Source: Candidatus Hatepunaea meridiana (GTDB taxonomy: Bacteria; Electryoneota; AABM5-125-24; Hatepunaeales; Hatepunaeaceae). From it: a stretch of 51,203 nucleotides of DNA. Positions 1-51,203 of the stretch are shown here, one piece after another (the first letter of the stretch is position 1; every line of letters starts with the position of its first letter). The position numbers and the translations under genes were made by a program. Under the pieces are notes generated by a model, which saw only the letters and a list, made by a program, of their open reading frames with translations, ran no database searches and had not been told where the DNA came from. The stretch covers positions 1 through 51,203 of the forward strand of contig JAVCDD010000355.1 of NCBI GenBank assembly GCA_030765125.1, read 5' to 3'.

Positions 1-24
1 AACCATCATTTTACTGGATATTAA

Positions 25-114
25 CCCCTTTTTGTCATTCCCGCGAAGGCGGGAATCCAGGAGAAACAATAAGTTATCTGGATTCCCGCCTTCGCGGGAA
101 TGACAAAAAAGGGG
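25..114. repeat. Palindromic element, GTCATTCCCGCG type (copy 1)
   Basis: An inverted repeat with arms at about 25-60 and 78-114 and a loop of about 17 nt. The core GTCATTCCCGCGAAGG is shared with the copy at 27619-27702. The outermost CCCCTTTTT/AAAAAAGGGG part is palindromic here but is not shared with the other copy. It is a dispersed REP/MITE-like hairpin with no coding content. Confidence 0.85.
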
Positions 115-154
115 CTTTCCGGTCAGAAACTAAATAGGGAATTGATATAGTCGT

Positions 155-1693
155 TTGAACGATTCGAACTCAAACAACGGAATTTTAATTATACAGTTTT
201 GGAATCTACTTGGCACAATGAAATTTGCCATTTGGATTCTTGTTCTGACAGCCGTTCTTTCGTTGTTTTCACTTATTATCGGTGAGTTTCTTCCGACCGG
301 AACTTCCCAAACACTATTTGTAGCGCTCTTTGAATTAAATAATCCTTTTCGAGCCTGGTGGTTTCGTTTACTTTTGGGTATACTATCTATCAGTCTTACC
401 GTCTGTATAGTTCAACGTACACCAACGTTAATTCGGCAGGCTTTTGGCATTCCAGTTTTTTTTAATCAAAATGTACTTAGAAGCTTCAAGAGCTATCGTC
501 GAACCAATCAACCGGACGGTGAAGTTTGGGCAAGCAGGCTTTTTAACAGACTTGGGCTTTCATATCATCGTATTGAAAAAGGGGGATATACCGCATTATC
601 GGGTAAATCCGGTGGTCTTTCCAGACTTGCGCCGTTACTGCTTCATTCAGGCTTACTGTTGTTGTTGATTGGCGGGTTGATTATCGGCATATCAGGATAT
701 TCTCTTCACGTAAGAGGTTCCGCAGGTAACATCATAACCAATCCTGAATGGGATTTCGCTTTACGAATTGATAAGTTCGAATTGTTTTATCATCCGCTTT
801 CAATCAATCAATGGGTCGAACTACCTGATGGTTTACGCGGTAAGGTGGTTAGAGTTCAGAATGATAGCGCCCGGATCGAGCTTTCCGGTCATTCTGGGAA
901 AGTTCACTATCACTGGTTTCCCAAGGATTCTTTGGAAAACGATTTTCTCATCTCAAAAGGAGGGGAACTTACTCCTTATCAAGGGAATATACGCAGTTAT
1001 GTAACTACTGCTACAATACTTGTAGATGACAGTGCGCTCTTTGAAGATAGGATCGAAGTTAATCATCCACTTCGGTTTAATGGTTATCGGTTTTATCAGA
1101 CGAGCTTTGAAACCGGTGGTGTTAATACTGATGTTGACACAATAGTCGTTCAGGTACAGAGCGATCATGGCACAGAAATCGTAAAACTTACTCCCGAAGG
1201 TGATTCCGTTTCACTGCCGTGGTTAAACTGGTCGCTTAAACCGGGCAGCTTCTATCCCGACTTCAAACTTGACCAAGATATGCAGCCGTTTTCAGCTTCA
1301 GGGCATTTACACAACCCGGCGATGCGTATCAAGCTATTTGATGATAATAAGGAAGTTGGCGAAAGATGGGTATTCAAGCAGGTTTTGGGAAATATGGGCG
1401 GAGATGATCTTCCATTAAGTTTGCACATCGTTAATCTGGTTGGAGTAACAACGAGACCTGCCGATTATATTACCGTTCTTAATGTCAGGAAAGAAAGTGG
1501 AGGATGGGTGATATGGGCTGGATTTATATTTGTGACTATAGGACTCTTTCTCGGATATGGATTAAATTATCGACAGGCTTGGGTGGTAATAGTTAAGAAG
1601 CCTGAAGGTAATGATGAGATACATCTGGCGATAAGATGTTCTAATAATGATCATGGGTTTCGGGAACGGTTTGATAGTATATTAACCAAGTAG
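155..1693 (+). CDS. resB: ResB-like cytochrome c biogenesis protein
   Basis: This is a membrane protein of system II (Ccs) cytochrome c maturation, which with CcsA delivers and attaches haem to apocytochromes on the outer face of the cytoplasmic membrane. The 512 residues show the ResB plan: membrane segments near residues 25-45, 67-85 and 160-180, a large extracytoplasmic domain, and a final membrane segment near 450-470. The motif NHPLRFNGYRFYQ in the soluble domain is typical of the family. The start is a TTG at 155; the next in-frame ATG (218) would begin just before the first membrane helix and give a shorter leader. No ccsA lies downstream, so a partner would have to be upstream of the window or elsewhere. 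Confidence 0.85.
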   Translation: MNDSNSNNGILIIQFWNLLGTMKFAIWILVLTAVLSLFSLIIGEFLPTGTSQTLFVALFELNNPFRAWWFRLLLGILSISLTVCIVQRTPTLIRQAFGIPVFFNQNVLRSFKSYRRTNQPDGEVWASRLFNRLGLSYHRIEKGGYTALSGKSGGLSRLAPLLLHSGLLLLLIGGLIIGISGYSLHVRGSAGNIITNPEWDFALRIDKFELFYHPLSINQWVELPDGLRGKVVRVQNDSARIELSGHSGKVHYHWFPKDSLENDFLISKGGELTPYQGNIRSYVTTATILVDDSALFEDRIEVNHPLRFNGYRFYQTSFETGGVNTDVDTIVVQVQSDHGTEIVKLTPEGDSVSLPWLNWSLKPGSFYPDFKLDQDMQPFSASGHLHNPAMRIKLFDDNKEVGERWVFKQVLGNMGGDDLPLSLHIVNLVGVTTRPADYITVLNVRKESGGWVIWAGFIFVTIGLFLGYGLNYRQAWVVIVKKPEGNDEIHLAIRCSNNDHGFRERFDSILTK

Positions 1694-1730
1694 TGATTTT
1701 TACAATTTTTAGTCAGACTTGATTATCACA

Positions 1731-2105
1731 ATGTGGAACATTCAATTCATAATAAAAGGTCACTATTGCGAGATTGGTGCAATGGAGAAGAGATCGCGAT
1801 GTGAAGTGACGGATTTACTAAATAAATTGGAAAAAACAGACGAAGCAGTATATAATAGCATCCTGACCCTGCTCGAAAGGATTGCACAGATAGGACCACC
1901 CTGTAATAGGACTCAATTTAGATATTTAGGCAATAAGATATCAGAAATTAAAGTTAAGAACCTTCGGATTTTCTGCTTTTATCAACCAAGCTTGAAAGTA
2001 AATAGGTTATTAATACTTTCGCACGGATGGGCTAAAGGCACCAAAAAAGAACAGAACAGGCAGATAAAGATCGCTGAAAAGCGTTATACGGAATTATTCA
2101 GTTAG
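1731..2105 (+). CDS. HigB/RelE-type toxin (phage-derived Gp49-like family)
   Basis: A small basic protein (about 124 residues) of the Gp49-like/HigB toxin type. These are ribosome-dependent mRNA interferases of type II toxin-antitoxin modules. The family signs are the central segment with RYLGNKISEIKV, the strand IRIFCFYQ-like (here LRIFCFYQ), and the C-terminal HGWAKGTKKEQNRQ followed by a helix. It lies 9 nt ahead of an XRE-type antitoxin gene, the toxin-first order of higBA modules. The start is put at the ATG at 1731; a TTG at 1719 would add four residues. There is no sign of truncation. Which of the RelE/HigB subfamilies it belongs to is uncertain. Confidence 0.82.
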   Translation: MWNIQFIIKGHYCEIGAMEKRSRCEVTDLLNKLEKTDEAVYNSILTLLERIAQIGPPCNRTQFRYLGNKISEIKVKNLRIFCFYQPSLKVNRLLILSHGWAKGTKKEQNRQIKIAEKRYTELFS

Positions 2106-2114
2106 GGATACACA

Positions 2115-2477
2115 ATGCAGTATAGTAAATGGGCAAAAGAGCGTTACGACAGATTGAAAGATAAACCGGAATATCTGGCAGTTAAGCTTATGATTGAAAT
2201 AAACGATCAGCTTTATAACAGGATGGAAGAATTGGGGTTATCGCAATATGATCTGGCGGAACGAATCGGTAAAAGCCAGTCTTATGTGTCGAAACTGCTT
2301 AATCATGGCACGAATATGACCTTGAAAACGCTTGCAGCTTTGGCAATGGCTCTTGAACTGGATATTGAACCGCCTGTTTTTAAACCGAAGAAGCTTTCTG
2401 TCAAGCCCGGTGAAGAATTGGCAAGACGTCCCTCTACTGATAATGTTAAATTGCGTAAATTCGTTTCAGCCGAGTAG
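2115..2477 (+). CDS. HigA-type antitoxin, XRE helix-turn-helix
   Basis: A 120-residue DNA-binding protein with one HTH_3/XRE domain at about residues 38-92 (LGLSQYDLAERIGKSQSYVS is the helix-turn-helix core). It follows the toxin gene by 9 nt with an AGGGAT ribosome-binding site inside the gap, so the two are very probably one transcript. By family analogy it binds and neutralises the upstream toxin and represses the operon. The C-terminal tail after residue 92 is polar and probably flexible. Confidence 0.85.
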   Translation: MQYSKWAKERYDRLKDKPEYLAVKLMIEINDQLYNRMEELGLSQYDLAERIGKSQSYVSKLLNHGTNMTLKTLAALAMALELDIEPPVFKPKKLSVKPGEELARRPSTDNVKLRKFVSAE

Positions 2478-2518
2478 AATATATAGAGAGGCGCTTTTCG
2501 GTCAGACGTTATTCAGGA

Positions 2519-2590
2519 TGGGTACGATAGACATTCCTGTCTGTCGTTTCAAGATTAACTAATACTGACAGACAAGAATGTCTGTCCTAC
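2519..2590. repeat. REP-like inverted pair, GACAGACA subtype
   Basis: Two inverted hairpin units (about 2519-2545 and 2567-2590) of the form GTAG plus a GACAGACATTC/TGTCTGTC stem lie in the gap between higA and the next gene. The stem differs from the GTTGGACA and GTCAGACA subtypes elsewhere in the window but keeps the same GTAG foot and size. The rest of the 2478-2743 gap is AT-rich, and I see nothing else in it. Confidence 0.7.
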
Positions 2591-2743
2591 TCTTTTCTGA
2601 GTGAATTAGCTACTATACTATTGATTTCGTTCATAAAAAGTAGTAAATTAGAAACAAAAAAATGCTGTCGGCAGGAAAAGAAAAAAATAAATCAGAATCC
2701 TGCTGTTACAGCCACAGAATTCTTTAAATAACAGGAGTACGTA

Positions 2744-4930
2744 ATGAAAAACGGTTTCCTAATTCTTTTGGCGGGATTACTTATTGTAAGTCTCCTGCCA
2801 TACAATTGTATTGCGGCGGATGATCAGCCAACTATGAGTAGAGCTTATCCGGTTGAACTTCGCGGTGATGGTGAACAACAAAAACCAGCAGGACCTCGTC
2901 GTGATTTGGGTCCTGACTGGATCTTCTATGACGACGGTAGGGGTCAATGGTTGCTGCACTGGGGTAATAGTCCCTTATGGAGCAGGACGCAATTTACACC
3001 AAATGCCGACTTTGAGCTGCAAGCTGTTCGCTTTCAGATCAGCAACGGTAACGATGTAGATGAAACATGCCATGTATTTGTCTATACCGAGGATCAAAAC
3101 AACCATAACCTCGAGGATCTCATTTGGGAGGGCGAAACGGATGATCTTCCCAGCAACGAATGGATTACTCTTGAACTCGATGAAGATGACTTCCATACAT
3201 TCGATCAGGGTGAGAATTTCAGCATCATATATGGTCCGGCGCCCTCTGGTGATCCCAATAATAATGGTCAGGGCTGGTGGAACAGTATTGACTCTGCAAC
3301 TGATGTTCATCGCAGCTATGTTGCACAAGCACCACAAAACAATCCGCCATCTAATCACGCGAACGATTGGCATAATTTCGACTCAGATCTTCTTCTTCGT
3401 GCCAATGGTGAATTCCAGGATGATTTCATTGACGCTGGTATTATAGGTGTTTTCAACAATAACGAAAAGTGGGTTATGTGCCCAGGTGATGAACAGAGCA
3501 TTACCGCCAGATTAAGTTTCGACGGCACCGCTCCGAACTTCATTGTTGTTTCCTTCGACATATATGACAGCGAAGGGAATAGCGTTTGGGATGAACCTTG
3601 CGAAATAGTCGTTGAGGATCCCTTCGAGGACGATGATGAAATCGAGGTGGAATGCGAAGAAGTCTGGACTGCTGGGGATGAAGGTCATTATATGGTCGAG
3701 GTGTTGGCAGCGACAGAAGAAGACGCTAACGACGATAATGATATGATGTTCCTCGAACAGCTCGTCTATGATTTTGAAGCTGAAGAACATGGTTACCTGG
3801 GATTTTGCGATGAAGATGCTGACGGACAATTCAGTGGTACTGAAGATGAAGGCTGGATGGTCGGATTTCAGCATCCTGGCTGCGAAACCTCTTTATGGGT
3901 TGAAAAATTCCGCTACTTCTTCGAAAATGGTGGCGACCAGGCGTTAGAAGTACGCTTAGGTATCGGAGTATTTGATCCCGGTCAACGTACTTATGAATGG
4001 CGTGGATTCTTTACTGGAGAAATCGCAGCAGAGACAAGTGACTGGGTCGAGATCGAGCTTGAGGATGATGAAAAAGAGCAGACCAGCTTTGCAGATGGAC
4101 AGGAAGTTCATATTGCTTATTTCTACTCACCAGATCTTTCACTGAAAGCTGACGGCACTCCACCCATTTCCGGCGTCAATGCTGATATGCCTTCCACGAT
4201 GTTTACAGCAAGAGATAACGGACAAGAACCTTGGGAAGGTACTTATTTTGCCGAAGGCGGCGACTGGATGGGTCAAGTCATACTTGGCACTTCTGACGTG
4301 CTGCCTGAGGGAGCGTGGTTAAGAATTGAACCGGATACACTTGATTTCGGTCATAATCTTGCAACTGACGAGGATCACATCATTGAAGCCACTTTTACCG
4401 CTTATGGTAATGTACCTGTTGTTGTTGCAGGCTTTAGATTCTCAGGCGCAGCCGGTGATTATGTTACTTTAGATCCAAACGAAGAGTTTACAATTGAACC
4501 TGAAGAGGAACGAACCGTTACGGTGACATTCCGCACCGATGAGCAAGTTGACCTGGACTCACGTGTTATGATTAACAATGACTCTGATAATAAGCACAAC
4601 TATATTTGGACTATCTTAGCTTCAACGTATCCTGATGCAGTGGACGAAGCAAACATCGGAACGCCTGTCGATTACGCACTTTCACAGAACTTCCCGAATC
4701 CATTCAACCCGACGACCACTATTGAATATTCACTCAAAGCGGCAGGTGACGTTAAACTCAACGTCATTGATATGAGTGGTCGTGTGGTCAATGAAGTAGT
4801 AAACGGACGTCAGGATGCAGGTTATCACAATGTAGAGATTGATGCTTCAAATCTTCCTGCAGGTATTTATCTTTATCGTTTAACTGCCGGTGACTTCACC
4901 AGCACAAAGAAGATGCTTCTTCTGAAGTAA
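2744..4930 (+). CDS. T9SS type A sorted secreted protein
   Basis: A 728-residue secreted protein of unknown function. Residues 1-24 are a clear Sec signal peptide ending in CIAA. The middle is acidic and beta-rich without a domain I can name with certainty; around residues 510-610 it resembles an Ig-like/ASPM-type module (LRIEPDTLDFG followed by a FTIEPEEERTVTVTF strand). The last 80 residues are a T9SS type A sorting domain: NFPNPFNPTTTIEYSL, then GDVKLNVIDMSGRVV, GYHNVEIDASNLPAGIYLYR, and a basic end. It should therefore cross the outer membrane by T9SS and be surface-attached or released. The start is well supported by AACAGGAG 7 nt upstream. A strong terminator follows at 4976-5012, so it looks monocistronic. 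Confidence 0.88.
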   Translation: MKNGFLILLAGLLIVSLLPYNCIAADDQPTMSRAYPVELRGDGEQQKPAGPRRDLGPDWIFYDDGRGQWLLHWGNSPLWSRTQFTPNADFELQAVRFQISNGNDVDETCHVFVYTEDQNNHNLEDLIWEGETDDLPSNEWITLELDEDDFHTFDQGENFSIIYGPAPSGDPNNNGQGWWNSIDSATDVHRSYVAQAPQNNPPSNHANDWHNFDSDLLLRANGEFQDDFIDAGIIGVFNNNEKWVMCPGDEQSITARLSFDGTAPNFIVVSFDIYDSEGNSVWDEPCEIVVEDPFEDDDEIEVECEEVWTAGDEGHYMVEVLAATEEDANDDNDMMFLEQLVYDFEAEEHGYLGFCDEDADGQFSGTEDEGWMVGFQHPGCETSLWVEKFRYFFENGGDQALEVRLGIGVFDPGQRTYEWRGFFTGEIAAETSDWVEIELEDDEKEQTSFADGQEVHIAYFYSPDLSLKADGTPPISGVNADMPSTMFTARDNGQEPWEGTYFAEGGDWMGQVILGTSDVLPEGAWLRIEPDTLDFGHNLATDEDHIIEATFTAYGNVPVVVAGFRFSGAAGDYVTLDPNEEFTIEPEEERTVTVTFRTDEQVDLDSRVMINNDSDNKHNYIWTILASTYPDAVDEANIGTPVDYALSQNFPNPFNPTTTIEYSLKAAGDVKLNVIDMSGRVVNEVVNGRQDAGYHNVEIDASNLPAGIYLYRLTAGDFTSTKKMLLLK

Positions 4931-4975
4931 TTTTCTTTTACCGCAGAGAACGCAGAGGATACAGAGGAAAACTAT

Positions 4976-5012
4976 AACGTCGGCATCGTTTGATGATGCC
5001 GACGTTATTTTT
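4976..5012 (+). terminator. Rho-independent terminator
   Basis: A perfect 12-bp stem (AACGTCGGCATC pairing with GATGCCGACGTT), a 7-nt loop and then ATTTTT, 45 nt after the stop of the T9SS gene. Confidence 0.85.
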
Positions 5013-5014
5013 AT

Positions 5015-5107
5015 TCAGTAGGTCAGACACTCTTGTCTGACTCGCTGATTGTCGGACAGGAGTGACCAACCTACTGGATTGTCGGTCAGGAGTGTTCGAT
5101 CTACTGA
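5015..5107. repeat. REPIN-like cluster, CAGTAGGTCAGAC subtype
   Basis: It begins TCAGTAGGTCAGACACTC and ends GATCTACTGA, with three hairpin units (one forward, two inverted). The rest of the 4931-5370 gap has no gene: a GCAGAGAACGCAGAGG-type repeat at 4941-4970, the terminator, and from 5108 AT-rich sequence. Confidence 0.8.
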
Positions 5108-5318
5108 AATTGTAAAGACTGGTCTGGATAATTTAATTCCGACTGGTCTTTCCTCTTTTTGTGGCTTATAAAACCGCATTTTGTATCGTAAAACAACGAT
5201 TTTTATCTTATATTACTATTGATAGTGCAGGTTCTCTGCCAGCGGGCGGTCTCACTTTTTACACATAAATCAAGAATGTCTGTCATACTGTGGAACATTT
5301 GCATCTTGATGGTATTGT

Positions 5319-5344
5319 CATACGCACGGAGGCGTATGCTACTG
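5319..5344 (-). repeat. Single CAGTAG-footed hairpin, GCATACGC stem
   Basis: Read on the minus strand this is CAGTAG, then GCATACGC, a CTCCGT loop and GCGTATG. It has the same foot-plus-hairpin layout as the large repeat family but a completely different stem. It lies 27 bp upstream of gatE. Confidence 0.55.
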
Positions 5345-5370
5345 AAAAATAAAACCGGATTATCTAATAA

Positions 5371-7296
5371 ATGAAAACCAATCAATCCATTCACGATTTT
5401 AATCCACGCGCAGCCGGTTTTCGCTGCGGGTTGGAAATTCACCAGCAACTTTATACTGAAAAAAAACTGTTTTGCCGATGTCCGGCAGGATTATATTCTA
5501 ACGATTATGATGCCCAGGTTCTAAGACACATGCGACCGACACTCTCCGAACTCGGTGAGTATGACGGAACCGCCTTGATGGAGTTCAAGACTAAAAAGGA
5601 AATCATCTATCGCCTTAATAAAAAATCCGTCTGTACTTATGAAATGGATGATACGCCACCGTTCCCCATCAACCAGAAGGCAGTGGATATTGCTATCGAA
5701 ATAGCTCTGCTACTCAATTGTGCAATTGTCGGTGAACTCCATGTTTCTCGTAAACAATACCTTGATGGCTCGATTCCTGCTGGTTTTCAACGCACGGCTA
5801 TAGTCGGAGTAAATGGATGGATACCTTACAAGGATCGAAAGATCAACATCATCCAGCTTGCCATAGAAGAGGATGCCTGTCGCGAGGTATCGGATGTAGG
5901 TCATCTCCGCGTTTACGCCACCGATAGATTAGCAATGCCCTTAATAGAAGTTGTAACTGCTCCGGATATGCTGGATCCGCAAGAGTCTTATGAGGTTGGT
6001 GTGCAATTGGGCAGATTGTTGCGTGCTACCAGTAAAGTACGACGCGGCATCGGCAGCGTCAGGCAGGATGTGAACGTTTCAGTAACAGGGGGCACGCGAG
6101 TTGAAATAAAGGGCGTCCCGCGATTACCACTCATTCCTGATTTAGTGCACTGGGAGGCTTGCCGTCAATATTCTCTTCTTGGAATGCGAGAGGAAATGAA
6201 AGAAAGGGGAATTAAGCAGGACAATCTTGAATCCGAGAGGTTCGATATTACAGGTCAACTTAGTCATCCCGCAATCGCCAGACTGTCGGATGATTCATTC
6301 AAGGTGTCCGCAATACTCTTAAAAGGATTAAGCGGCTTATTAGTTCACAAGATAGGTTTTGATAGGACATTTGCTGACGATGTTGCCGGGCGTGTCAGGG
6401 TTATCGCCTGCCTTCAGCATAGACCAGTTATGCTGCATAGTGACGATACTTCAGTGTCTGGTTTTTCTCAACGTGATTTGGAATTGTTATCTTCAATCAC
6501 AGGCAGAGGAAAGGATGATTTGGTTGTAGTTGTTTGGGGACCTATGATTGACGTGGAAACAGCGCTGAATGAGATCGAAATCCGCTTCAAGGAAGCAGCG
6601 GACGGTATACCAAACGAAACACGACAGGTGTTATCAACCGGAGAGACAGATTTTGAACGCATCCTTCCTGGTCCGAACCGGATGTACCCCGATACCGATT
6701 CTCCGCCTATTGTAATTTCAAGCGACCGAGTAGCAGCTATCAGGAAAAAACTGCCTGAATTGCCTTGGGATAGAGAAAAACGTTACAAGGAAATGGGAAT
6801 CCCGCATCATCTATCATGGATGCTGGCGATCTCACCACGCGCGATTCTCTTTGACAAATTGACATCAAATAATGGTGTCGCACCAAAGCTGACAGCAGTT
6901 GTTCTAATTGAACTGATTAAACATTTCAATAGGCTGGGAGGAAATCCGGATTCTATAAGCGACTCTGATTTGGAAGCGCTCTTTTTATTATATCAAAAAG
7001 GAGCTTTCAGCAGGGAAGGATTCAGGCTTTTGATTGAAGGACGTGCTCATGAAAAAGATGCTGACTGGATGAGGATAGCGGATAAAATTGGTATTAGAAA
7101 AGTTGACAATAAAGAGATTAAGGATGCTATTGAACGGATGGTTGTATCATTAAATGATAATGGTACCGTTGATGATGATCTTAAAAATAAAGTGGCGATG
7201 GGGCTGGTTATGAAGGATTTCAGAGGGTGTGTGCCGGGGGTAGATCTGGCACAGATGGTTAGTGAGTTTTTCAGTGGGTCAGACACTCCTGTCTGA
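5371..7296 (+). CDS. gatE: Glu-tRNA(Gln) amidotransferase subunit E (archaeal-type GatE)
   Basis: GatE is the tRNA-binding, kinase/transamidase subunit of the GatDE complex, which converts Glu-tRNA(Gln) to Gln-tRNA(Gln) in archaea. The 641-residue length fits GatE, not the roughly 480 residues of bacterial GatB. The cradle domain (1-285) has GLEIHQQL at 20-27, Cys35 and Cys37 of the metal site, and RPTLSELGEYDGTAL. An AspRS-like GAD insertion follows at about 290-410 (RFDITGQLSHPAIARL), then GIPNETRQVL, ILPGPNRMYPDTDSPP, and a helical/YqeY tail. It starts with ATG and has a weak ribosome-binding site. The last residues (SGSDTPV) and stop are encoded by a repeat element, so the native C-terminus has been rewritten. 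No gatD lies nearby, and glnS is present in the same window. Confidence 0.9.
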   Translation: MKTNQSIHDFNPRAAGFRCGLEIHQQLYTEKKLFCRCPAGLYSNDYDAQVLRHMRPTLSELGEYDGTALMEFKTKKEIIYRLNKKSVCTYEMDDTPPFPINQKAVDIAIEIALLLNCAIVGELHVSRKQYLDGSIPAGFQRTAIVGVNGWIPYKDRKINIIQLAIEEDACREVSDVGHLRVYATDRLAMPLIEVVTAPDMLDPQESYEVGVQLGRLLRATSKVRRGIGSVRQDVNVSVTGGTRVEIKGVPRLPLIPDLVHWEACRQYSLLGMREEMKERGIKQDNLESERFDITGQLSHPAIARLSDDSFKVSAILLKGLSGLLVHKIGFDRTFADDVAGRVRVIACLQHRPVMLHSDDTSVSGFSQRDLELLSSITGRGKDDLVVVVWGPMIDVETALNEIEIRFKEAADGIPNETRQVLSTGETDFERILPGPNRMYPDTDSPPIVISSDRVAAIRKKLPELPWDREKRYKEMGIPHHLSWMLAISPRAILFDKLTSNNGVAPKLTAVVLIELIKHFNRLGGNPDSISDSDLEALFLLYQKGAFSREGFRLLIEGRAHEKDADWMRIADKIGIRKVDNKEIKDAIERMVVSLNDNGTVDDDLKNKVAMGLVMKDFRGCVPGVDLAQMVSEFFSGSDTPV

Positions 7297-7517
7297 CTCG
7301 TTGGATGTTGGACAAGAGTGTCCAACCTACTGTATTGTTGGACAAGAGTGTCCAACCTACTGTATTGTCGGACAGGAGTGTACAACCTACTGTATTGTCG
7401 GACAGGAGTGTACAACCTACTGTATTGTCGGACAGGAGTGTACAACCTACTGTATTGTCGGACAGGAGTGTCCAACCTACTGTATTGTTGGACAAGAGTG
7501 TCCAACCTACTGGAAAT
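7270..7517. repeat. 30-bp tandem array of hairpin units
   Basis: After one forward unit (7273-7300) come seven copies of a 30-bp unit (GTTGGACAAGAGTGTCCAAC plus CTACTGTATT) starting at 7307, 7337, 7367, 7397, 7427, 7457 and 7487. Outer copies have perfect TTGGACA/TGTCCAA stems. The central four read TCGGACA, and three of those end in TACAAC, so the stem is imperfect there. The array has no spacers, so it is not a CRISPR. The first unit overlaps the end of gatE. Confidence 0.92.
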
Positions 7518-7592
7518 CTGGGGACAGTATACCTATTTTATAAATATCTGATGTTTTCAAGGACATAAGATAAAACAGGTATACTGTCCCCA
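7518..7592. repeat. Palindromic GGGGACAGTATACC element (copy 1)
   Basis: A 75-bp inverted repeat with ends CTGGGGACAGTATACC/GGTATACTGTCCCCAG, immediately after the tandem array. Copies 2 and 3 lie at 24701-24787 and 26499-26592. It resembles non-autonomous REP/MITE elements and carries no ORF. Confidence 0.85.
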
Positions 7593-7628
7593 GGTTTTCT
7601 AACCTGCTTTAATAACTTGAGGATTATA

Positions 7629-8357
7629 ATGAAACGGAACATGATCCTTTCTTATCTCTTTTTCTTCATCATTACAGTCAGTACAGTAGCAACCGCTTTT
7701 TCCGATCCGAGCCACAATGAGGATGAGTGGAAAAAACAGCAAGTTAGACTGGTAAAAGGACTTGAATCTAAAGGAATAACTGATAAAGCAGTCCTTCAAG
7801 CTATGACAGATGTACCGCGTCACGCTTTTGTTCCGAAGTGGTGGCGGTCGGATTCCTATCAGGATCGTCCATTGCCAATCGGTCACGAGCAAACCATCTC
7901 ACAACCTTACATCGTGGCTTATATGTGCGAGGCGTTGAAGCTTACCGGTAAGGAGAAAGTGCTTGAAATTGGTACTGGCTCCGGATATCACGCTGCAGTG
8001 TTGAGCCTTTTATCAAAGATGGTGTACACTATCGAAATCGTTCATGAACTCGGTGAATCAGCGGCAAAACTATTAGACAACCTTGAATATGAGAACATAG
8101 AAGTAAAGGTCGGAGATGGTTATCAGGGATGGGCAAAACATGCCCCTTTCGATGCAATTATTCTAACAGCAGCGCCTCCGAAAATCCCGCAACCGCTATT
8201 GGATCAATTGAAAATTGGTGGACGCTTGATAGCTCCGGTCGGCGTCAATTGGCAGGAACTTGTGCTTGTAGAGAGAGTAGAAGAGGGTTATAAGAAAACC
8301 GAACTGCTGCCGGTGCGGTTTGTTCCTATGACAGGTGAAGCGCAACAGCGAAGATGA
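7629..8357 (+). CDS. pcm: Exported protein-L-isoaspartate O-methyltransferase
   Basis: It transfers a methyl group from S-adenosylmethionine to isoaspartyl residues, starting repair of damaged proteins. The PCMT core is complete: MTDVPRHAFVP, the substrate loop GHEQTISQPYIVAYM, the SAM-binding EIGTGSGYHAAVL, and the late FDAIILTAAPPKIP and GGRLIAPVG. Unlike the cytoplasmic enzyme it begins with a hydrophobic signal peptide (MKRNMILSYLFFFIITVS...), so it probably acts in the periplasm. The ATG at 7629 is preferred because GAGG lies 6 nt upstream; a TTG at 7617 is also in frame. Its upstream region is entirely repeats, so the promoter must lie in or between them. Confidence 0.9.
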   Translation: MKRNMILSYLFFFIITVSTVATAFSDPSHNEDEWKKQQVRLVKGLESKGITDKAVLQAMTDVPRHAFVPKWWRSDSYQDRPLPIGHEQTISQPYIVAYMCEALKLTGKEKVLEIGTGSGYHAAVLSLLSKMVYTIEIVHELGESAAKLLDNLEYENIEVKVGDGYQGWAKHAPFDAIILTAAPPKIPQPLLDQLKIGGRLIAPVGVNWQELVLVERVEEGYKKTELLPVRFVPMTGEAQQRR

Positions 8358-8371
8358 TTACCTTGAGAAAT

Positions 8372-8477
8372 GCGTCATCTTACTCTGGATCGCTCAAGCT
8401 TGCTTAAGCAGTTTATATCATATGTTTGTTCCAGACCAAGCTCAAGCAAGCTTGAGCACTCCGGAGTAGGATGACGC
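8372..8477. repeat. Long palindrome overlapping the start of the K+ channel gene
   Basis: The outer arms GCGTCATCTTACTCTGGA and TCCGGAGTAGGATGACGC enclose GCTCAAGCTTGCTT/AAGCAAGCTTGAGC. The ATG of the downstream channel gene (8471) lies inside the right arm. Confidence 0.8.
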
Positions 8478-9589
8478 TATTTTTCAAGGGAAAGAAAACA
8501 AAAAAAACCGCACTGATGCATAATCTCACAGCATATCTAAAGAAACTATATCCAAAACGTCGCACTTTAAGGAACAGCGCTGATACGGCGCTTTATAAGA
8601 GCATTAGAAATGTAGCCCTTGCCAGCCTAATTCTCTCAGCAATTCTCGTCGGTGGCACGTTGGGTTTCGTTCTAATTGAAGATTGGTCGATCTTAGATTC
8701 GCTCTGGATGACTGTAATAACTATGAGTACTGTAGGGTTTGGTGATGTTGTGCCACCGGATTCTATAGGACGCATCCTGACAATAGCTATAATAATTTCC
8801 ACCATCCTAGTCGGAGGTTATGCGGTTGGGAATATCGGCGCATTTTTCTTGGGGGGAGAGGTTATTAACATACTTCGAGGTCGAAAATTGGAACGGGATT
8901 TAGATCGTTGCAAAGATCATGTCATACTCGTTGGGTACGGCAGAGTCGGTCGGGAAGCAGCATCGGAATTAACAACCGACGAGATAGTTGTTATTGAACG
9001 TGATCCGGATATTATTGAAGAAGCTGCGGATGCCGGTTTCTTGACAATTAATGGAGACGCGACTCACGATAATATAATGGAACAAGCGGGAATTAGACGC
9101 GCACGAGCTATTATGATTGCCACCGGGCACATTGCAGATAACGTTTTAATCTCACTTACAGCGCGTGAGCTTAACCCTGATATCTTCATCAGCGCCAGAG
9201 GTAACGAACCGAGTAGCGAGTCGAAACTTAAGCGCGCAGGTGCAGACAAAGTCGTTCTGCCTCACCAGATTGGCGGACGAAGGATGGCTGCATTTCTCAA
9301 ATATCCGACGGTGGTAACGTTTCTCGACCTCGTAATGCAGAGTGATGATCTCTCGCTTAGATTGCAGGAATTCAAGGTTTCCGATACCTGTTGTCTAAAT
9401 AGCAAGACATTGAGTGAATCCGATATTCGCAAAGAAACCGGTGGAGCGCTGATTATGGCGATCAAGCGTCATACCGGTGAAATGATTGTAGCTCCGGAAT
9501 CCGATTACAGTATTGAAGCTGGTGATCTGCTTATTGCATTAGGCACCGATGTGGCTTTGGAAAATGTATGTAAATTAACGAATCAGTAG
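8471..9589 (+). CDS. Two-TM potassium channel with RCK (TrkA-N/TrkA-C) domains
   Basis: A 372-residue ligand-gated potassium channel subunit of the MthK/Kch type; four subunits form the pore in the cytoplasmic membrane. The two membrane helices are near residues 43-65 and 100-130. They bracket a pore helix and the selectivity filter TVGFGD at 87-92. A cytoplasmic RCK domain follows, with the Rossmann motif VILVGYGRVGREAA and a TrkA-C domain over the last 90 residues. The ATG at 8471 and its weak upstream GGAG both fall in a palindromic repeat. The terminal Gln-stop (CAG TAG, 9584-9589) is the foot of another repeat. Both ends of this gene have therefore been shaped by repeats. Confidence 0.9.
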   Translation: MTLFFKGKKTKKTALMHNLTAYLKKLYPKRRTLRNSADTALYKSIRNVALASLILSAILVGGTLGFVLIEDWSILDSLWMTVITMSTVGFGDVVPPDSIGRILTIAIIISTILVGGYAVGNIGAFFLGGEVINILRGRKLERDLDRCKDHVILVGYGRVGREAASELTTDEIVVIERDPDIIEEAADAGFLTINGDATHDNIMEQAGIRRARAIMIATGHIADNVLISLTARELNPDIFISARGNEPSSESKLKRAGADKVVLPHQIGGRRMAAFLKYPTVVTFLDLVMQSDDLSLRLQEFKVSDTCCLNSKTLSESDIRKETGGALIMAIKRHTGEMIVAPESDYSIEAGDLLIALGTDVALENVCKLTNQ

Positions 9590-9830
9590 GTTGGACACTC
9601 CTGTCCGACAACATACGTGGCAGAGTCGACAATATCAACCGACAGACAAGAATGTCTATCCTACCCGGTATATTTCAGTAGGTTGGACGCTCTTGTCCGA
9701 CAACATACGTGGCAGAGTCGACAATATCAACCGACAGACAAGAATATCTATCCTACCCGGTATATTTCAGTAGGTTGGACGCTCTTGTCCGACAATCAAT
9801 GAGTCAGACAAGAGTGTCTGATCTACTAAC
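9583..9830. repeat. 92-bp tandem array of REPIN-like units
   Basis: TCAGTAGGTTGGAC begins at 9583, 9675 and 9767, giving an exact 92-bp period. Each period pairs a GTTGGACA-type unit with an inverted GACAGACA-type unit. A final inverted unit ends at about 9827. The array fills the gap between the channel and M16 genes. Confidence 0.9.
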
Positions 9831-9859
9831 TGATTAATATAAACTTAATTGAGGAATAA

Positions 9860-12472
9860 ATGACAAAACAATCTAACAATCTTATAATACTACTTCTTTT
9901 AACCTTACTGATCGTTATCACAGCAAAAGCTGATTATATCGGTCGGCTTGACAATGGTATGGATGTTGTGCTCGTGGAAAACCACTCCGTACCGATGATC
10001 GCCTGCAATATTGTAATCAAGGCAGGCTCACGCGATGAAAGCTGGGAAACGTGGGGTGCGGTGCACTTCCTTGAGCATCTTCTCTTTAATGGAACAGAGA
10101 ATCGCAGTCAGGAAGAAATCTACGCCGAATTTGATCGTATCGGCGCTTACAATAACGCCCATACCACGACTCATTTCACGGATTTTATGCTCCTCGTTGC
10201 TCAGGAACACTTCCCTGTCGGATTTGAGATTATGACCGATATGATCTTCAACTCGACGATACCATCGGTAAAATATAAAAAAGAAGCCGGCATTGTAATG
10301 GAAGAAATCGCCGGTTCAGGAGCAAGAGGAAATAATTACAACCGGCAGTTCAAAAACGTTCTGTTTGGCAGCACGTCACTATCTCGACCCGTGTTGGGAA
10401 CCGTGGAGAGTATAGAGCGTATGGATCGGGATTCTATACTTGCCTTTTATCACCGGTTGTATGTACCAAACAATATGATGCTTTATGTTACCGGCAGCTT
10501 TAAAGCAGATACACTGTTTGACTGGCTTGATGAGCAGCTATCCGTTTATCCTCCGCGTGTTCTCCCGCCAAGGAAGAAGATTACTCTGCCTGATTTCTAT
10601 ACATTTAACGAATTAGGTATTATTACGCGTCCAAGTGGCAATAAGAAACGAAACGTCTTCATTGCAATGAATTCTCCCACACCGGGTCATCCTGATTTTC
10701 CAGCGTTCTATATGTTGCATAATGTGCTTAACCGTCAGCTTGAGGATGAGCTTTCCGATGGTTCTTCCGGATACAGTGATATATTTAATGATCCTGATCT
10801 CTCAGTATATCAGATAAATCTATCTTCTCCGGCTGATGGACTTACTGCCGAAGAATTGATCGCAGCTTTTGATAAAACTGCTGCTAAATTAGCTTCTAAA
10901 CCGCCTTCTGGAGATGAGATAATCAGGCTCACCCGCCGTTACCGTTCAGACAGGATATTCAGTGCAGAGATGCTGCACCATTACGGTATAATGTATGCTG
11001 ATTATTGGGCGTTGATTTCCTGGGATGAGTTTGCTTCCTTACCTGATAGGATGACTGATTTAACACCTGCGAAGCTTAAGGAAGTTGCCCGGAAATATTT
11101 AATTGGTGCTGACAGGCTTACAATGGCGTTTGAACCTGTGGAAAAGATTGAAAAAACAACCGAATCTGAAATTGAGAAAGCTGTCGAACGTTTTGAGGCT
11201 GAAAACGGGTTAACTACAATTGTGCGATATGATCCAACTGCACAAGTCTTTGCACTTCACGTTCTGATAAAAAACCGTTGGTTGTATGATCGTGAGTTTG
11301 GTGTAGGCGCGGTGGATCTGCTGCACCAACTGCTTGACGAACCGCGAGAAGCAAAGATCAAAGGTAAAGGAAGAAGTAAACCCAAGACAATAAACCTGAC
11401 TGATCGCCTCGACGAACTCCCTGCAAAACTGAAGATAGTTGATGATCCGTATATTCCATTTGACAACTACTACACAACCCCCGGTTATTCTTATATTCGT
11501 CTGGAGACACTTCCTGATCGCTGGCAGGAGGGGATTAATCTTGTTGCTGAAATTATGGCTGAAACGCCTATTAATGAGAAAGCGCTGAAAAACGCCCTTG
11601 AACAAACTACTATAGCGGGTGCGAAAGGTAAGAGGAGTACTACCGGTCAGGGTCGTAAGAAGCTGCGAAATCACCTCTTTCCCGGAACTGTTTTGTCTAC
11701 AAGCGTTTATGGAGATGTCTCGGAACTTTCGTTAGACGATCTTATGAATCTGAAGGGAAAATATTTCCAACCTGAAAATGTAATAATCTCCATTTCGGGT
11801 CCGATAGCCCAGGAACAAGTGAAGAATACTATACTTGAAGCATTCAGCAAATTGCCGACTTCAGAAACTCCACCACTTACAATGAAGCCTTTCTCGCCAG
11901 ATAAAGCGCTTAAGGCTGACTGCGCCTGGCGCGACACGGTATCGCTTGATAAATCACAAGGTGCGGTGGTGATGGGCAGGATCATCCTTGATGTTGATGC
12001 TGGTGATCGTCCTGGGTTGGTGGTGGCAAACTCATATTTCAACGAAAGGATGAGTTCATTCCTCCGCGAGACGCTTGGGCTGGCGTATTCACTCGGAAGT
12101 TCAGTAAACCTGCATTCCGGACAGAATAATGAACTATGGGGATACTGGGAAATTTACGTTTCTACGCGTAAAGAGAACTTTGAACGAGCTGAAGGTGGTG
12201 TTAATGATTTAGTCGTTGAGATGTCAGAACATTCATTTACTGATGATGAGGTGGAAAAACTAAAGAATGCCATTGCCGGCAGGCTGCTTATGCGTAGTAT
12301 GTCGCGTATCGGTCAAGCTTATGCTATGGGGATCGGTGAGTTCTACTGGGATGAGCTGGGCTATCGCGAAAGGTTGATTAAAGAGATATCAGAAGTTACT
12401 TCTGAAAAAGTCGAAGATGTCGTCAGGAAATATCTCACACCACAAGCAATGGCAACGGTGATCGTGAAATGA
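9860..12472 (+). CDS. M16 family zinc metallopeptidase, exported
   Basis: An 870-residue two-lobed insulinase/pitrilysin-type protease. Residues 1-24 are a signal peptide (ending in TAKA), so it works in the periplasm or at the envelope. The inverted zinc motif HFLEH is at residues 69-73, with the third ligand in the downstream KKEAGIVMEEI. The first half carries the catalytic peptidase domain and the M16_C domain. The second half (about 440-870) repeats the fold without the HxxEH motif, as expected for the non-catalytic lobe. The start is supported by GAGGA 6 nt upstream. The substrate is unknown; small peptides or signal-peptide remnants are typical for the family. Confidence 0.9.
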   Translation: MTKQSNNLIILLLLTLLIVITAKADYIGRLDNGMDVVLVENHSVPMIACNIVIKAGSRDESWETWGAVHFLEHLLFNGTENRSQEEIYAEFDRIGAYNNAHTTTHFTDFMLLVAQEHFPVGFEIMTDMIFNSTIPSVKYKKEAGIVMEEIAGSGARGNNYNRQFKNVLFGSTSLSRPVLGTVESIERMDRDSILAFYHRLYVPNNMMLYVTGSFKADTLFDWLDEQLSVYPPRVLPPRKKITLPDFYTFNELGIITRPSGNKKRNVFIAMNSPTPGHPDFPAFYMLHNVLNRQLEDELSDGSSGYSDIFNDPDLSVYQINLSSPADGLTAEELIAAFDKTAAKLASKPPSGDEIIRLTRRYRSDRIFSAEMLHHYGIMYADYWALISWDEFASLPDRMTDLTPAKLKEVARKYLIGADRLTMAFEPVEKIEKTTESEIEKAVERFEAENGLTTIVRYDPTAQVFALHVLIKNRWLYDREFGVGAVDLLHQLLDEPREAKIKGKGRSKPKTINLTDRLDELPAKLKIVDDPYIPFDNYYTTPGYSYIRLETLPDRWQEGINLVAEIMAETPINEKALKNALEQTTIAGAKGKRSTTGQGRKKLRNHLFPGTVLSTSVYGDVSELSLDDLMNLKGKYFQPENVIISISGPIAQEQVKNTILEAFSKLPTSETPPLTMKPFSPDKALKADCAWRDTVSLDKSQGAVVMGRIILDVDAGDRPGLVVANSYFNERMSSFLRETLGLAYSLGSSVNLHSGQNNELWGYWEIYVSTRKENFERAEGGVNDLVVEMSEHSFTDDEVEKLKNAIAGRLLMRSMSRIGQAYAMGIGEFYWDELGYRERLIKEISEVTSEKVEDVVRKYLTPQAMATVIVK

Positions 12473-12475
12473 ATG

Positions 12476-12539
12476 ATTGTTGTATTGCTGTATTGTTATA
12501 TTGCTGTTCAGCAATTTAACAATACAGCAATACAACAAT
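12476..12539. repeat. Inverted repeat, possible terminator
   Basis: The 23-bp arms at 12476-12498 and 12517-12539 (ATTGTTGTATTGCTG type) are perfectly complementary and enclose a smaller hairpin (ATTGCTG/CAGCAAT). It lies 3 nt after the M16 stop and has no T-tract, so termination is possible but unproven. Related ATTGTTGTATTGCTG sequence recurs near 26485 and 48200. Confidence 0.75.
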
Positions 12540-12632
12540 AAACCCTGTCTTTAATAAAATCCTATTCCGTCTGCAACACACCTGGACTTGCTTTAGCAGT
12601 AATATTTTCTTATCTTATTGTAGGGATTTAAT

Positions 12633-13892
12633 ATGGAAATCGAACGGGGAACACCTCGTTATATTGTTAATATCGGTTGTCTTGCTCTGCCTCAACCATT
12701 CGAGGGCAGTTTGCTTGGTGAACCTGTAAAAATAAAGAAGAACCTTTGGCTTGAGATAAAGAATGGTCGGATCAGCCGTATAGGTCATGAAGGTGAACCC
12801 GAGCCGCCTGGTGTGGAAGCTAATAACGTTTTTGACGCATATAGTATGTTAGCTACGCCGGGATTGATTGATTCGCATACGCATCCTGTTTTTCTAAACT
12901 TTCGTCAATCTGAGTTTGTGCGTCGATGCCGTGGTGAAACATACCAGCAAATAGCCGCTGCTGGCGGTGGTATACTGTCCAGTATTCGCGGGGTTAGAGA
13001 AGCAAACGAAGAGATGCTTTCAGCCCTTATCTTCAACAGGCTCGAAGGCTTTCTCGAATTTGGCGTTACAGCCATTGAAGCCAAGAGTGGCTACGGGTTG
13101 TCGTTGGCTGATGAATTGAAATCATTAAGATCATTAAAAAAGGCTGCATTAGATCATCCTATCGAAGTTAGTCCCACCTTGCTTGCCGCTCATGTCATTC
13201 CACCTGAATTTCGCGATAATCCCGATGGATATGTTGATCTTGTGTGTAACAGTATTATCCCACAGGCAGTTGAAGAAAAGCTTGCTAATGCAGTTGATGT
13301 GTTCCTTGATGATAGTGCTTTCAATCCAAAACAAACCAGACGCATCTTTAAGGTTGCAAAGGAAGCAGGACTTGATCTAAGGTTGCATGCCGATCAATTC
13401 AGCGTTGGAAAAGGCGCGGAAATAGCTGCTGAATTCGGTGCGCTGACCGTAGATCACATGGATTATACCGATGAGAATGGTATTGAAGCGCTTGCTAAAA
13501 GCGGAGTAACCGTTGTTTTACTTCCTGGTGCAGTGTTCTTTCTGGGTCTGGAACATTATGCTCCGGCACGGATGATGATTGAAAAGGGCTGTAAAGTAGC
13601 GCTTGCTACGGATTTCAACCCGGGCAGTTCACCGACACAATCGCTGCCATTGATGATGTCATTAGCTTGCATCAAGATGGGAATGACACCGCAAGAAGCT
13701 TTGTGGGCAGCGACAATGGGGGGAGCTTATGCAACTAAACGACAAGATGAGTTAGGCAGCCTGATGCCCGGTTATCAAGCGGATATTTGTCTATGGAATG
13801 CTGAAGACGTTGAGTATCTGTCCTATGCTTATGGTTCTGTAAGACCTGAAGTTGTGTTTAAGCGGGGTGAAGTGGTATCAATTTTTCAGTAG
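12633..13892 (+). CDS. hutI: Imidazolonepropionase (HutI)
   Basis: It hydrolyses imidazolone-5-propanoate to N-formimino-L-glutamate, the third step of histidine degradation, in the cytoplasm. The 419 residues form an amidohydrolase. Metal and substrate residues are visible in PGLIDSHTHPVF, IEAKSGYGL, LRLHADQFS, VDHMDY and ALATDFNPGSSPT. The start is an ATG with AGGGA 6 nt upstream. No other hut gene is in the window, so the pathway is not clustered here. The final codons CAG TAG (13887-13892) are the foot of a REPIN-like element, which supplies the stop. Confidence 0.93.
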   Translation: MEIERGTPRYIVNIGCLALPQPFEGSLLGEPVKIKKNLWLEIKNGRISRIGHEGEPEPPGVEANNVFDAYSMLATPGLIDSHTHPVFLNFRQSEFVRRCRGETYQQIAAAGGGILSSIRGVREANEEMLSALIFNRLEGFLEFGVTAIEAKSGYGLSLADELKSLRSLKKAALDHPIEVSPTLLAAHVIPPEFRDNPDGYVDLVCNSIIPQAVEEKLANAVDVFLDDSAFNPKQTRRIFKVAKEAGLDLRLHADQFSVGKGAEIAAEFGALTVDHMDYTDENGIEALAKSGVTVVLLPGAVFFLGLEHYAPARMMIEKGCKVALATDFNPGSSPTQSLPLMMSLACIKMGMTPQEALWAATMGGAYATKRQDELGSLMPGYQADICLWNAEDVEYLSYAYGSVRPEVVFKRGEVVSIFQ

Positions 13893-13948
13893 GTCAGATA
13901 CTCTTGTCTGACTCGCTGATTGTCAGACAAGAGTGTCCAACCTACTGA
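13886..13948. repeat. Complete 63-bp REPIN-like element
   Basis: The cleanest full copy in the window. It runs TCAGTAGGTCAGATACTC, TTGTCTGAC, a short spacer, then the inverted unit TGTCAGACAAGAGTGTCCAAC, ending CTACTGA. It overlaps the hutI stop and reaches to within a few bases of the DUF72 gene start. Confidence 0.88.
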
Positions 13949-13955
13949 GAATTAC

Positions 13956-14840
13956 GTGGATGTTTTCACAAATAGTGTTAATTCGACATACAACCGAACC
14001 AATTTGCTTTTTGACGAAGAAACGCCCAAACCGATTCAACGACTCGGAAAGATTCACATCGGGACATCCGGTTATAGTTTCAACGACTGGCAGGGACCAT
14101 TTTATCCGAAAGGTTTACCACGCGGTAAGTGGCTTGATTACTATGCACAACATTTTTCAGCAGTAGAAATAAACGCAACGTACTACCGGACACCGCCACT
14201 GGCAACATTTCAGTCGATGGTTGATAGAACGCCTGATGATTTTGAGTTCTGGGTTAAGGTTCCCGGTTTAGCGACGCATACTAACGACGATTTCTCTCAA
14301 TCTGTTCAGCAATTCATAGAAGCAATCAAACCATTAAGTGATGCTGGTAAACTCAAAGGAGTGTTAGCTCAATTTCCACCATATTTCAGACGTAGTGTAA
14401 AATCCCAAGACAAGCTCGCTTGTTTAAAGGATAGTATTGGTGAAACAAGACTTGCAGTTGAGTTCCGGCATAAAGATTGGCTTGTCGATGAGACTTATGT
14501 TTTTCTAACCGATCATAGAATAATGTACGTAGTTGTTGATCTGCCCGACTTGCCTGATTTGCCTGGATCGGAAATCCATAAGTCGGATGCAGTATCTTAC
14601 GTTCGTTTTCACGGACGGAACAGCCGAACCTGGAATAATACTGAACTTGGTGACAGATATGATTATGATTATAGCACAGATGAATTAACCAAATGGCTGC
14701 CGCGTATTGCCGAACTGGATGCAGAAGGTTCGACTGCATACCTGTTTTTCAACAACTGCCACGCCGGTCAAGCGGTTAAAAATGCGAAGATGCTCCGGCA
14801 GATGTTGGAGTTGGAAATCAATATGTCTTCAGAAGCATAA
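13956..14840 (+). CDS. DUF72 (YecE-like) protein
   Basis: A conserved TIM-barrel-like family of unknown biochemical role. The domain begins at GKIHIGTSGYSFNDW and continues through SAVEINATYYRTP, FWVKVPGLATH, VLAQFPPYF, LAVEFRHKDWL, YVRFHGRN and YLFFNNCHAGQAVKNA, so it is complete. The frame stays open upstream to a TTG at 13920, but that stretch is repeat sequence. I prefer the GTG at 13956, which has TGAGA 5 nt upstream. The 30 or so residues before the domain are not conserved in the family as I know it. It is not obviously linked in function to hutI. Confidence 0.82.
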   Translation: MDVFTNSVNSTYNRTNLLFDEETPKPIQRLGKIHIGTSGYSFNDWQGPFYPKGLPRGKWLDYYAQHFSAVEINATYYRTPPLATFQSMVDRTPDDFEFWVKVPGLATHTNDDFSQSVQQFIEAIKPLSDAGKLKGVLAQFPPYFRRSVKSQDKLACLKDSIGETRLAVEFRHKDWLVDETYVFLTDHRIMYVVVDLPDLPDLPGSEIHKSDAVSYVRFHGRNSRTWNNTELGDRYDYDYSTDELTKWLPRIAELDAEGSTAYLFFNNCHAGQAVKNAKMLRQMLELEINMSSEA

Positions 14841-14857
14841 GAAGAAGTTTTTAACCT

Positions 14858-14927
14858 CAGATTACTCAGATTTAACAGATTATTTTCAAACAATCTGCGT
14901 GATCTGAGTAATCTGTGGAAAACAATA
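14858..14927. repeat. Inverted CAGATTACTCAGATT repeat
   Basis: An imperfect palindrome (ACCTCAGATTACTCAG ... CTGAGTAATCTGTGG) between the DUF72 and GGDEF genes. It belongs to the GCAGATTACGCAGATT family seen also near 30068, 36196, 47842 and 51076. Confidence 0.7.
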
Positions 14928-14977
14928 AACCACGCGAAGAGTGTCGTATCTACTGAATAATACCGAAATCCAAGAGA

Positions 14978-16645
14978 TTGACTACAGAAAATATCATATT
15001 GCCAGATCAACAAAAATCATCAGACGCTTTGATTCATCTCAATGCTGATAACTTGAAAACCAGCGGTTTTACTCAGAACAGTCTAATTAGGTTAGTGGAA
15101 GTTATTATGGCACGGGCAGGCGAGAATGATACTGACGTCCAGATGCTTCTTCACATACCCAGTAGCCTGTCTAAAGCTTTAACCGATAGACTTCATCTTG
15201 ATGAAAAACCCCGGTCAAAGTTTCTATATTCATATAACCCTGTTTCCGAAGAGAGTAATAGGCGAGCGCTTAAACCTTTCGGAACTCTCACTTCACATCA
15301 TCTTACTCGGAACGATCTTGTTTTAATACTTGTTGGTAATTCTATCTGCGCTTCTGTGTCTGCCCATCAACAGCATAATAATAATAAATCCAGACAAACA
15401 ATCTGGAATGTTTCATTAAGCTTTGTTGCCGATGAGGTTCTTTCCGGTATTAAGAGATTTGAGTTAACTATAAGCAAAGGTTTAAATGACAGCAAATCTG
15501 CACTGAACTGGTTGGATAATGCGGAGTCAAAGATACTGGCATTCGAGAGAACTAATAACCTTAGTCCATCATGGTCAAATTATCTACCTGATTTTATTTT
15601 TAATCTCGAACGACGGAGACTGACTCATGAGCGCGAATTGAAATGGTTTCAGTTAATTTCGTGCGTTCAGGATGCTGTTGGTTGGGAACTCGATACAGGT
15701 CATTTTTTTACGGCAATATCTCAAGTTATGAAAAACACCATTGGTTTTCAGTATTTAGAGATACAGATATTAGAATCGAGAGGTAAGAAATATGACATCA
15801 GCAACGTTCATCATCGCAATGATACTGCATTTGGTGGTAAACTGCTTACGGTTATTATGCGTCCCAAGCGCCGTGAGGTTATATTAAATAAACATAAACC
15901 TATTCTTATTGACAATAATTCAGCGCAGGATTTTCTGATGAATCCGCGCCTTATGGATTATATGAACCTTCACTCCGGAATATTAGTACCACTTGTTTAC
16001 CAGAAAAGATCGAATGGTTTACTTAAAATGTTTGCCTCCAAAGAGAACCATTTTACCGAAGAGGATTTACCTGGAATGGAAGCCATCGGTCGTATTCTGG
16101 CGAGATCAATAGAAAACGTTAAGATACACACATTAATGAGAAGAATGGCAACAATTGACGGGTTGACGAACTTGTTTAACCGCCGCTTTTTCAATGACCA
16201 ATTAATGCGCGAATTCAAACGATCTCAACGATATGACAGCAGTCTTACGCTAATAATGTGCGACATAGATTTCTTTAAACATTATAACGATAATTTCGGT
16301 CATCTGCGGGGTGATACCGTTTTAATCACTGTAGCACAGTTACTGAAAACCTGCGTCAGGGAAGTTGACTTTGTTTCCCGATATGGCGGAGAAGAGTTTG
16401 CGGTAATTTTGCCTGAGGCAAATTTAGAGCATGGAATATTAGTCGCTGAAAAGATTAGATCAGTTGTAGAAGCGCATCCCTTTAAATATGAGAACCGTCA
16501 ACCCGGAGGCAAACTGACGATCAGCCTTGGAGTTGCGACAAACACCAGTGACGTGGACACGATCAACGAACTCATCAACCGCGCTGATGTTGCCCTTTAC
16601 AGATCCAAGAAAACAGGACGCAATCGTTGCGAAACGTTTGAATAG
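14978..16645 (+). CDS. Diguanylate cyclase: N-terminal sensor region, GAF, GGDEF
   Basis: Makes the second messenger cyclic di-GMP from two GTP. The C-terminal GGDEF domain (about 385-550) has an intact active site, GGEEF at 470-474. An RxxD inhibitory site (Arg461-Asp464) lies five residues before it, so product inhibition is expected. Conserved DGLTNLFNRRFF and CDIDFFKHYND are present. A GAF-like domain (about 235-380) precedes it, and the first 230 residues form a region I do not recognise. There are no membrane segments, so it is cytoplasmic. The start used is a TTG with only a close AAGAG, so it is uncertain. Confidence 0.88.
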   Translation: MTTENIILPDQQKSSDALIHLNADNLKTSGFTQNSLIRLVEVIMARAGENDTDVQMLLHIPSSLSKALTDRLHLDEKPRSKFLYSYNPVSEESNRRALKPFGTLTSHHLTRNDLVLILVGNSICASVSAHQQHNNNKSRQTIWNVSLSFVADEVLSGIKRFELTISKGLNDSKSALNWLDNAESKILAFERTNNLSPSWSNYLPDFIFNLERRRLTHERELKWFQLISCVQDAVGWELDTGHFFTAISQVMKNTIGFQYLEIQILESRGKKYDISNVHHRNDTAFGGKLLTVIMRPKRREVILNKHKPILIDNNSAQDFLMNPRLMDYMNLHSGILVPLVYQKRSNGLLKMFASKENHFTEEDLPGMEAIGRILARSIENVKIHTLMRRMATIDGLTNLFNRRFFNDQLMREFKRSQRYDSSLTLIMCDIDFFKHYNDNFGHLRGDTVLITVAQLLKTCVREVDFVSRYGGEEFAVILPEANLEHGILVAEKIRSVVEAHPFKYENRQPGGKLTISLGVATNTSDVDTINELINRADVALYRSKKTGRNRCETFE

Positions 16646-16722
16646 TCTTTTGTCTTTGGACTTATAGATAAATATTCATTATAGTTAAAGCCAAAAGACA
16701 AAAGCCAAAAGACAAATGACAA
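16646..16722. repeat. Inverted repeat of AAAAGACAAAAGCC type
   Basis: CTTTTGTCTTTGGACTT on the left and runs of AAAGCCAAAAGACAAAAGCC on the right make a loose palindrome filling the gap before the glycogen-synthase-like gene. Closely related palindromes precede dnaX (30424-30489) and follow purL (38617-38668). Confidence 0.65.
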
Positions 16723-18228
16723 ATGACTAAAGACTTAAAGGAGGCTCCCCTGAAAATACTTTTCATCTCCAGTGAAGTAACACCCTTTTCTCGCACCAGT
16801 GAAGTCGGAGATGTTGCCGGATCACTGACTAAAGCTTTAAGAGTATGCGGACACGAAGTCAGGTTGGTAACTCCTCAGTATAGAACAATCCGCGAACGAC
16901 GATTTGGTATTAGAGACGTAACCCGACTTAGTTCCTTGCAGATTGAAATCGGAGAGCATTCCGTTGAGTGCGCTGTAAAATCCGGTTTCGTAACCGGCTC
17001 AAAGGTTCAAGTATACTTCATAAACAACCAGCAGTTATACACAAAACCGATATCTGACGAGGACTGCGTAAATAATAATAATAAACAAAGTAATTGTCCA
17101 TCAGCCTATGCCTTGTTAAATCACACAGCGCTACAACTGATGATAATGCTGAATTGGATACCGGATATTATCCACTGCAACGGTTGGCAAACTGCTATAA
17201 CGCCCTATCTACTGAAATATGATCCACGTTACAAGGATGTATATAATCAAACCCGAACGACATTACATATTCACAATATCGAAAATCAGGGTTTATTTAC
17301 TATAGATACAGCGTCTGAAATTGGTGTGGATCAAAAGCTGATCAAACCCGATAATCCGCTTTATTGCGGTAACAACCTGTCATTTCTCAAAGCTGGGTTA
17401 TCAACATCAGATTTAATTATAGCCGCAAATCCATCCGTTAATATCGAGATCAACTCACCCGATTTTTCACCTGAATGCGGTATTGCTCAAGTAATCACTA
17501 ACCGTAAGAATAATTTTTACAATATATTCAACGGAATTGATCCTGCCATTTGGAATCCTTCAACTGACAAGAATATTTCTAAAAAATATACAATTGAAGA
17601 GATTGAAGACAGTAAAGCTGTAAACAAGGAAACACTTCTTGAGAAAACCGGATTGCCTGTTGAACCTGATATACCGCTTATTGGTGTAATTGCAGACTTG
17701 ATTGACGAAGATGACTTCAATAAATTAGTAGAGATTGAAGCCGACTTGTTTTCATTACCTGCTGCTTTCCTTTTCCTGTGTACGGGCGAGTCTATTTGCA
17801 AACCAATAATTCAATCCTTTAAAGAGAAATATCCTGAAAAGGTCGTATATATTTTAGCCAGGGATAAGAAACAGGAACACGAACTTATTGCAGGCTCTGA
17901 CATACTACTGATGCCGTCCTGCTGCGTACTATCCAGGTATTACCGGATGTATAGCCTGACCTACGGTACTGTTCCGGTAGCAAAGAGCATTGATAATGAG
18001 AGTGAAACTGTTGTGGATTGTACACAAGATTCCGAAGGTGGCAATGGGTTTACTTTTATTGAAAAAGATAAAGACGGGATGTTAAAAACGTTACGGCAAG
18101 CGCTGGATTATTACAAGGATAAACCAGCCTGGTATAAACTGTGTTGTCGTGGTATGAGCGCTGATTTTAGTTGGAATGGGGTGGGTGAAAAAGTTGTTGA
18201 ACTTTATAAAGAGGTTCTTTCCATATAA
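16723..18228 (+). CDS. Glycogen synthase (GlgA/GT5) homologue lacking catalytic motifs
   Basis: The fold is that of a bacterial ADP-glucose:glucan glucosyltransferase: LKILFISSEVTPFSRTSEVG at the start, then IIHCNGWQTAITPYL, THHL-type loop LHIHNIENQGLF, LSFLKAGLSTSD, and NIFNGIDPAIWNPSTD. The residues that make the enzyme work are missing. KTGGL is RTSEV. HAHDW is HCNGW. The SRL..QKG phosphate-binding loop is ADLIDED. FEPCGL is CCVLSRYY. TGGLADTV is IDNESETV. It is therefore probably a non-catalytic paralogue or a very divergent enzyme. The ATG at 16723 lies at the edge of a repeat; a perfect AAGGAGG at 16738-16744 precedes an in-frame CTG at 16750, where family proteins normally begin. Confidence 0.78.
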   Translation: MTKDLKEAPLKILFISSEVTPFSRTSEVGDVAGSLTKALRVCGHEVRLVTPQYRTIRERRFGIRDVTRLSSLQIEIGEHSVECAVKSGFVTGSKVQVYFINNQQLYTKPISDEDCVNNNNKQSNCPSAYALLNHTALQLMIMLNWIPDIIHCNGWQTAITPYLLKYDPRYKDVYNQTRTTLHIHNIENQGLFTIDTASEIGVDQKLIKPDNPLYCGNNLSFLKAGLSTSDLIIAANPSVNIEINSPDFSPECGIAQVITNRKNNFYNIFNGIDPAIWNPSTDKNISKKYTIEEIEDSKAVNKETLLEKTGLPVEPDIPLIGVIADLIDEDDFNKLVEIEADLFSLPAAFLFLCTGESICKPIIQSFKEKYPEKVVYILARDKKQEHELIAGSDILLMPSCCVLSRYYRMYSLTYGTVPVAKSIDNESETVVDCTQDSEGGNGFTFIEKDKDGMLKTLRQALDYYKDKPAWYKLCCRGMSADFSWNGVGEKVVELYKEVLSI

Positions 18229-18385
18229 TCCCGAAGGGATTGAATGTGAATAACCACCGGTGAAACCGATGGAGGGAATCCAACCCAACAAACCAATCCC
18301 GAAGGGATTGAATATGAATAGCTACCGGTATAAACCGGTGGAGGAGATATCGTTACGCCAACCAACCCTGAAGGGGTTGAATAAA
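18228..18385. repeat. 68-bp-period repeat, CCCGAAGGG type
   Basis: ATCCCGAAGGGATTGAAT starts at 18228 and 18296, and a diverged copy (ACCCTGAAGGGGTTGAAT) at 18364, each followed by ACCGGT/ACCGGTGGAGG hairpins in the first two. The period is exactly 68 bp. The first copy begins within the stop codon of the preceding gene (TAA at 18226-18228). Confidence 0.85.
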
Positions 18386-18483
18386 CAGAATTTACGAAGC
18401 CGTGTACTATATTCATTTTTAAGATACTGACAACTGCATCGAAACAGAATTGATCTTCAGATATTTTTTACATGGAGAGAGTT

Positions 18484-19668
18484 ATGAACCGGATAAAGAT
18501 ACATAGTTTGATTGTTTTTCTCATTTTCACCATTTTCCTGATAACCTGTACCAACGAAGAATCCCCGACTTCAACGCCGGTTGATTACCTTGACCCGAAG
18601 GTCGAATGGTTATCACCCTCCAACGGCGCATCACTTTCCGGAACCGTCGAACTCGTTTTTACCGCTTATGATGAAACCGGTATCGACCTCATCCGCATCT
18701 ACTGCAACGGTTTCCCGTTCGGGGAGGGCGGACATTCCTGTCCGCCACAAAATCGAACCATAATTGCAACCGACGACACTACATACTCGATGCCGTGGAA
18801 CACGCTTGACGACGAAGACGGCGTCTATAATCTCGAAGCCCGCGCCTGGGACAAGTCGGGTAATATGGGTTCAACGCCTTGTGTTGCTTTGGAAGTCCTA
18901 AATCAAGCACCACCTGAACCACGCGTGATCTGGGTACCGGATGACTATGAGACGATACAGGATGCTATCAACGCCAGCCAGGATGGTGATACGGTGAGGG
19001 TGAGGGCGGGGACTTATCGGGAAGGTGTGCGAATCATGAAGCGTGTATGGCTTGAAAGTGAGGAAGGACCTGAACTGACCATAATTGATGCCGAAGGAGA
19101 AGAAGGTTATGGTTTTGGTATTGCTGTTGCAGGCGTACGTGATACTATCAGTACAGCTATAAGAGGGTTCACAATAAGGAACTGTGGTATGGATGGTATT
19201 TTCCTATCAGAGGGAGCGAGCGTTCGAGTAGTGAACAACATCATTCTGAATTGCGAGCGAGCAGGTATTTACATCTATGATGGCTTGATTCATGCTGCCA
19301 TTGTTAATAATGTTATCGGTCATTCAAGTCCTGGGCTGTACATGTATATATCGACAGCGAACATCTCAAACAACATCCTTTTCAACATGGAAGGAACTGC
19401 TTTCTTCAATGTCTATCTTTATGAGAATCCAGTCGTTCCCGACTATAACATTGCGTTTGAATACGGAAGAATTACGAATAATCCGCCAATTCACTTTGGC
19501 GATCATAACATTTTTAATCAGGATCCATTGTTTTTAGAAAATTCTTTCAGACTTTCCGAAGATTCACCAGGTATAGATTCCGGAAATCCGGATCTTCTTG
19601 ATCCGGACGGCAGTCGATCAGACATTGGGGCTTACGGCGGGCCTCATGCATATCAAATACCACAATAA
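18484..19668 (+). CDS. Lipoprotein with Ig-like domain and parallel beta-helix
   Basis: A surface or periplasmic protein of unknown substrate. With the ATG at 18484 (GGAGAG 6-9 nt upstream) the leader MNRIKIHSLIVFLIF... ends in the lipobox LITC, so it should be a lipoprotein. Residues of about 30-130 form an Ig-like domain (SPSNGASLSGTVELVFTAYD ... YNLEARAWDKSGN). The rest is a right-handed beta-helix with a pectin-lyase-like N-cap (YETIQDAINASQDGDTVRV) and a typical C-terminal PGIDSGNPD..DPDGSRSDIGAYGG. The Ig domain is interrupted at 18726-18745 by an in-frame hairpin element coding GGHSCPP. Confidence 0.85.
   Translation: MNRIKIHSLIVFLIFTIFLITCTNEESPTSTPVDYLDPKVEWLSPSNGASLSGTVELVFTAYDETGIDLIRIYCNGFPFGEGGHSCPPQNRTIIATDDTTYSMPWNTLDDEDGVYNLEARAWDKSGNMGSTPCVALEVLNQAPPEPRVIWVPDDYETIQDAINASQDGDTVRVRAGTYREGVRIMKRVWLESEEGPELTIIDAEGEEGYGFGIAVAGVRDTISTAIRGFTIRNCGMDGIFLSEGASVRVVNNIILNCERAGIYIYDGLIHAAIVNNVIGHSSPGLYMYISTANISNNILFNMEGTAFFNVYLYENPVVPDYNIAFEYGRITNNPPIHFGDHNIFNQDPLFLENSFRLSEDSPGIDSGNPDLLDPDGSRSDIGAYGGPHAYQIPQ
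18726..18745. repeat. In-frame hairpin GGCGGACATTCCTGTCCGCC
   Basis: A perfect 8-bp stem (GGCGGACA/TGTCCGCC) with a 4-nt loop, related to the GACACTCYTGTC core of the window's main repeat family. It is translated within the lipoprotein's Ig-like domain as GGHSCPP. Confidence 0.75.
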
Positions 19669-19683
19669 ATTAAGGATTAAGTT

Positions 19684-19915
19684 ATGCCAGACAAACTCAA
19701 AAGTTGGTCAAAGATCTGATATATTAGGTAATGCCCGCATTAATGGGAACGAATTTGTCGTTAATGACGCCGATAATATCAATGTCGTTGATGGACAAGA
19801 ACCAGAAAATGGCGGCGCAGGGTTCAAATTCGATCCAAATAATGGCGACCCGAGGATAAACGTTTATATCAATGGCAACACTGTAGGATACTGGGATTCT
19901 ACTGGATGGAAATAA
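19684..19915 (+). pseudogene. Small gene with a likely frameshift
   Basis: ATG at 19684 has AAGGA 9 nt upstream and reads MPDKLKSWSKI then stop. One base out of the A-run at 19698-19702 joins it to an open frame continuing QRSDILGNARINGNEFVVND and ending GNTVGYWDSTGWK at 19915. The repaired product would be about 76 residues, polar and Asn/Gly-rich, with no signal peptide. I do not recognise the family. It may be a real frameshift, an assembly error in a homopolymer, or slippage. Confidence 0.45.
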
Positions 19916-19980
19916 TTAATAAATAACGAACATCTCACACTTCAAACAGCTCAATAAAAGCAGATTCATTATGTATTAAC

Positions 19981-20077
19981 CAGACCGCTTAATAGTATAA
20001 ACGTTGCTGTCAGGTTACTCCCGAAGGTTCGGGATTGAAACCCGACAGCAACGCAATTTCAACTATTAAACAGTCTG
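19981..20077. repeat. Nested palindrome
   Basis: The outer arms CAGACCGCTTAATAG and CTATTAAACAGTCTG enclose inner arms CGTTGCTGTC/GACAGCAACG, which enclose CCCGAA/TTCGGG. It sits in the gap 19916-20138, where I see no gene or clear promoter. Confidence 0.8.
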
Positions 20078-20138
20078 ATAAAAAAACGCATAATTCATTC
20101 GTGATCTTCATAGTAAAAATATCGAAAAAATAATATCA

Positions 20139-21053
20139 TTGAGAGTTTTAAAGGAAATATTTATTAAAAGCTGGGTATTCACCTGGCTTTTTGTTTTTCT
20201 TACCGCTGCAAATGGGCAAATATCCCATATTAATGATCCGATTACAGGCATAGTAAAAGAAAAGGTTCTGAACCGGGATAGCGGTTCTTTCGCCTCAGGT
20301 GTCGCATTGGCAACAGGTTGCGACGGTGAACTGTACGCACTCTTTGACTCTCCTCCGCAATTAATCGTATGGCAAGCGAATAATCAATCGAGCAGTGAAT
20401 ACAGTAATGCCCTAAGTGATCTCAATGCTCCATCCGACCTTGCTTCCGATGGAGGATTCGAACTGTTGGTCGTTGACCCATGGCATGAATCGATTTTACG
20501 CTTTAATCGCAAGCTCGATCTATTGCCTGTAATAACGCCTGATGCGGGTAATCAAAGTCTGGAACCGGTTTCGATTTGCCGTATTGCAGATGGAACGTTG
20601 TATCTAATTAATCGAGCAGATGATGATATCTGGAAGATTGACCGATCCGGCAAGGCTGTTCCCTTGGGTTGGTCTCCAGCGCGAAGCGGTCTGCTTGAGA
20701 AACCTTCACGAATTGACTACGCTGCATCCGTTGACAAGTTGGTTATTCTGGATGCAGATGGCGTAAAGTTGTCTTCACCTTACGGTTTGCCAGGCAAAGC
20801 ATTGAAAATCAGCGTGAAAAACCCTTCAAGTATTGGAATAAACAATACGGAAGCCTGGATTGTCGGGGATGGTTTATCTTGTATTTCACTAATTACCAAG
20901 TCGGAAATTTTCTTCGTTCCTGCAGACACTTTAAAATCATGGGATGCTTATCCTGCCGTCGACGTGGCTCCGGCTGATGGACAACGAATTTATTTATTAC
21001 CGGAAAAAGGTGATAGGGTGTTGGTGTTAGAGGTCATAAGAGCACGTGAATGA
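20139..21053 (+). CDS. Secreted beta-propeller-like protein
   Basis: A 304-residue protein of unknown function. A signal peptide covers about residues 1-26 (ends in TAANG). The mature part alternates short beta-strands with patterns such as APSDLASDGGFELLVVD, GTLYLINRADDDIWKID and PADGQRIYLLPE, like NHL- or SMP-30-type propeller blades. The start is a TTG with no clear ribosome-binding site. Its stop overlaps the GTG of the next gene by 8 nt, so it is probably the first gene of a three-gene envelope operon with the large barrel and the Omp85 protein. Confidence 0.7.
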   Translation: MRVLKEIFIKSWVFTWLFVFLTAANGQISHINDPITGIVKEKVLNRDSGSFASGVALATGCDGELYALFDSPPQLIVWQANNQSSSEYSNALSDLNAPSDLASDGGFELLVVDPWHESILRFNRKLDLLPVITPDAGNQSLEPVSICRIADGTLYLINRADDDIWKIDRSGKAVPLGWSPARSGLLEKPSRIDYAASVDKLVILDADGVKLSSPYGLPGKALKISVKNPSSIGINNTEAWIVGDGLSCISLITKSEIFFVPADTLKSWDAYPAVDVAPADGQRIYLLPEKGDRVLVLEVIRARE

Positions 21054-24000
21054 CATTAAGTTGACATCTGTTGTTTTGAGCCTCATTGTTGCTGTATCAG
21101 TACCGGTTTCAGTAGGTTGGACACTCCTGTCCGACAATAACGTAGTAGGTCGGACACTCTTGTCCGACAATAACGTAGTAGGTCGGACACTCTTGTCCGA
21201 CAATAACGTAGTAGGTCGGACACTCTTGTCCGACAATAACGTAGTAGGTCGGACACTCTTGTCCGACAAAGATGGAGTCAGACAGGAATGTCCGACCTAC
21301 CCGTCCGATGAAGAGACTAATCTTCCTCTGGGTGGTGGCTGGGTGGAAATGGTTGCTGTTGTACCTGATAGTTTTATCATACATATAGATGATCCGTGGG
21401 TGTTAGTCAATAGCATCATTATTCTGCTGAACGACAGTCTGCTGAAGCATGATGTAGATTATTTCCGGAACGATTCACTTCGAACTATAGAAATCCTACC
21501 CAAAAGTTCCATCCTTCCAGGAACGAAACTATTACTGAAATATCAATCCGCCGCAATACTGGATACCCTTGTATTCCAGCGCTTTCATCCATTCATCGAA
21601 GACAGTGTTTCTGATTCATCAACCGTCATCAACCCTAAGCATTATAAACGCTACTTGAAACCGTTCGATAAATGGCGAGGACTTCGTCGCTCAGGATCAA
21701 TAACTCGTGGAATACGTTTCGATCAGGATGGAACAGGTGGCGTAACGTCCGGTCTACACCTCGAATTATCCGGCAGACCAACGACGGGCGTCAAGATAGA
21801 CGCAATCCTCGACGATCGCGATATGCCTGCTTCAGCAAGCGGCGCCTCAGCCAGCCTCGCCGAACTGGATCGGTTGCTCTTTCAAGTACGAACACCTCAT
21901 CTTTTTGCCCGGCTTGGCGACTGGGATATAGACTGGAAGAATGGACGCTATGGATCATTCTCCCGGCGTTTGAAGGGAGGTAACGTTGCAGTCGAATATC
22001 CCAGGTGGCGCGGGGAAATAGCTGCTGCAGGCGGGAATAATGCTTATATGACTACTCGCTTCAATGGTCGTGACGGAGATCAGGGACCTTACGAACTGAC
22101 AGATAAGCTTAACCGACCGGGCATTGTAGTCGTTTCAGGTTCTGAGAGAGTCTATCTTAACGGGGAACTTCTCAAGCGAGGACGACGAGCTGACTATGTG
22201 ATTGATTATGCACACGGCGGGATTACCTTTAATCCGAAGTGTTCTATCCGTTCGGACTCACGCATTGAGGTTGAATATGAGTATAACGACCAGGGTTATC
22301 CGCGTTATTTCTATGCCGTCGATTTGAAAACGCACGGCACATCCGGCTATGCGCGAACGCTTCTGTCCGGTTTAATACCCGGATTTACTATTGAAGCGTT
22401 CACTGCTATGGAAGGTCGTGACACGGAACACCCGTTGACGTTTGAGTGGACGGATCCTTGGCGTGATATTGCTAATTCTGCAGGTGATGACCACTTAAAA
22501 GCTTATGTATCGGGAATTGATTCGGTGGGTATTGGCTTAGGTGATTATATCTGGGAAGTTATCGGTGTCGATAGTATACTGGTATTTTCGCAACCGGATT
22601 CACTCGGACGCCCAACCGGTTATCTAAGGGTTGAGTTTTCCCGCCAACCAGGCGGTGGATACCGGCGCGAATATGACGCAGACCTGCACGCGTACTATTT
22701 CCAGTTTGCTGGAGTGGATTCCGGGGATTGGGTGCCGGTTCAATACCTGCCGCTGCCTGATAAGGTAAGTCTTACCGCTGTTAATACTACTTATAGAAAC
22801 GGTGCATTGAGAATAACAGGCGAGGCAGCTATATCCAACTATGACCGCAATACTTTGTCAACTCTTGACGATGATGATAACACCGGTACAGCATTGAATT
22901 GGCGCTGCTATTGGAATCAGGCGGATAATGATATGTTGGCTCTGACAGCTTCAGTTCGTCGGGAGGACAGCAAATTCCATTCGTTATCGCAGGCTGCCGA
23001 TGTCGATCGGCAATATAAGTGGGATCTGACTGAGGACACCACATTTACAGAGACAGAAATCGAAGCGGGAATTAATCTGAAACCGTACCAATTCCTTAAA
23101 TTATCAGCGGATGGTGGCTATCTGGAACGGGGCAATCTATTTGATGGTCAACGTTATCGGTTTAATGCTGATTGGGATCTACCGTTCCTGATTCTTGCTT
23201 CGCAATACAACCGAACAGAAGGAGATTATCCGCTTGCTGATAAGAAGAGCGTTAGAACCAACTACTCCGGAAAAGCAGCTCGAAAACAGGGTATGTGGCG
23301 TCCTTCATATCTGTTTAAGTATGAGAAACGAGAGATAAGCGGATCCCCTTATGAGACAGGTTATAAGCGCCTTGAACATGAAACAGGTTTGGGTATAATT
23401 CCATCTCAAAGACAGGAAGTCAACCTGATCTTTGCTTATCGAAGTGATGATAATCTTATTAAGAAAAATTCTGACCACCAATCAGATACTCGATCTGTTA
23501 AAGGATCCTGGCGCGGACGAGGTCATCGCTGGGGGGGATGGTATGTGGATCTGCTCAGGTATTATCAAACGTTTACGGATACTCTCCAACCGGTGGTATC
23601 AACTTCAGCAGCCTTACAAACGACAGTATCTCCGCCGAATTCACAATGGAATCTGCGCGTTGACTATGGATTGAGCACCGGCAGCGACCGCGCAGGCGCT
23701 CAGATTGCCAGTTACGTTGGTGAAGGAAACGGCAGCTATCGCCGCGAGGAAAATCGCTACGTTCCCGATCCGGACGGGGATTTTGATCTACATGAAGTAG
23801 TGACTGATACGCTGCATCAGGTAAGTAGAGTGAATTTCACCGGACAAATCAGATGGAATCCGCGAAAACGCAAACACCAGGGAACTCAACCGGAAACGTA
23901 CCCACTTGGAATAACCGGATTGAACAGTCGTTTTGAGGCGGATATAAATACAACTTCCGATGATCCCTGGCAGGCGTTTCTGCTATACCCGCCTGAATTC

Positions 24001-24657
24001 CGCACTTCAGAAGTTGTGTTTGCCCGACGAACCTGGCTGGAGGAGCTCTACTTCCTCGAAGGTGATCCGGTTGGTGACGGTAAGCTTTCCTTCAGACGCA
24101 GTGTAGATAGAGATCGAACTCTATCAGGCGGCGAAGAGGCAATCCTTGATAGAATCAGTTTTAGACTCAGGCTCCGTTCGGGATTGGGTCTAAGACTCCA
24201 GATTACACCTTCCTATCAGCATAATCTGCGCAAGGGTATCACCACCGGAGAAACAAGATCGGATGTCAATGGTTTAGGCAGTGATTTCCTTTTAACGTTC
24301 AGACAGCCGCAAGGTAATATCGAATATAGTATGACTTATGGTTTTGAACAGCGTGAAGACCGAACTTCTGAAATAACAGTCAAAGAGCAACGCATCAACC
24401 CAAGATTGATATGGACAATTGGACATAAGGGGACAGCTCGTTTTGAAGGTGGATGGCGCGGATTGACGTCGAGCGCTGAATCACCTGGGTATGATCTGAC
24501 ACAGAGTTGGGCTGTGGGGAACAACTGGACGCTGGACGTCGGGTTTGATTATAACCTCAGCACACACGTAATGGCTACGGCATATTATCGCGGTCTATGG
24601 CGAGGGGATAACCGCCCTCGGAACAGCGGGTTGATTGAATTTACGGCGAAATTATGA
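21046..24657 (+). CDS. Large predicted outer-membrane beta-barrel protein
   Basis: A 1203-residue exported protein. The leader (about residues 1-22) is a signal peptide. The body is rich in alternating aromatic/polar strands with Arg/Tyr, as in large outer-membrane barrels. A segment near residues 360-425 (GSERVYLNGELLKRG, ADYVIDYAHGGITFNP, RIEVEYEYND) resembles modules I associate with SprA-like proteins of the FCB group; the function is unknown. Residues of about 22-85 are translated repeat: five copies of VGxTLLSDNNV followed by an inverted unit. Its stop overlaps the ancestral ATG of the next gene (ATGA at 24654), suggesting translational coupling to the Omp85 gene. Confidence 0.75.
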   Translation: MNDIKLTSVVLSLIVAVSVPVSVGWTLLSDNNVVGRTLLSDNNVVGRTLLSDNNVVGRTLLSDNNVVGRTLLSDKDGVRQECPTYPSDEETNLPLGGGWVEMVAVVPDSFIIHIDDPWVLVNSIIILLNDSLLKHDVDYFRNDSLRTIEILPKSSILPGTKLLLKYQSAAILDTLVFQRFHPFIEDSVSDSSTVINPKHYKRYLKPFDKWRGLRRSGSITRGIRFDQDGTGGVTSGLHLELSGRPTTGVKIDAILDDRDMPASASGASASLAELDRLLFQVRTPHLFARLGDWDIDWKNGRYGSFSRRLKGGNVAVEYPRWRGEIAAAGGNNAYMTTRFNGRDGDQGPYELTDKLNRPGIVVVSGSERVYLNGELLKRGRRADYVIDYAHGGITFNPKCSIRSDSRIEVEYEYNDQGYPRYFYAVDLKTHGTSGYARTLLSGLIPGFTIEAFTAMEGRDTEHPLTFEWTDPWRDIANSAGDDHLKAYVSGIDSVGIGLGDYIWEVIGVDSILVFSQPDSLGRPTGYLRVEFSRQPGGGYRREYDADLHAYYFQFAGVDSGDWVPVQYLPLPDKVSLTAVNTTYRNGALRITGEAAISNYDRNTLSTLDDDDNTGTALNWRCYWNQADNDMLALTASVRREDSKFHSLSQAADVDRQYKWDLTEDTTFTETEIEAGINLKPYQFLKLSADGGYLERGNLFDGQRYRFNADWDLPFLILASQYNRTEGDYPLADKKSVRTNYSGKAARKQGMWRPSYLFKYEKREISGSPYETGYKRLEHETGLGIIPSQRQEVNLIFAYRSDDNLIKKNSDHQSDTRSVKGSWRGRGHRWGGWYVDLLRYYQTFTDTLQPVVSTSAALQTTVSPPNSQWNLRVDYGLSTGSDRAGAQIASYVGEGNGSYRREENRYVPDPDGDFDLHEVVTDTLHQVSRVNFTGQIRWNPRKRKHQGTQPETYPLGITGLNSRFEADINTTSDDPWQAFLLYPPEFRTSEVVFARRTWLEELYFLEGDPVGDGKLSFRRSVDRDRTLSGGEEAILDRISFRLRLRSGLGLRLQITPSYQHNLRKGITTGETRSDVNGLGSDFLLTFRQPQGNIEYSMTYGFEQREDRTSEITVKEQRINPRLIWTIGHKGTARFEGGWRGLTSSAESPGYDLTQSWAVGNNWTLDVGFDYNLSTHVMATAYYRGLWRGDNRPRNSGLIEFTAKL
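21109..21300. repeat. 33-bp tandem array translated in frame
   Basis: TCAGTAGGTYGGACACTC units at 21112, 21145, 21178, 21211 and 21244 (exact 33-bp period), then an inverted unit GTCAGACAGGAATGTCCGAC ending CTAC at 21300. The period is a multiple of three, so the host reading frame is kept through the whole array. The foot is read as TCA GTA, which avoids its TAG. Confidence 0.95.
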
Positions 24658-24663
24658 AAAAAT

Positions 24664-24817
24664 CAGTAGAAGCGACACTCTTGTCGCTTGAACCATCGAG
24701 AAATAGGGGGACAGTATACCTATTTTTCTATAGACCGTCGGTTATTCTATGAATGCTTATAAAAATAGGTATACTGTCCCCCTATTTCCTCAAGCGACAA
24801 GAGTGTCGCTTCTACTG
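24664..24817. repeat. Nested palindrome: REPIN-like pair holding a GGGGACAGTATACC element
   Basis: The outer inverted pair CAGTAGAAGCGACACTC...TTGTCGCTT (24664-24689) and its complement (24792-24817) has a GAAGCGACA stem subtype. Between them is copy 2 of the GGGGACAGTATACC palindrome (24701-24787, perfect 27-bp arms). The whole element interrupts the start of the Omp85 gene. Confidence 0.92.
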
Positions 24818-26485
24818 TTCTTTATTGTTTTCGTTTGGTTTAATAACACATTACTCGTTGCTCAAACAGACATTCCACCAATTACTCATATAGAATTTAT
24901 CTGTTCCGCTTATGATAACAATGAACTTTGCTTATTCGCTGACACACGATCAACATTAGATAATATCGAAGAACTGCCTGACGTTCTTGATCGTCTTTAT
25001 CGTTCACTCACTCAAGAAGGATATCCATTAGCGAGGCTCGATTCTATAACTAACAGATATAGTGATAAAGGCAGCATTCTTGATATCTATATCTCTACAG
25101 GAAAACCGTTTAAGTTAGAATCGAGCAGATTAATCGGCTATAAAGATGATATTACTGAAATAACACCTGTTTCAAGGTTGACATCAGTTAAACTTTTAAA
25201 ACAGGCGGAAGAACTCCTTGATGAAATGACGGATAACGGTTATCCATTCGCAAAGGTGACAATAACTCCCAATCATATTCAGGAACAGGAAAAATTAATA
25301 TCTGCAAAGATAGACTTTAATGTTGAGAAAGGATACTTCACTCGAATTGGCGACGTTGAATTCCCGGGGGCTCGGTTAACAAGTAAGCGGCTGCTCCGTC
25401 TGGAGAGCAGGTTACGGAGCGGCGAAGCATTCAGCCGTTCCGAACTCGAGCGTGCGGTTGAAAGATTGGAAAGGCTGCCTTATGTTGCTTATGTTGACGA
25501 TCCTCGTCTTCTGAAAGAGGGATATAACGTTGTAGACATCCACATTCCGATTGAGGAACGACGGGTAAATCAGCTTTCCGGTGTGCTTTCTGCGGCGCCC
25601 GGTGAGGCAAAACCAACAGGTGAATTTAAGATACAATTCGGAAATATCCTTGGAACCGGTCGGAAACTGCGACTGGAATGGTTAGGGCTTGATCCATCAC
25701 GGCGTGGGATCCAGGTCAGTTACCGAGAACCGTGGATATTGAGTCATCCTTATCACGCAACGGTTGAATTCGAGCAATGGATTGAGGATACACTCAGCGC
25801 AACCACCCGGTATAAATCAACTCTTGAGTGGGAACCGTCGTACCGCTTGACCTTTTCAGGCTCAATTGCAAGCGAGTATATCAGCGGCAGTGACAGCGCC
25901 GTAACGGATATCGGTTCTCACGCAATCTGGCTGCAGGGAGGTATTAAGTACAACAGCTTCGATAATGACTGGAATCCGACACTCGGTTTCAGTGCCGGTA
26001 TCAGTTCCGCTTCTGCCGTAAGATATTGGCACGATGGGGCCCGTGGATCAAGTCGTTTAAGGCGGGATGAGGCGTCGGTGGCGTATGTACGATCAATCTA
26101 TCATAATCTTATTCTGTTTGAGCGTTTAGGATTTAGTGATATTTCGGGATCCGGTGTTGTACTGGAAGAATTAACCAGACTGGGGGGGATTGGTTCCGTC
26201 AGAGGATATGAGGAATCGAGCATTCTATCGCGCGGCGCTGGATGGGCTGCGATTGAACTGCGCTGGCGTCCCGACAATGAAAGCTACCTGGGGCTGTTTA
26301 CTGATGTAGGCTATGCTTATCGTGTGGATCCACGCATCAAACCGCGAAAGGAATTTCCCCTTTCATTCGGAATAACCGCAATGATGCTCACCAAGGCGGG
26401 AAGATTAGGCTTGGATTTAGCTCTTGCAGAAGGGGAAGCTTTTCAGAATGCCCGATTGCACCTGCGGTTGGAAGGGTGGTTTTGA
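24749..26485 (+). CDS. Omp85/BamA-TamA family outer-membrane protein
   Basis: A 578-residue Omp85 protein that inserts or exports proteins at the outer membrane. Three POTRA-like units are visible (about 40-115, 120-190 and 190-260; the last includes RLRSGEAFSRSELERAVERL). A 16-strand barrel follows, with the family signature GGIGSVRGYEES and an aromatic C-terminus (LEGWF). The present start ATG lies inside a repeat, and the first 20 residues (NAYKNRYTVPLFPQATR) are translated repeat, followed by a usable hydrophobic leader. An upstream ATG at 24654, overlapping the previous stop, is closed by a TGA at 24750. Removing 155 bp would join ATG AAA AAA to TTC TTT ATT and give a standard signal peptide. 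Confidence 0.88.
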   Translation: MNAYKNRYTVPLFPQATRVSLLLFFIVFVWFNNTLLVAQTDIPPITHIEFICSAYDNNELCLFADTRSTLDNIEELPDVLDRLYRSLTQEGYPLARLDSITNRYSDKGSILDIYISTGKPFKLESSRLIGYKDDITEITPVSRLTSVKLLKQAEELLDEMTDNGYPFAKVTITPNHIQEQEKLISAKIDFNVEKGYFTRIGDVEFPGARLTSKRLLRLESRLRSGEAFSRSELERAVERLERLPYVAYVDDPRLLKEGYNVVDIHIPIEERRVNQLSGVLSAAPGEAKPTGEFKIQFGNILGTGRKLRLEWLGLDPSRRGIQVSYREPWILSHPYHATVEFEQWIEDTLSATTRYKSTLEWEPSYRLTFSGSIASEYISGSDSAVTDIGSHAIWLQGGIKYNSFDNDWNPTLGFSAGISSASAVRYWHDGARGSSRLRRDEASVAYVRSIYHNLILFERLGFSDISGSGVVLEELTRLGGIGSVRGYEESSILSRGAGWAAIELRWRPDNESYLGLFTDVGYAYRVDPRIKPRKEFPLSFGITAMMLTKAGRLGLDLALAEGEAFQNARLHLRLEGWF

Positions 26486-26498
26486 TTGTTGTATTGCT

Positions 26499-26592
26499 GG
26501 AAAATAAGGGGACAGTATACCTATTTTTTCTATGGTCTGTCGTTATTATAAAGAGTATTTATAAAAATAGGTATACTGTCCCCTTATTTTCC
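26499..26592. repeat. Palindromic GGGGACAGTATACC element (copy 3)
   Basis: 30-bp arms beginning GGAAAATAAGGGGACAG and ending with the complement, between the convergent Omp85 and DUF2520 genes. The flank next to the shared core (GGAAAATAA/TTATTTTCC) is palindromic but differs from the other copies. It may serve as a bidirectional terminator. Confidence 0.88.
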
Positions 26593-26606
26593 ACAACGCC
26601 ACAACA

Positions 26607-27467
26607 TCACAACATTAATAATGAACTCAATTTCTTGATATTATCTTCATTTCCTAATCGTCTAAGAAGCTCACGGCTCAAAACTCTATAAACGACGTTC
26701 AAATCAGGATGCTTTTCCAATATATCCAAATGCAATCCGATCGTTTTTTCATCTCCACGACGGAGCGGTCCCGATATCGAATCCGGTAAGCCGATTCTGC
26801 TGAGGTTTTGAGCTGTTTTTACTATTAGTGGACTTAAGGCTTCCATCGCTCGTTTATCGTTCATTCCGGCTTCCTTTAGTAACTGCATAGCCATACTCAC
26901 CAAACCGGACATCAAATTACACGCCATAACGGCGCCCAAGTGATAGGTGGTTCGCTTATCAGGAGGCACTATAAATGGTATCCCACCTATTTTGATGGCT
27001 AACTCTTCACCCAGAGAAACCGCTTCTGGATCACCGTCTATTCCGAACGTGACGCCACATAACAAATCAGCATCCTCACCGCCGACAAAGGTCTGCATCG
27101 GATGCCAGCTTAGAGGTAACGCTCCCACATCTCGCACCGGCGCAAGGATCTCCGCTGATACTGCTCCGGCAGTATGCGCTATAACCGTTCCTGCGTGGAA
27201 ACCTTTCCTCGTTACGATCTCCTTTGCCAATCCCTCGATCTGAAAATCTCTGACACAGAGAACGATAAAATCGGTTTCGTCAGGAAGTTGAACTATTTTA
27301 TCAAAGAATAACAATCGTCCATCTTTCAGCGCTGGTTTTTTAGCTGAACAACTGACTACAATGCCTGTTAGTTCATAGCCAGCCTGGATAAACGCTTTTA
27401 CCAAAACCTTGCCGACTTTGCCGTAACCAACGACAGCAATTCTCGGATTGAAATTATGATGTTTCAT
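26607..27467 (-). CDS. Rossmann-like and DUF2520 domain protein
   Basis: A 286-residue oxidoreductase-like protein related to pyrroline-5-carboxylate reductase and 6-phosphogluconate dehydrogenase. The N-terminal NAD(P)-binding motif is IAVVGYGKVGKVLVKAF. The middle has VIAHTAGAVSAEILAPV and LPLSWHPMQTF, typical of DUF2520 proteins. The helical C-terminal domain begins near residue 165 (FIVPPDKRTTYHLGAVMACN). The substrate is unknown. It is the only housekeeping-type gene on the minus strand here and is flanked by palindromes at both ends. Confidence 0.87.
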   Translation of the reverse strand: MKHHNFNPRIAVVGYGKVGKVLVKAFIQAGYELTGIVVSCSAKKPALKDGRLLFFDKIVQLPDETDFIVLCVRDFQIEGLAKEIVTRKGFHAGTVIAHTAGAVSAEILAPVRDVGALPLSWHPMQTFVGGEDADLLCGVTFGIDGDPEAVSLGEELAIKIGGIPFIVPPDKRTTYHLGAVMACNLMSGLVSMAMQLLKEAGMNDKRAMEALSPLIVKTAQNLSRIGLPDSISGPLRRGDEKTIGLHLDILEKHPDLNVVYRVLSRELLRRLGNEDNIKKLSSLLML

Positions 27468-27571
27468 TTTTCTATCTGCTTAATCCGTTTAATCTGCTGT
27501 GAATTATAATCCAAACTCCAAGCTAAAGCTTGAACTCTGAACTTGCTACTTGCTATATTAACAGAATATCA

Positions 27572-27727
27572 ATGATTCTGTTGAAAAAGTCAATTATTAC
27601 AGAATATCCTTCTTGTTTTGTCATTCCCGCGAAGGCGGGAATCCAGAGTTTTCAAGTATTTAAAGCTCTTAAAACTGGATTCCCGCCTTCGCGGGAATGA
27701 CAATAGGAAGTATTTCAACAGAATCAT
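27572..27727. repeat. Nested palindrome with GTCATTCCCGCG element (copy 2)
   Basis: The inner element 27619-27702 has arms TGTCATTCCCGCGAAGGCGG.../complement, as at 25-114. It lies inside an outer inverted repeat ATGATTCTGTTGAAA (27572-27586) / TTTCAACAGAATCAT (27713-27727). The gap 27468-27816 otherwise shows no gene. Confidence 0.88.
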
Positions 27728-27816
27728 CAATATGTTTATAAAATATGTATTGTAAACATATACATACATTACTACATTATAAGGTTAATGTCAAGAATAA
27801 AAAAACATTAAAAACT

Positions 27817-29553
27817 ATGACTAATCCAGAACCAAACATCCCTTCAAACTTCATCCGCAATATCATTGTAGAAGACTTGCGGATCAATAAAAACGGCGGT
27901 CGTGTGCATACGCGATTTCCGCCAGAACCGAATGGCTATTTGCATATCGGACACGCCAAAGCGATCTGCCTCGATTTTGGATTCGCTAAAGAATTCGACG
28001 GGTTGTGCAATCTGAGATTCGATGATACCAATCCTGCTAAAGAGGACATCGAATATGCCGAAGCAATTCAGGAAGACATCCGTTGGCTTGGTTTTGATTG
28101 GGGAGACCGGTTGCACTATGCGTCGGATTACTTTGATAAACTGTATGAATTCGCCGTCAAGTTGATTAAAAAAGGCAAGGCATACATCTGTGATTTGACC
28201 GCTATTGAAATACGGGAAACCCGAGGCACTCTGAAGGAACCGGGTAAAGAAAGCCCTTATCGCAGCCGTTCAATTGAAGAAAATCTCGATCTATTCGAAC
28301 GTATGCGAAACGGTGAATTTGCGGATGGAGCACGCGTTCTGCGCGCAAAGATTGATATGGAATCCGGGAATCTGAATATGCGTGATCCGGTGATGTACCG
28401 CATCCTCAGAGCCACGCATCACCGCACTGGAGACAATTGGTGCATCTACCCAATGTACGATTTTACGCACGGTCAATCAGATTCTATCGAGGGAATCACA
28501 CATTCAATCTGCACATTGGAGTTTGAAGATCATCGACCGCTGTACGACTGGTATCTCGACGAATTGGAAGTCCATCACCCCCAGCAAATCGAATTTGCAC
28601 CACTCAACCTCAATTATACGGTACTGAGCAAGCGAAAACTTCGGGAATTGGTGGAAGAAGGGTATGTCAATAGTTGGGATGACCCGCGAATGCCGACACT
28701 ATCAGGGCTAAGGCGACGAGGTTATACACCGGAAGCGATTCGTAACTTCTGCGAGCGCATCGGAGTGGCAAAGCGGGACAGCATAGTGGATGTTGCGTTG
28801 TTAGAGCACTGCCTGCGTGAGGATTTGAACAAGCGGGCTCCGCGTTATATGGCTGTTTTGCGTCCGCTAAAAGTAGTGATTGATAATTATCCCGAAGACC
28901 TTGTTGAGGAGATGGACGCCGTTAACAATCCTGAGGATCCATCAGCAGGAATGCGCAAGGTTCCATTTTCGCGAGTACTATACATAGAGCGGGATGATTT
29001 TAAAGAAGACCCGCCTAAGAAATTCTATCGTCTTGCACCGGGACGCGAGGTTCGGCTGCGTTATGCGTATTTCATCAAATGCGTAAGTGTAGTGAAGGAT
29101 GAGCAAACTGGCGAGGTAATCGAGCTGCACTGTACTTACGATCCAGCATCGCGCGGCGGCAATTCTCCAGATGGGCGCAAGGTCAAAGCAACGCTGCACT
29201 GGGTATCAGCAGCCCATTCAATCGAAGCGGAGGTGCGGTTGTACGATAGGTTGTTTAATAGAGAGAACCCGTTGGACATTGAAGAAGGGAAAGACTTTAA
29301 ATATTACTTAAATCCTGAATCATTAGAAACATTGATAACATGTAAGATTGAGCCAAACCTTGCAGGTGTCAGCGCCGGATATAGCTGTCAATTTGAACGG
29401 TTAGGGTATTTCAGTGTGGATTCGGATTCTACTAATAGCAAGCTGGTATTCAATCGAGTGGTTACTCTAAGGGATGCTTGGGTTAGAGCGCAAAAAAGTA
29501 CAGAAACAAAAGGGAAATCGCTAAGACAAACAAAGTTCAGAGTCCAGCCATAA
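27817..29553 (+). CDS. glnS: Glutaminyl-tRNA synthetase
   Basis: A class I synthetase that charges tRNA(Gln) directly with glutamine. The catalytic Rossmann fold carries [14 protein letters not shown] near the N-terminus and VLSKRKL as the KMSKS-type loop. [20 protein letters not shown] separates it from GluRS. The two C-terminal anticodon-binding barrels are present ([30 protein letters not shown]), and the C-terminal [11 protein letters not shown] is typical. The frame extends upstream to 27745, but the ATG at 27817 gives the usual start. Direct charging by this enzyme makes the GatE gene at 5371-7296 unexpected. Confidence 0.93.
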
Positions 29554-29563
29554 AAACTGACCC

Positions 29564-29630
29564 GCTGTCAGGGCGCCGTCCCTGACAGCAACACTCCCAA
29601 TAATGCTGTCAACCGCAGCGGGTTGACAGC
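29564..29630. repeat. Two hairpins of the GCTGTCA family
   Basis: GCTGTCAGGG/CCCTGACAGC at 29564-29589 and GCTGTCAACC/GGTTGACAGC at 29605-29630, directly after glnS. The second type recurs at 38767-38792 and, translated, at 42627-42650. The first may also act as a terminator for glnS, although no T-tract follows. Confidence 0.75.
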
Positions 29631-29716
29631 GGGGGATTCTATTTTTTTCAAGTGAAATTAAATCCTGTTTATCCTGAATATCCTTGTAAAATGTTCTTCC
29701 GGGAAAGGATATCTTG

Positions 29717-29790
29717 TACGCCCACCAGGAATCGAACCTGGAACCTAGTGATTAAGAGTCACTTGCTCTGCCTGATTGAGCTATGGGCGC
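29717..29790 (-). tRNA. tRNA-Lys (anticodon CTT)
   Basis: On the minus strand a full cloverleaf can be drawn: acceptor GCGCCCA pairing with TGGGCGT (one G-T), D arm GCTCAATC..GAGC, anticodon loop CTCTTAA with CTT, T arm with GGTTCGATTCC, discriminator A. CCA is not encoded. Confidence 0.93.
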
Positions 29791-29983
29791 TTTTCTTTGT
29801 GAACATATCAATATAAATTTTATAAATATAATTGTCAATAGATTATTCCTAAAATAACATCATAGTATATTTCATTTTCGTTTTCTTCTTCTTCGTGCTC
29901 TTCGTGTTCACTGTTGTGAGTTTAATAATTCAGTTTAGCTTGACTCGGACAGTATTAAGAATTAAATTATCTTTCTTGAATCA

Positions 29984-30056
29984 GGGGCTGTAGCTCAGCT
30001 GGGAGAGCGGTACGTTCGCAACGTACAGGTCGGCGGTTCGAACCCGCTCAGCTCCA
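29984..30056 (+). tRNA. tRNA-Ala (anticodon CGC)
   Basis: Acceptor GGGGCTG pairs with CAGCTCC and includes the alanine identity pair G3-U70. The anticodon stem GTACG/CGTAC encloses the loop TTCGCAA, so the anticodon is CGC. The T loop is GGTTCGAACC and the discriminator is A. CCA is not encoded. Confidence 0.94.
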
Positions 30057-30067
30057 CTTGACTTTCT

Positions 30068-30129
30068 AACCGCAGATTACGCAGATTTAACATATATATG
30101 GTTTATTCTCTGCGATCTCTGCGGTAAAA
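30068..30129. repeat. Inverted GCAGATTACGCAGATT repeat
   Basis: ACCGCAGATTACGCAGATT on the left and CTCTGCGATCTCTGCGGT on the right form an imperfect palindrome between the tRNA and the SRP RNA. Confidence 0.65.
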
Positions 30130-30138
30130 CAAAAATTA

Positions 30139-30352
30139 ATCCGGCTGTGTACGGGGAGTTAGCGGTGCCCTGTAACCCGCAATCCGCTATAGCGGGGTCG
30201 CAAGCCTGTTTGAGGTCTCACCTTTCCTTGCAGACACGCGTTTCTGGGGCGTTTAAGGTCTGGTCTCGCGCAGCGGTCACGCGCCTAACCCCGTCAGAAC
30301 CGGAAGGTAGCAGCGGTAAGTGTAGTGAGCGGGTGCCGTGGGGTTGCCGGGC
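30139..30352 (+). ncRNA. ffs: Signal recognition particle RNA (large bacterial type)
   Basis: The RNA that scaffolds Ffh for co-translational targeting. Domain IV is clear at 30291-30313, with CGTCAGAACC, a GGAA tetraloop and GGTAGCAGCGG. The 5' part GGTGCCCTGTAACCCGC followed by GCTATAGCGGGGTCG matches the Alu-type region of long bacterial SRP RNAs. The ends CCGGC (30141) and GCCGG (30346-30350) pair. The length is about 210 nt, with ends approximate to a few bases. It lies upstream of dnaX, a common bacterial arrangement. Confidence 0.9.
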
Positions 30353-30423
30353 ATCAGTCACAGGGCGTCGTTGGATGTAAGTGATAAGGCGATCGAAAAT
30401 GGGGCACAGTCGGAAAAATACTA

Positions 30424-30489
30424 TAGTCTTTTGTCTTTAGTCTTTAGACAGCAAAGCCTAAAGACAAAAGCCTAAAGCCCAAAGCCCAA
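30424..30489. repeat. Inverted repeat of CTTTTGTCTTTAG type
   Basis: CTTTTGTCTTTAGTCTTTAG and then AAGCCTAAAGACAAAAGCC form a loose palindrome ending 6 bp before the dnaX start. It is related to 16646-16722. Confidence 0.65.
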
Positions 30490-30494
30490 ATACA

Positions 30495-32111
30495 ATGTCC
30501 TATCTCGTCTTAGCTCGTCGTTGGCGTCCGAAACGTTTCGAGGAAGTTGTCGGTCAGCCGCATATTGTTCGCACTTTGCTGAATAGCCTGACTAAAAATA
30601 GAATAGCGCATGCTTATTTGTTCAGCGGTCCGCGAGGTGTTGGAAAAACATCTGTTGCAAGGCTGCTTTCCCGTGCGCTAAATTGTAAAAACCCGGATGG
30701 TGTCGAACCTTGTGGCGAATGTTCAGCTTGTGTTCCCATCGGCGAAGGACGCTTCATAGACGTTATCGAAATAGATGCTGCTTCTAATCGCGGGATTGAT
30801 GAGATTCGAAAACTGCGAGAAGGTATCCGGTATGCTCCAATAGAAGGCAACGTTAAAGCTTATATCATTGACGAAGTCCACATGCTTACAGAGCAATCGT
30901 TCAATGCGCTGTTGAAAACCCTCGAAGAGCCGCCGGAACATGCTTATTTTTTCCTCGCAACTACCGATCCTCAGAAAGTACCGGCAACGATTCTATCACG
31001 CTGCCAGCGATTTGATTTCAGACGTGTATCAGTAGCTGAAATTCGTAATCATCTAATGAATATATGCACAAAAGAGGATATTCCTTACGATGTTGATGCG
31101 CTCGATATTATTGCGCGTAAAGCTGATGGATCAATACGCGATTCATTAAGTCTGCTTGACCAGGTTATCGCCTTTGCAGATGGAAGAGTGATGCGTCAGG
31201 ATGCTTCGGATGTTGTGGGTGACGTCAGACTTGATCTTTATTTCAGAGCCGTTAATCTGACAACTTCCGGTTCGACGGCAGAAGCTTTCAAACTCGATGA
31301 AGAGTTAGCTCTATTAGGAACAGATCCGCAGGATTTTATCATTGGGCTTGAGTCATTACTGGTTCAATTATTACAGGTACGGTCGGTCGGGATTGATAAA
31401 GTAGATATTCATCCGGATGCCAAGGATGATTTCACAAAAGCCGGAACTCAACTTAGTGACGCTGATCTGATACGTATGTTACAATTCTGTTCCACCGCCG
31501 AAGTTGACATCCGCCGCAAATTCAACCCACGTACCAGATTGCAATTATTGCTGTTAAAGCTCGCCATGGTAGATTCCAGTGTAATATTGACAGATATTAT
31601 AAATAGGTTTAAAGATGATGATTTAACAAAACCACCTACCAAAGTATCGCAACCAAGATCAACTGTAATAAGTAAAACATCTTCACAACCAATTCAAAAA
31701 CAACCTAAACCGGCAGTTAAACAAGAATCCGCTGTTGAAGTGAAAACACCTGTATCAACTCCAGTTGCTTCGACAGATATTTTGGAGACAGCAAAACGTG
31801 AATGGATAAACATCTGTGACAATATTGCTAAAAATCACAGAATGGGCGGGAACAATATTAAAGTTGGCGGTTATCCATTTTCTTATGAAAACCAGACGCT
31901 GAAAATCAGGTTTAACAAGCAGATTCATCTTGATACGGCACGTTCTCTTAGTTCGGAACTACAGAAGGAATTAGAGGCTGTTATCGGAAAGGTGAAGTTT
32001 GAATTAGAGTTGGGTGATATACCTGGATCCGAAGTTGCATTTACAAACAATAACAGCGATCCGGCATTGAAACAGTTGAAAGACAGATTTGGCGCTCGTT
32101 TAGTGAATTAG
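30495..32111 (+). CDS. dnaX: DNA polymerase III subunit gamma/tau
   Basis: The clamp-loader ATPase that, with delta and delta-prime, opens the sliding clamp. The 538 residues have Walker A GPRGVGKT at 45-52 and a zinc site (Cys64, Cys73, Cys76, Cys79). DEVHMLTEQSFNALLKTLEE follows as the Walker B region, then sensor-1 FLATTDPQKVPATILSRCQ. Domain III runs to about residue 365, a Pro/Ser/Lys-rich linker follows (about 380-435), and a short tau-like C-terminal domain ends the protein. The start ATG has no clear ribosome-binding site and directly follows a repeat. The neighbours are SRP RNA upstream and ybaB downstream. Confidence 0.95.
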   Translation: MSYLVLARRWRPKRFEEVVGQPHIVRTLLNSLTKNRIAHAYLFSGPRGVGKTSVARLLSRALNCKNPDGVEPCGECSACVPIGEGRFIDVIEIDAASNRGIDEIRKLREGIRYAPIEGNVKAYIIDEVHMLTEQSFNALLKTLEEPPEHAYFFLATTDPQKVPATILSRCQRFDFRRVSVAEIRNHLMNICTKEDIPYDVDALDIIARKADGSIRDSLSLLDQVIAFADGRVMRQDASDVVGDVRLDLYFRAVNLTTSGSTAEAFKLDEELALLGTDPQDFIIGLESLLVQLLQVRSVGIDKVDIHPDAKDDFTKAGTQLSDADLIRMLQFCSTAEVDIRRKFNPRTRLQLLLLKLAMVDSSVILTDIINRFKDDDLTKPPTKVSQPRSTVISKTSSQPIQKQPKPAVKQESAVEVKTPVSTPVASTDILETAKREWINICDNIAKNHRMGGNNIKVGGYPFSYENQTLKIRFNKQIHLDTARSLSSELQKELEAVIGKVKFELELGDIPGSEVAFTNNNSDPALKQLKDRFGARLVN

Positions 32112-32128
32112 ATTAGTTTATATAATCT

Positions 32129-32154
32129 CGTTCCCACGCTAGAGCGTGGGAACG
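32129..32154. repeat. CGTTCCCACGCT hairpin
   Basis: 12-bp perfect arms with a 2-nt centre between dnaX and ybaB. It is a dispersed-repeat type common in many bacteria, and could also attenuate transcription into ybaB. Confidence 0.8.
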
Positions 32155-32187
32155 AATAAACTTGATAACTAAAAACAGGAGAACGCT

Positions 32188-32529
32188 ATGAAAGCCCCCA
32201 GGGCTCCCAAAGGAATGAATAAAATCATCAAGCAGGCTCAGAAGATGCAGACACAAATGGCAAGCGCCCAGGAGGAAATAGCCCGGTTAGAGGTTGAAGA
32301 AACCGCAGGAGGCGGAGCCGTTACAGTTCGCATTAACGGGCAAACGGAATTATTATCACTTACGATAGATCCTGAAATAGTGGATCCCGATGACGTTGAA
32401 ACACTGGAAGACCTCGTATTAGTTGCCGTAAACCAAGCCATCAAGAAAGTACAAAGCGAATCTGAAGAACTTATGGGAAAGGTGACCGGCGGCTTGGGGA
32501 ACCTCGGTATGCCCGGAATGCCATTTTAA
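32188..32529 (+). CDS. ybaB: YbaB/EbfC nucleoid-associated protein
   Basis: A 113-residue DNA-binding dimer found next to dnaX in most bacteria. The N-terminal helix (NKIIKQAQKMQTQMASAQEE) is followed by GGGAVTVRINGQTELLSLTI and the C-terminal helix ending GGLGNLGMPGMPF. The start is supported by CAGGAG 7 nt upstream. The usual third gene, recR, is absent; an unrelated outer-membrane protein gene follows after 14 nt. Confidence 0.93.
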   Translation: MKAPRAPKGMNKIIKQAQKMQTQMASAQEEIARLEVEETAGGGAVTVRINGQTELLSLTIDPEIVDPDDVETLEDLVLVAVNQAIKKVQSESEELMGKVTGGLGNLGMPGMPF

Positions 32530-32543
32530 CACAATAGAAAGAT

Positions 32544-33332
32544 ATGCGTTTTTCCACTTTTCTATTAATCCTGTCAATTCTCTTAATCCTGTCAGGTTTA
32601 TTACCACCACAAGTAGCAGCACAGGATTTAGGAGTGCGACCATTGCAGAAACTCATTGATTGTCCTTCCGCAGGAGGTCCTGCATCGGGCAGTTATGATT
32701 TCGAATTGCGCGTTTATCCGGACGGTGGTATACTTGCTGGATTCACAGCAGGTTTGATCGGAAGGTTAGGTATTGGTTTATTCTATGGAGGCACCGGTAT
32801 AATTGGATACAGTTCACCCGATTGGAACATCCAACCGGGAGTGCTTGCAATGTGCCGCATCCTCGATGAAAGCTATGTTCTGCCTGCCATAACTATCGGA
32901 TTCACTAACCAGGGATACGGCGCCTGGATCGATTCAACCAATCGTTACCAGTACAAAGCAAAGGGATATTATCTGGCGCTTGGCAAGAACTTTAAGCTCT
33001 GGCCTATGGGAGAAATCTGCGGACATTTCGGAGTAAATATGAATCCGACTGCAGACGACTCCAAGTCATTGGATTTCTATACCGGCGTTGATTTTCGATT
33101 AATTAAACAACTTGCATTTATAGGAGAATACTCCGCTGGGCTCAACGACCGGAAAGGATCATCTCTTGGTAAAGGACGCGGTTACTTAAACTTGGGTATC
33201 CGTTGGACGTTTGCAGAAAGACTGGCTATTGACTTGCATTTGAGAGATGTAATTATCAATCAGGATGACGATGCGCGCGGCGGTGGTGGCGTAGGACGTG
33301 AAATACGAATAAGCTATGTAGAAAATCTGTAA
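32544..33332 (+). CDS. Small outer-membrane beta-barrel protein, unknown function
   Basis: 262 residues with a signal peptide (1-26, ending in VAAQ). The mature chain is built of short amphipathic strands rich in Gly and aromatic residues (GILAGFTAGLIGRLGIGLFYGG, FYTGVDFRLIKQLAFIGEYS, GYLNLGIRWTFAERLAIDLHLRDV), as in small YjbH- or OmpA-barrel-like porins. It lacks a terminal Phe but ends in strand-like EIRISYVENL. It lies between ybaB and folP with gaps of 14 nt and a few bases, so it may be co-transcribed with them. Confidence 0.68.
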   Translation: MRFSTFLLILSILLILSGLLPPQVAAQDLGVRPLQKLIDCPSAGGPASGSYDFELRVYPDGGILAGFTAGLIGRLGIGLFYGGTGIIGYSSPDWNIQPGVLAMCRILDESYVLPAITIGFTNQGYGAWIDSTNRYQYKAKGYYLALGKNFKLWPMGEICGHFGVNMNPTADDSKSLDFYTGVDFRLIKQLAFIGEYSAGLNDRKGSSLGKGRGYLNLGIRWTFAERLAIDLHLRDVIINQDDDARGGGGVGREIRISYVENL

Positions 33333-33378
33333 GACTGCTTTGAAGAACCATATTTCACGCAAAATACGCACGCTGCAA

Positions 33379-34203
33379 ATGCGAGACCATAAATTAACGT
33401 TAGGCACACACACATTAGTGATGGGTGTTGTAAATGTAACCCCGGATTCGTTTTCAGATAGTGGAGAAGCTTTCAAGTTAGATGCGGCAGTCGAAAGAGG
33501 AATAAACCTGACAGCCGCAGGAGCGGATATACTTGACATAGGCGGTGAATCAACTCGACCGGGCAGCGATCCCGTACCGTTGGAAGAGGAATTATCCCGT
33601 GTTATTCCGGTAATAGCCGCACTGTCAAGGAAAGTAGATATACCGATTTCTGTAGATACCTATAAATCGGAAGTGGCTCGAAGAGCTATTGATGCAGGCG
33701 CAAGTATGGTGAACGACATCAGCGCCGGTAATTTCGATCCTGAAATGGCGGGGATTGTAGCAGAAACAGGCGTCGGCGCCGTTCTTATGCACATCAAGGG
33801 AACACCGCGTGATATGCAGCAAAACCCGGTTTATAATGATTTATTAGATGAGGTTATAAGTTATCTGACCAGGGCTGTTGAAAAATTTGAAACCGGTGGT
33901 GTTTCGCGTGATCGTATACTCGTTGACCCGGGTATTGGGTTCGGCAAGTTATTGGTGCATAACCTCGAACTTATTCGGCGTATCGGTGAATTACATAACA
34001 TTGCTTGTGGAGTATTATTAGGAACGTCACGTAAGTCATTCATCGGCTTATTGACGGAGAAACCGGTACAGGATAGACTGTCGGGGACTATTGCATCTAT
34101 TGTGGCAGGAGCAATGTTTGGGGCTGATATGGTGCGTGTGCATGATGTCGAGCAAGTGGTGGATGCTTTAAAAGTTGTGGACAGTATAAGCATTTACGCG
34201 TAA
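33379..34203 (+). CDS. folP: Dihydropteroate synthase
   Basis: Condenses 6-hydroxymethyl-dihydropterin diphosphate with p-aminobenzoate in folate synthesis; cytoplasmic TIM barrel. The signatures MGVVNVTPDSFSDSG, ADILDIGGESTRPGSDPV, ISVDTYKSEVARRAIDAGA, MHIKGTPRDMQ, LVDPGIGFGK and LLGTSRKSFIG are all present, so it is full length. The ATG at 33379 gives a normal start; a TTG at 33340 would add 13 basic residues. There is no clear ribosome-binding site for either. Confidence 0.94.
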   Translation: MRDHKLTLGTHTLVMGVVNVTPDSFSDSGEAFKLDAAVERGINLTAAGADILDIGGESTRPGSDPVPLEEELSRVIPVIAALSRKVDIPISVDTYKSEVARRAIDAGASMVNDISAGNFDPEMAGIVAETGVGAVLMHIKGTPRDMQQNPVYNDLLDEVISYLTRAVEKFETGGVSRDRILVDPGIGFGKLLVHNLELIRRIGELHNIACGVLLGTSRKSFIGLLTEKPVQDRLSGTIASIVAGAMFGADMVRVHDVEQVVDALKVVDSISIYA

Positions 34204-34263
34204 TTATCGATCACATTATTTTGACATTCCCTTGTAAAATAGAATTATCTTTTACGTATTCAA

Positions 34264-34304
34264 TACTTTGGAGTGCGCAAGCCATGCTTGCGCACTCCAA
34301 AGTA
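34264..34304. repeat. 19-bp perfect hairpin
   Basis: TACTTTGGAGTGCGCAAGC pairs with its exact complement across a 3-nt loop (34283-34285), in the gap between folP and rimI. There is no T-tract. It resembles the AGTGCGCAAGC dispersed hairpins. Confidence 0.85.
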
Positions 34305-34355
34305 ATCACCCGGAAAGGTATAAACTAATAGCAATTATTAGAATACACCATTAAC

Positions 34356-34811
34356 GTGTCTGAGACAATTAAAAAAACAGTTATAGTGCGCAACCTGCGT
34401 CATGATCATTTATCTGAAATGCTGGCAATAGAGCAACGTTGTTTCCCTGATCCCTGGTCTGAAGAGTGGCTTGAAGCGATGATACATGCATCTGTTATTT
34501 CTTGGGGATCATTCACAGGTAAAGAACTTATAGGGTATTTAATCGCTATGCCGTCGAAAGACTATACACATCTGGTAAACCTTGCTGTTGACGCTCCTTA
34601 TAGACGCAAGGGCATTGCCCAACTAATGATGAATTATCTGTACCTATTTGTTAGACGACACAAACAGAATCTGATAAAGCTGGAAGTCAGACGATCAAAT
34701 ACACCGGCTATTGAATTTTACAAACAAGAGAACTTTTGTGAGGTTGGCTTTCAGAAAGAATATTACAAAGATAAAGAGGATGCCTTGGTATATAACTTGG
34801 AGGTGAAATAG
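34356..34811 (+). CDS. rimI: Ribosomal-protein-alanine N-acetyltransferase (RimI-like GNAT)
   Basis: A 151-residue GNAT acetyltransferase. The RimI pattern is visible: MLAIEQRCFPDPWSEEWLE, then the acetyl-CoA loop LAVDAPYRRKGIAQLMM, LEVRRSNTPAIEFYKQENF and a C-terminal YYKDKEDALVYNLEVK. The start is a GTG at 34356. Its stop lies 2 nt before the accD start, and the accD ribosome-binding site (TTGGAGGTG) lies inside its last codons, so the two are co-translated. Confidence 0.88.
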   Translation: MSETIKKTVIVRNLRHDHLSEMLAIEQRCFPDPWSEEWLEAMIHASVISWGSFTGKELIGYLIAMPSKDYTHLVNLAVDAPYRRKGIAQLMMNYLYLFVRRHKQNLIKLEVRRSNTPAIEFYKQENFCEVGFQKEYYKDKEDALVYNLEVK

Positions 34812-34813
34812 AT

Positions 34814-35677
34814 ATGGCAGCCTGGTTCAAACGGGACAAAGGGAAACTCGCTTCGTCATTAAAGCGGGAAATTCCTGATGGAGTCTGGACTAAATGCAAT
34901 TCCTGTAGTGAGATACTATTCCATAAAACACTCGAAGATAACCATCAGGTATGCCCAAAATGCAGTTATCACTTCAGGATGTCATCAGGTGGATATGTGG
35001 AACTCCTACTTGACGAGGGAAGCTGGCTGGAACACGACGCCACGGTTAAATCCACCGATCCACTAAAATTCAAGGATACTGCTGCATATCCGGACAGGAT
35101 AACCAAATACACCAAGAAATCCGGTCTTACCGATGCTATCAGGTGTTTCAGCGGGATAATGTCTGATCACAAGGTCGAACTTTCAGTGATGGATTTCGCT
35201 TTTATGGGAGGAAGCGTCGGTTCGGTTGTCGGTGAGAAGCTTGGACGAGCTATAAACCGCGCTGTTGAAAACCGTTGTCCGATGATAGTAGTTTCCTGCT
35301 CTGGGGGGATGCGAATGCAGGAGGGCATCTTTTCGCTGATGCAGATGGCAAAGGTATCCGCTGCGCTGGTCAGGCTGTCAAATTTACCGCAGCCGTTTAT
35401 TTCGATACTGACTAATCCGACAACCGGCGGTACAACAGCGTCCTTTGCGATGTTAGGTGACGTGAATATCTCCGAACCCGGCGCCTTGATCGGTTTTGCC
35501 GGACCGCGCGTCATCAAACAGACCATAGGTCAAGACCTGCCGGAAGGATTTCAGAGCGCCGAATTTGTGCTGGAACACGGATTTTTGGATATGATTGTGG
35601 AAAGGAAGGAATTGAAGGAAAGGGTTGGGTGTTTGTTGGGATTGTTTCGAGGGAATCAGAATGCAGTTTTACAATAA
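34814..35677 (+). CDS. accD: Acetyl-CoA carboxylase carboxyltransferase subunit beta
   Basis: With AccA it moves the carboxyl group from biotin to acetyl-CoA to make malonyl-CoA, the first step of fatty-acid synthesis. The N-terminal zinc ribbon has Cys28, Cys31, Cys47 and Cys50. The crotonase-like core shows VMDFAFMGGSVGSVVGEK, CSGGMRMQEGIFSLMQMAK, LTNPTTGGTTASFAMLGD, GFAGPRVIKQTIGQDLPEGFQ. 287 residues is normal length. The last 17 bases overlap the start of the next gene. Confidence 0.95.
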   Translation: MAAWFKRDKGKLASSLKREIPDGVWTKCNSCSEILFHKTLEDNHQVCPKCSYHFRMSSGGYVELLLDEGSWLEHDATVKSTDPLKFKDTAAYPDRITKYTKKSGLTDAIRCFSGIMSDHKVELSVMDFAFMGGSVGSVVGEKLGRAINRAVENRCPMIVVSCSGGMRMQEGIFSLMQMAKVSAALVRLSNLPQPFISILTNPTTGGTTASFAMLGDVNISEPGALIGFAGPRVIKQTIGQDLPEGFQSAEFVLEHGFLDMIVERKELKERVGCLLGLFRGNQNAVLQ

Positions 35678-36164
35678 AACAAATCACTTATCACTGATAT
35701 TATGGATATTCTCTGTTGCATCACTTGTCTTTTTCAACTTCGGATGCACCAAGACTAAGTATGAACATCCTCATGAGCTTAGATATGGCAGCTATCCTCT
35801 CGGAGGAAAATTTATTTTCGATTATCCCAAACCAGGTCAAATTCTTCCATCCGGCAAAATGGATCCATCGCCCAGAGGACGCCATAATTTCCCGATAGAT
35901 TCTTCCGTCTGGATAGTTCTTTCTGATAGATCCGGCGGTTATTTCATACAAACACCGCAAGTCAAGCTTAATAAGGATGGTACTTGGGAGAGCGAAAATG
36001 TTTTATTAGGCAAAGCAATTTCAACTATGATTATCATTTCCATTATGCCTAATCTGCGAGAGGCATTTCACAAAATGGCGAGAGACCGGGAACTACTACG
36101 GTTTGAAAGGCTGCCTGAGGGATCAGTGGTGCTGTCAAGCGTTAATGTTCGAGTCGGGCAGTAG
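35661..36164 (+). CDS. Exported (probable lipo-)protein of unknown function
   Basis: With the ATG at 35661 (overlapping the end of accD) the product is 167 residues. The leader MQFYNKTNHLSLILWIFSVA continues to FNFGC, a weak lipobox. The mature domain is beta-rich (GGKFIFDYPKPGQILPSG, SVWIVLSDRSGGYFIQTP, RFERLPEGSVVLSSVNV). I do not recognise it. The open frame extends upstream to 35625, but that part is accD sequence. The last two codons, CAG TAG (36159-36164), are the foot of a repeat element, so the stop is repeat-derived. Confidence 0.6.
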   Translation: MQFYNKTNHLSLILWIFSVASLVFFNFGCTKTKYEHPHELRYGSYPLGGKFIFDYPKPGQILPSGKMDPSPRGRHNFPIDSSVWIVLSDRSGGYFIQTPQVKLNKDGTWESENVLLGKAISTMIIISIMPNLREAFHKMARDRELLRFERLPEGSVVLSSVNVRVGQ

Positions 36165-36210
36165 ATGCGACACTCTTGTCGCATGTTATTATTTATCCGC
36201 AGATTACGCA
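36158..36210. repeat. CAGTAGATGCGACA hairpin plus GCAGATTACGCAGA repeat
   Basis: TCAGTAG-type foot and ATGCGACACTC/TTGTCGCAT hairpin, followed by CCGCAGATTACGCAGA. The same order of modules recurs at 47808-47864 and 51043-51130. Confidence 0.82.
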
Positions 36211-36220
36211 GAATTTTTTG

Positions 36221-36323
36221 TTTTCGAGTTCAGAGTTCAACCTTTAGGTTGTCTTGAGCTTGAAGTTCACTCCGAGAGTCAGAGAAGGGAAAACAACCTA
36301 AAGGTTGAACTCTGAACTCGAAA
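36221..36323. repeat. 32-bp perfect inverted repeat
   Basis: TTTTCGAGTTCAGAGTTC... at 36221-36252 is exactly complementary to 36292-36323 across a loop of about 39 nt, in the gap before purL. A diverged third copy (ACAGCCTGAAGGCTGGACTC) follows to about 36349. Confidence 0.88.
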
Positions 36324-36371
36324 ACAGCCTGAAGGCTGGACTCTAAACTGACAATGTAAAGAATAAACAAT

Positions 36372-38615
36372 ATGACCATTCACAACCCTTTACGTCCTGC
36401 TACCGTCGAGGAAGCCAAAGCCCAGGCGATGAACGAAGAGGAATTTCAACGCGTTGCTGAGATATTGGGACGCATTCCCAACGTTACCGAACTTGCCATC
36501 TTCGCCAGTATGTGGTCGGAACATGCTTCGTATAAGAATTCTATCCTTGAGCTGAAGACCTTGCCACGCTCAGGAGGCAGGCTGTTAGTTGACGCAGGTG
36601 AAGAGAATGCCGGTATGGTTGACATCGGTGATGGATTGGCTGTAGTCTTCAAGATTGAGAGCCATAATCATCCGTCTGCTGTTGAACCGTTCCAAGGCGC
36701 TGCTACTGGTGTGGGCGGTATTCTGCGCGATGTATTTACAATGGGAGCTCGTCCGCTTGTAGCGTTGAACTCGCTGCATTTCGGCAATCTTGACGATCCT
36801 CATAATCGGTTCTTATTGGATGGGGTAGTGCGGGGGATTGCACATTATGGCAATTGTTTCGGCGTACCAACCGCCGCCGGGGAAGTGATATTCGATCCTG
36901 CTTACACTGGTAATCCACTGGTCAACGCAATGGCAGTAGGCATTCTTAAAGTTGACAAGCTGATGAGGGCGCGCGCAGAAGGCATCGGCAATCCAGTTTT
37001 TTACATTGGTTCACGTACCGGACGCGACGGTATGCACGGCGCTACTTTTGCGTCGGAAGAGCTATCAGAGGACAACGAAGCCAAACGACCGGCAGTTCAG
37101 GTAGGCGATCCATTTGCTGAGAAGCTGTTACTGGAAGCCACGCTCGAACTTGCTGATACAGGCGCGGTCGTTGCAATACAGGATATGGGCGCCGCAGGAT
37201 TGACCTGCTCGTCGTCCGAAATGGCTGCTGCCGGTGGAGTCGGTATGGATATCAACCTCGACCTCGTTCCTCTTCGTGAGGACGAGATGGAGCCCTGGGA
37301 AATTATGCTGTCAGAGTCTCAGGAACGGATGCTCTTGGTTGCTAAGAAAGGTCAAGAGCATAAAATCCTTGAAGTCTTGGAAAAATGGGAGCTTGAAGCA
37401 GCCAGGATCGGTGAAGTTACAGATAGCGGCAGGCTGCGTATATATCAGAAAGGATTTGAAGTTGCCGATGTGCCTGCGTGGGATCTGGCATTAGGCGGTG
37501 GCGCTCCGCAATACAAACGTGAATATAAACGACCGGTGGAACTTGACGAATTGGAAGCCTTCGACCCGCTGTCGCTGCCTGAACCGGATGATCCGGGACA
37601 AAGCCTGTTGACCTTGTTAGCCTCACCGGATATTGCATCGAAAGAGTGGATCTACGAGCAGTACGATCAATCCGTGCGAACTAATACGGCATTAGAGCCC
37701 GGTTTCGGTGATGCTGCGGTCATCCGCGTTGAAGGAACAAACAAGGGACTAGCGGTAAAGACGGACGGCAATGCTCGCTACGTGAGTCTCAATCCGCGGC
37801 GCGGTGCAATGCTGGCTGTCGCTGAATCAGCTCGTAACGTGGCTTGCACCGGCGCTCGTCCGGTTGCCGTCACCAACTGTCTGAACTTCGGACATCCTTA
37901 TAAACCTGAGATTTACTACTTTTTTCACGAAGCAGTTGCTGGAATGGGGGAAGCTTGCCGGGCGCTGGACACGCCCGTCACTGGCGGTAACGTATCATTT
38001 TACAACGAAACGCACGGTCAGGCGGTTCTCCCAACTCCGGTGATTGGAATGTTGGGAGTTATGGATGACGTCTCTAAAAACGTTGGATCGTTTTTCACAC
38101 AATCCGGTGATGATGTCTATTTATTGGGTGAAATATTGGATTATGGTTTGGGAGGCAGCAGCTATCTGAAAGTATTTCATAATAAAACCGCTGGAAAGAT
38201 ACCACTGGTAAACTTTGATAACGAGAGACGATTAATAGATTTACTCGTTGGTTTAGTTGAGGGTGGCTTAATAAATTCAGCGCACGATGTATCTGATGGG
38301 GGGCTTGCCGTAACGCTTGCTGAATGCTGCATAAGCAATAAACGAACCAAAAGCGGAGTGGTTATTGATTACCCGATAGAGAGGTCATTAAAAGAGCATT
38401 TATTCAGCGAATCCCCCGGACGCGTGGTGGTTTCAGTCAATCGAAAAGACATCGATCTGTTTGTAAAAAGAGCAGAAAACCACGGTGTGCCATATAAAAA
38501 GATTGGTATAACCGGTGGAGATCGCTATATTTGGAAAGGTATGTTTAATTTACCTATCGAAAAACTTGCAGACGCTTATTACAATGCTATATCACGATTG
38601 ATGAATAGAGAGTAG
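36372..38615 (+). CDS. purL: Phosphoribosylformylglycinamidine synthase subunit PurL (small form)
   Basis: Converts FGAR to FGAM with ATP and glutamine-derived ammonia in purine synthesis. At 747 residues it is the small PurL that works with separate PurQ and PurS, neither of which is in the window. Signatures: [51 protein letters not shown], and in the second half [26 protein letters not shown] and [16 protein letters not shown]. The ATG at 36372 has only a weak AAAG upstream. Confidence 0.95.
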
Positions 38616-38616
38616 G

Positions 38617-38668
38617 CTTTGGGCTCTGGGCTTTGGTAACTCCCAAAGCCTAAAGAGCCCAGAGCCAA
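38617..38668. repeat. Inverted GGCTCTGGGCTTTGG repeat
   Basis: A palindrome GGCTCTGGGCTTTGG ... CCAAAGCC...GAGCCCAGAGCC immediately after the purL stop, of the same style as 16646-16722 and 30424-30489. Confidence 0.7.
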
Positions 38669-38674
38669 TTTTCC

Positions 38675-38748
38675 GCGCCAGTAGCTCAGTTGGATAGAGC
38701 GTATGCCTCCGGAGCATAAGGTCGTGGGTTCGAATCCCTCCTGGCGTA
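38675..38748 (+). tRNA. tRNA-Arg (anticodon CCG)
   Basis: Acceptor GCGCCAG pairs with CTGGCGT (one G-T). D arm GCTCAGTTGGATAGAGC. The anticodon stem TATGC/GCATA holds the loop CTCCGGA with anticodon CCG. The T loop is GGTTCGAATCC and the discriminator is A. CCA is not encoded. Confidence 0.94.
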
Positions 38749-38766
38749 CTACATCCATCCTCGATA

Positions 38767-38792
38767 GCTGTCAACCAACCGTGGTTGACAGC
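38767..38792. repeat. GCTGTCAACC hairpin
   Basis: A perfect 11-bp stem GCTGTCAACCA/TGGTTGACAGC, the same family as 29605-29630 and the translated copy at 42627-42650. Confidence 0.8.
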
Positions 38793-38863
38793 AAACAACA
38801 TCGCATGTTCTGCTTTCAGGAACGGTGTCCTAACAGTCTCCAAATTGATTGCACAATAAAATA

Positions 38864-38897
38864 AAAAGCTCCTTTGGTTTGCACCAGAGGAGCTTTT
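38864..38897. terminator. Bidirectional Rho-independent terminator
   Basis: AAAAGCTCCT pairs with AGGAGCTTTT, extended by GGTTTGCACC, with A and T tracts on both sides. It serves the minus-strand surface protein gene ending at 38916 and possibly also the tRNA-Arg transcript. Confidence 0.85.
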
Positions 38898-38915
38898 ATT
38901 TTGCCTAAATCCTTT

Positions 38916-41900
38916 CTACCACTTGGGATGCATTTCTATATCACCCATAATTTCAGGCGCTTCACTACGAAGCTCGTTAATGATGGTTAATTGTCCTGTA
39001 GAACCATCGACTTCGCAGACATACCAGTAACGTTCGTCATCGTCCGGTGAATTGGGACCTGGAGGAGGAACGTTACCACCACCATACAATCGTACTACGG
39101 TACATTGATCGTCATAAACTGTTACCGAACCACTCCACACCGTTACGGTTCGATTATTAAGAATAGTATCAAATCGATAAGTATGCGGTCCTGACGGCAC
39201 TTCATTGTGGGTAACCGTATAGGGACCATTCGGTTCCGGTTCGTTCTCTTTCATCAGATGCCCGCCTGTTACGTTGTTGACATGCACTCCGTCATGATAC
39301 CAGGAGTAGAGTCTTTGAGCATCGAGGTTTTCTGTAGTCCAATACACAATCTGACCGGTACCATCACCGCCGCCTCCTTCACCGGGAACAGTTACGGTCT
39401 GAAGCAACCCACCCTCGTTATAAATGGCTACCTGTGCGCCACATCCTGCAAGATCACCATTGACGGAGTAATTATGGACGTAGTATCGATATGTCCCGTC
39501 AGAAAGACGATGGATGGTCATTGTTTCAGGACCATTGCCGTTAGTAACATCATGGTCTAAGGTGACGTAAGGCGGGCTGTCAGAGCTTCCTGGCGATCCA
39601 AAGTAAACATGATCAAATGGAGTGTTAAATGGAGTTTTAAGATGGCTGTCCAGGTCACTGGGATCGGCGCCCCATGTCAAAACGAACCGGAACTGTTCGC
39701 CCCCACCGCCTAACTCCGGTGATATCACAAAGTTCTTCTCAGTTGATTCGTTGGCAGTGACCAAAACCTGGTCACTATTTTCATAGAAACCGTCTGCATT
39801 AACGGTTAAGGTGCGAGAACCGCCGGCAACAGTGAATTCGTATTCGCCTTCGCCATTCGTCGAAGTGGATTCTCCATTATCAGACTCTACAACTGCACCC
39901 TCAACCGGTTCGCCATCCTGGGAATTGGTAACAGTACCATAAACTTGACCGGTTTCATCACCGCCTCCTGAAGGAGTCAGAGCAAAGTTGACCGTATGCG
40001 ATCCACCATCGCCAACCTGAACCGTCTGATCAGCAGTATTATATCCATCAGCGTTAACAGTTATTGTGCGCGAGCCAGCTCCAACCTCGAAGTTGTAATA
40101 GCCGTTATTATCAGTAATTGTGCTCTGATCGTCATCGGATGAAACAGATGCACCCGATATAGGATTGATGGTTTCGGAATTTCTCACCCAACCGAAAACG
40201 GTACCGGTTTCATCGCCACCACCTGAAGGAGTCAGTGCAAAGTTGACCATATTTGAGCCACCGTTGGTAACCTGAACCGTGTGACTGGCGGTATTGTATC
40301 CATCAGCGTTAACAGTGATTGTGCGCGAACCAGCTCCAACCTCGAAGTTGTAGTTACCTGTGCTGTCCGTAGTTGCGCTCCTGCCATCATCCGAAGAAAC
40401 GGCTGCACTGGATATAGCGTTGCCGGTCTGCGAGTCGGTCACCCGACCGGAAACGGTACCGGTTTCATCGCCACCTGAAGGAGTCAGTGCAAAGTTGACC
40501 GTATGCGATCCACCGTCGGTAACCTGAACCGTCTGACTGGCGGTATTGTATCCATTGGCGTTAACAGTGATTGTGCGCGAACCGACTCCAACCTCGAAGC
40601 TGTAGTTACCAGTGCTGTCCGTAGTTGCGCTGTTGCCATCATCCGAAGAAATGGCTGCACCGGGTATAGCGTTGCCGGTCTGTGAGTCGGTAACCCGACC
40701 GGAAACGGTACCGGTTTCACCGCCACCGCCCGAAGGAGTAAGTGCAAAATTAGCCGTATGCGATCCGCCGTCGGTAACCTGAGCCGTCTGACTGGCGGTA
40801 TTGTATCCATTGGCGTTAACACTGATTGTACGCGAACCAGCTCCAACCTCGAAGCTGTAGTTACCAGTGCTGTCCGTAGTTGCGCTCCTGCCATCATCCG
40901 AAGAAATGGCTGCACCGGATATAGCGTTGCCGGTCTGCGAGTCGGTCACCCGACCGGAAACGGTACCGGTCTCATTACCACCTGAAGGAGTCAGCGCAAA
41001 GTTGACCGTATGCGAACCATCCTCGGTAACTAGAACCGCATTATTGGAAGTATTGTATCCATCAGCGGTAACTGTTATTGTGCGTGAACCGGTTCCCACC
41101 TCAAAGCTGTAGTCACCGTTGTTGTCCGTAGTTGCGCTCTTGCCATCATCCGAAGAAACAGCTGCACCTGATATAGCATCACCGGTCTGCGAATCAGTAA
41201 CCTTACCGGAAACTGTTCCTTCTGCTGGTAAGGCAACCAGCGTGAAGTTTACAGTTTTCGCTGCACCGGCAGCAACTTGTACGTCTTGATGTATCGGTGA
41301 ATAACCACTTGCTTGGGCAGTGATAGAATGCGATCCGGTTTGGACGCGGAAGCTGTAGTCGCCGTTGTTATCCGTTGTAGTCGCTTGTCCGTCATCTGAC
41401 GTGACTGTCGCATTTACAAGGCCGTTTCCGGTTTGAGAATCTGTCACTCTGCCCGAAACGGTACCTGAGTTGCTAGAATCCAGAGGACTCAGCAAGAAGT
41501 TAGCGGTCTGTGTGCCACCGGTTTGAATTTGAACGTTCAGACTGCTCGAATTATAACCATTCGCTTCAACGGTTATAGTACGCTGTCCGCTTCCCACGCG
41601 GAAGCTGTAATTGCCGTTATTATCCGTTGCAGTCGTCTGTCCGTCATCGGTTGATATTACGGCACCCTGAATAACGTTGCTTGTCTGCGAATCGGTCACC
41701 TGACCGGAGACTGTACCGGAGTTGTTGTTGTCCAGTGTGCTCAATGCGAAATTCGCATTATGTGTTCCACCGGACGTAACTTCGACATTCTGACTGCTCC
41801 GATTGTAACCGTTCATACTGATAGTAATAGTGCGCGAACCGGTTTCGACCTCCAGACTGTAATTCCCGTTATTATCTGTGGTTACGCTCTTACCATCATC

Positions 41901-42080
41901 CGAAGAGACGGTGGCGTTTGATATACCGTTACCGTTCTGTGCATCTGTCACGCGCCCGTTTACCGTTCCGGTATTCGGCGCCGCAGGACCTCCACCGCTG
42001 CTGCTACCATCGCAACCGATGAACCCGATTGCAAATATAGTCAAGACGGTAATGAGGAATAGAAGTGTTTTCTTAATCAT
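38916..42080 (-). CDS. Lipoprotein with nine carboxypeptidase-regulatory-like repeats and a YfaP-like domain
   Basis: A 1054-residue surface protein. The leader ends in the lipobox FIGC (about residue 23) followed by DGSSSGGG. Residues of about 36-800 hold nine tandem modules of 84-86 residues, each reading GTVSGRVTDSQTGNAISGA, SSDDG, TTDNNGNYSFEVG, GSRTITVNADGYN. Modules 4-8 are nearly identical at the DNA level. A domain beginning FRFVLTWGADPSDLDSHL resembles YfaP/DUF2135. Adhesion or matrix binding is plausible, but not shown. It is divergent from the C25-like gene and shares its AT-rich upstream region. Confidence 0.85.
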   Translation of the reverse strand: MIKKTLLFLITVLTIFAIGFIGCDGSSSGGGPAAPNTGTVNGRVTDAQNGNGISNATVSSDDGKSVTTDNNGNYSLEVETGSRTITISMNGYNRSSQNVEVTSGGTHNANFALSTLDNNNSGTVSGQVTDSQTSNVIQGAVISTDDGQTTATDNNGNYSFRVGSGQRTITVEANGYNSSSLNVQIQTGGTQTANFLLSPLDSSNSGTVSGRVTDSQTGNGLVNATVTSDDGQATTTDNNGDYSFRVQTGSHSITAQASGYSPIHQDVQVAAGAAKTVNFTLVALPAEGTVSGKVTDSQTGDAISGAAVSSDDGKSATTDNNGDYSFEVGTGSRTITVTADGYNTSNNAVLVTEDGSHTVNFALTPSGGNETGTVSGRVTDSQTGNAISGAAISSDDGRSATTDSTGNYSFEVGAGSRTISVNANGYNTASQTAQVTDGGSHTANFALTPSGGGGETGTVSGRVTDSQTGNAIPGAAISSDDGNSATTDSTGNYSFEVGVGSRTITVNANGYNTASQTVQVTDGGSHTVNFALTPSGGDETGTVSGRVTDSQTGNAISSAAVSSDDGRSATTDSTGNYNFEVGAGSRTITVNADGYNTASHTVQVTNGGSNMVNFALTPSGGGDETGTVFGWVRNSETINPISGASVSSDDDQSTITDNNGYYNFEVGAGSRTITVNADGYNTADQTVQVGDGGSHTVNFALTPSGGGDETGQVYGTVTNSQDGEPVEGAVVESDNGESTSTNGEGEYEFTVAGGSRTLTVNADGFYENSDQVLVTANESTEKNFVISPELGGGGEQFRFVLTWGADPSDLDSHLKTPFNTPFDHVYFGSPGSSDSPPYVTLDHDVTNGNGPETMTIHRLSDGTYRYYVHNYSVNGDLAGCGAQVAIYNEGGLLQTVTVPGEGGGGDGTGQIVYWTTENLDAQRLYSWYHDGVHVNNVTGGHLMKENEPEPNGPYTVTHNEVPSGPHTYRFDTILNNRTVTVWSGSVTVYDDQCTVVRLYGGGNVPPPGPNSPDDDERYWYVCEVDGSTGQLTIINELRSEAPEIMGDIEMHPKW

Positions 42081-42535
42081 AAGGTTTCCTTATTAATTGC
42101 TTTTATAAAATATTAAATTCCAATCAAATTAGTATGTTTTACGATTTTAAGTTACTTTAATTTGACAATATTTACTGGAGATTAAATTAATGAATTAAAT
42201 ATGCAACACTAACATTACTTTGTCAAGCGCTAAGTTTGCGTAGGGGTAAATTTATTGAATTCCTTAAACATAAACAACAGAGCTTATTAGATTAACCAAA
42301 TTTATCAACTACTAATTATTAGACGGAACACTTAAATCATGGCAATATATTCAAATTTCTAATTTTTTTACTATAAAAGTCACAGTTTGTGACGTAGAGC
42401 ACTTGATATTCTTCAATAATCCTTATAATATAATAAAGACACTATTTCAAAGTTGTGTCAGGTGTTAATCCTTTGTTTAGTTGTGTCAGGTGTTAACACC
42501 TGACGAAATGATTTCAAAGCGATTGGAGGAGTATT
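42081..42535. promoter_or_regulatory. Divergent intergenic region with candidate promoter and perfect palindrome
   Basis: 455 bp, clearly AT-rich and the only large gap not dominated by repeats. TTGATA at about 42410 and TATAAT at about 42424 (spacing 15) face the plus-strand gene, but this is a weak call because FCB promoters often differ. GTTGTGTCAGGTGTTAA occurs twice, and the second copy runs into a perfect 20-bp palindrome GTCAGGTGTT/AACACCTGAC at 42485-42504. ATTTCAAAG flanks both sides (42444, 42511). GGAGGA at 42525-42530 is the ribosome-binding site of the downstream gene. Confidence 0.5.
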
Positions 42536-45500
42536 ATGTTAAGGAATCGTTTTTCTGCGGTTTTGTTGCTTCTTTCACTTCTTTTCATAGCAACCTGCCC
42601 AATTGCTGCTACCCAAGCAGCACATTCTGTCAACCACAACGAGTTGACAGCGGTATCGGTTGATCTTATTCAAGATAACCTCTTTGCAACCCGTCTCACG
42701 TTCAATGTTGACGAACTCGATCATCAACAGGTTGACATCAACGGTCAATCGTTCGACAAGTTCTCCATTGACGGTGAACTGACTATCGCTCAAGAAGGGT
42801 ACCCCGATCTACCCTGTGTATCGCGGATGATCCTCATTCCACCTCAAAGCGACGTCAAACTTAAAACAAACCAGATCAAATCCCACATCATCCAGGATGT
42901 TAATCCGATCCTGTCAGCTAATCTCGATAACAGTGATAAGCCCTGTATTGCCAAAGATCCCGATTATGCACGACACGAAGGTTTTTGGCCCCCCCAGCCC
43001 GTTGTAATTGGTAAGCCAGCCATTATGCGAGGGATTAGGATGGTGAGTGTAACCGTTTTTCCGATGCAGTATAACCGCTCTACAGGTCAGATGTGCGTCA
43101 ACGAGGAACTGGATTTCGAGCTGACCTACACAGGAATCGGTGAGAACATCGTTGCCAATCCCGAGCGCAACGTAAAGACACCGATGTTTAACAGGATTAT
43201 CAGATCGCTGGTTGAAAATCCGCCCACGCCCTCAAGGGATGACCCGTCAACTCAGGGTTCTATCCTTTACGTTACCGGGAATTGGGATGATGTTGTTGAA
43301 CGTCTGGAACCGCTTGTTGAATGGCGCAGACGGATGGGGTGGACAGCGGAAATCATTCGTGTTCAAAGTAATGGAGATCCGAATGTGATCAAGACTGCAA
43401 TCCAGGAGGCTTATGATGAATGGGATGTCCCTCCGGAATACGTGGTTATTTGCGGTCAGGGAAGAAACGGTCGTAATTTTTATATGGCTTGGTTTAATGA
43501 ACGTCACGGCGCTGACTACCCTTATGAATGCGATCATCACTATGGTGAACTTGAAGGTGATGATGTATTGCCGGAAGCTGCTATTGGCAGGCTTCCATTT
43601 CAGACAACCGAAATGCTAAGTGGCGTTGTTGAAAAGATAATTAATTATGAATCAGACCCTTATATCGGCGATGACGAGGAAGAGGGATGGCAGAAAAGAG
43701 CCGCAGTAGCAGCCGCGGATCCGCGTAGCGGACTATCTACTAATGACGTAAGCCGCTGGGTGAAAAATCTACTTTTACGCCACGGTTATGATGACGTTGG
43801 CGAGTTCCGCTTTCAAGGTAACCCAACCGATTTTATTAATAGCCATATCCAGCAAGGTATTAGTTTTTTTACTTTCAGAGGTTGGTATTTGATGAATGGA
43901 TTTCATTGTGACAATGTTGATAATTATAGAAACGGTGGAATGCTTCCCCTGGTTATACTTGCTACCTGTAATACCGGTGACTTTGCAGAGTTCCATTGTG
44001 ATAATCATAGCTATACAGAGAGATTTATTAACAACATTAATGGCGGCGCCATTGGAGCTATCGGAGCCGCAGGCGGCACTCACACACCCTACAACAATCT
44101 GATCATAGCCGGAACTATGCGAGGGATATTTGCAGATGAGATAACGACGCAAGGCTGGGCGTTAATGCGCGGAAAGCTTGACCTCTATCGAAACTATGAA
44201 GGCAGAGGCGACATCGCCCACCCCGAAAACCACGAACAGGAAAGCTGGTTGACGTCAACCTATATCTATAACCTGATGGGCGACCCTGCTGTTGATCTTT
44301 ACACCGATACACCCAGAGAATTGATCGTTGAGCATCAAGAAGAAATTAATTGCGGCGCAACTTGTTATGCTGTGCACGTTGCTTATGCTGATGACGAGGA
44401 AGACGCTGAGGATATTCGGGTTTGCCTCTATCAAGCCGATGTATTTCAGGTTGTCGGATATACCGATGAAGATGGAATGGTTGTTTTTAATCCGGATAAT
44501 GAATGGATTGACGATGGTGAAGTTATGCTGACCGTTACCGGACATAACCTGATGTCCTACCTTGCTGACATTGAGATCATTGATGCTGAGATGTTCATCG
44601 GAGCAGGTGAATGGGAGATTGAAAACGATGACGACGGCGCTAATCCAACCGATGAACTGAACATAACCGTCGAAATCGTCAACTATGGCGAGGAACAACC
44701 TGAAGGGGAACTATCATTGGTTCTCTCTACCGATCACCCGCAGCTTGAGGTTTTCGAAGCTGAGGCAAACCTTGACCAAGCCCCCCGACCCGGTGAAACC
44801 CTTGAAACGGACTTCTGGGTGCGGATAGGCGGAGGCTTCCCGGATGGTGGAAATGCTGTGTTTAACGTAACGGTAACTTGTGGAGATGTTGAATGGGTAA
44901 GTTCTATCAGCATTCCTGTAGAGAGTCCCAACCTTGAATTCAGCGAATTAGAATGGGTAGATGAACCGCTCGAACCGGGTGAAATGGCGGAAATGAGCAT
45001 TACTATCCAGAACATAGGATCGACTGCTTCCCCTGCATTAACGGCAACTTTAATAAGCCTGACACACACGGTAAGAGTAATTGGACAGGAAGAACAATTT
45101 AACCGGATTGATGTAGGTGAAAGCCAGACTTCAGAAGGCGCCTTTCGACTGAACGCTAACGGTCTTCATATCGCTGGTTCCCCAGCAGATTTCATACTTG
45201 TATTTGAGGCTGAAAACGGTTTTACGGACACATCCCGCTTTTCACTTGTAATAGGCGAAGCAGTTGAATCGGATCCGTTTGGTCCGGACAGTTACGGTTA
45301 TATATGCCTCGACAATCAGGACGAGGGTTGGTTTTCCACTCCAGAGTTCAACTGGCTCGAAATTGATCCGAATGAGGACGGCGATGGTGAAGATACGGAA
45401 CTTTCAGATACAGCAGAAGAAGACGACGAGAGTGTTCTGTTAGATCTGCCGTTCAGTTTTACGTATTACGGTGAGGAATTCGATCAGATAACAGTCTGCA

Positions 45501-47710
45501 CCAACGGCTGGATGGCGATGGGCAACCAGGTAAACCTATTTACTGGGCGCAACCGGCGCATACCCGGCGGTATGGTGGCGTCCGGGATGATATGCCCGTA
45601 TTGGAATGATTTACTCACAACACATGATGGCGGTATCTATTATTATTATGACGAAGAAGAGCATATCTTCATTGTGGAATGGTCAAAAGTAAGGCGACTA
45701 AGCCCGAATGGCGGAGGGGAACCGCTAATGACATTCCAGGCGATCCTCTACGACACCGAATTCCATCCATCATTTACGGGTGACGGCGACATTGTATTCC
45801 AGTATCTTGAAATTTCAAACACACGGCAATGCTTTCATTGGGACACGCCTTACGGAACCGTCGGCATCGGCAATCCGGAACAGACTGACGGGCTCGAATA
45901 TTCCTACTGGAACCGTTATCACCCGGGCGCTGTCCCGCTCGAGGACGAGTTAGCCATTAAATTTACCACTATGCCTGAAGGATTTGGTGGATCTACCGGT
46001 TGCATTCGCGGGACTGTTGTAGACGCTTCAAATGATGAGCCGATTGAAGGAGTTCTGGTCTCCTGCCGTTACACCGGTTGGACTGAAACTGATGGAAACG
46101 GTGAATATCTCATCACAGACGTCATTGCAGACATATTATTTCCCGAGACAATATCGGCATTCAAGGAATTCTGGGCTGATTATACTATCGAAGATTTAGA
46201 AGTTATTCCTGATGATACAATAGAAGTTAACATTGAAATGCTGCATCCTGAGTTCGACCTGGAACCACCCCAATTGAATGTTGCATTGGAACCGGTTGCA
46301 AGCTGCATCAGAAACGTTACCGCGTCAAATAATGGGAACAGTTCACTCTATTTCAACAGTCGCTACACTCTCCTGGTTGATGATGAGCAATCCGCTGCGC
46401 CACCGGCAGGAATAAACCGTAGCCCGGTTTCTCCGAAGCCGGGGAGCAAACGCGACGACCCCGACGATGCCTGGGATTTACTGCATAGCTGGAACGTCAC
46501 CGATACCGTTGATGATTATCGTATTAATGGAATTGAATTTGTCAATGACGAATGGATAATAACGGGAAGCTGTGGTGGTGATATGGTCAACTATTTCTAT
46601 TTCTTTGACAAATGGGGAAATTACATTGAGAGACTAGAACAACCTATTGATGACAGATATGGTTTACGTGAAATAGTATACTATGAAGGTAGTTTATTCG
46701 GCTGCCATACAGGAAACAATTATATTATGGAAATAGATATTGAAACCGGTGAGTTATTAAACACTTATGATCTTGCGGATCGTCTAACTTCGCTTCGCAA
46801 CATTACAGTTGATCCGGAGACCGGACACTTCTATGTCTCTTCGATATCAAATGATATTTTCGAGCTTGAACTTGTTGAGGACGAATTCCGAACAATTAGG
46901 CAATTCAGAACCAATGATCCACGCGATGGTGATAGAATTCGTAAATACGGACTCACCTGGTACAGGGACGATCCTGACGGATGTCCCCTTTATATTATTA
47001 ATAATAAGGACATTGAAGACGATGAGGATCAACCTGACATCTCGGTATTCAAGGTGAATCCGCAGACTGAGGAGATTCGATTTGTAACGAGTATTAGAAA
47101 TCTCGATCCAAATCTTCAGGGACGCGGTGGGATTTGCATTACACCTCGATGGAATAATATGGTGTGGGCTTTTGCAGCAATACTCGATAGTCCGGATGGC
47201 GACATAGCTTCAATATTTGAACTTGACTTTAACACAAGATGGATCCGTTATACTCCTCAACTGGATACAATAGAAGCCGGGTCTTCAATCAACCTTGAAT
47301 TTACCTTTAACGCCGCAGTTTTCGACACGGGGCGTTACGCCGTTGGTGTTGAATTCCATCATAATGCCTTCCCTGGAAGGACTGTACTGCCGGTATATCT
47401 ACTTGTTTACCTTAATGATATTAATCCGGCTGAAAACCAACTGCCATTGGAATATTCTCTATCTCAAAACCAACCTAATCCATTCAACCCCTTAACGGAA
47501 ATCGCATACAGCCTGCGCAACGCTGGCGATGTGAAACTTACGGTCTATAATATTTTAGGGCGTGAAGTTGCAGTTTTAGTCGACGAACAACAACTGGCGG
47601 GACGCTACAATGTCAATTTCAAAGCCCATGATCTGGTGGCGGGGATATATTTTTATCGTCTGGAAGCGGATGAATTCAGGGCGGTCAGGAAGATGGTGAT
47701 GGTGAAGTGA
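42536..47710 (+). CDS. C25 (gingipain-like) peptidase-domain protein with T9SS sorting domain
   Basis: A 1724-residue secreted protein. Signal peptide about 1-29; a propeptide-like region follows to about 220. The C25 domain runs over about 240-590, with YVVICGQGRNG, DDVLPEAAIGRLPFQT and the nucleophile region LVILATCNTGDF (Cys478). The expected His of the GHG motif is not seen: the aligned segment reads FFTFRGWYLMNGF (Arg448). Next come Ig-like modules, a region with DEGWFSTPEFNWLEIDP, a carboxypeptidase-regulatory-like module (CIRGTVVDASNDEPIEGVLV), a propeller-like part, and a C-terminal T9SS domain (NQPNPFNPLTEIAYSL to VRKMVMVK). Mature residues near 31-38 come from a translated hairpin repeat. 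Confidence 0.85.
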   Translation: MLRNRFSAVLLLLSLLFIATCPIAATQAAHSVNHNELTAVSVDLIQDNLFATRLTFNVDELDHQQVDINGQSFDKFSIDGELTIAQEGYPDLPCVSRMILIPPQSDVKLKTNQIKSHIIQDVNPILSANLDNSDKPCIAKDPDYARHEGFWPPQPVVIGKPAIMRGIRMVSVTVFPMQYNRSTGQMCVNEELDFELTYTGIGENIVANPERNVKTPMFNRIIRSLVENPPTPSRDDPSTQGSILYVTGNWDDVVERLEPLVEWRRRMGWTAEIIRVQSNGDPNVIKTAIQEAYDEWDVPPEYVVICGQGRNGRNFYMAWFNERHGADYPYECDHHYGELEGDDVLPEAAIGRLPFQTTEMLSGVVEKIINYESDPYIGDDEEEGWQKRAAVAAADPRSGLSTNDVSRWVKNLLLRHGYDDVGEFRFQGNPTDFINSHIQQGISFFTFRGWYLMNGFHCDNVDNYRNGGMLPLVILATCNTGDFAEFHCDNHSYTERFINNINGGAIGAIGAAGGTHTPYNNLIIAGTMRGIFADEITTQGWALMRGKLDLYRNYEGRGDIAHPENHEQESWLTSTYIYNLMGDPAVDLYTDTPRELIVEHQEEINCGATCYAVHVAYADDEEDAEDIRVCLYQADVFQVVGYTDEDGMVVFNPDNEWIDDGEVMLTVTGHNLMSYLADIEIIDAEMFIGAGEWEIENDDDGANPTDELNITVEIVNYGEEQPEGELSLVLSTDHPQLEVFEAEANLDQAPRPGETLETDFWVRIGGGFPDGGNAVFNVTVTCGDVEWVSSISIPVESPNLEFSELEWVDEPLEPGEMAEMSITIQNIGSTASPALTATLISLTHTVRVIGQEEQFNRIDVGESQTSEGAFRLNANGLHIAGSPADFILVFEAENGFTDTSRFSLVIGEAVESDPFGPDSYGYICLDNQDEGWFSTPEFNWLEIDPNEDGDGEDTELSDTAEEDDESVLLDLPFSFTYYGEEFDQITVCTNGWMAMGNQVNLFTGRNRRIPGGMVASGMICPYWNDLLTTHDGGIYYYYDEEEHIFIVEWSKVRRLSPNGGGEPLMTFQAILYDTEFHPSFTGDGDIVFQYLEISNTRQCFHWDTPYGTVGIGNPEQTDGLEYSYWNRYHPGAVPLEDELAIKFTTMPEGFGGSTGCIRGTVVDASNDEPIEGVLVSCRYTGWTETDGNGEYLITDVIADILFPETISAFKEFWADYTIEDLEVIPDDTIEVNIEMLHPEFDLEPPQLNVALEPVASCIRNVTASNNGNSSLYFNSRYTLLVDDEQSAAPPAGINRSPVSPKPGSKRDDPDDAWDLLHSWNVTDTVDDYRINGIEFVNDEWIITGSCGGDMVNYFYFFDKWGNYIERLEQPIDDRYGLREIVYYEGSLFGCHTGNNYIMEIDIETGELLNTYDLADRLTSLRNITVDPETGHFYVSSISNDIFELELVEDEFRTIRQFRTNDPRDGDRIRKYGLTWYRDDPDGCPLYIINNKDIEDDEDQPDISVFKVNPQTEEIRFVTSIRNLDPNLQGRGGICITPRWNNMVWAFAAILDSPDGDIASIFELDFNTRWIRYTPQLDTIEAGSSINLEFTFNAAVFDTGRYAVGVEFHHNAFPGRTVLPVYLLVYLNDINPAENQLPLEYSLSQNQPNPFNPLTEIAYSLRNAGDVKLTVYNILGREVAVLVDEQQLAGRYNVNFKAHDLVAGIYFYRLEADEFRAVRKMVMVK
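42627..42650. repeat. CTGTCAAC hairpin translated in frame
   Basis: CTGTCAAC ... GTTGACAG arms (8 bp) within the C25-like gene, coding SVNHNELT just after the signal peptide. It matches the intergenic hairpins at 29605 and 38767. Confidence 0.7.
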
Positions 47711-47715
47711 ATAAG

Positions 47716-47808
47716 AAAGTGAGCAAGTGAGAAAGTAAGAAAGTGAGCAAGTGAGAAAGTAAGAAAGTGAGAAAGTGTGAAAGTAAGAAAGTGAGAAAGT
47801 GTGAAAGT
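47716..47808 (+). repeat. Purine-rich short tandem repeat
   Basis: About 90 bp of GAAAGTGAG/GAAAGTAAG/GAAAGTGTG units directly after the C25-like gene. Units are 7-8 bp and irregular. All coding-strand purines except the T, so it is strongly strand-asymmetric. Confidence 0.85.
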
Positions 47809-47951
47809 CAGTAGATGCGACACTCTTGTCGCATGGTTTTATCCGCAGATTACGCAGATTTTTTCCCGTCTTTGCGAGGAACGAAGTGACGAAGCAATCT
47901 CTACCTAACCAGCAGAGATTGCTTCGTCACTTCGTTCCTCGCAAAGACGGG
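47808..47951. repeat. Composite repeat: CAGTAGATGCGACA hairpin, GCAGATTAC, 38-bp palindrome
   Basis: TCAGTAGATGCGACACTC hairpin (47808-47835), CCGCAGATTACGCAGATT, then a palindrome with 38-bp arms at 47865-47902 and 47914-47951 (CCCGTCTTTGCGAGGAACGA...). The same order occurs at 51043-51203. Confidence 0.9.
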
Positions 47952-47952
47952 A

Positions 47953-48199
47953 TAGTCCGGATTCGATAAATCCGGACTACTATACCATCATTCCACAATT
48001 CTGCAATAACGCAATCGGTTATGCCTTTAGCTCAGCAATGTATAAACTTAATAACACCGGAGTAGCGAAGCTTGCTACGCGTCCACTTAATAATACCGGA
48101 GTAGAAAAGCTTGCTGCATTCTTGTACGGTGGCGCATGCGTGTCTGCCTGCGAGCGCGCAGCAAGCTACGCTACTCCGGATGAGCTAAAGGCATAACCT
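47953..48199. repeat. Further palindromes, including a nested CCGGAGTAGC element
   Basis: AGTCCGGAT/ATCCGGACT at 47954-47981. Then outer arms GGTTATGCCTTTAGCTCA (48017-48034) and its exact complement (48181-48198) enclose three CCGGAGTAG-type units (two forward at 48058 and 48097, one inverted ending 48180). The gap 47711-48215 holds no gene. Confidence 0.88.
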
Positions 48200-48215
48200 G
48201 TAACGCAATACAACA

Positions 48216-51035
48216 ATGAAACAACTTATCATCTTATCCACTGTTCTAATCCTACTTTCACTGAGTTCTACGGTTAATGCACAGGACAGTTCGGGCGTAA
48301 CCAAGGTCGCACAAATCTACCATTATTGGTCAGGCGCTTATGATGTTATAACTGTGCGTAATACTGCTTACGTTTCCACAGGCAGTACCGGCATCGGGGT
48401 AGTACTTTTCACAGATAATAGACCGGCGTACGAGATCGGGTATAATGATGAAATCTCAGCATATAAATTAGCTCGTAATAGAAATCACCTGTTTACAACC
48501 GGTTATACGCGATTCGGCGAACGGATTCATGGTATGTTTGTCTTGACCTTATCAAATAGTCCGGAAATCGTAGGAATATGTGATATTGGATACCCGATGA
48601 ATGATATTGAGGTTGAAGGTGATTATGCGTATGTTTCAGCGGATTCGACAGGCTTGATAATCATCGATATCTCCGATCCGGAGAATCCTGAAGAGGTATC
48701 AACTCTCGAAACGGATGGTTCGGCAAGACGTATTGCATTGTTCGATGACTATGCCTGTATTGCAGACGGTGAAGAAGGTTTAATAATAGTAGATATTTCC
48801 GATCCTGAAGACCCTGAAGAAGTTATTAGAATTGACGTTAATGTTACGAATGTTACAGTCGATGATGATCTAATGTTCTTATCCGACGGTACTCAACTGC
48901 TTCGTATATACGATATTTCTGACCCGGAAGAACCCGAGCAGATTGGTGAGTATGAAACAGAAAGATGGTACTGGATGATCGAAGAGACCGCAGTGTTCGA
49001 TGAATATGTAATCGCAATAACAGGACGGGATATTCATATAATTAATATTTCTGATCCTGAAGAACTAAGATTAGCTGATCGTATAGGTTGCTACAATGTG
49101 CGCTTGGAAGATGTATATTTATCTGGTGATATTTGTTATATCGCTTCGCAGAGTGGAGTTAATGTAGGAGGAGGAATTTTGAAAGTTGATATTTCAAACC
49201 CACAACGTGTTGAAATCAGCGATGCTTTCTATATAATAGGATACCCGTGTAATATTGATATATACGGGAACTACGCTTTTCTGACTGAAGGTGAATATAA
49301 TGGCTTTCCCGAAGAATTTGATCTGACATTCCCTGGCGTAAATATCTTTAACATATCAAATCCACGTCGTCCTTCTCACGTTTGCCATTACGAGGTGTTT
49401 GCAGAACGATGTATAGATGTGGAAGTTGTCGATGATATTATGTATCTTACAGCGGGGTATGGAATGAAAATCGTAGACGTCAGTAGAATAGATCGTCTGC
49501 GACGAATATCCTCAATCAATATCAGAGTCCTGACGAGTAGCTTAACGATATCGGGCGACTATGCTTATATTGGCGCTTCATATCCTAATTATGGCTTATA
49601 TATTGTTGATATTTCCGATCCTGAAGAACCTCAAATAGTCAGTAGTATTCTTGAAATTAATGACGTGGAGCTAAATGCAAAAGAAGTGAAGATAGTCGAT
49701 GATATTGCATACATAGCAACCCACAATCTGATATTGCTCGATATTTCAAATCCCGAAGAACCGGAAGTCCTGGAAATAATCGATGACAGAAGAATTATGA
49801 ACTTAGATATTAATGATGATTATGCTTTTATAACAACTTATGGAATTGGAGATCATGTCCATGGTCTATGGGTGTTGGATATTTCCGAACCTGAAAATCC
49901 ACAATCTGTAGTTTTCTGCGAAACTGAATACATACCAAGCTTAATTGTTATCGAAGGGAACTATGCCATTCTGACATCTTTACGAGAGCGTCTGCTTAGG
50001 GTTTGGGATATTTCCGATCCTGAACAACCGGAGGAAGTTGGACATTACATTGATCCCAATATCCAGTATAACGGGAATGTAGCAATGACAGGCACTTATG
50101 CATTAGTTCCTGAATCTTCACACTTAGGTATCTATAACTGTTCGAGAGCAATGGGCGAAAACTCTCCGCCCCGCTGGACCAATCTACCAGGGGATACGTT
50201 GGAATGTATTGCAGGCAATCGGATAGCATTCGGTATAGACGCTGAGGATCCTGATGAAGAAGAAATCACACTTGAGATGATCTGCGATGAATTGCCGGAT
50301 TCAGCTAGTTTTATCGACAGAGGCGACGGTACTGGTAATTTCACATGGCGGACCGGCAATTTCGACTCCGGTGAATACCTGCCCCGTTTCATCGTTTCCG
50401 ATGGCGATCTTACCGATACATCTGAGGTATTGATCATCGTTCACGATGTCAATGAATCTCCTGAGTGGGTAGAGACCCCGCCGGATACCATCGAATTTGA
50501 GGAAGGTGATTTAATCGAGCTTTCTTTCGTTGCTTCCGATAATAACGATGATTTCCTCGAAATCTTTATGGTGTGGCAAAATCAACCGGATTCTGTCCGG
50601 TTTCAGGACAACGGCGACGGTTCGGCTCAGTTATTATGGCAGACAACTCGGGGTGATGCAGGGATATATCAACCGACGTTCTTAGTATATGATGAGGATG
50701 AATGTGCACAGTTCAGGTTGACGATAATTGTAAATGAGTTCACTGGAATTCATCATGAGTCAATAATACTTACCGAACTAACCCTTGACCCTGTTTATCC
50801 CAATCCTTTCAATTCAACAACAACCATTACCTATACACTGCCGACAACTTCTCTTATAACACTAAATCTCTTCAATCTTTATGGACAGAGAGTGAGGACA
50901 TTGTTTGAAGGTTTTCAGCAATCCGGCATTCACACGACGATTCTGAGCGCAAATAGCTTGTCATCAGGTCTATATTTCGTTAAATTAGAAGTTTCAGGAA
51001 AGATATTGACACGCAAGGTAATGTTGATAGAATAA
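48216..51035 (+). CDS. LVIVD-repeat beta-propeller protein with T9SS sorting domain
   Basis: A 939-residue secreted protein. Signal peptide 1-22 (ending VNA). Residues of about 30-640 carry many LVIVD-type blades, of the form GDYAYVS...GLIIIDISDPENPEEV, predicted to form one or two propellers. Two Ig/cadherin-like modules follow (SPPRWTNLPGDTLEC and SPEWVETPPDTIEFEEGD). The end is a T9SS type A sorting domain (YPNPFNSTTTITYTLP ... GLYFVKLEVSGKILTRKV). It is surface-exposed or released, and its ligand is unknown. The ATG has no Shine-Dalgarno site and abuts a CGCAATACAACA repeat arm. Confidence 0.88.
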   Translation: MKQLIILSTVLILLSLSSTVNAQDSSGVTKVAQIYHYWSGAYDVITVRNTAYVSTGSTGIGVVLFTDNRPAYEIGYNDEISAYKLARNRNHLFTTGYTRFGERIHGMFVLTLSNSPEIVGICDIGYPMNDIEVEGDYAYVSADSTGLIIIDISDPENPEEVSTLETDGSARRIALFDDYACIADGEEGLIIVDISDPEDPEEVIRIDVNVTNVTVDDDLMFLSDGTQLLRIYDISDPEEPEQIGEYETERWYWMIEETAVFDEYVIAITGRDIHIINISDPEELRLADRIGCYNVRLEDVYLSGDICYIASQSGVNVGGGILKVDISNPQRVEISDAFYIIGYPCNIDIYGNYAFLTEGEYNGFPEEFDLTFPGVNIFNISNPRRPSHVCHYEVFAERCIDVEVVDDIMYLTAGYGMKIVDVSRIDRLRRISSINIRVLTSSLTISGDYAYIGASYPNYGLYIVDISDPEEPQIVSSILEINDVELNAKEVKIVDDIAYIATHNLILLDISNPEEPEVLEIIDDRRIMNLDINDDYAFITTYGIGDHVHGLWVLDISEPENPQSVVFCETEYIPSLIVIEGNYAILTSLRERLLRVWDISDPEQPEEVGHYIDPNIQYNGNVAMTGTYALVPESSHLGIYNCSRAMGENSPPRWTNLPGDTLECIAGNRIAFGIDAEDPDEEEITLEMICDELPDSASFIDRGDGTGNFTWRTGNFDSGEYLPRFIVSDGDLTDTSEVLIIVHDVNESPEWVETPPDTIEFEEGDLIELSFVASDNNDDFLEIFMVWQNQPDSVRFQDNGDGSAQLLWQTTRGDAGIYQPTFLVYDEDECAQFRLTIIVNEFTGIHHESIILTELTLDPVYPNPFNSTTTITYTLPTTSLITLNLFNLYGQRVRTLFEGFQQSGIHTTILSANSLSSGLYFVKLEVSGKILTRKVMLIE

Positions 51036-51042
51036 TTGTAAT

Positions 51043-51203
51043 CAGTAGATGCGACACTCCTGTCGCATGTTTTAACCGCAGATTACGCAGATTACGCAGA
51101 TTACGCAGATTACGCAGATTACGCAGATTTTTCCCCGTCTTTGCGAGGAACGAAGTGACGAAGCAATCTCTCCCTAACCGGCAGAGATTGCTTCGTCACT
51201 TCG
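51043..51203. repeat. Composite repeat with expanded 9-bp microsatellite (cut by window end)
   Basis: TCAGTAGATGCGACACTC hairpin (51043-51070), then GCAGATTAC repeated five times plus a partial copy from 51078, then the CCCGTCTTTGCGAGG palindrome from 51134, truncated by the window end. It has the same module order as 47808-47951, but the 9-bp unit is expanded from about two copies to about six. Confidence 0.9.

Follow-up and report, generated by a model that had tools for sequence, protein, structure and literature searches.

Short mobile hairpins belonging to several families abound in the genome analyzed here, and the palindromic flanks that seem private to individual copies are mostly the ends of the hairpins themselves. 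The element with GGGGACAGTATACC arms, which we term F0, is probably a non-autonomous mobile palindrome of about 90 bp with a TIRYT-type terminal-repeat pair, whose arms are homogenized by template switching, the real nesting of one palindrome in another being a second and separate process.

The window, i.e., the whole stretch of 51,203 nucleotides under analysis, is contig C135 of a 5.31-Mb genome (382 contigs, 92% complete) in which many families of short palindromic repeats are present. Exact matches to the F0 arm number 228 genome-wide. The F0 set comprises 118 two-armed copies with their surrounding DNA, to which large parts of the big contigs were added; the resulting statistics cover 1.52 Mb of the 5.31 Mb in a sample enriched for F0 neighbourhoods, and tests of flank pairing were carried out on the 116 F0 copies with usable flanks. 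The empty sites used throughout are paralogous.

Extent and boundaries of F0

All of the inverted repeats named in the original prediction (viz. the GGGGACAGTATACC element in three copies, the second of them with its outer pair, two GTCATTCCCGCG elements, and the repeats at 19981 and 48017) are present in the window where it placed them. The three F0 copies are as follows.

7512..7599, no strand assigned: F0 copy 1 (core 7520-7591, paired arms 7514-7597), CT-end subtype, with a decayed right end (AAATCT/AGGTTT)
24699..24789, no strand assigned: F0 copy 2 (core 24707-24781, paired arms 24700-24788), AG-end subtype (GAAATAG/CTATTTC), inside a REP pair
26500..26591, no strand assigned: F0 copy 3 (core 26508-26583, paired arms 26498-26593), AA-end subtype (GAAAATAA/TTATTTTC)

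As a single strand, copy 2 folds with a z of -11.5. Outside the 14-nt core, the flanks of the 116 copies are highly complementary at positions -1 to -8 and at chance level from -9 (0.28 against 0.33 expected at -9 itself), and from -9 to -26 the largest z is 1.9, which is not clearly above chance. Since flank pairing is confined to positions 1-8, what looked like flanks private to each copy belongs to F0 itself, as its ends. These ends have one strong consensus, GGAAATAn (168 non-redundant ends), and F0, which extends 8 nt beyond the core to the GGAAATAn end, is about 90 bp long. The extra matching bases at -9 and -10 of copy 3 are no more than chance would give.

It had been proposed that F0 habitually enters the centres of existing hairpins, the palindromic flanks being the arms of the older target hairpins. 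The position of copy 2 between inverted REPs agrees with this, as does the recurrence of F0 beside hairpins in two other repeats. However, the 116 copies show no flank complementarity beyond chance past -8, a strong outer inverted repeat (score >= 30) beyond that position is found in 1/116 copies only, namely window copy 2, and the ends at -1 to -8 follow the single strong consensus given above. This reading is thus largely refuted for F0, 115 of the 116 copies being without a strong outer repeat, and as a general habit of the element we regard it as very improbable. Most of the examples offered for it, those of F0 included, are refuted in one of two ways, the copies lying in non-palindromic flanks or the inner and outer parts travelling together.

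An outward extension of the palindromy past -8 was also rejected, runs of 9-10 in the F0 flanks being about as frequent as chance predicts. The longest flank-pairing run is 14, at locus L077, with a chance probability of about 1.5% by our own arithmetic. When the threshold for outer inverted repeats was lowered to 24 and redundant flanks were removed, 0 F0 copies reached it (0.3 expected). A target duplication was likewise rejected, as no offset or length yields direct repeats beyond those due to the palindromic ends themselves, and a short target motif adjoining F0 was sought and rejected. Tandem GTAG-REP arrays are located in the window at 7272-7512, where the array directly abuts F0 copy 1, and at 21145-21300, with periods of about 30 bp and 33 bp, respectively.

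Covariation of the F0 arms

The copy-specific character of the F0 ends is real and exceeds chance. Complementarity between the two arms of a copy is 0.88, 0.95, and 0.85 at positions -1, -2, and -7 (116 copies), whereas exchanging the right flanks among copies gives 0.36, 0.75, and 0.49 (z of 12.3, 10.8, and 9.0). The arms of one copy thus change together, and it is because of this joint change that the ends of each copy resemble private palindromic flanks. A rough tree of the F0 copies requires a minimum of 16, 7, and 24 paired changes at these three positions, a count of independent changes that is inflated by errors in the tree, as it was built on about 74 nt.

At the sibling loci L053 and L058, the F0 elements are the same over about 92 nt save for a paired difference at -7 (G.C vs. 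T.A). The paralogous loci L107:2502 and L107:5773 have matching flanks up to F0 but opposite loop orientations and different pairs at -1 (A.T vs. T.A). Arm homogenization and spacer inversion are reported as marks left on inverted repeats by template switching (PMC8604942). We suggest that replication template switching between the F0 arms would be the main cause of their covariation, one arm being copied onto the other and the loop sometimes being flipped, to which selection for a good hairpin may add. The proposal that flanks are copied into inverted form comes close to this behaviour, with the difference that the copying would take place inside the element only and no outward extension is seen.

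Could the F0 arms covary solely through selection for pairing, for single-stranded DNA transposition or for RNA stability, with no part played by template switching? Compensatory changes are common in REPIN arms and have been interpreted as hairpin selection (PMC3116915), and a mismatch at -1 in 12% of F0 copies is what a two-step path predicts. However, such selection does not predict the inversion of a loop at a paralogous site (L107), and the otherwise identical siblings L053 and L058 differ by one paired double transversion only. Selection at the RNA level, sought in the form of a wobble bias, was rejected: G.T and A.C mismatches in the F0 arms are about equal (30 and 32), which shows no bias of an RNA strand and lends such selection no support. 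We therefore hold selection as the sole cause to be possible but doubtful. It is less likely still that the differing ends go back to several old source elements (AA, AT, AG, and CT/TT subtypes), each of which has spread. Loop and end types are indeed correlated, in that most CT and TT ends are found with loop type B, but the end types are scattered over the copy tree with the many paired changes at -1 noted above, and siblings that share a site have unlike end types (L107) or an unlike base pair at -7 (L053/L058). Template switching is accordingly the better-supported, but unproven, cause of the covariation. The case for it consists of two sibling sets and one ambiguous set, and the paired changes could also come from two selected mutations or from conversion by another F0 copy.

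Relationship of F0 to TIRYT elements

TIRYTs are TIR-associated HUH/Y1 tyrosine transposases with their TIRtron families (Di Nocera et al., 2013; PMC3733652), corresponding to TnpA-REP subclass 2.1 (Quentin et al., 2018; PMC6006769), and their terminal repeats carry the motif GGGGWSAS (PMC3733652) or GGGG[AT][CG]A[CG] (PMC6006769). The F0 end GGGGACAG fits both forms of the motif, and almost every one of the 118 copies has it in each arm. Among named genomes that were scanned, the 20-nt F0 end was identified also in Gammaproteobacteria, Desulfospira, and Qipengyuania; a scan of a genome collection with a longer F0 pattern yielded no match. In two loci from other bacteria (L209 and L213), the 20-nt end lies 50-70 nt upstream of the start of a Y1 transposase, the gene being intact in L209 (237 aa) and truncated in L213, and in L207 it lies upstream of an apparently decayed Y1 gene. 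The L209 protein scores above the Pfam Y1_Tnp cut-off and below the NCBIfam REP transposase cut-off. No inverted copy of the F0 end was seen downstream of the Y1 gene in L209, L213, or L207. Two-armed F0-like elements with differing loops are present in gammaproteobacterial MAGs (L204:6402 and L216:2733).

F0 resembles TIRYT/TIRtron elements in its GGGGWSAS motif, its inverted "dimer" layout, the absence of a target duplication, and, on the upstream side only, the placement of its end at Y1 genes elsewhere. It differs from them in its number of copies (about 118), in the arm covariation and loop inversion documented here, and in that no cognate TIRYT was found in this assembly, so that the mobility of F0 here is one that we infer. 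The genome has five Y1 matches, none of them close to L209 (best 31% identity) and none with F0 directly beside it; the source transposase of F0 is absent or unassembled. F0 is not a REPIN in the sense of Bertels and Rainey (2011; PMC3116915), as the GTAG tag is missing at the foot of its hairpin and its ends read GGAAATAn instead, and it lacks the direct target duplication of a MITE.

F0 junctions in host repeats

Shared junctions of F0 in a few host repeats suggest, on sequence comparison, either hot spots or a displacement of hairpins. In the latter case F0 would supplant a resident hairpin by inserting at its foot, with the loss of 16-45 nt of target. In comparison with paralogs, repeat C lacks 16 nt at CGTAGG|, a tRNA gene lacks about 26 nt, and the spacer of the REP pair lacks about 19 nt; F0 stands after the same junction in 12/25 copies of repeat B and 12/29 copies of repeat C, in a sample biased to F0, and in repeat B it does so in both orientations with no clustering on the copy tree. 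A small hairpin is present in most of the unoccupied copies of the two repeats. Against displacement, these comparisons rest on paralogs, not orthologs, the right-hand junctions vary between copies, the unoccupied B copies differ beside the junction, the sample favours F0, and hitch-hiking or recombination between F0 copies could look alike, as at L060, which joins B to C. Displacement of resident hairpins is thus an unlikely reading. The broader scheme in which F0 moves in this way into a small number of host repeats and into a tRNA gene (16-45 nt removed, the same junction used repeatedly and in both orientations), its arms then being kept identical by template switching, we likewise consider to have a small chance of being correct.

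Two of the loci concerned merit description. At L109:1346-1440, F0 stands in place of about 26 nt from the 5' part of a tRNA-like gene, and about 230 bp downstream (L109:1669-1742) lies a paralogous tRNA gene that is intact and has a similar region upstream of it. At L060:2454-2590, F0 is bordered by half of repeat B and, at its opposite end, by half of repeat C, an arrangement resembling the product of recombination between two F0 copies.

F0 copy 2 within an F4 REP pair

One instance in the window bears out the proposed insertion into the centre of an existing hairpin, viz. F0 copy 2, which is flanked by two F4 units.

24664..24691, + strand: left F4 REP unit, CAGTAG tag followed by the hairpin AAGCGACACTCTTGTCGCTT
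24790..24817, - strand: right, inverted F4 REP unit, forming a REPIN-like pair with the left unit, the usual short spacer being largely replaced by F0

Among 20 comparable F4 pairs, 19 are without F0 and span 76-119 nt, compared with 150 nt for the copy 2 pair, in which part of the usual F4 spacer is lost. Copy 2 is hence a real nested case, the outer hairpin of which occurs alone at paralogous loci. Loci with only the outer hairpin, as had been called for, were thus recovered in paralogous form and not in orthologous form: no orthologous empty F0 site was detected among 60 relatives, nor in a set of 38 further genomes from the phylum, the two sets largely overlapping.

The F4 family shares with REPINs and GTAG REPs (PMC3116915) a CAGTAG tag with a hairpin, inverted pairs with short spacing, and the presence of these repeats on both sides of a RAYT gene, as a Y1 gene (Y1_Tnp) at C381:43168-43407 lies between F4-family pairs at 42944 and 43542. 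The regions C381:34864-36265 and 42944-43662 contain two Y1 (RAYT) genes, each found beside its own GTAG-tagged palindrome family (GTAGCCCGGCTTC.. and GTAGATGCGACAC..).

The F4 pair with its F0 (window 24654-24823) is situated at the 5' end of an open reading frame (24749-26485), whose listed ATG lies inside the F0 loop and whose frame crosses the right arm of F0 and the right REP. With this start located within F0, mobile DNA may supply the N-terminus of the protein. Another ATG in the same region overlaps the stop of the upstream gene, just before the left REP.

MITEs F23 and F36 and other composite repeats

The remaining repeats of the window that had been read as nested are listed below.

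27573..27726, no strand assigned: F23 MITE of 154 bp with TIR TGATTCTGTTGAAA and an inverted GTCATTCCCGCG pair inside (27618-27703)
27569..27572, no strand assigned: left copy of its target duplication (TCAA, 4 bp)
27727..27730, no strand assigned: right copy of its target duplication (TCAA, 4 bp)
1..131, no strand assigned: F36-type MITE with TIR AGTGTCTGACCGAAAA, cut on the left by the contig start, with a GTCATTCCCGCG pair (25-113) and right TIR TTTCCGGTCAGAAACT (116-131)
19981..20077, no strand assigned: inverted repeat CAGACNG..CTTAATAG enclosing a GTTGCTGTC hairpin (nested)
48014..48198, no strand assigned: F2, one composite family of 185 bp with outer arms GGTTATGCCTTTAGCTCA and inner arms CCGGAGTAGCGAAGC

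GTCATTCCCGCG-like repeats are widespread. In this genome, the flanks of GTCATTCCCGCG are inverted-complementary in 54% of cases against 13% when swapped, an excess due to GTCATTCCCGCG being the inner part of the MITEs F23 (TGATTCTGTTGAAA) and F36 (AGTGTCTGACCGAAAA). The supposed nested insertions at 25 and 27572 are not borne out, as their inner and outer parts travel together as F36 and F23 in units of mostly fixed length (144-145 and 154-156 bp, respectively). A 4-bp target duplication is present in 18/22 full-length copies. In their TIRs, nearly fixed lengths (~155/145 bp), and direct, AT-rich 4-bp duplications, F23 and F36 are similar to the classical bacterial MITEs (cf. NEMIS, RUP, and ERIC), from which they differ in that both carry the inverted GTCATTCCCGCG pair. 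The repeat at 48017 is similarly a single family (F2), whose near-full-length copies number 7 or more (about 93-96%). That at 19981-20077 has several partial relatives in the sample. An F17-containing element at C253:26007-26220, with CAGACNG ends resembling those at 19981 and a GAAA duplication, is located in the small loop of one GTCATTCCCGCG arm.

Insertion into hairpin loops

Insertion into hairpin loops, as originally envisaged, does exist in this genome, and it is seen outside the window for F23 and F36. Of 22 copies of these MITEs, 5 lie in the loops of other palindromes (F0 2, F10 2, F12 1) and 0 in arms, and in all five loop cases the host element regains its full length when the MITE is taken out together with one target duplication. 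Among AT-rich intergenic sites, 7.1% are in loops and 6.5% in arms; 1.6 loop hits are expected, and the binomial probability of 5 or more is about 0.017 by our own arithmetic. This modest excess may be explained by AT-rich loops combined with AT-rich target choice. Real nesting is a process apart from arm homogenization, in which members of several mobile palindrome families insert into each other, F23 and F36 entering the AT-rich loops of F0 and other hairpins with 4-bp duplications.

In other F0 loops there is a REP pair, at L079 and L120 (likely the same composite), or a further hairpin, at L112, and by a rough estimate the loop insertions seen with F0 as host are similar to the chance expectation in intergenic DNA. 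Three-level nests are present at L083:2497-2740 (F0 > F23 > GTCATTCCCGCG, target duplication TAAA) and at C259 (L194):10011-10256 (F10 > F23 > GTCATTCCCGCG, target duplication TTAA). Some IS elements are known to target REPs for insertion (PMC3733652), and here too mobile DNA lands in palindromic repeats; in contrast to those IS elements, the inserting elements are small non-coding palindromes for which no strict site specificity is shown.

Significance

These results correct the view that a copy with palindromic flanks of its own must have inserted into a hairpin, and they also provide clean cases, bounded by duplications, of one mobile palindrome within another. More generally, this genome constitutes a natural record of the evolution of short mobile palindromes, in which more than 100 copies of one hairpin expose paired arm changes and loop inversion at paralogous loci, and it bears on the question of whether the perfection of hairpins arises via selection or via replication template switching.
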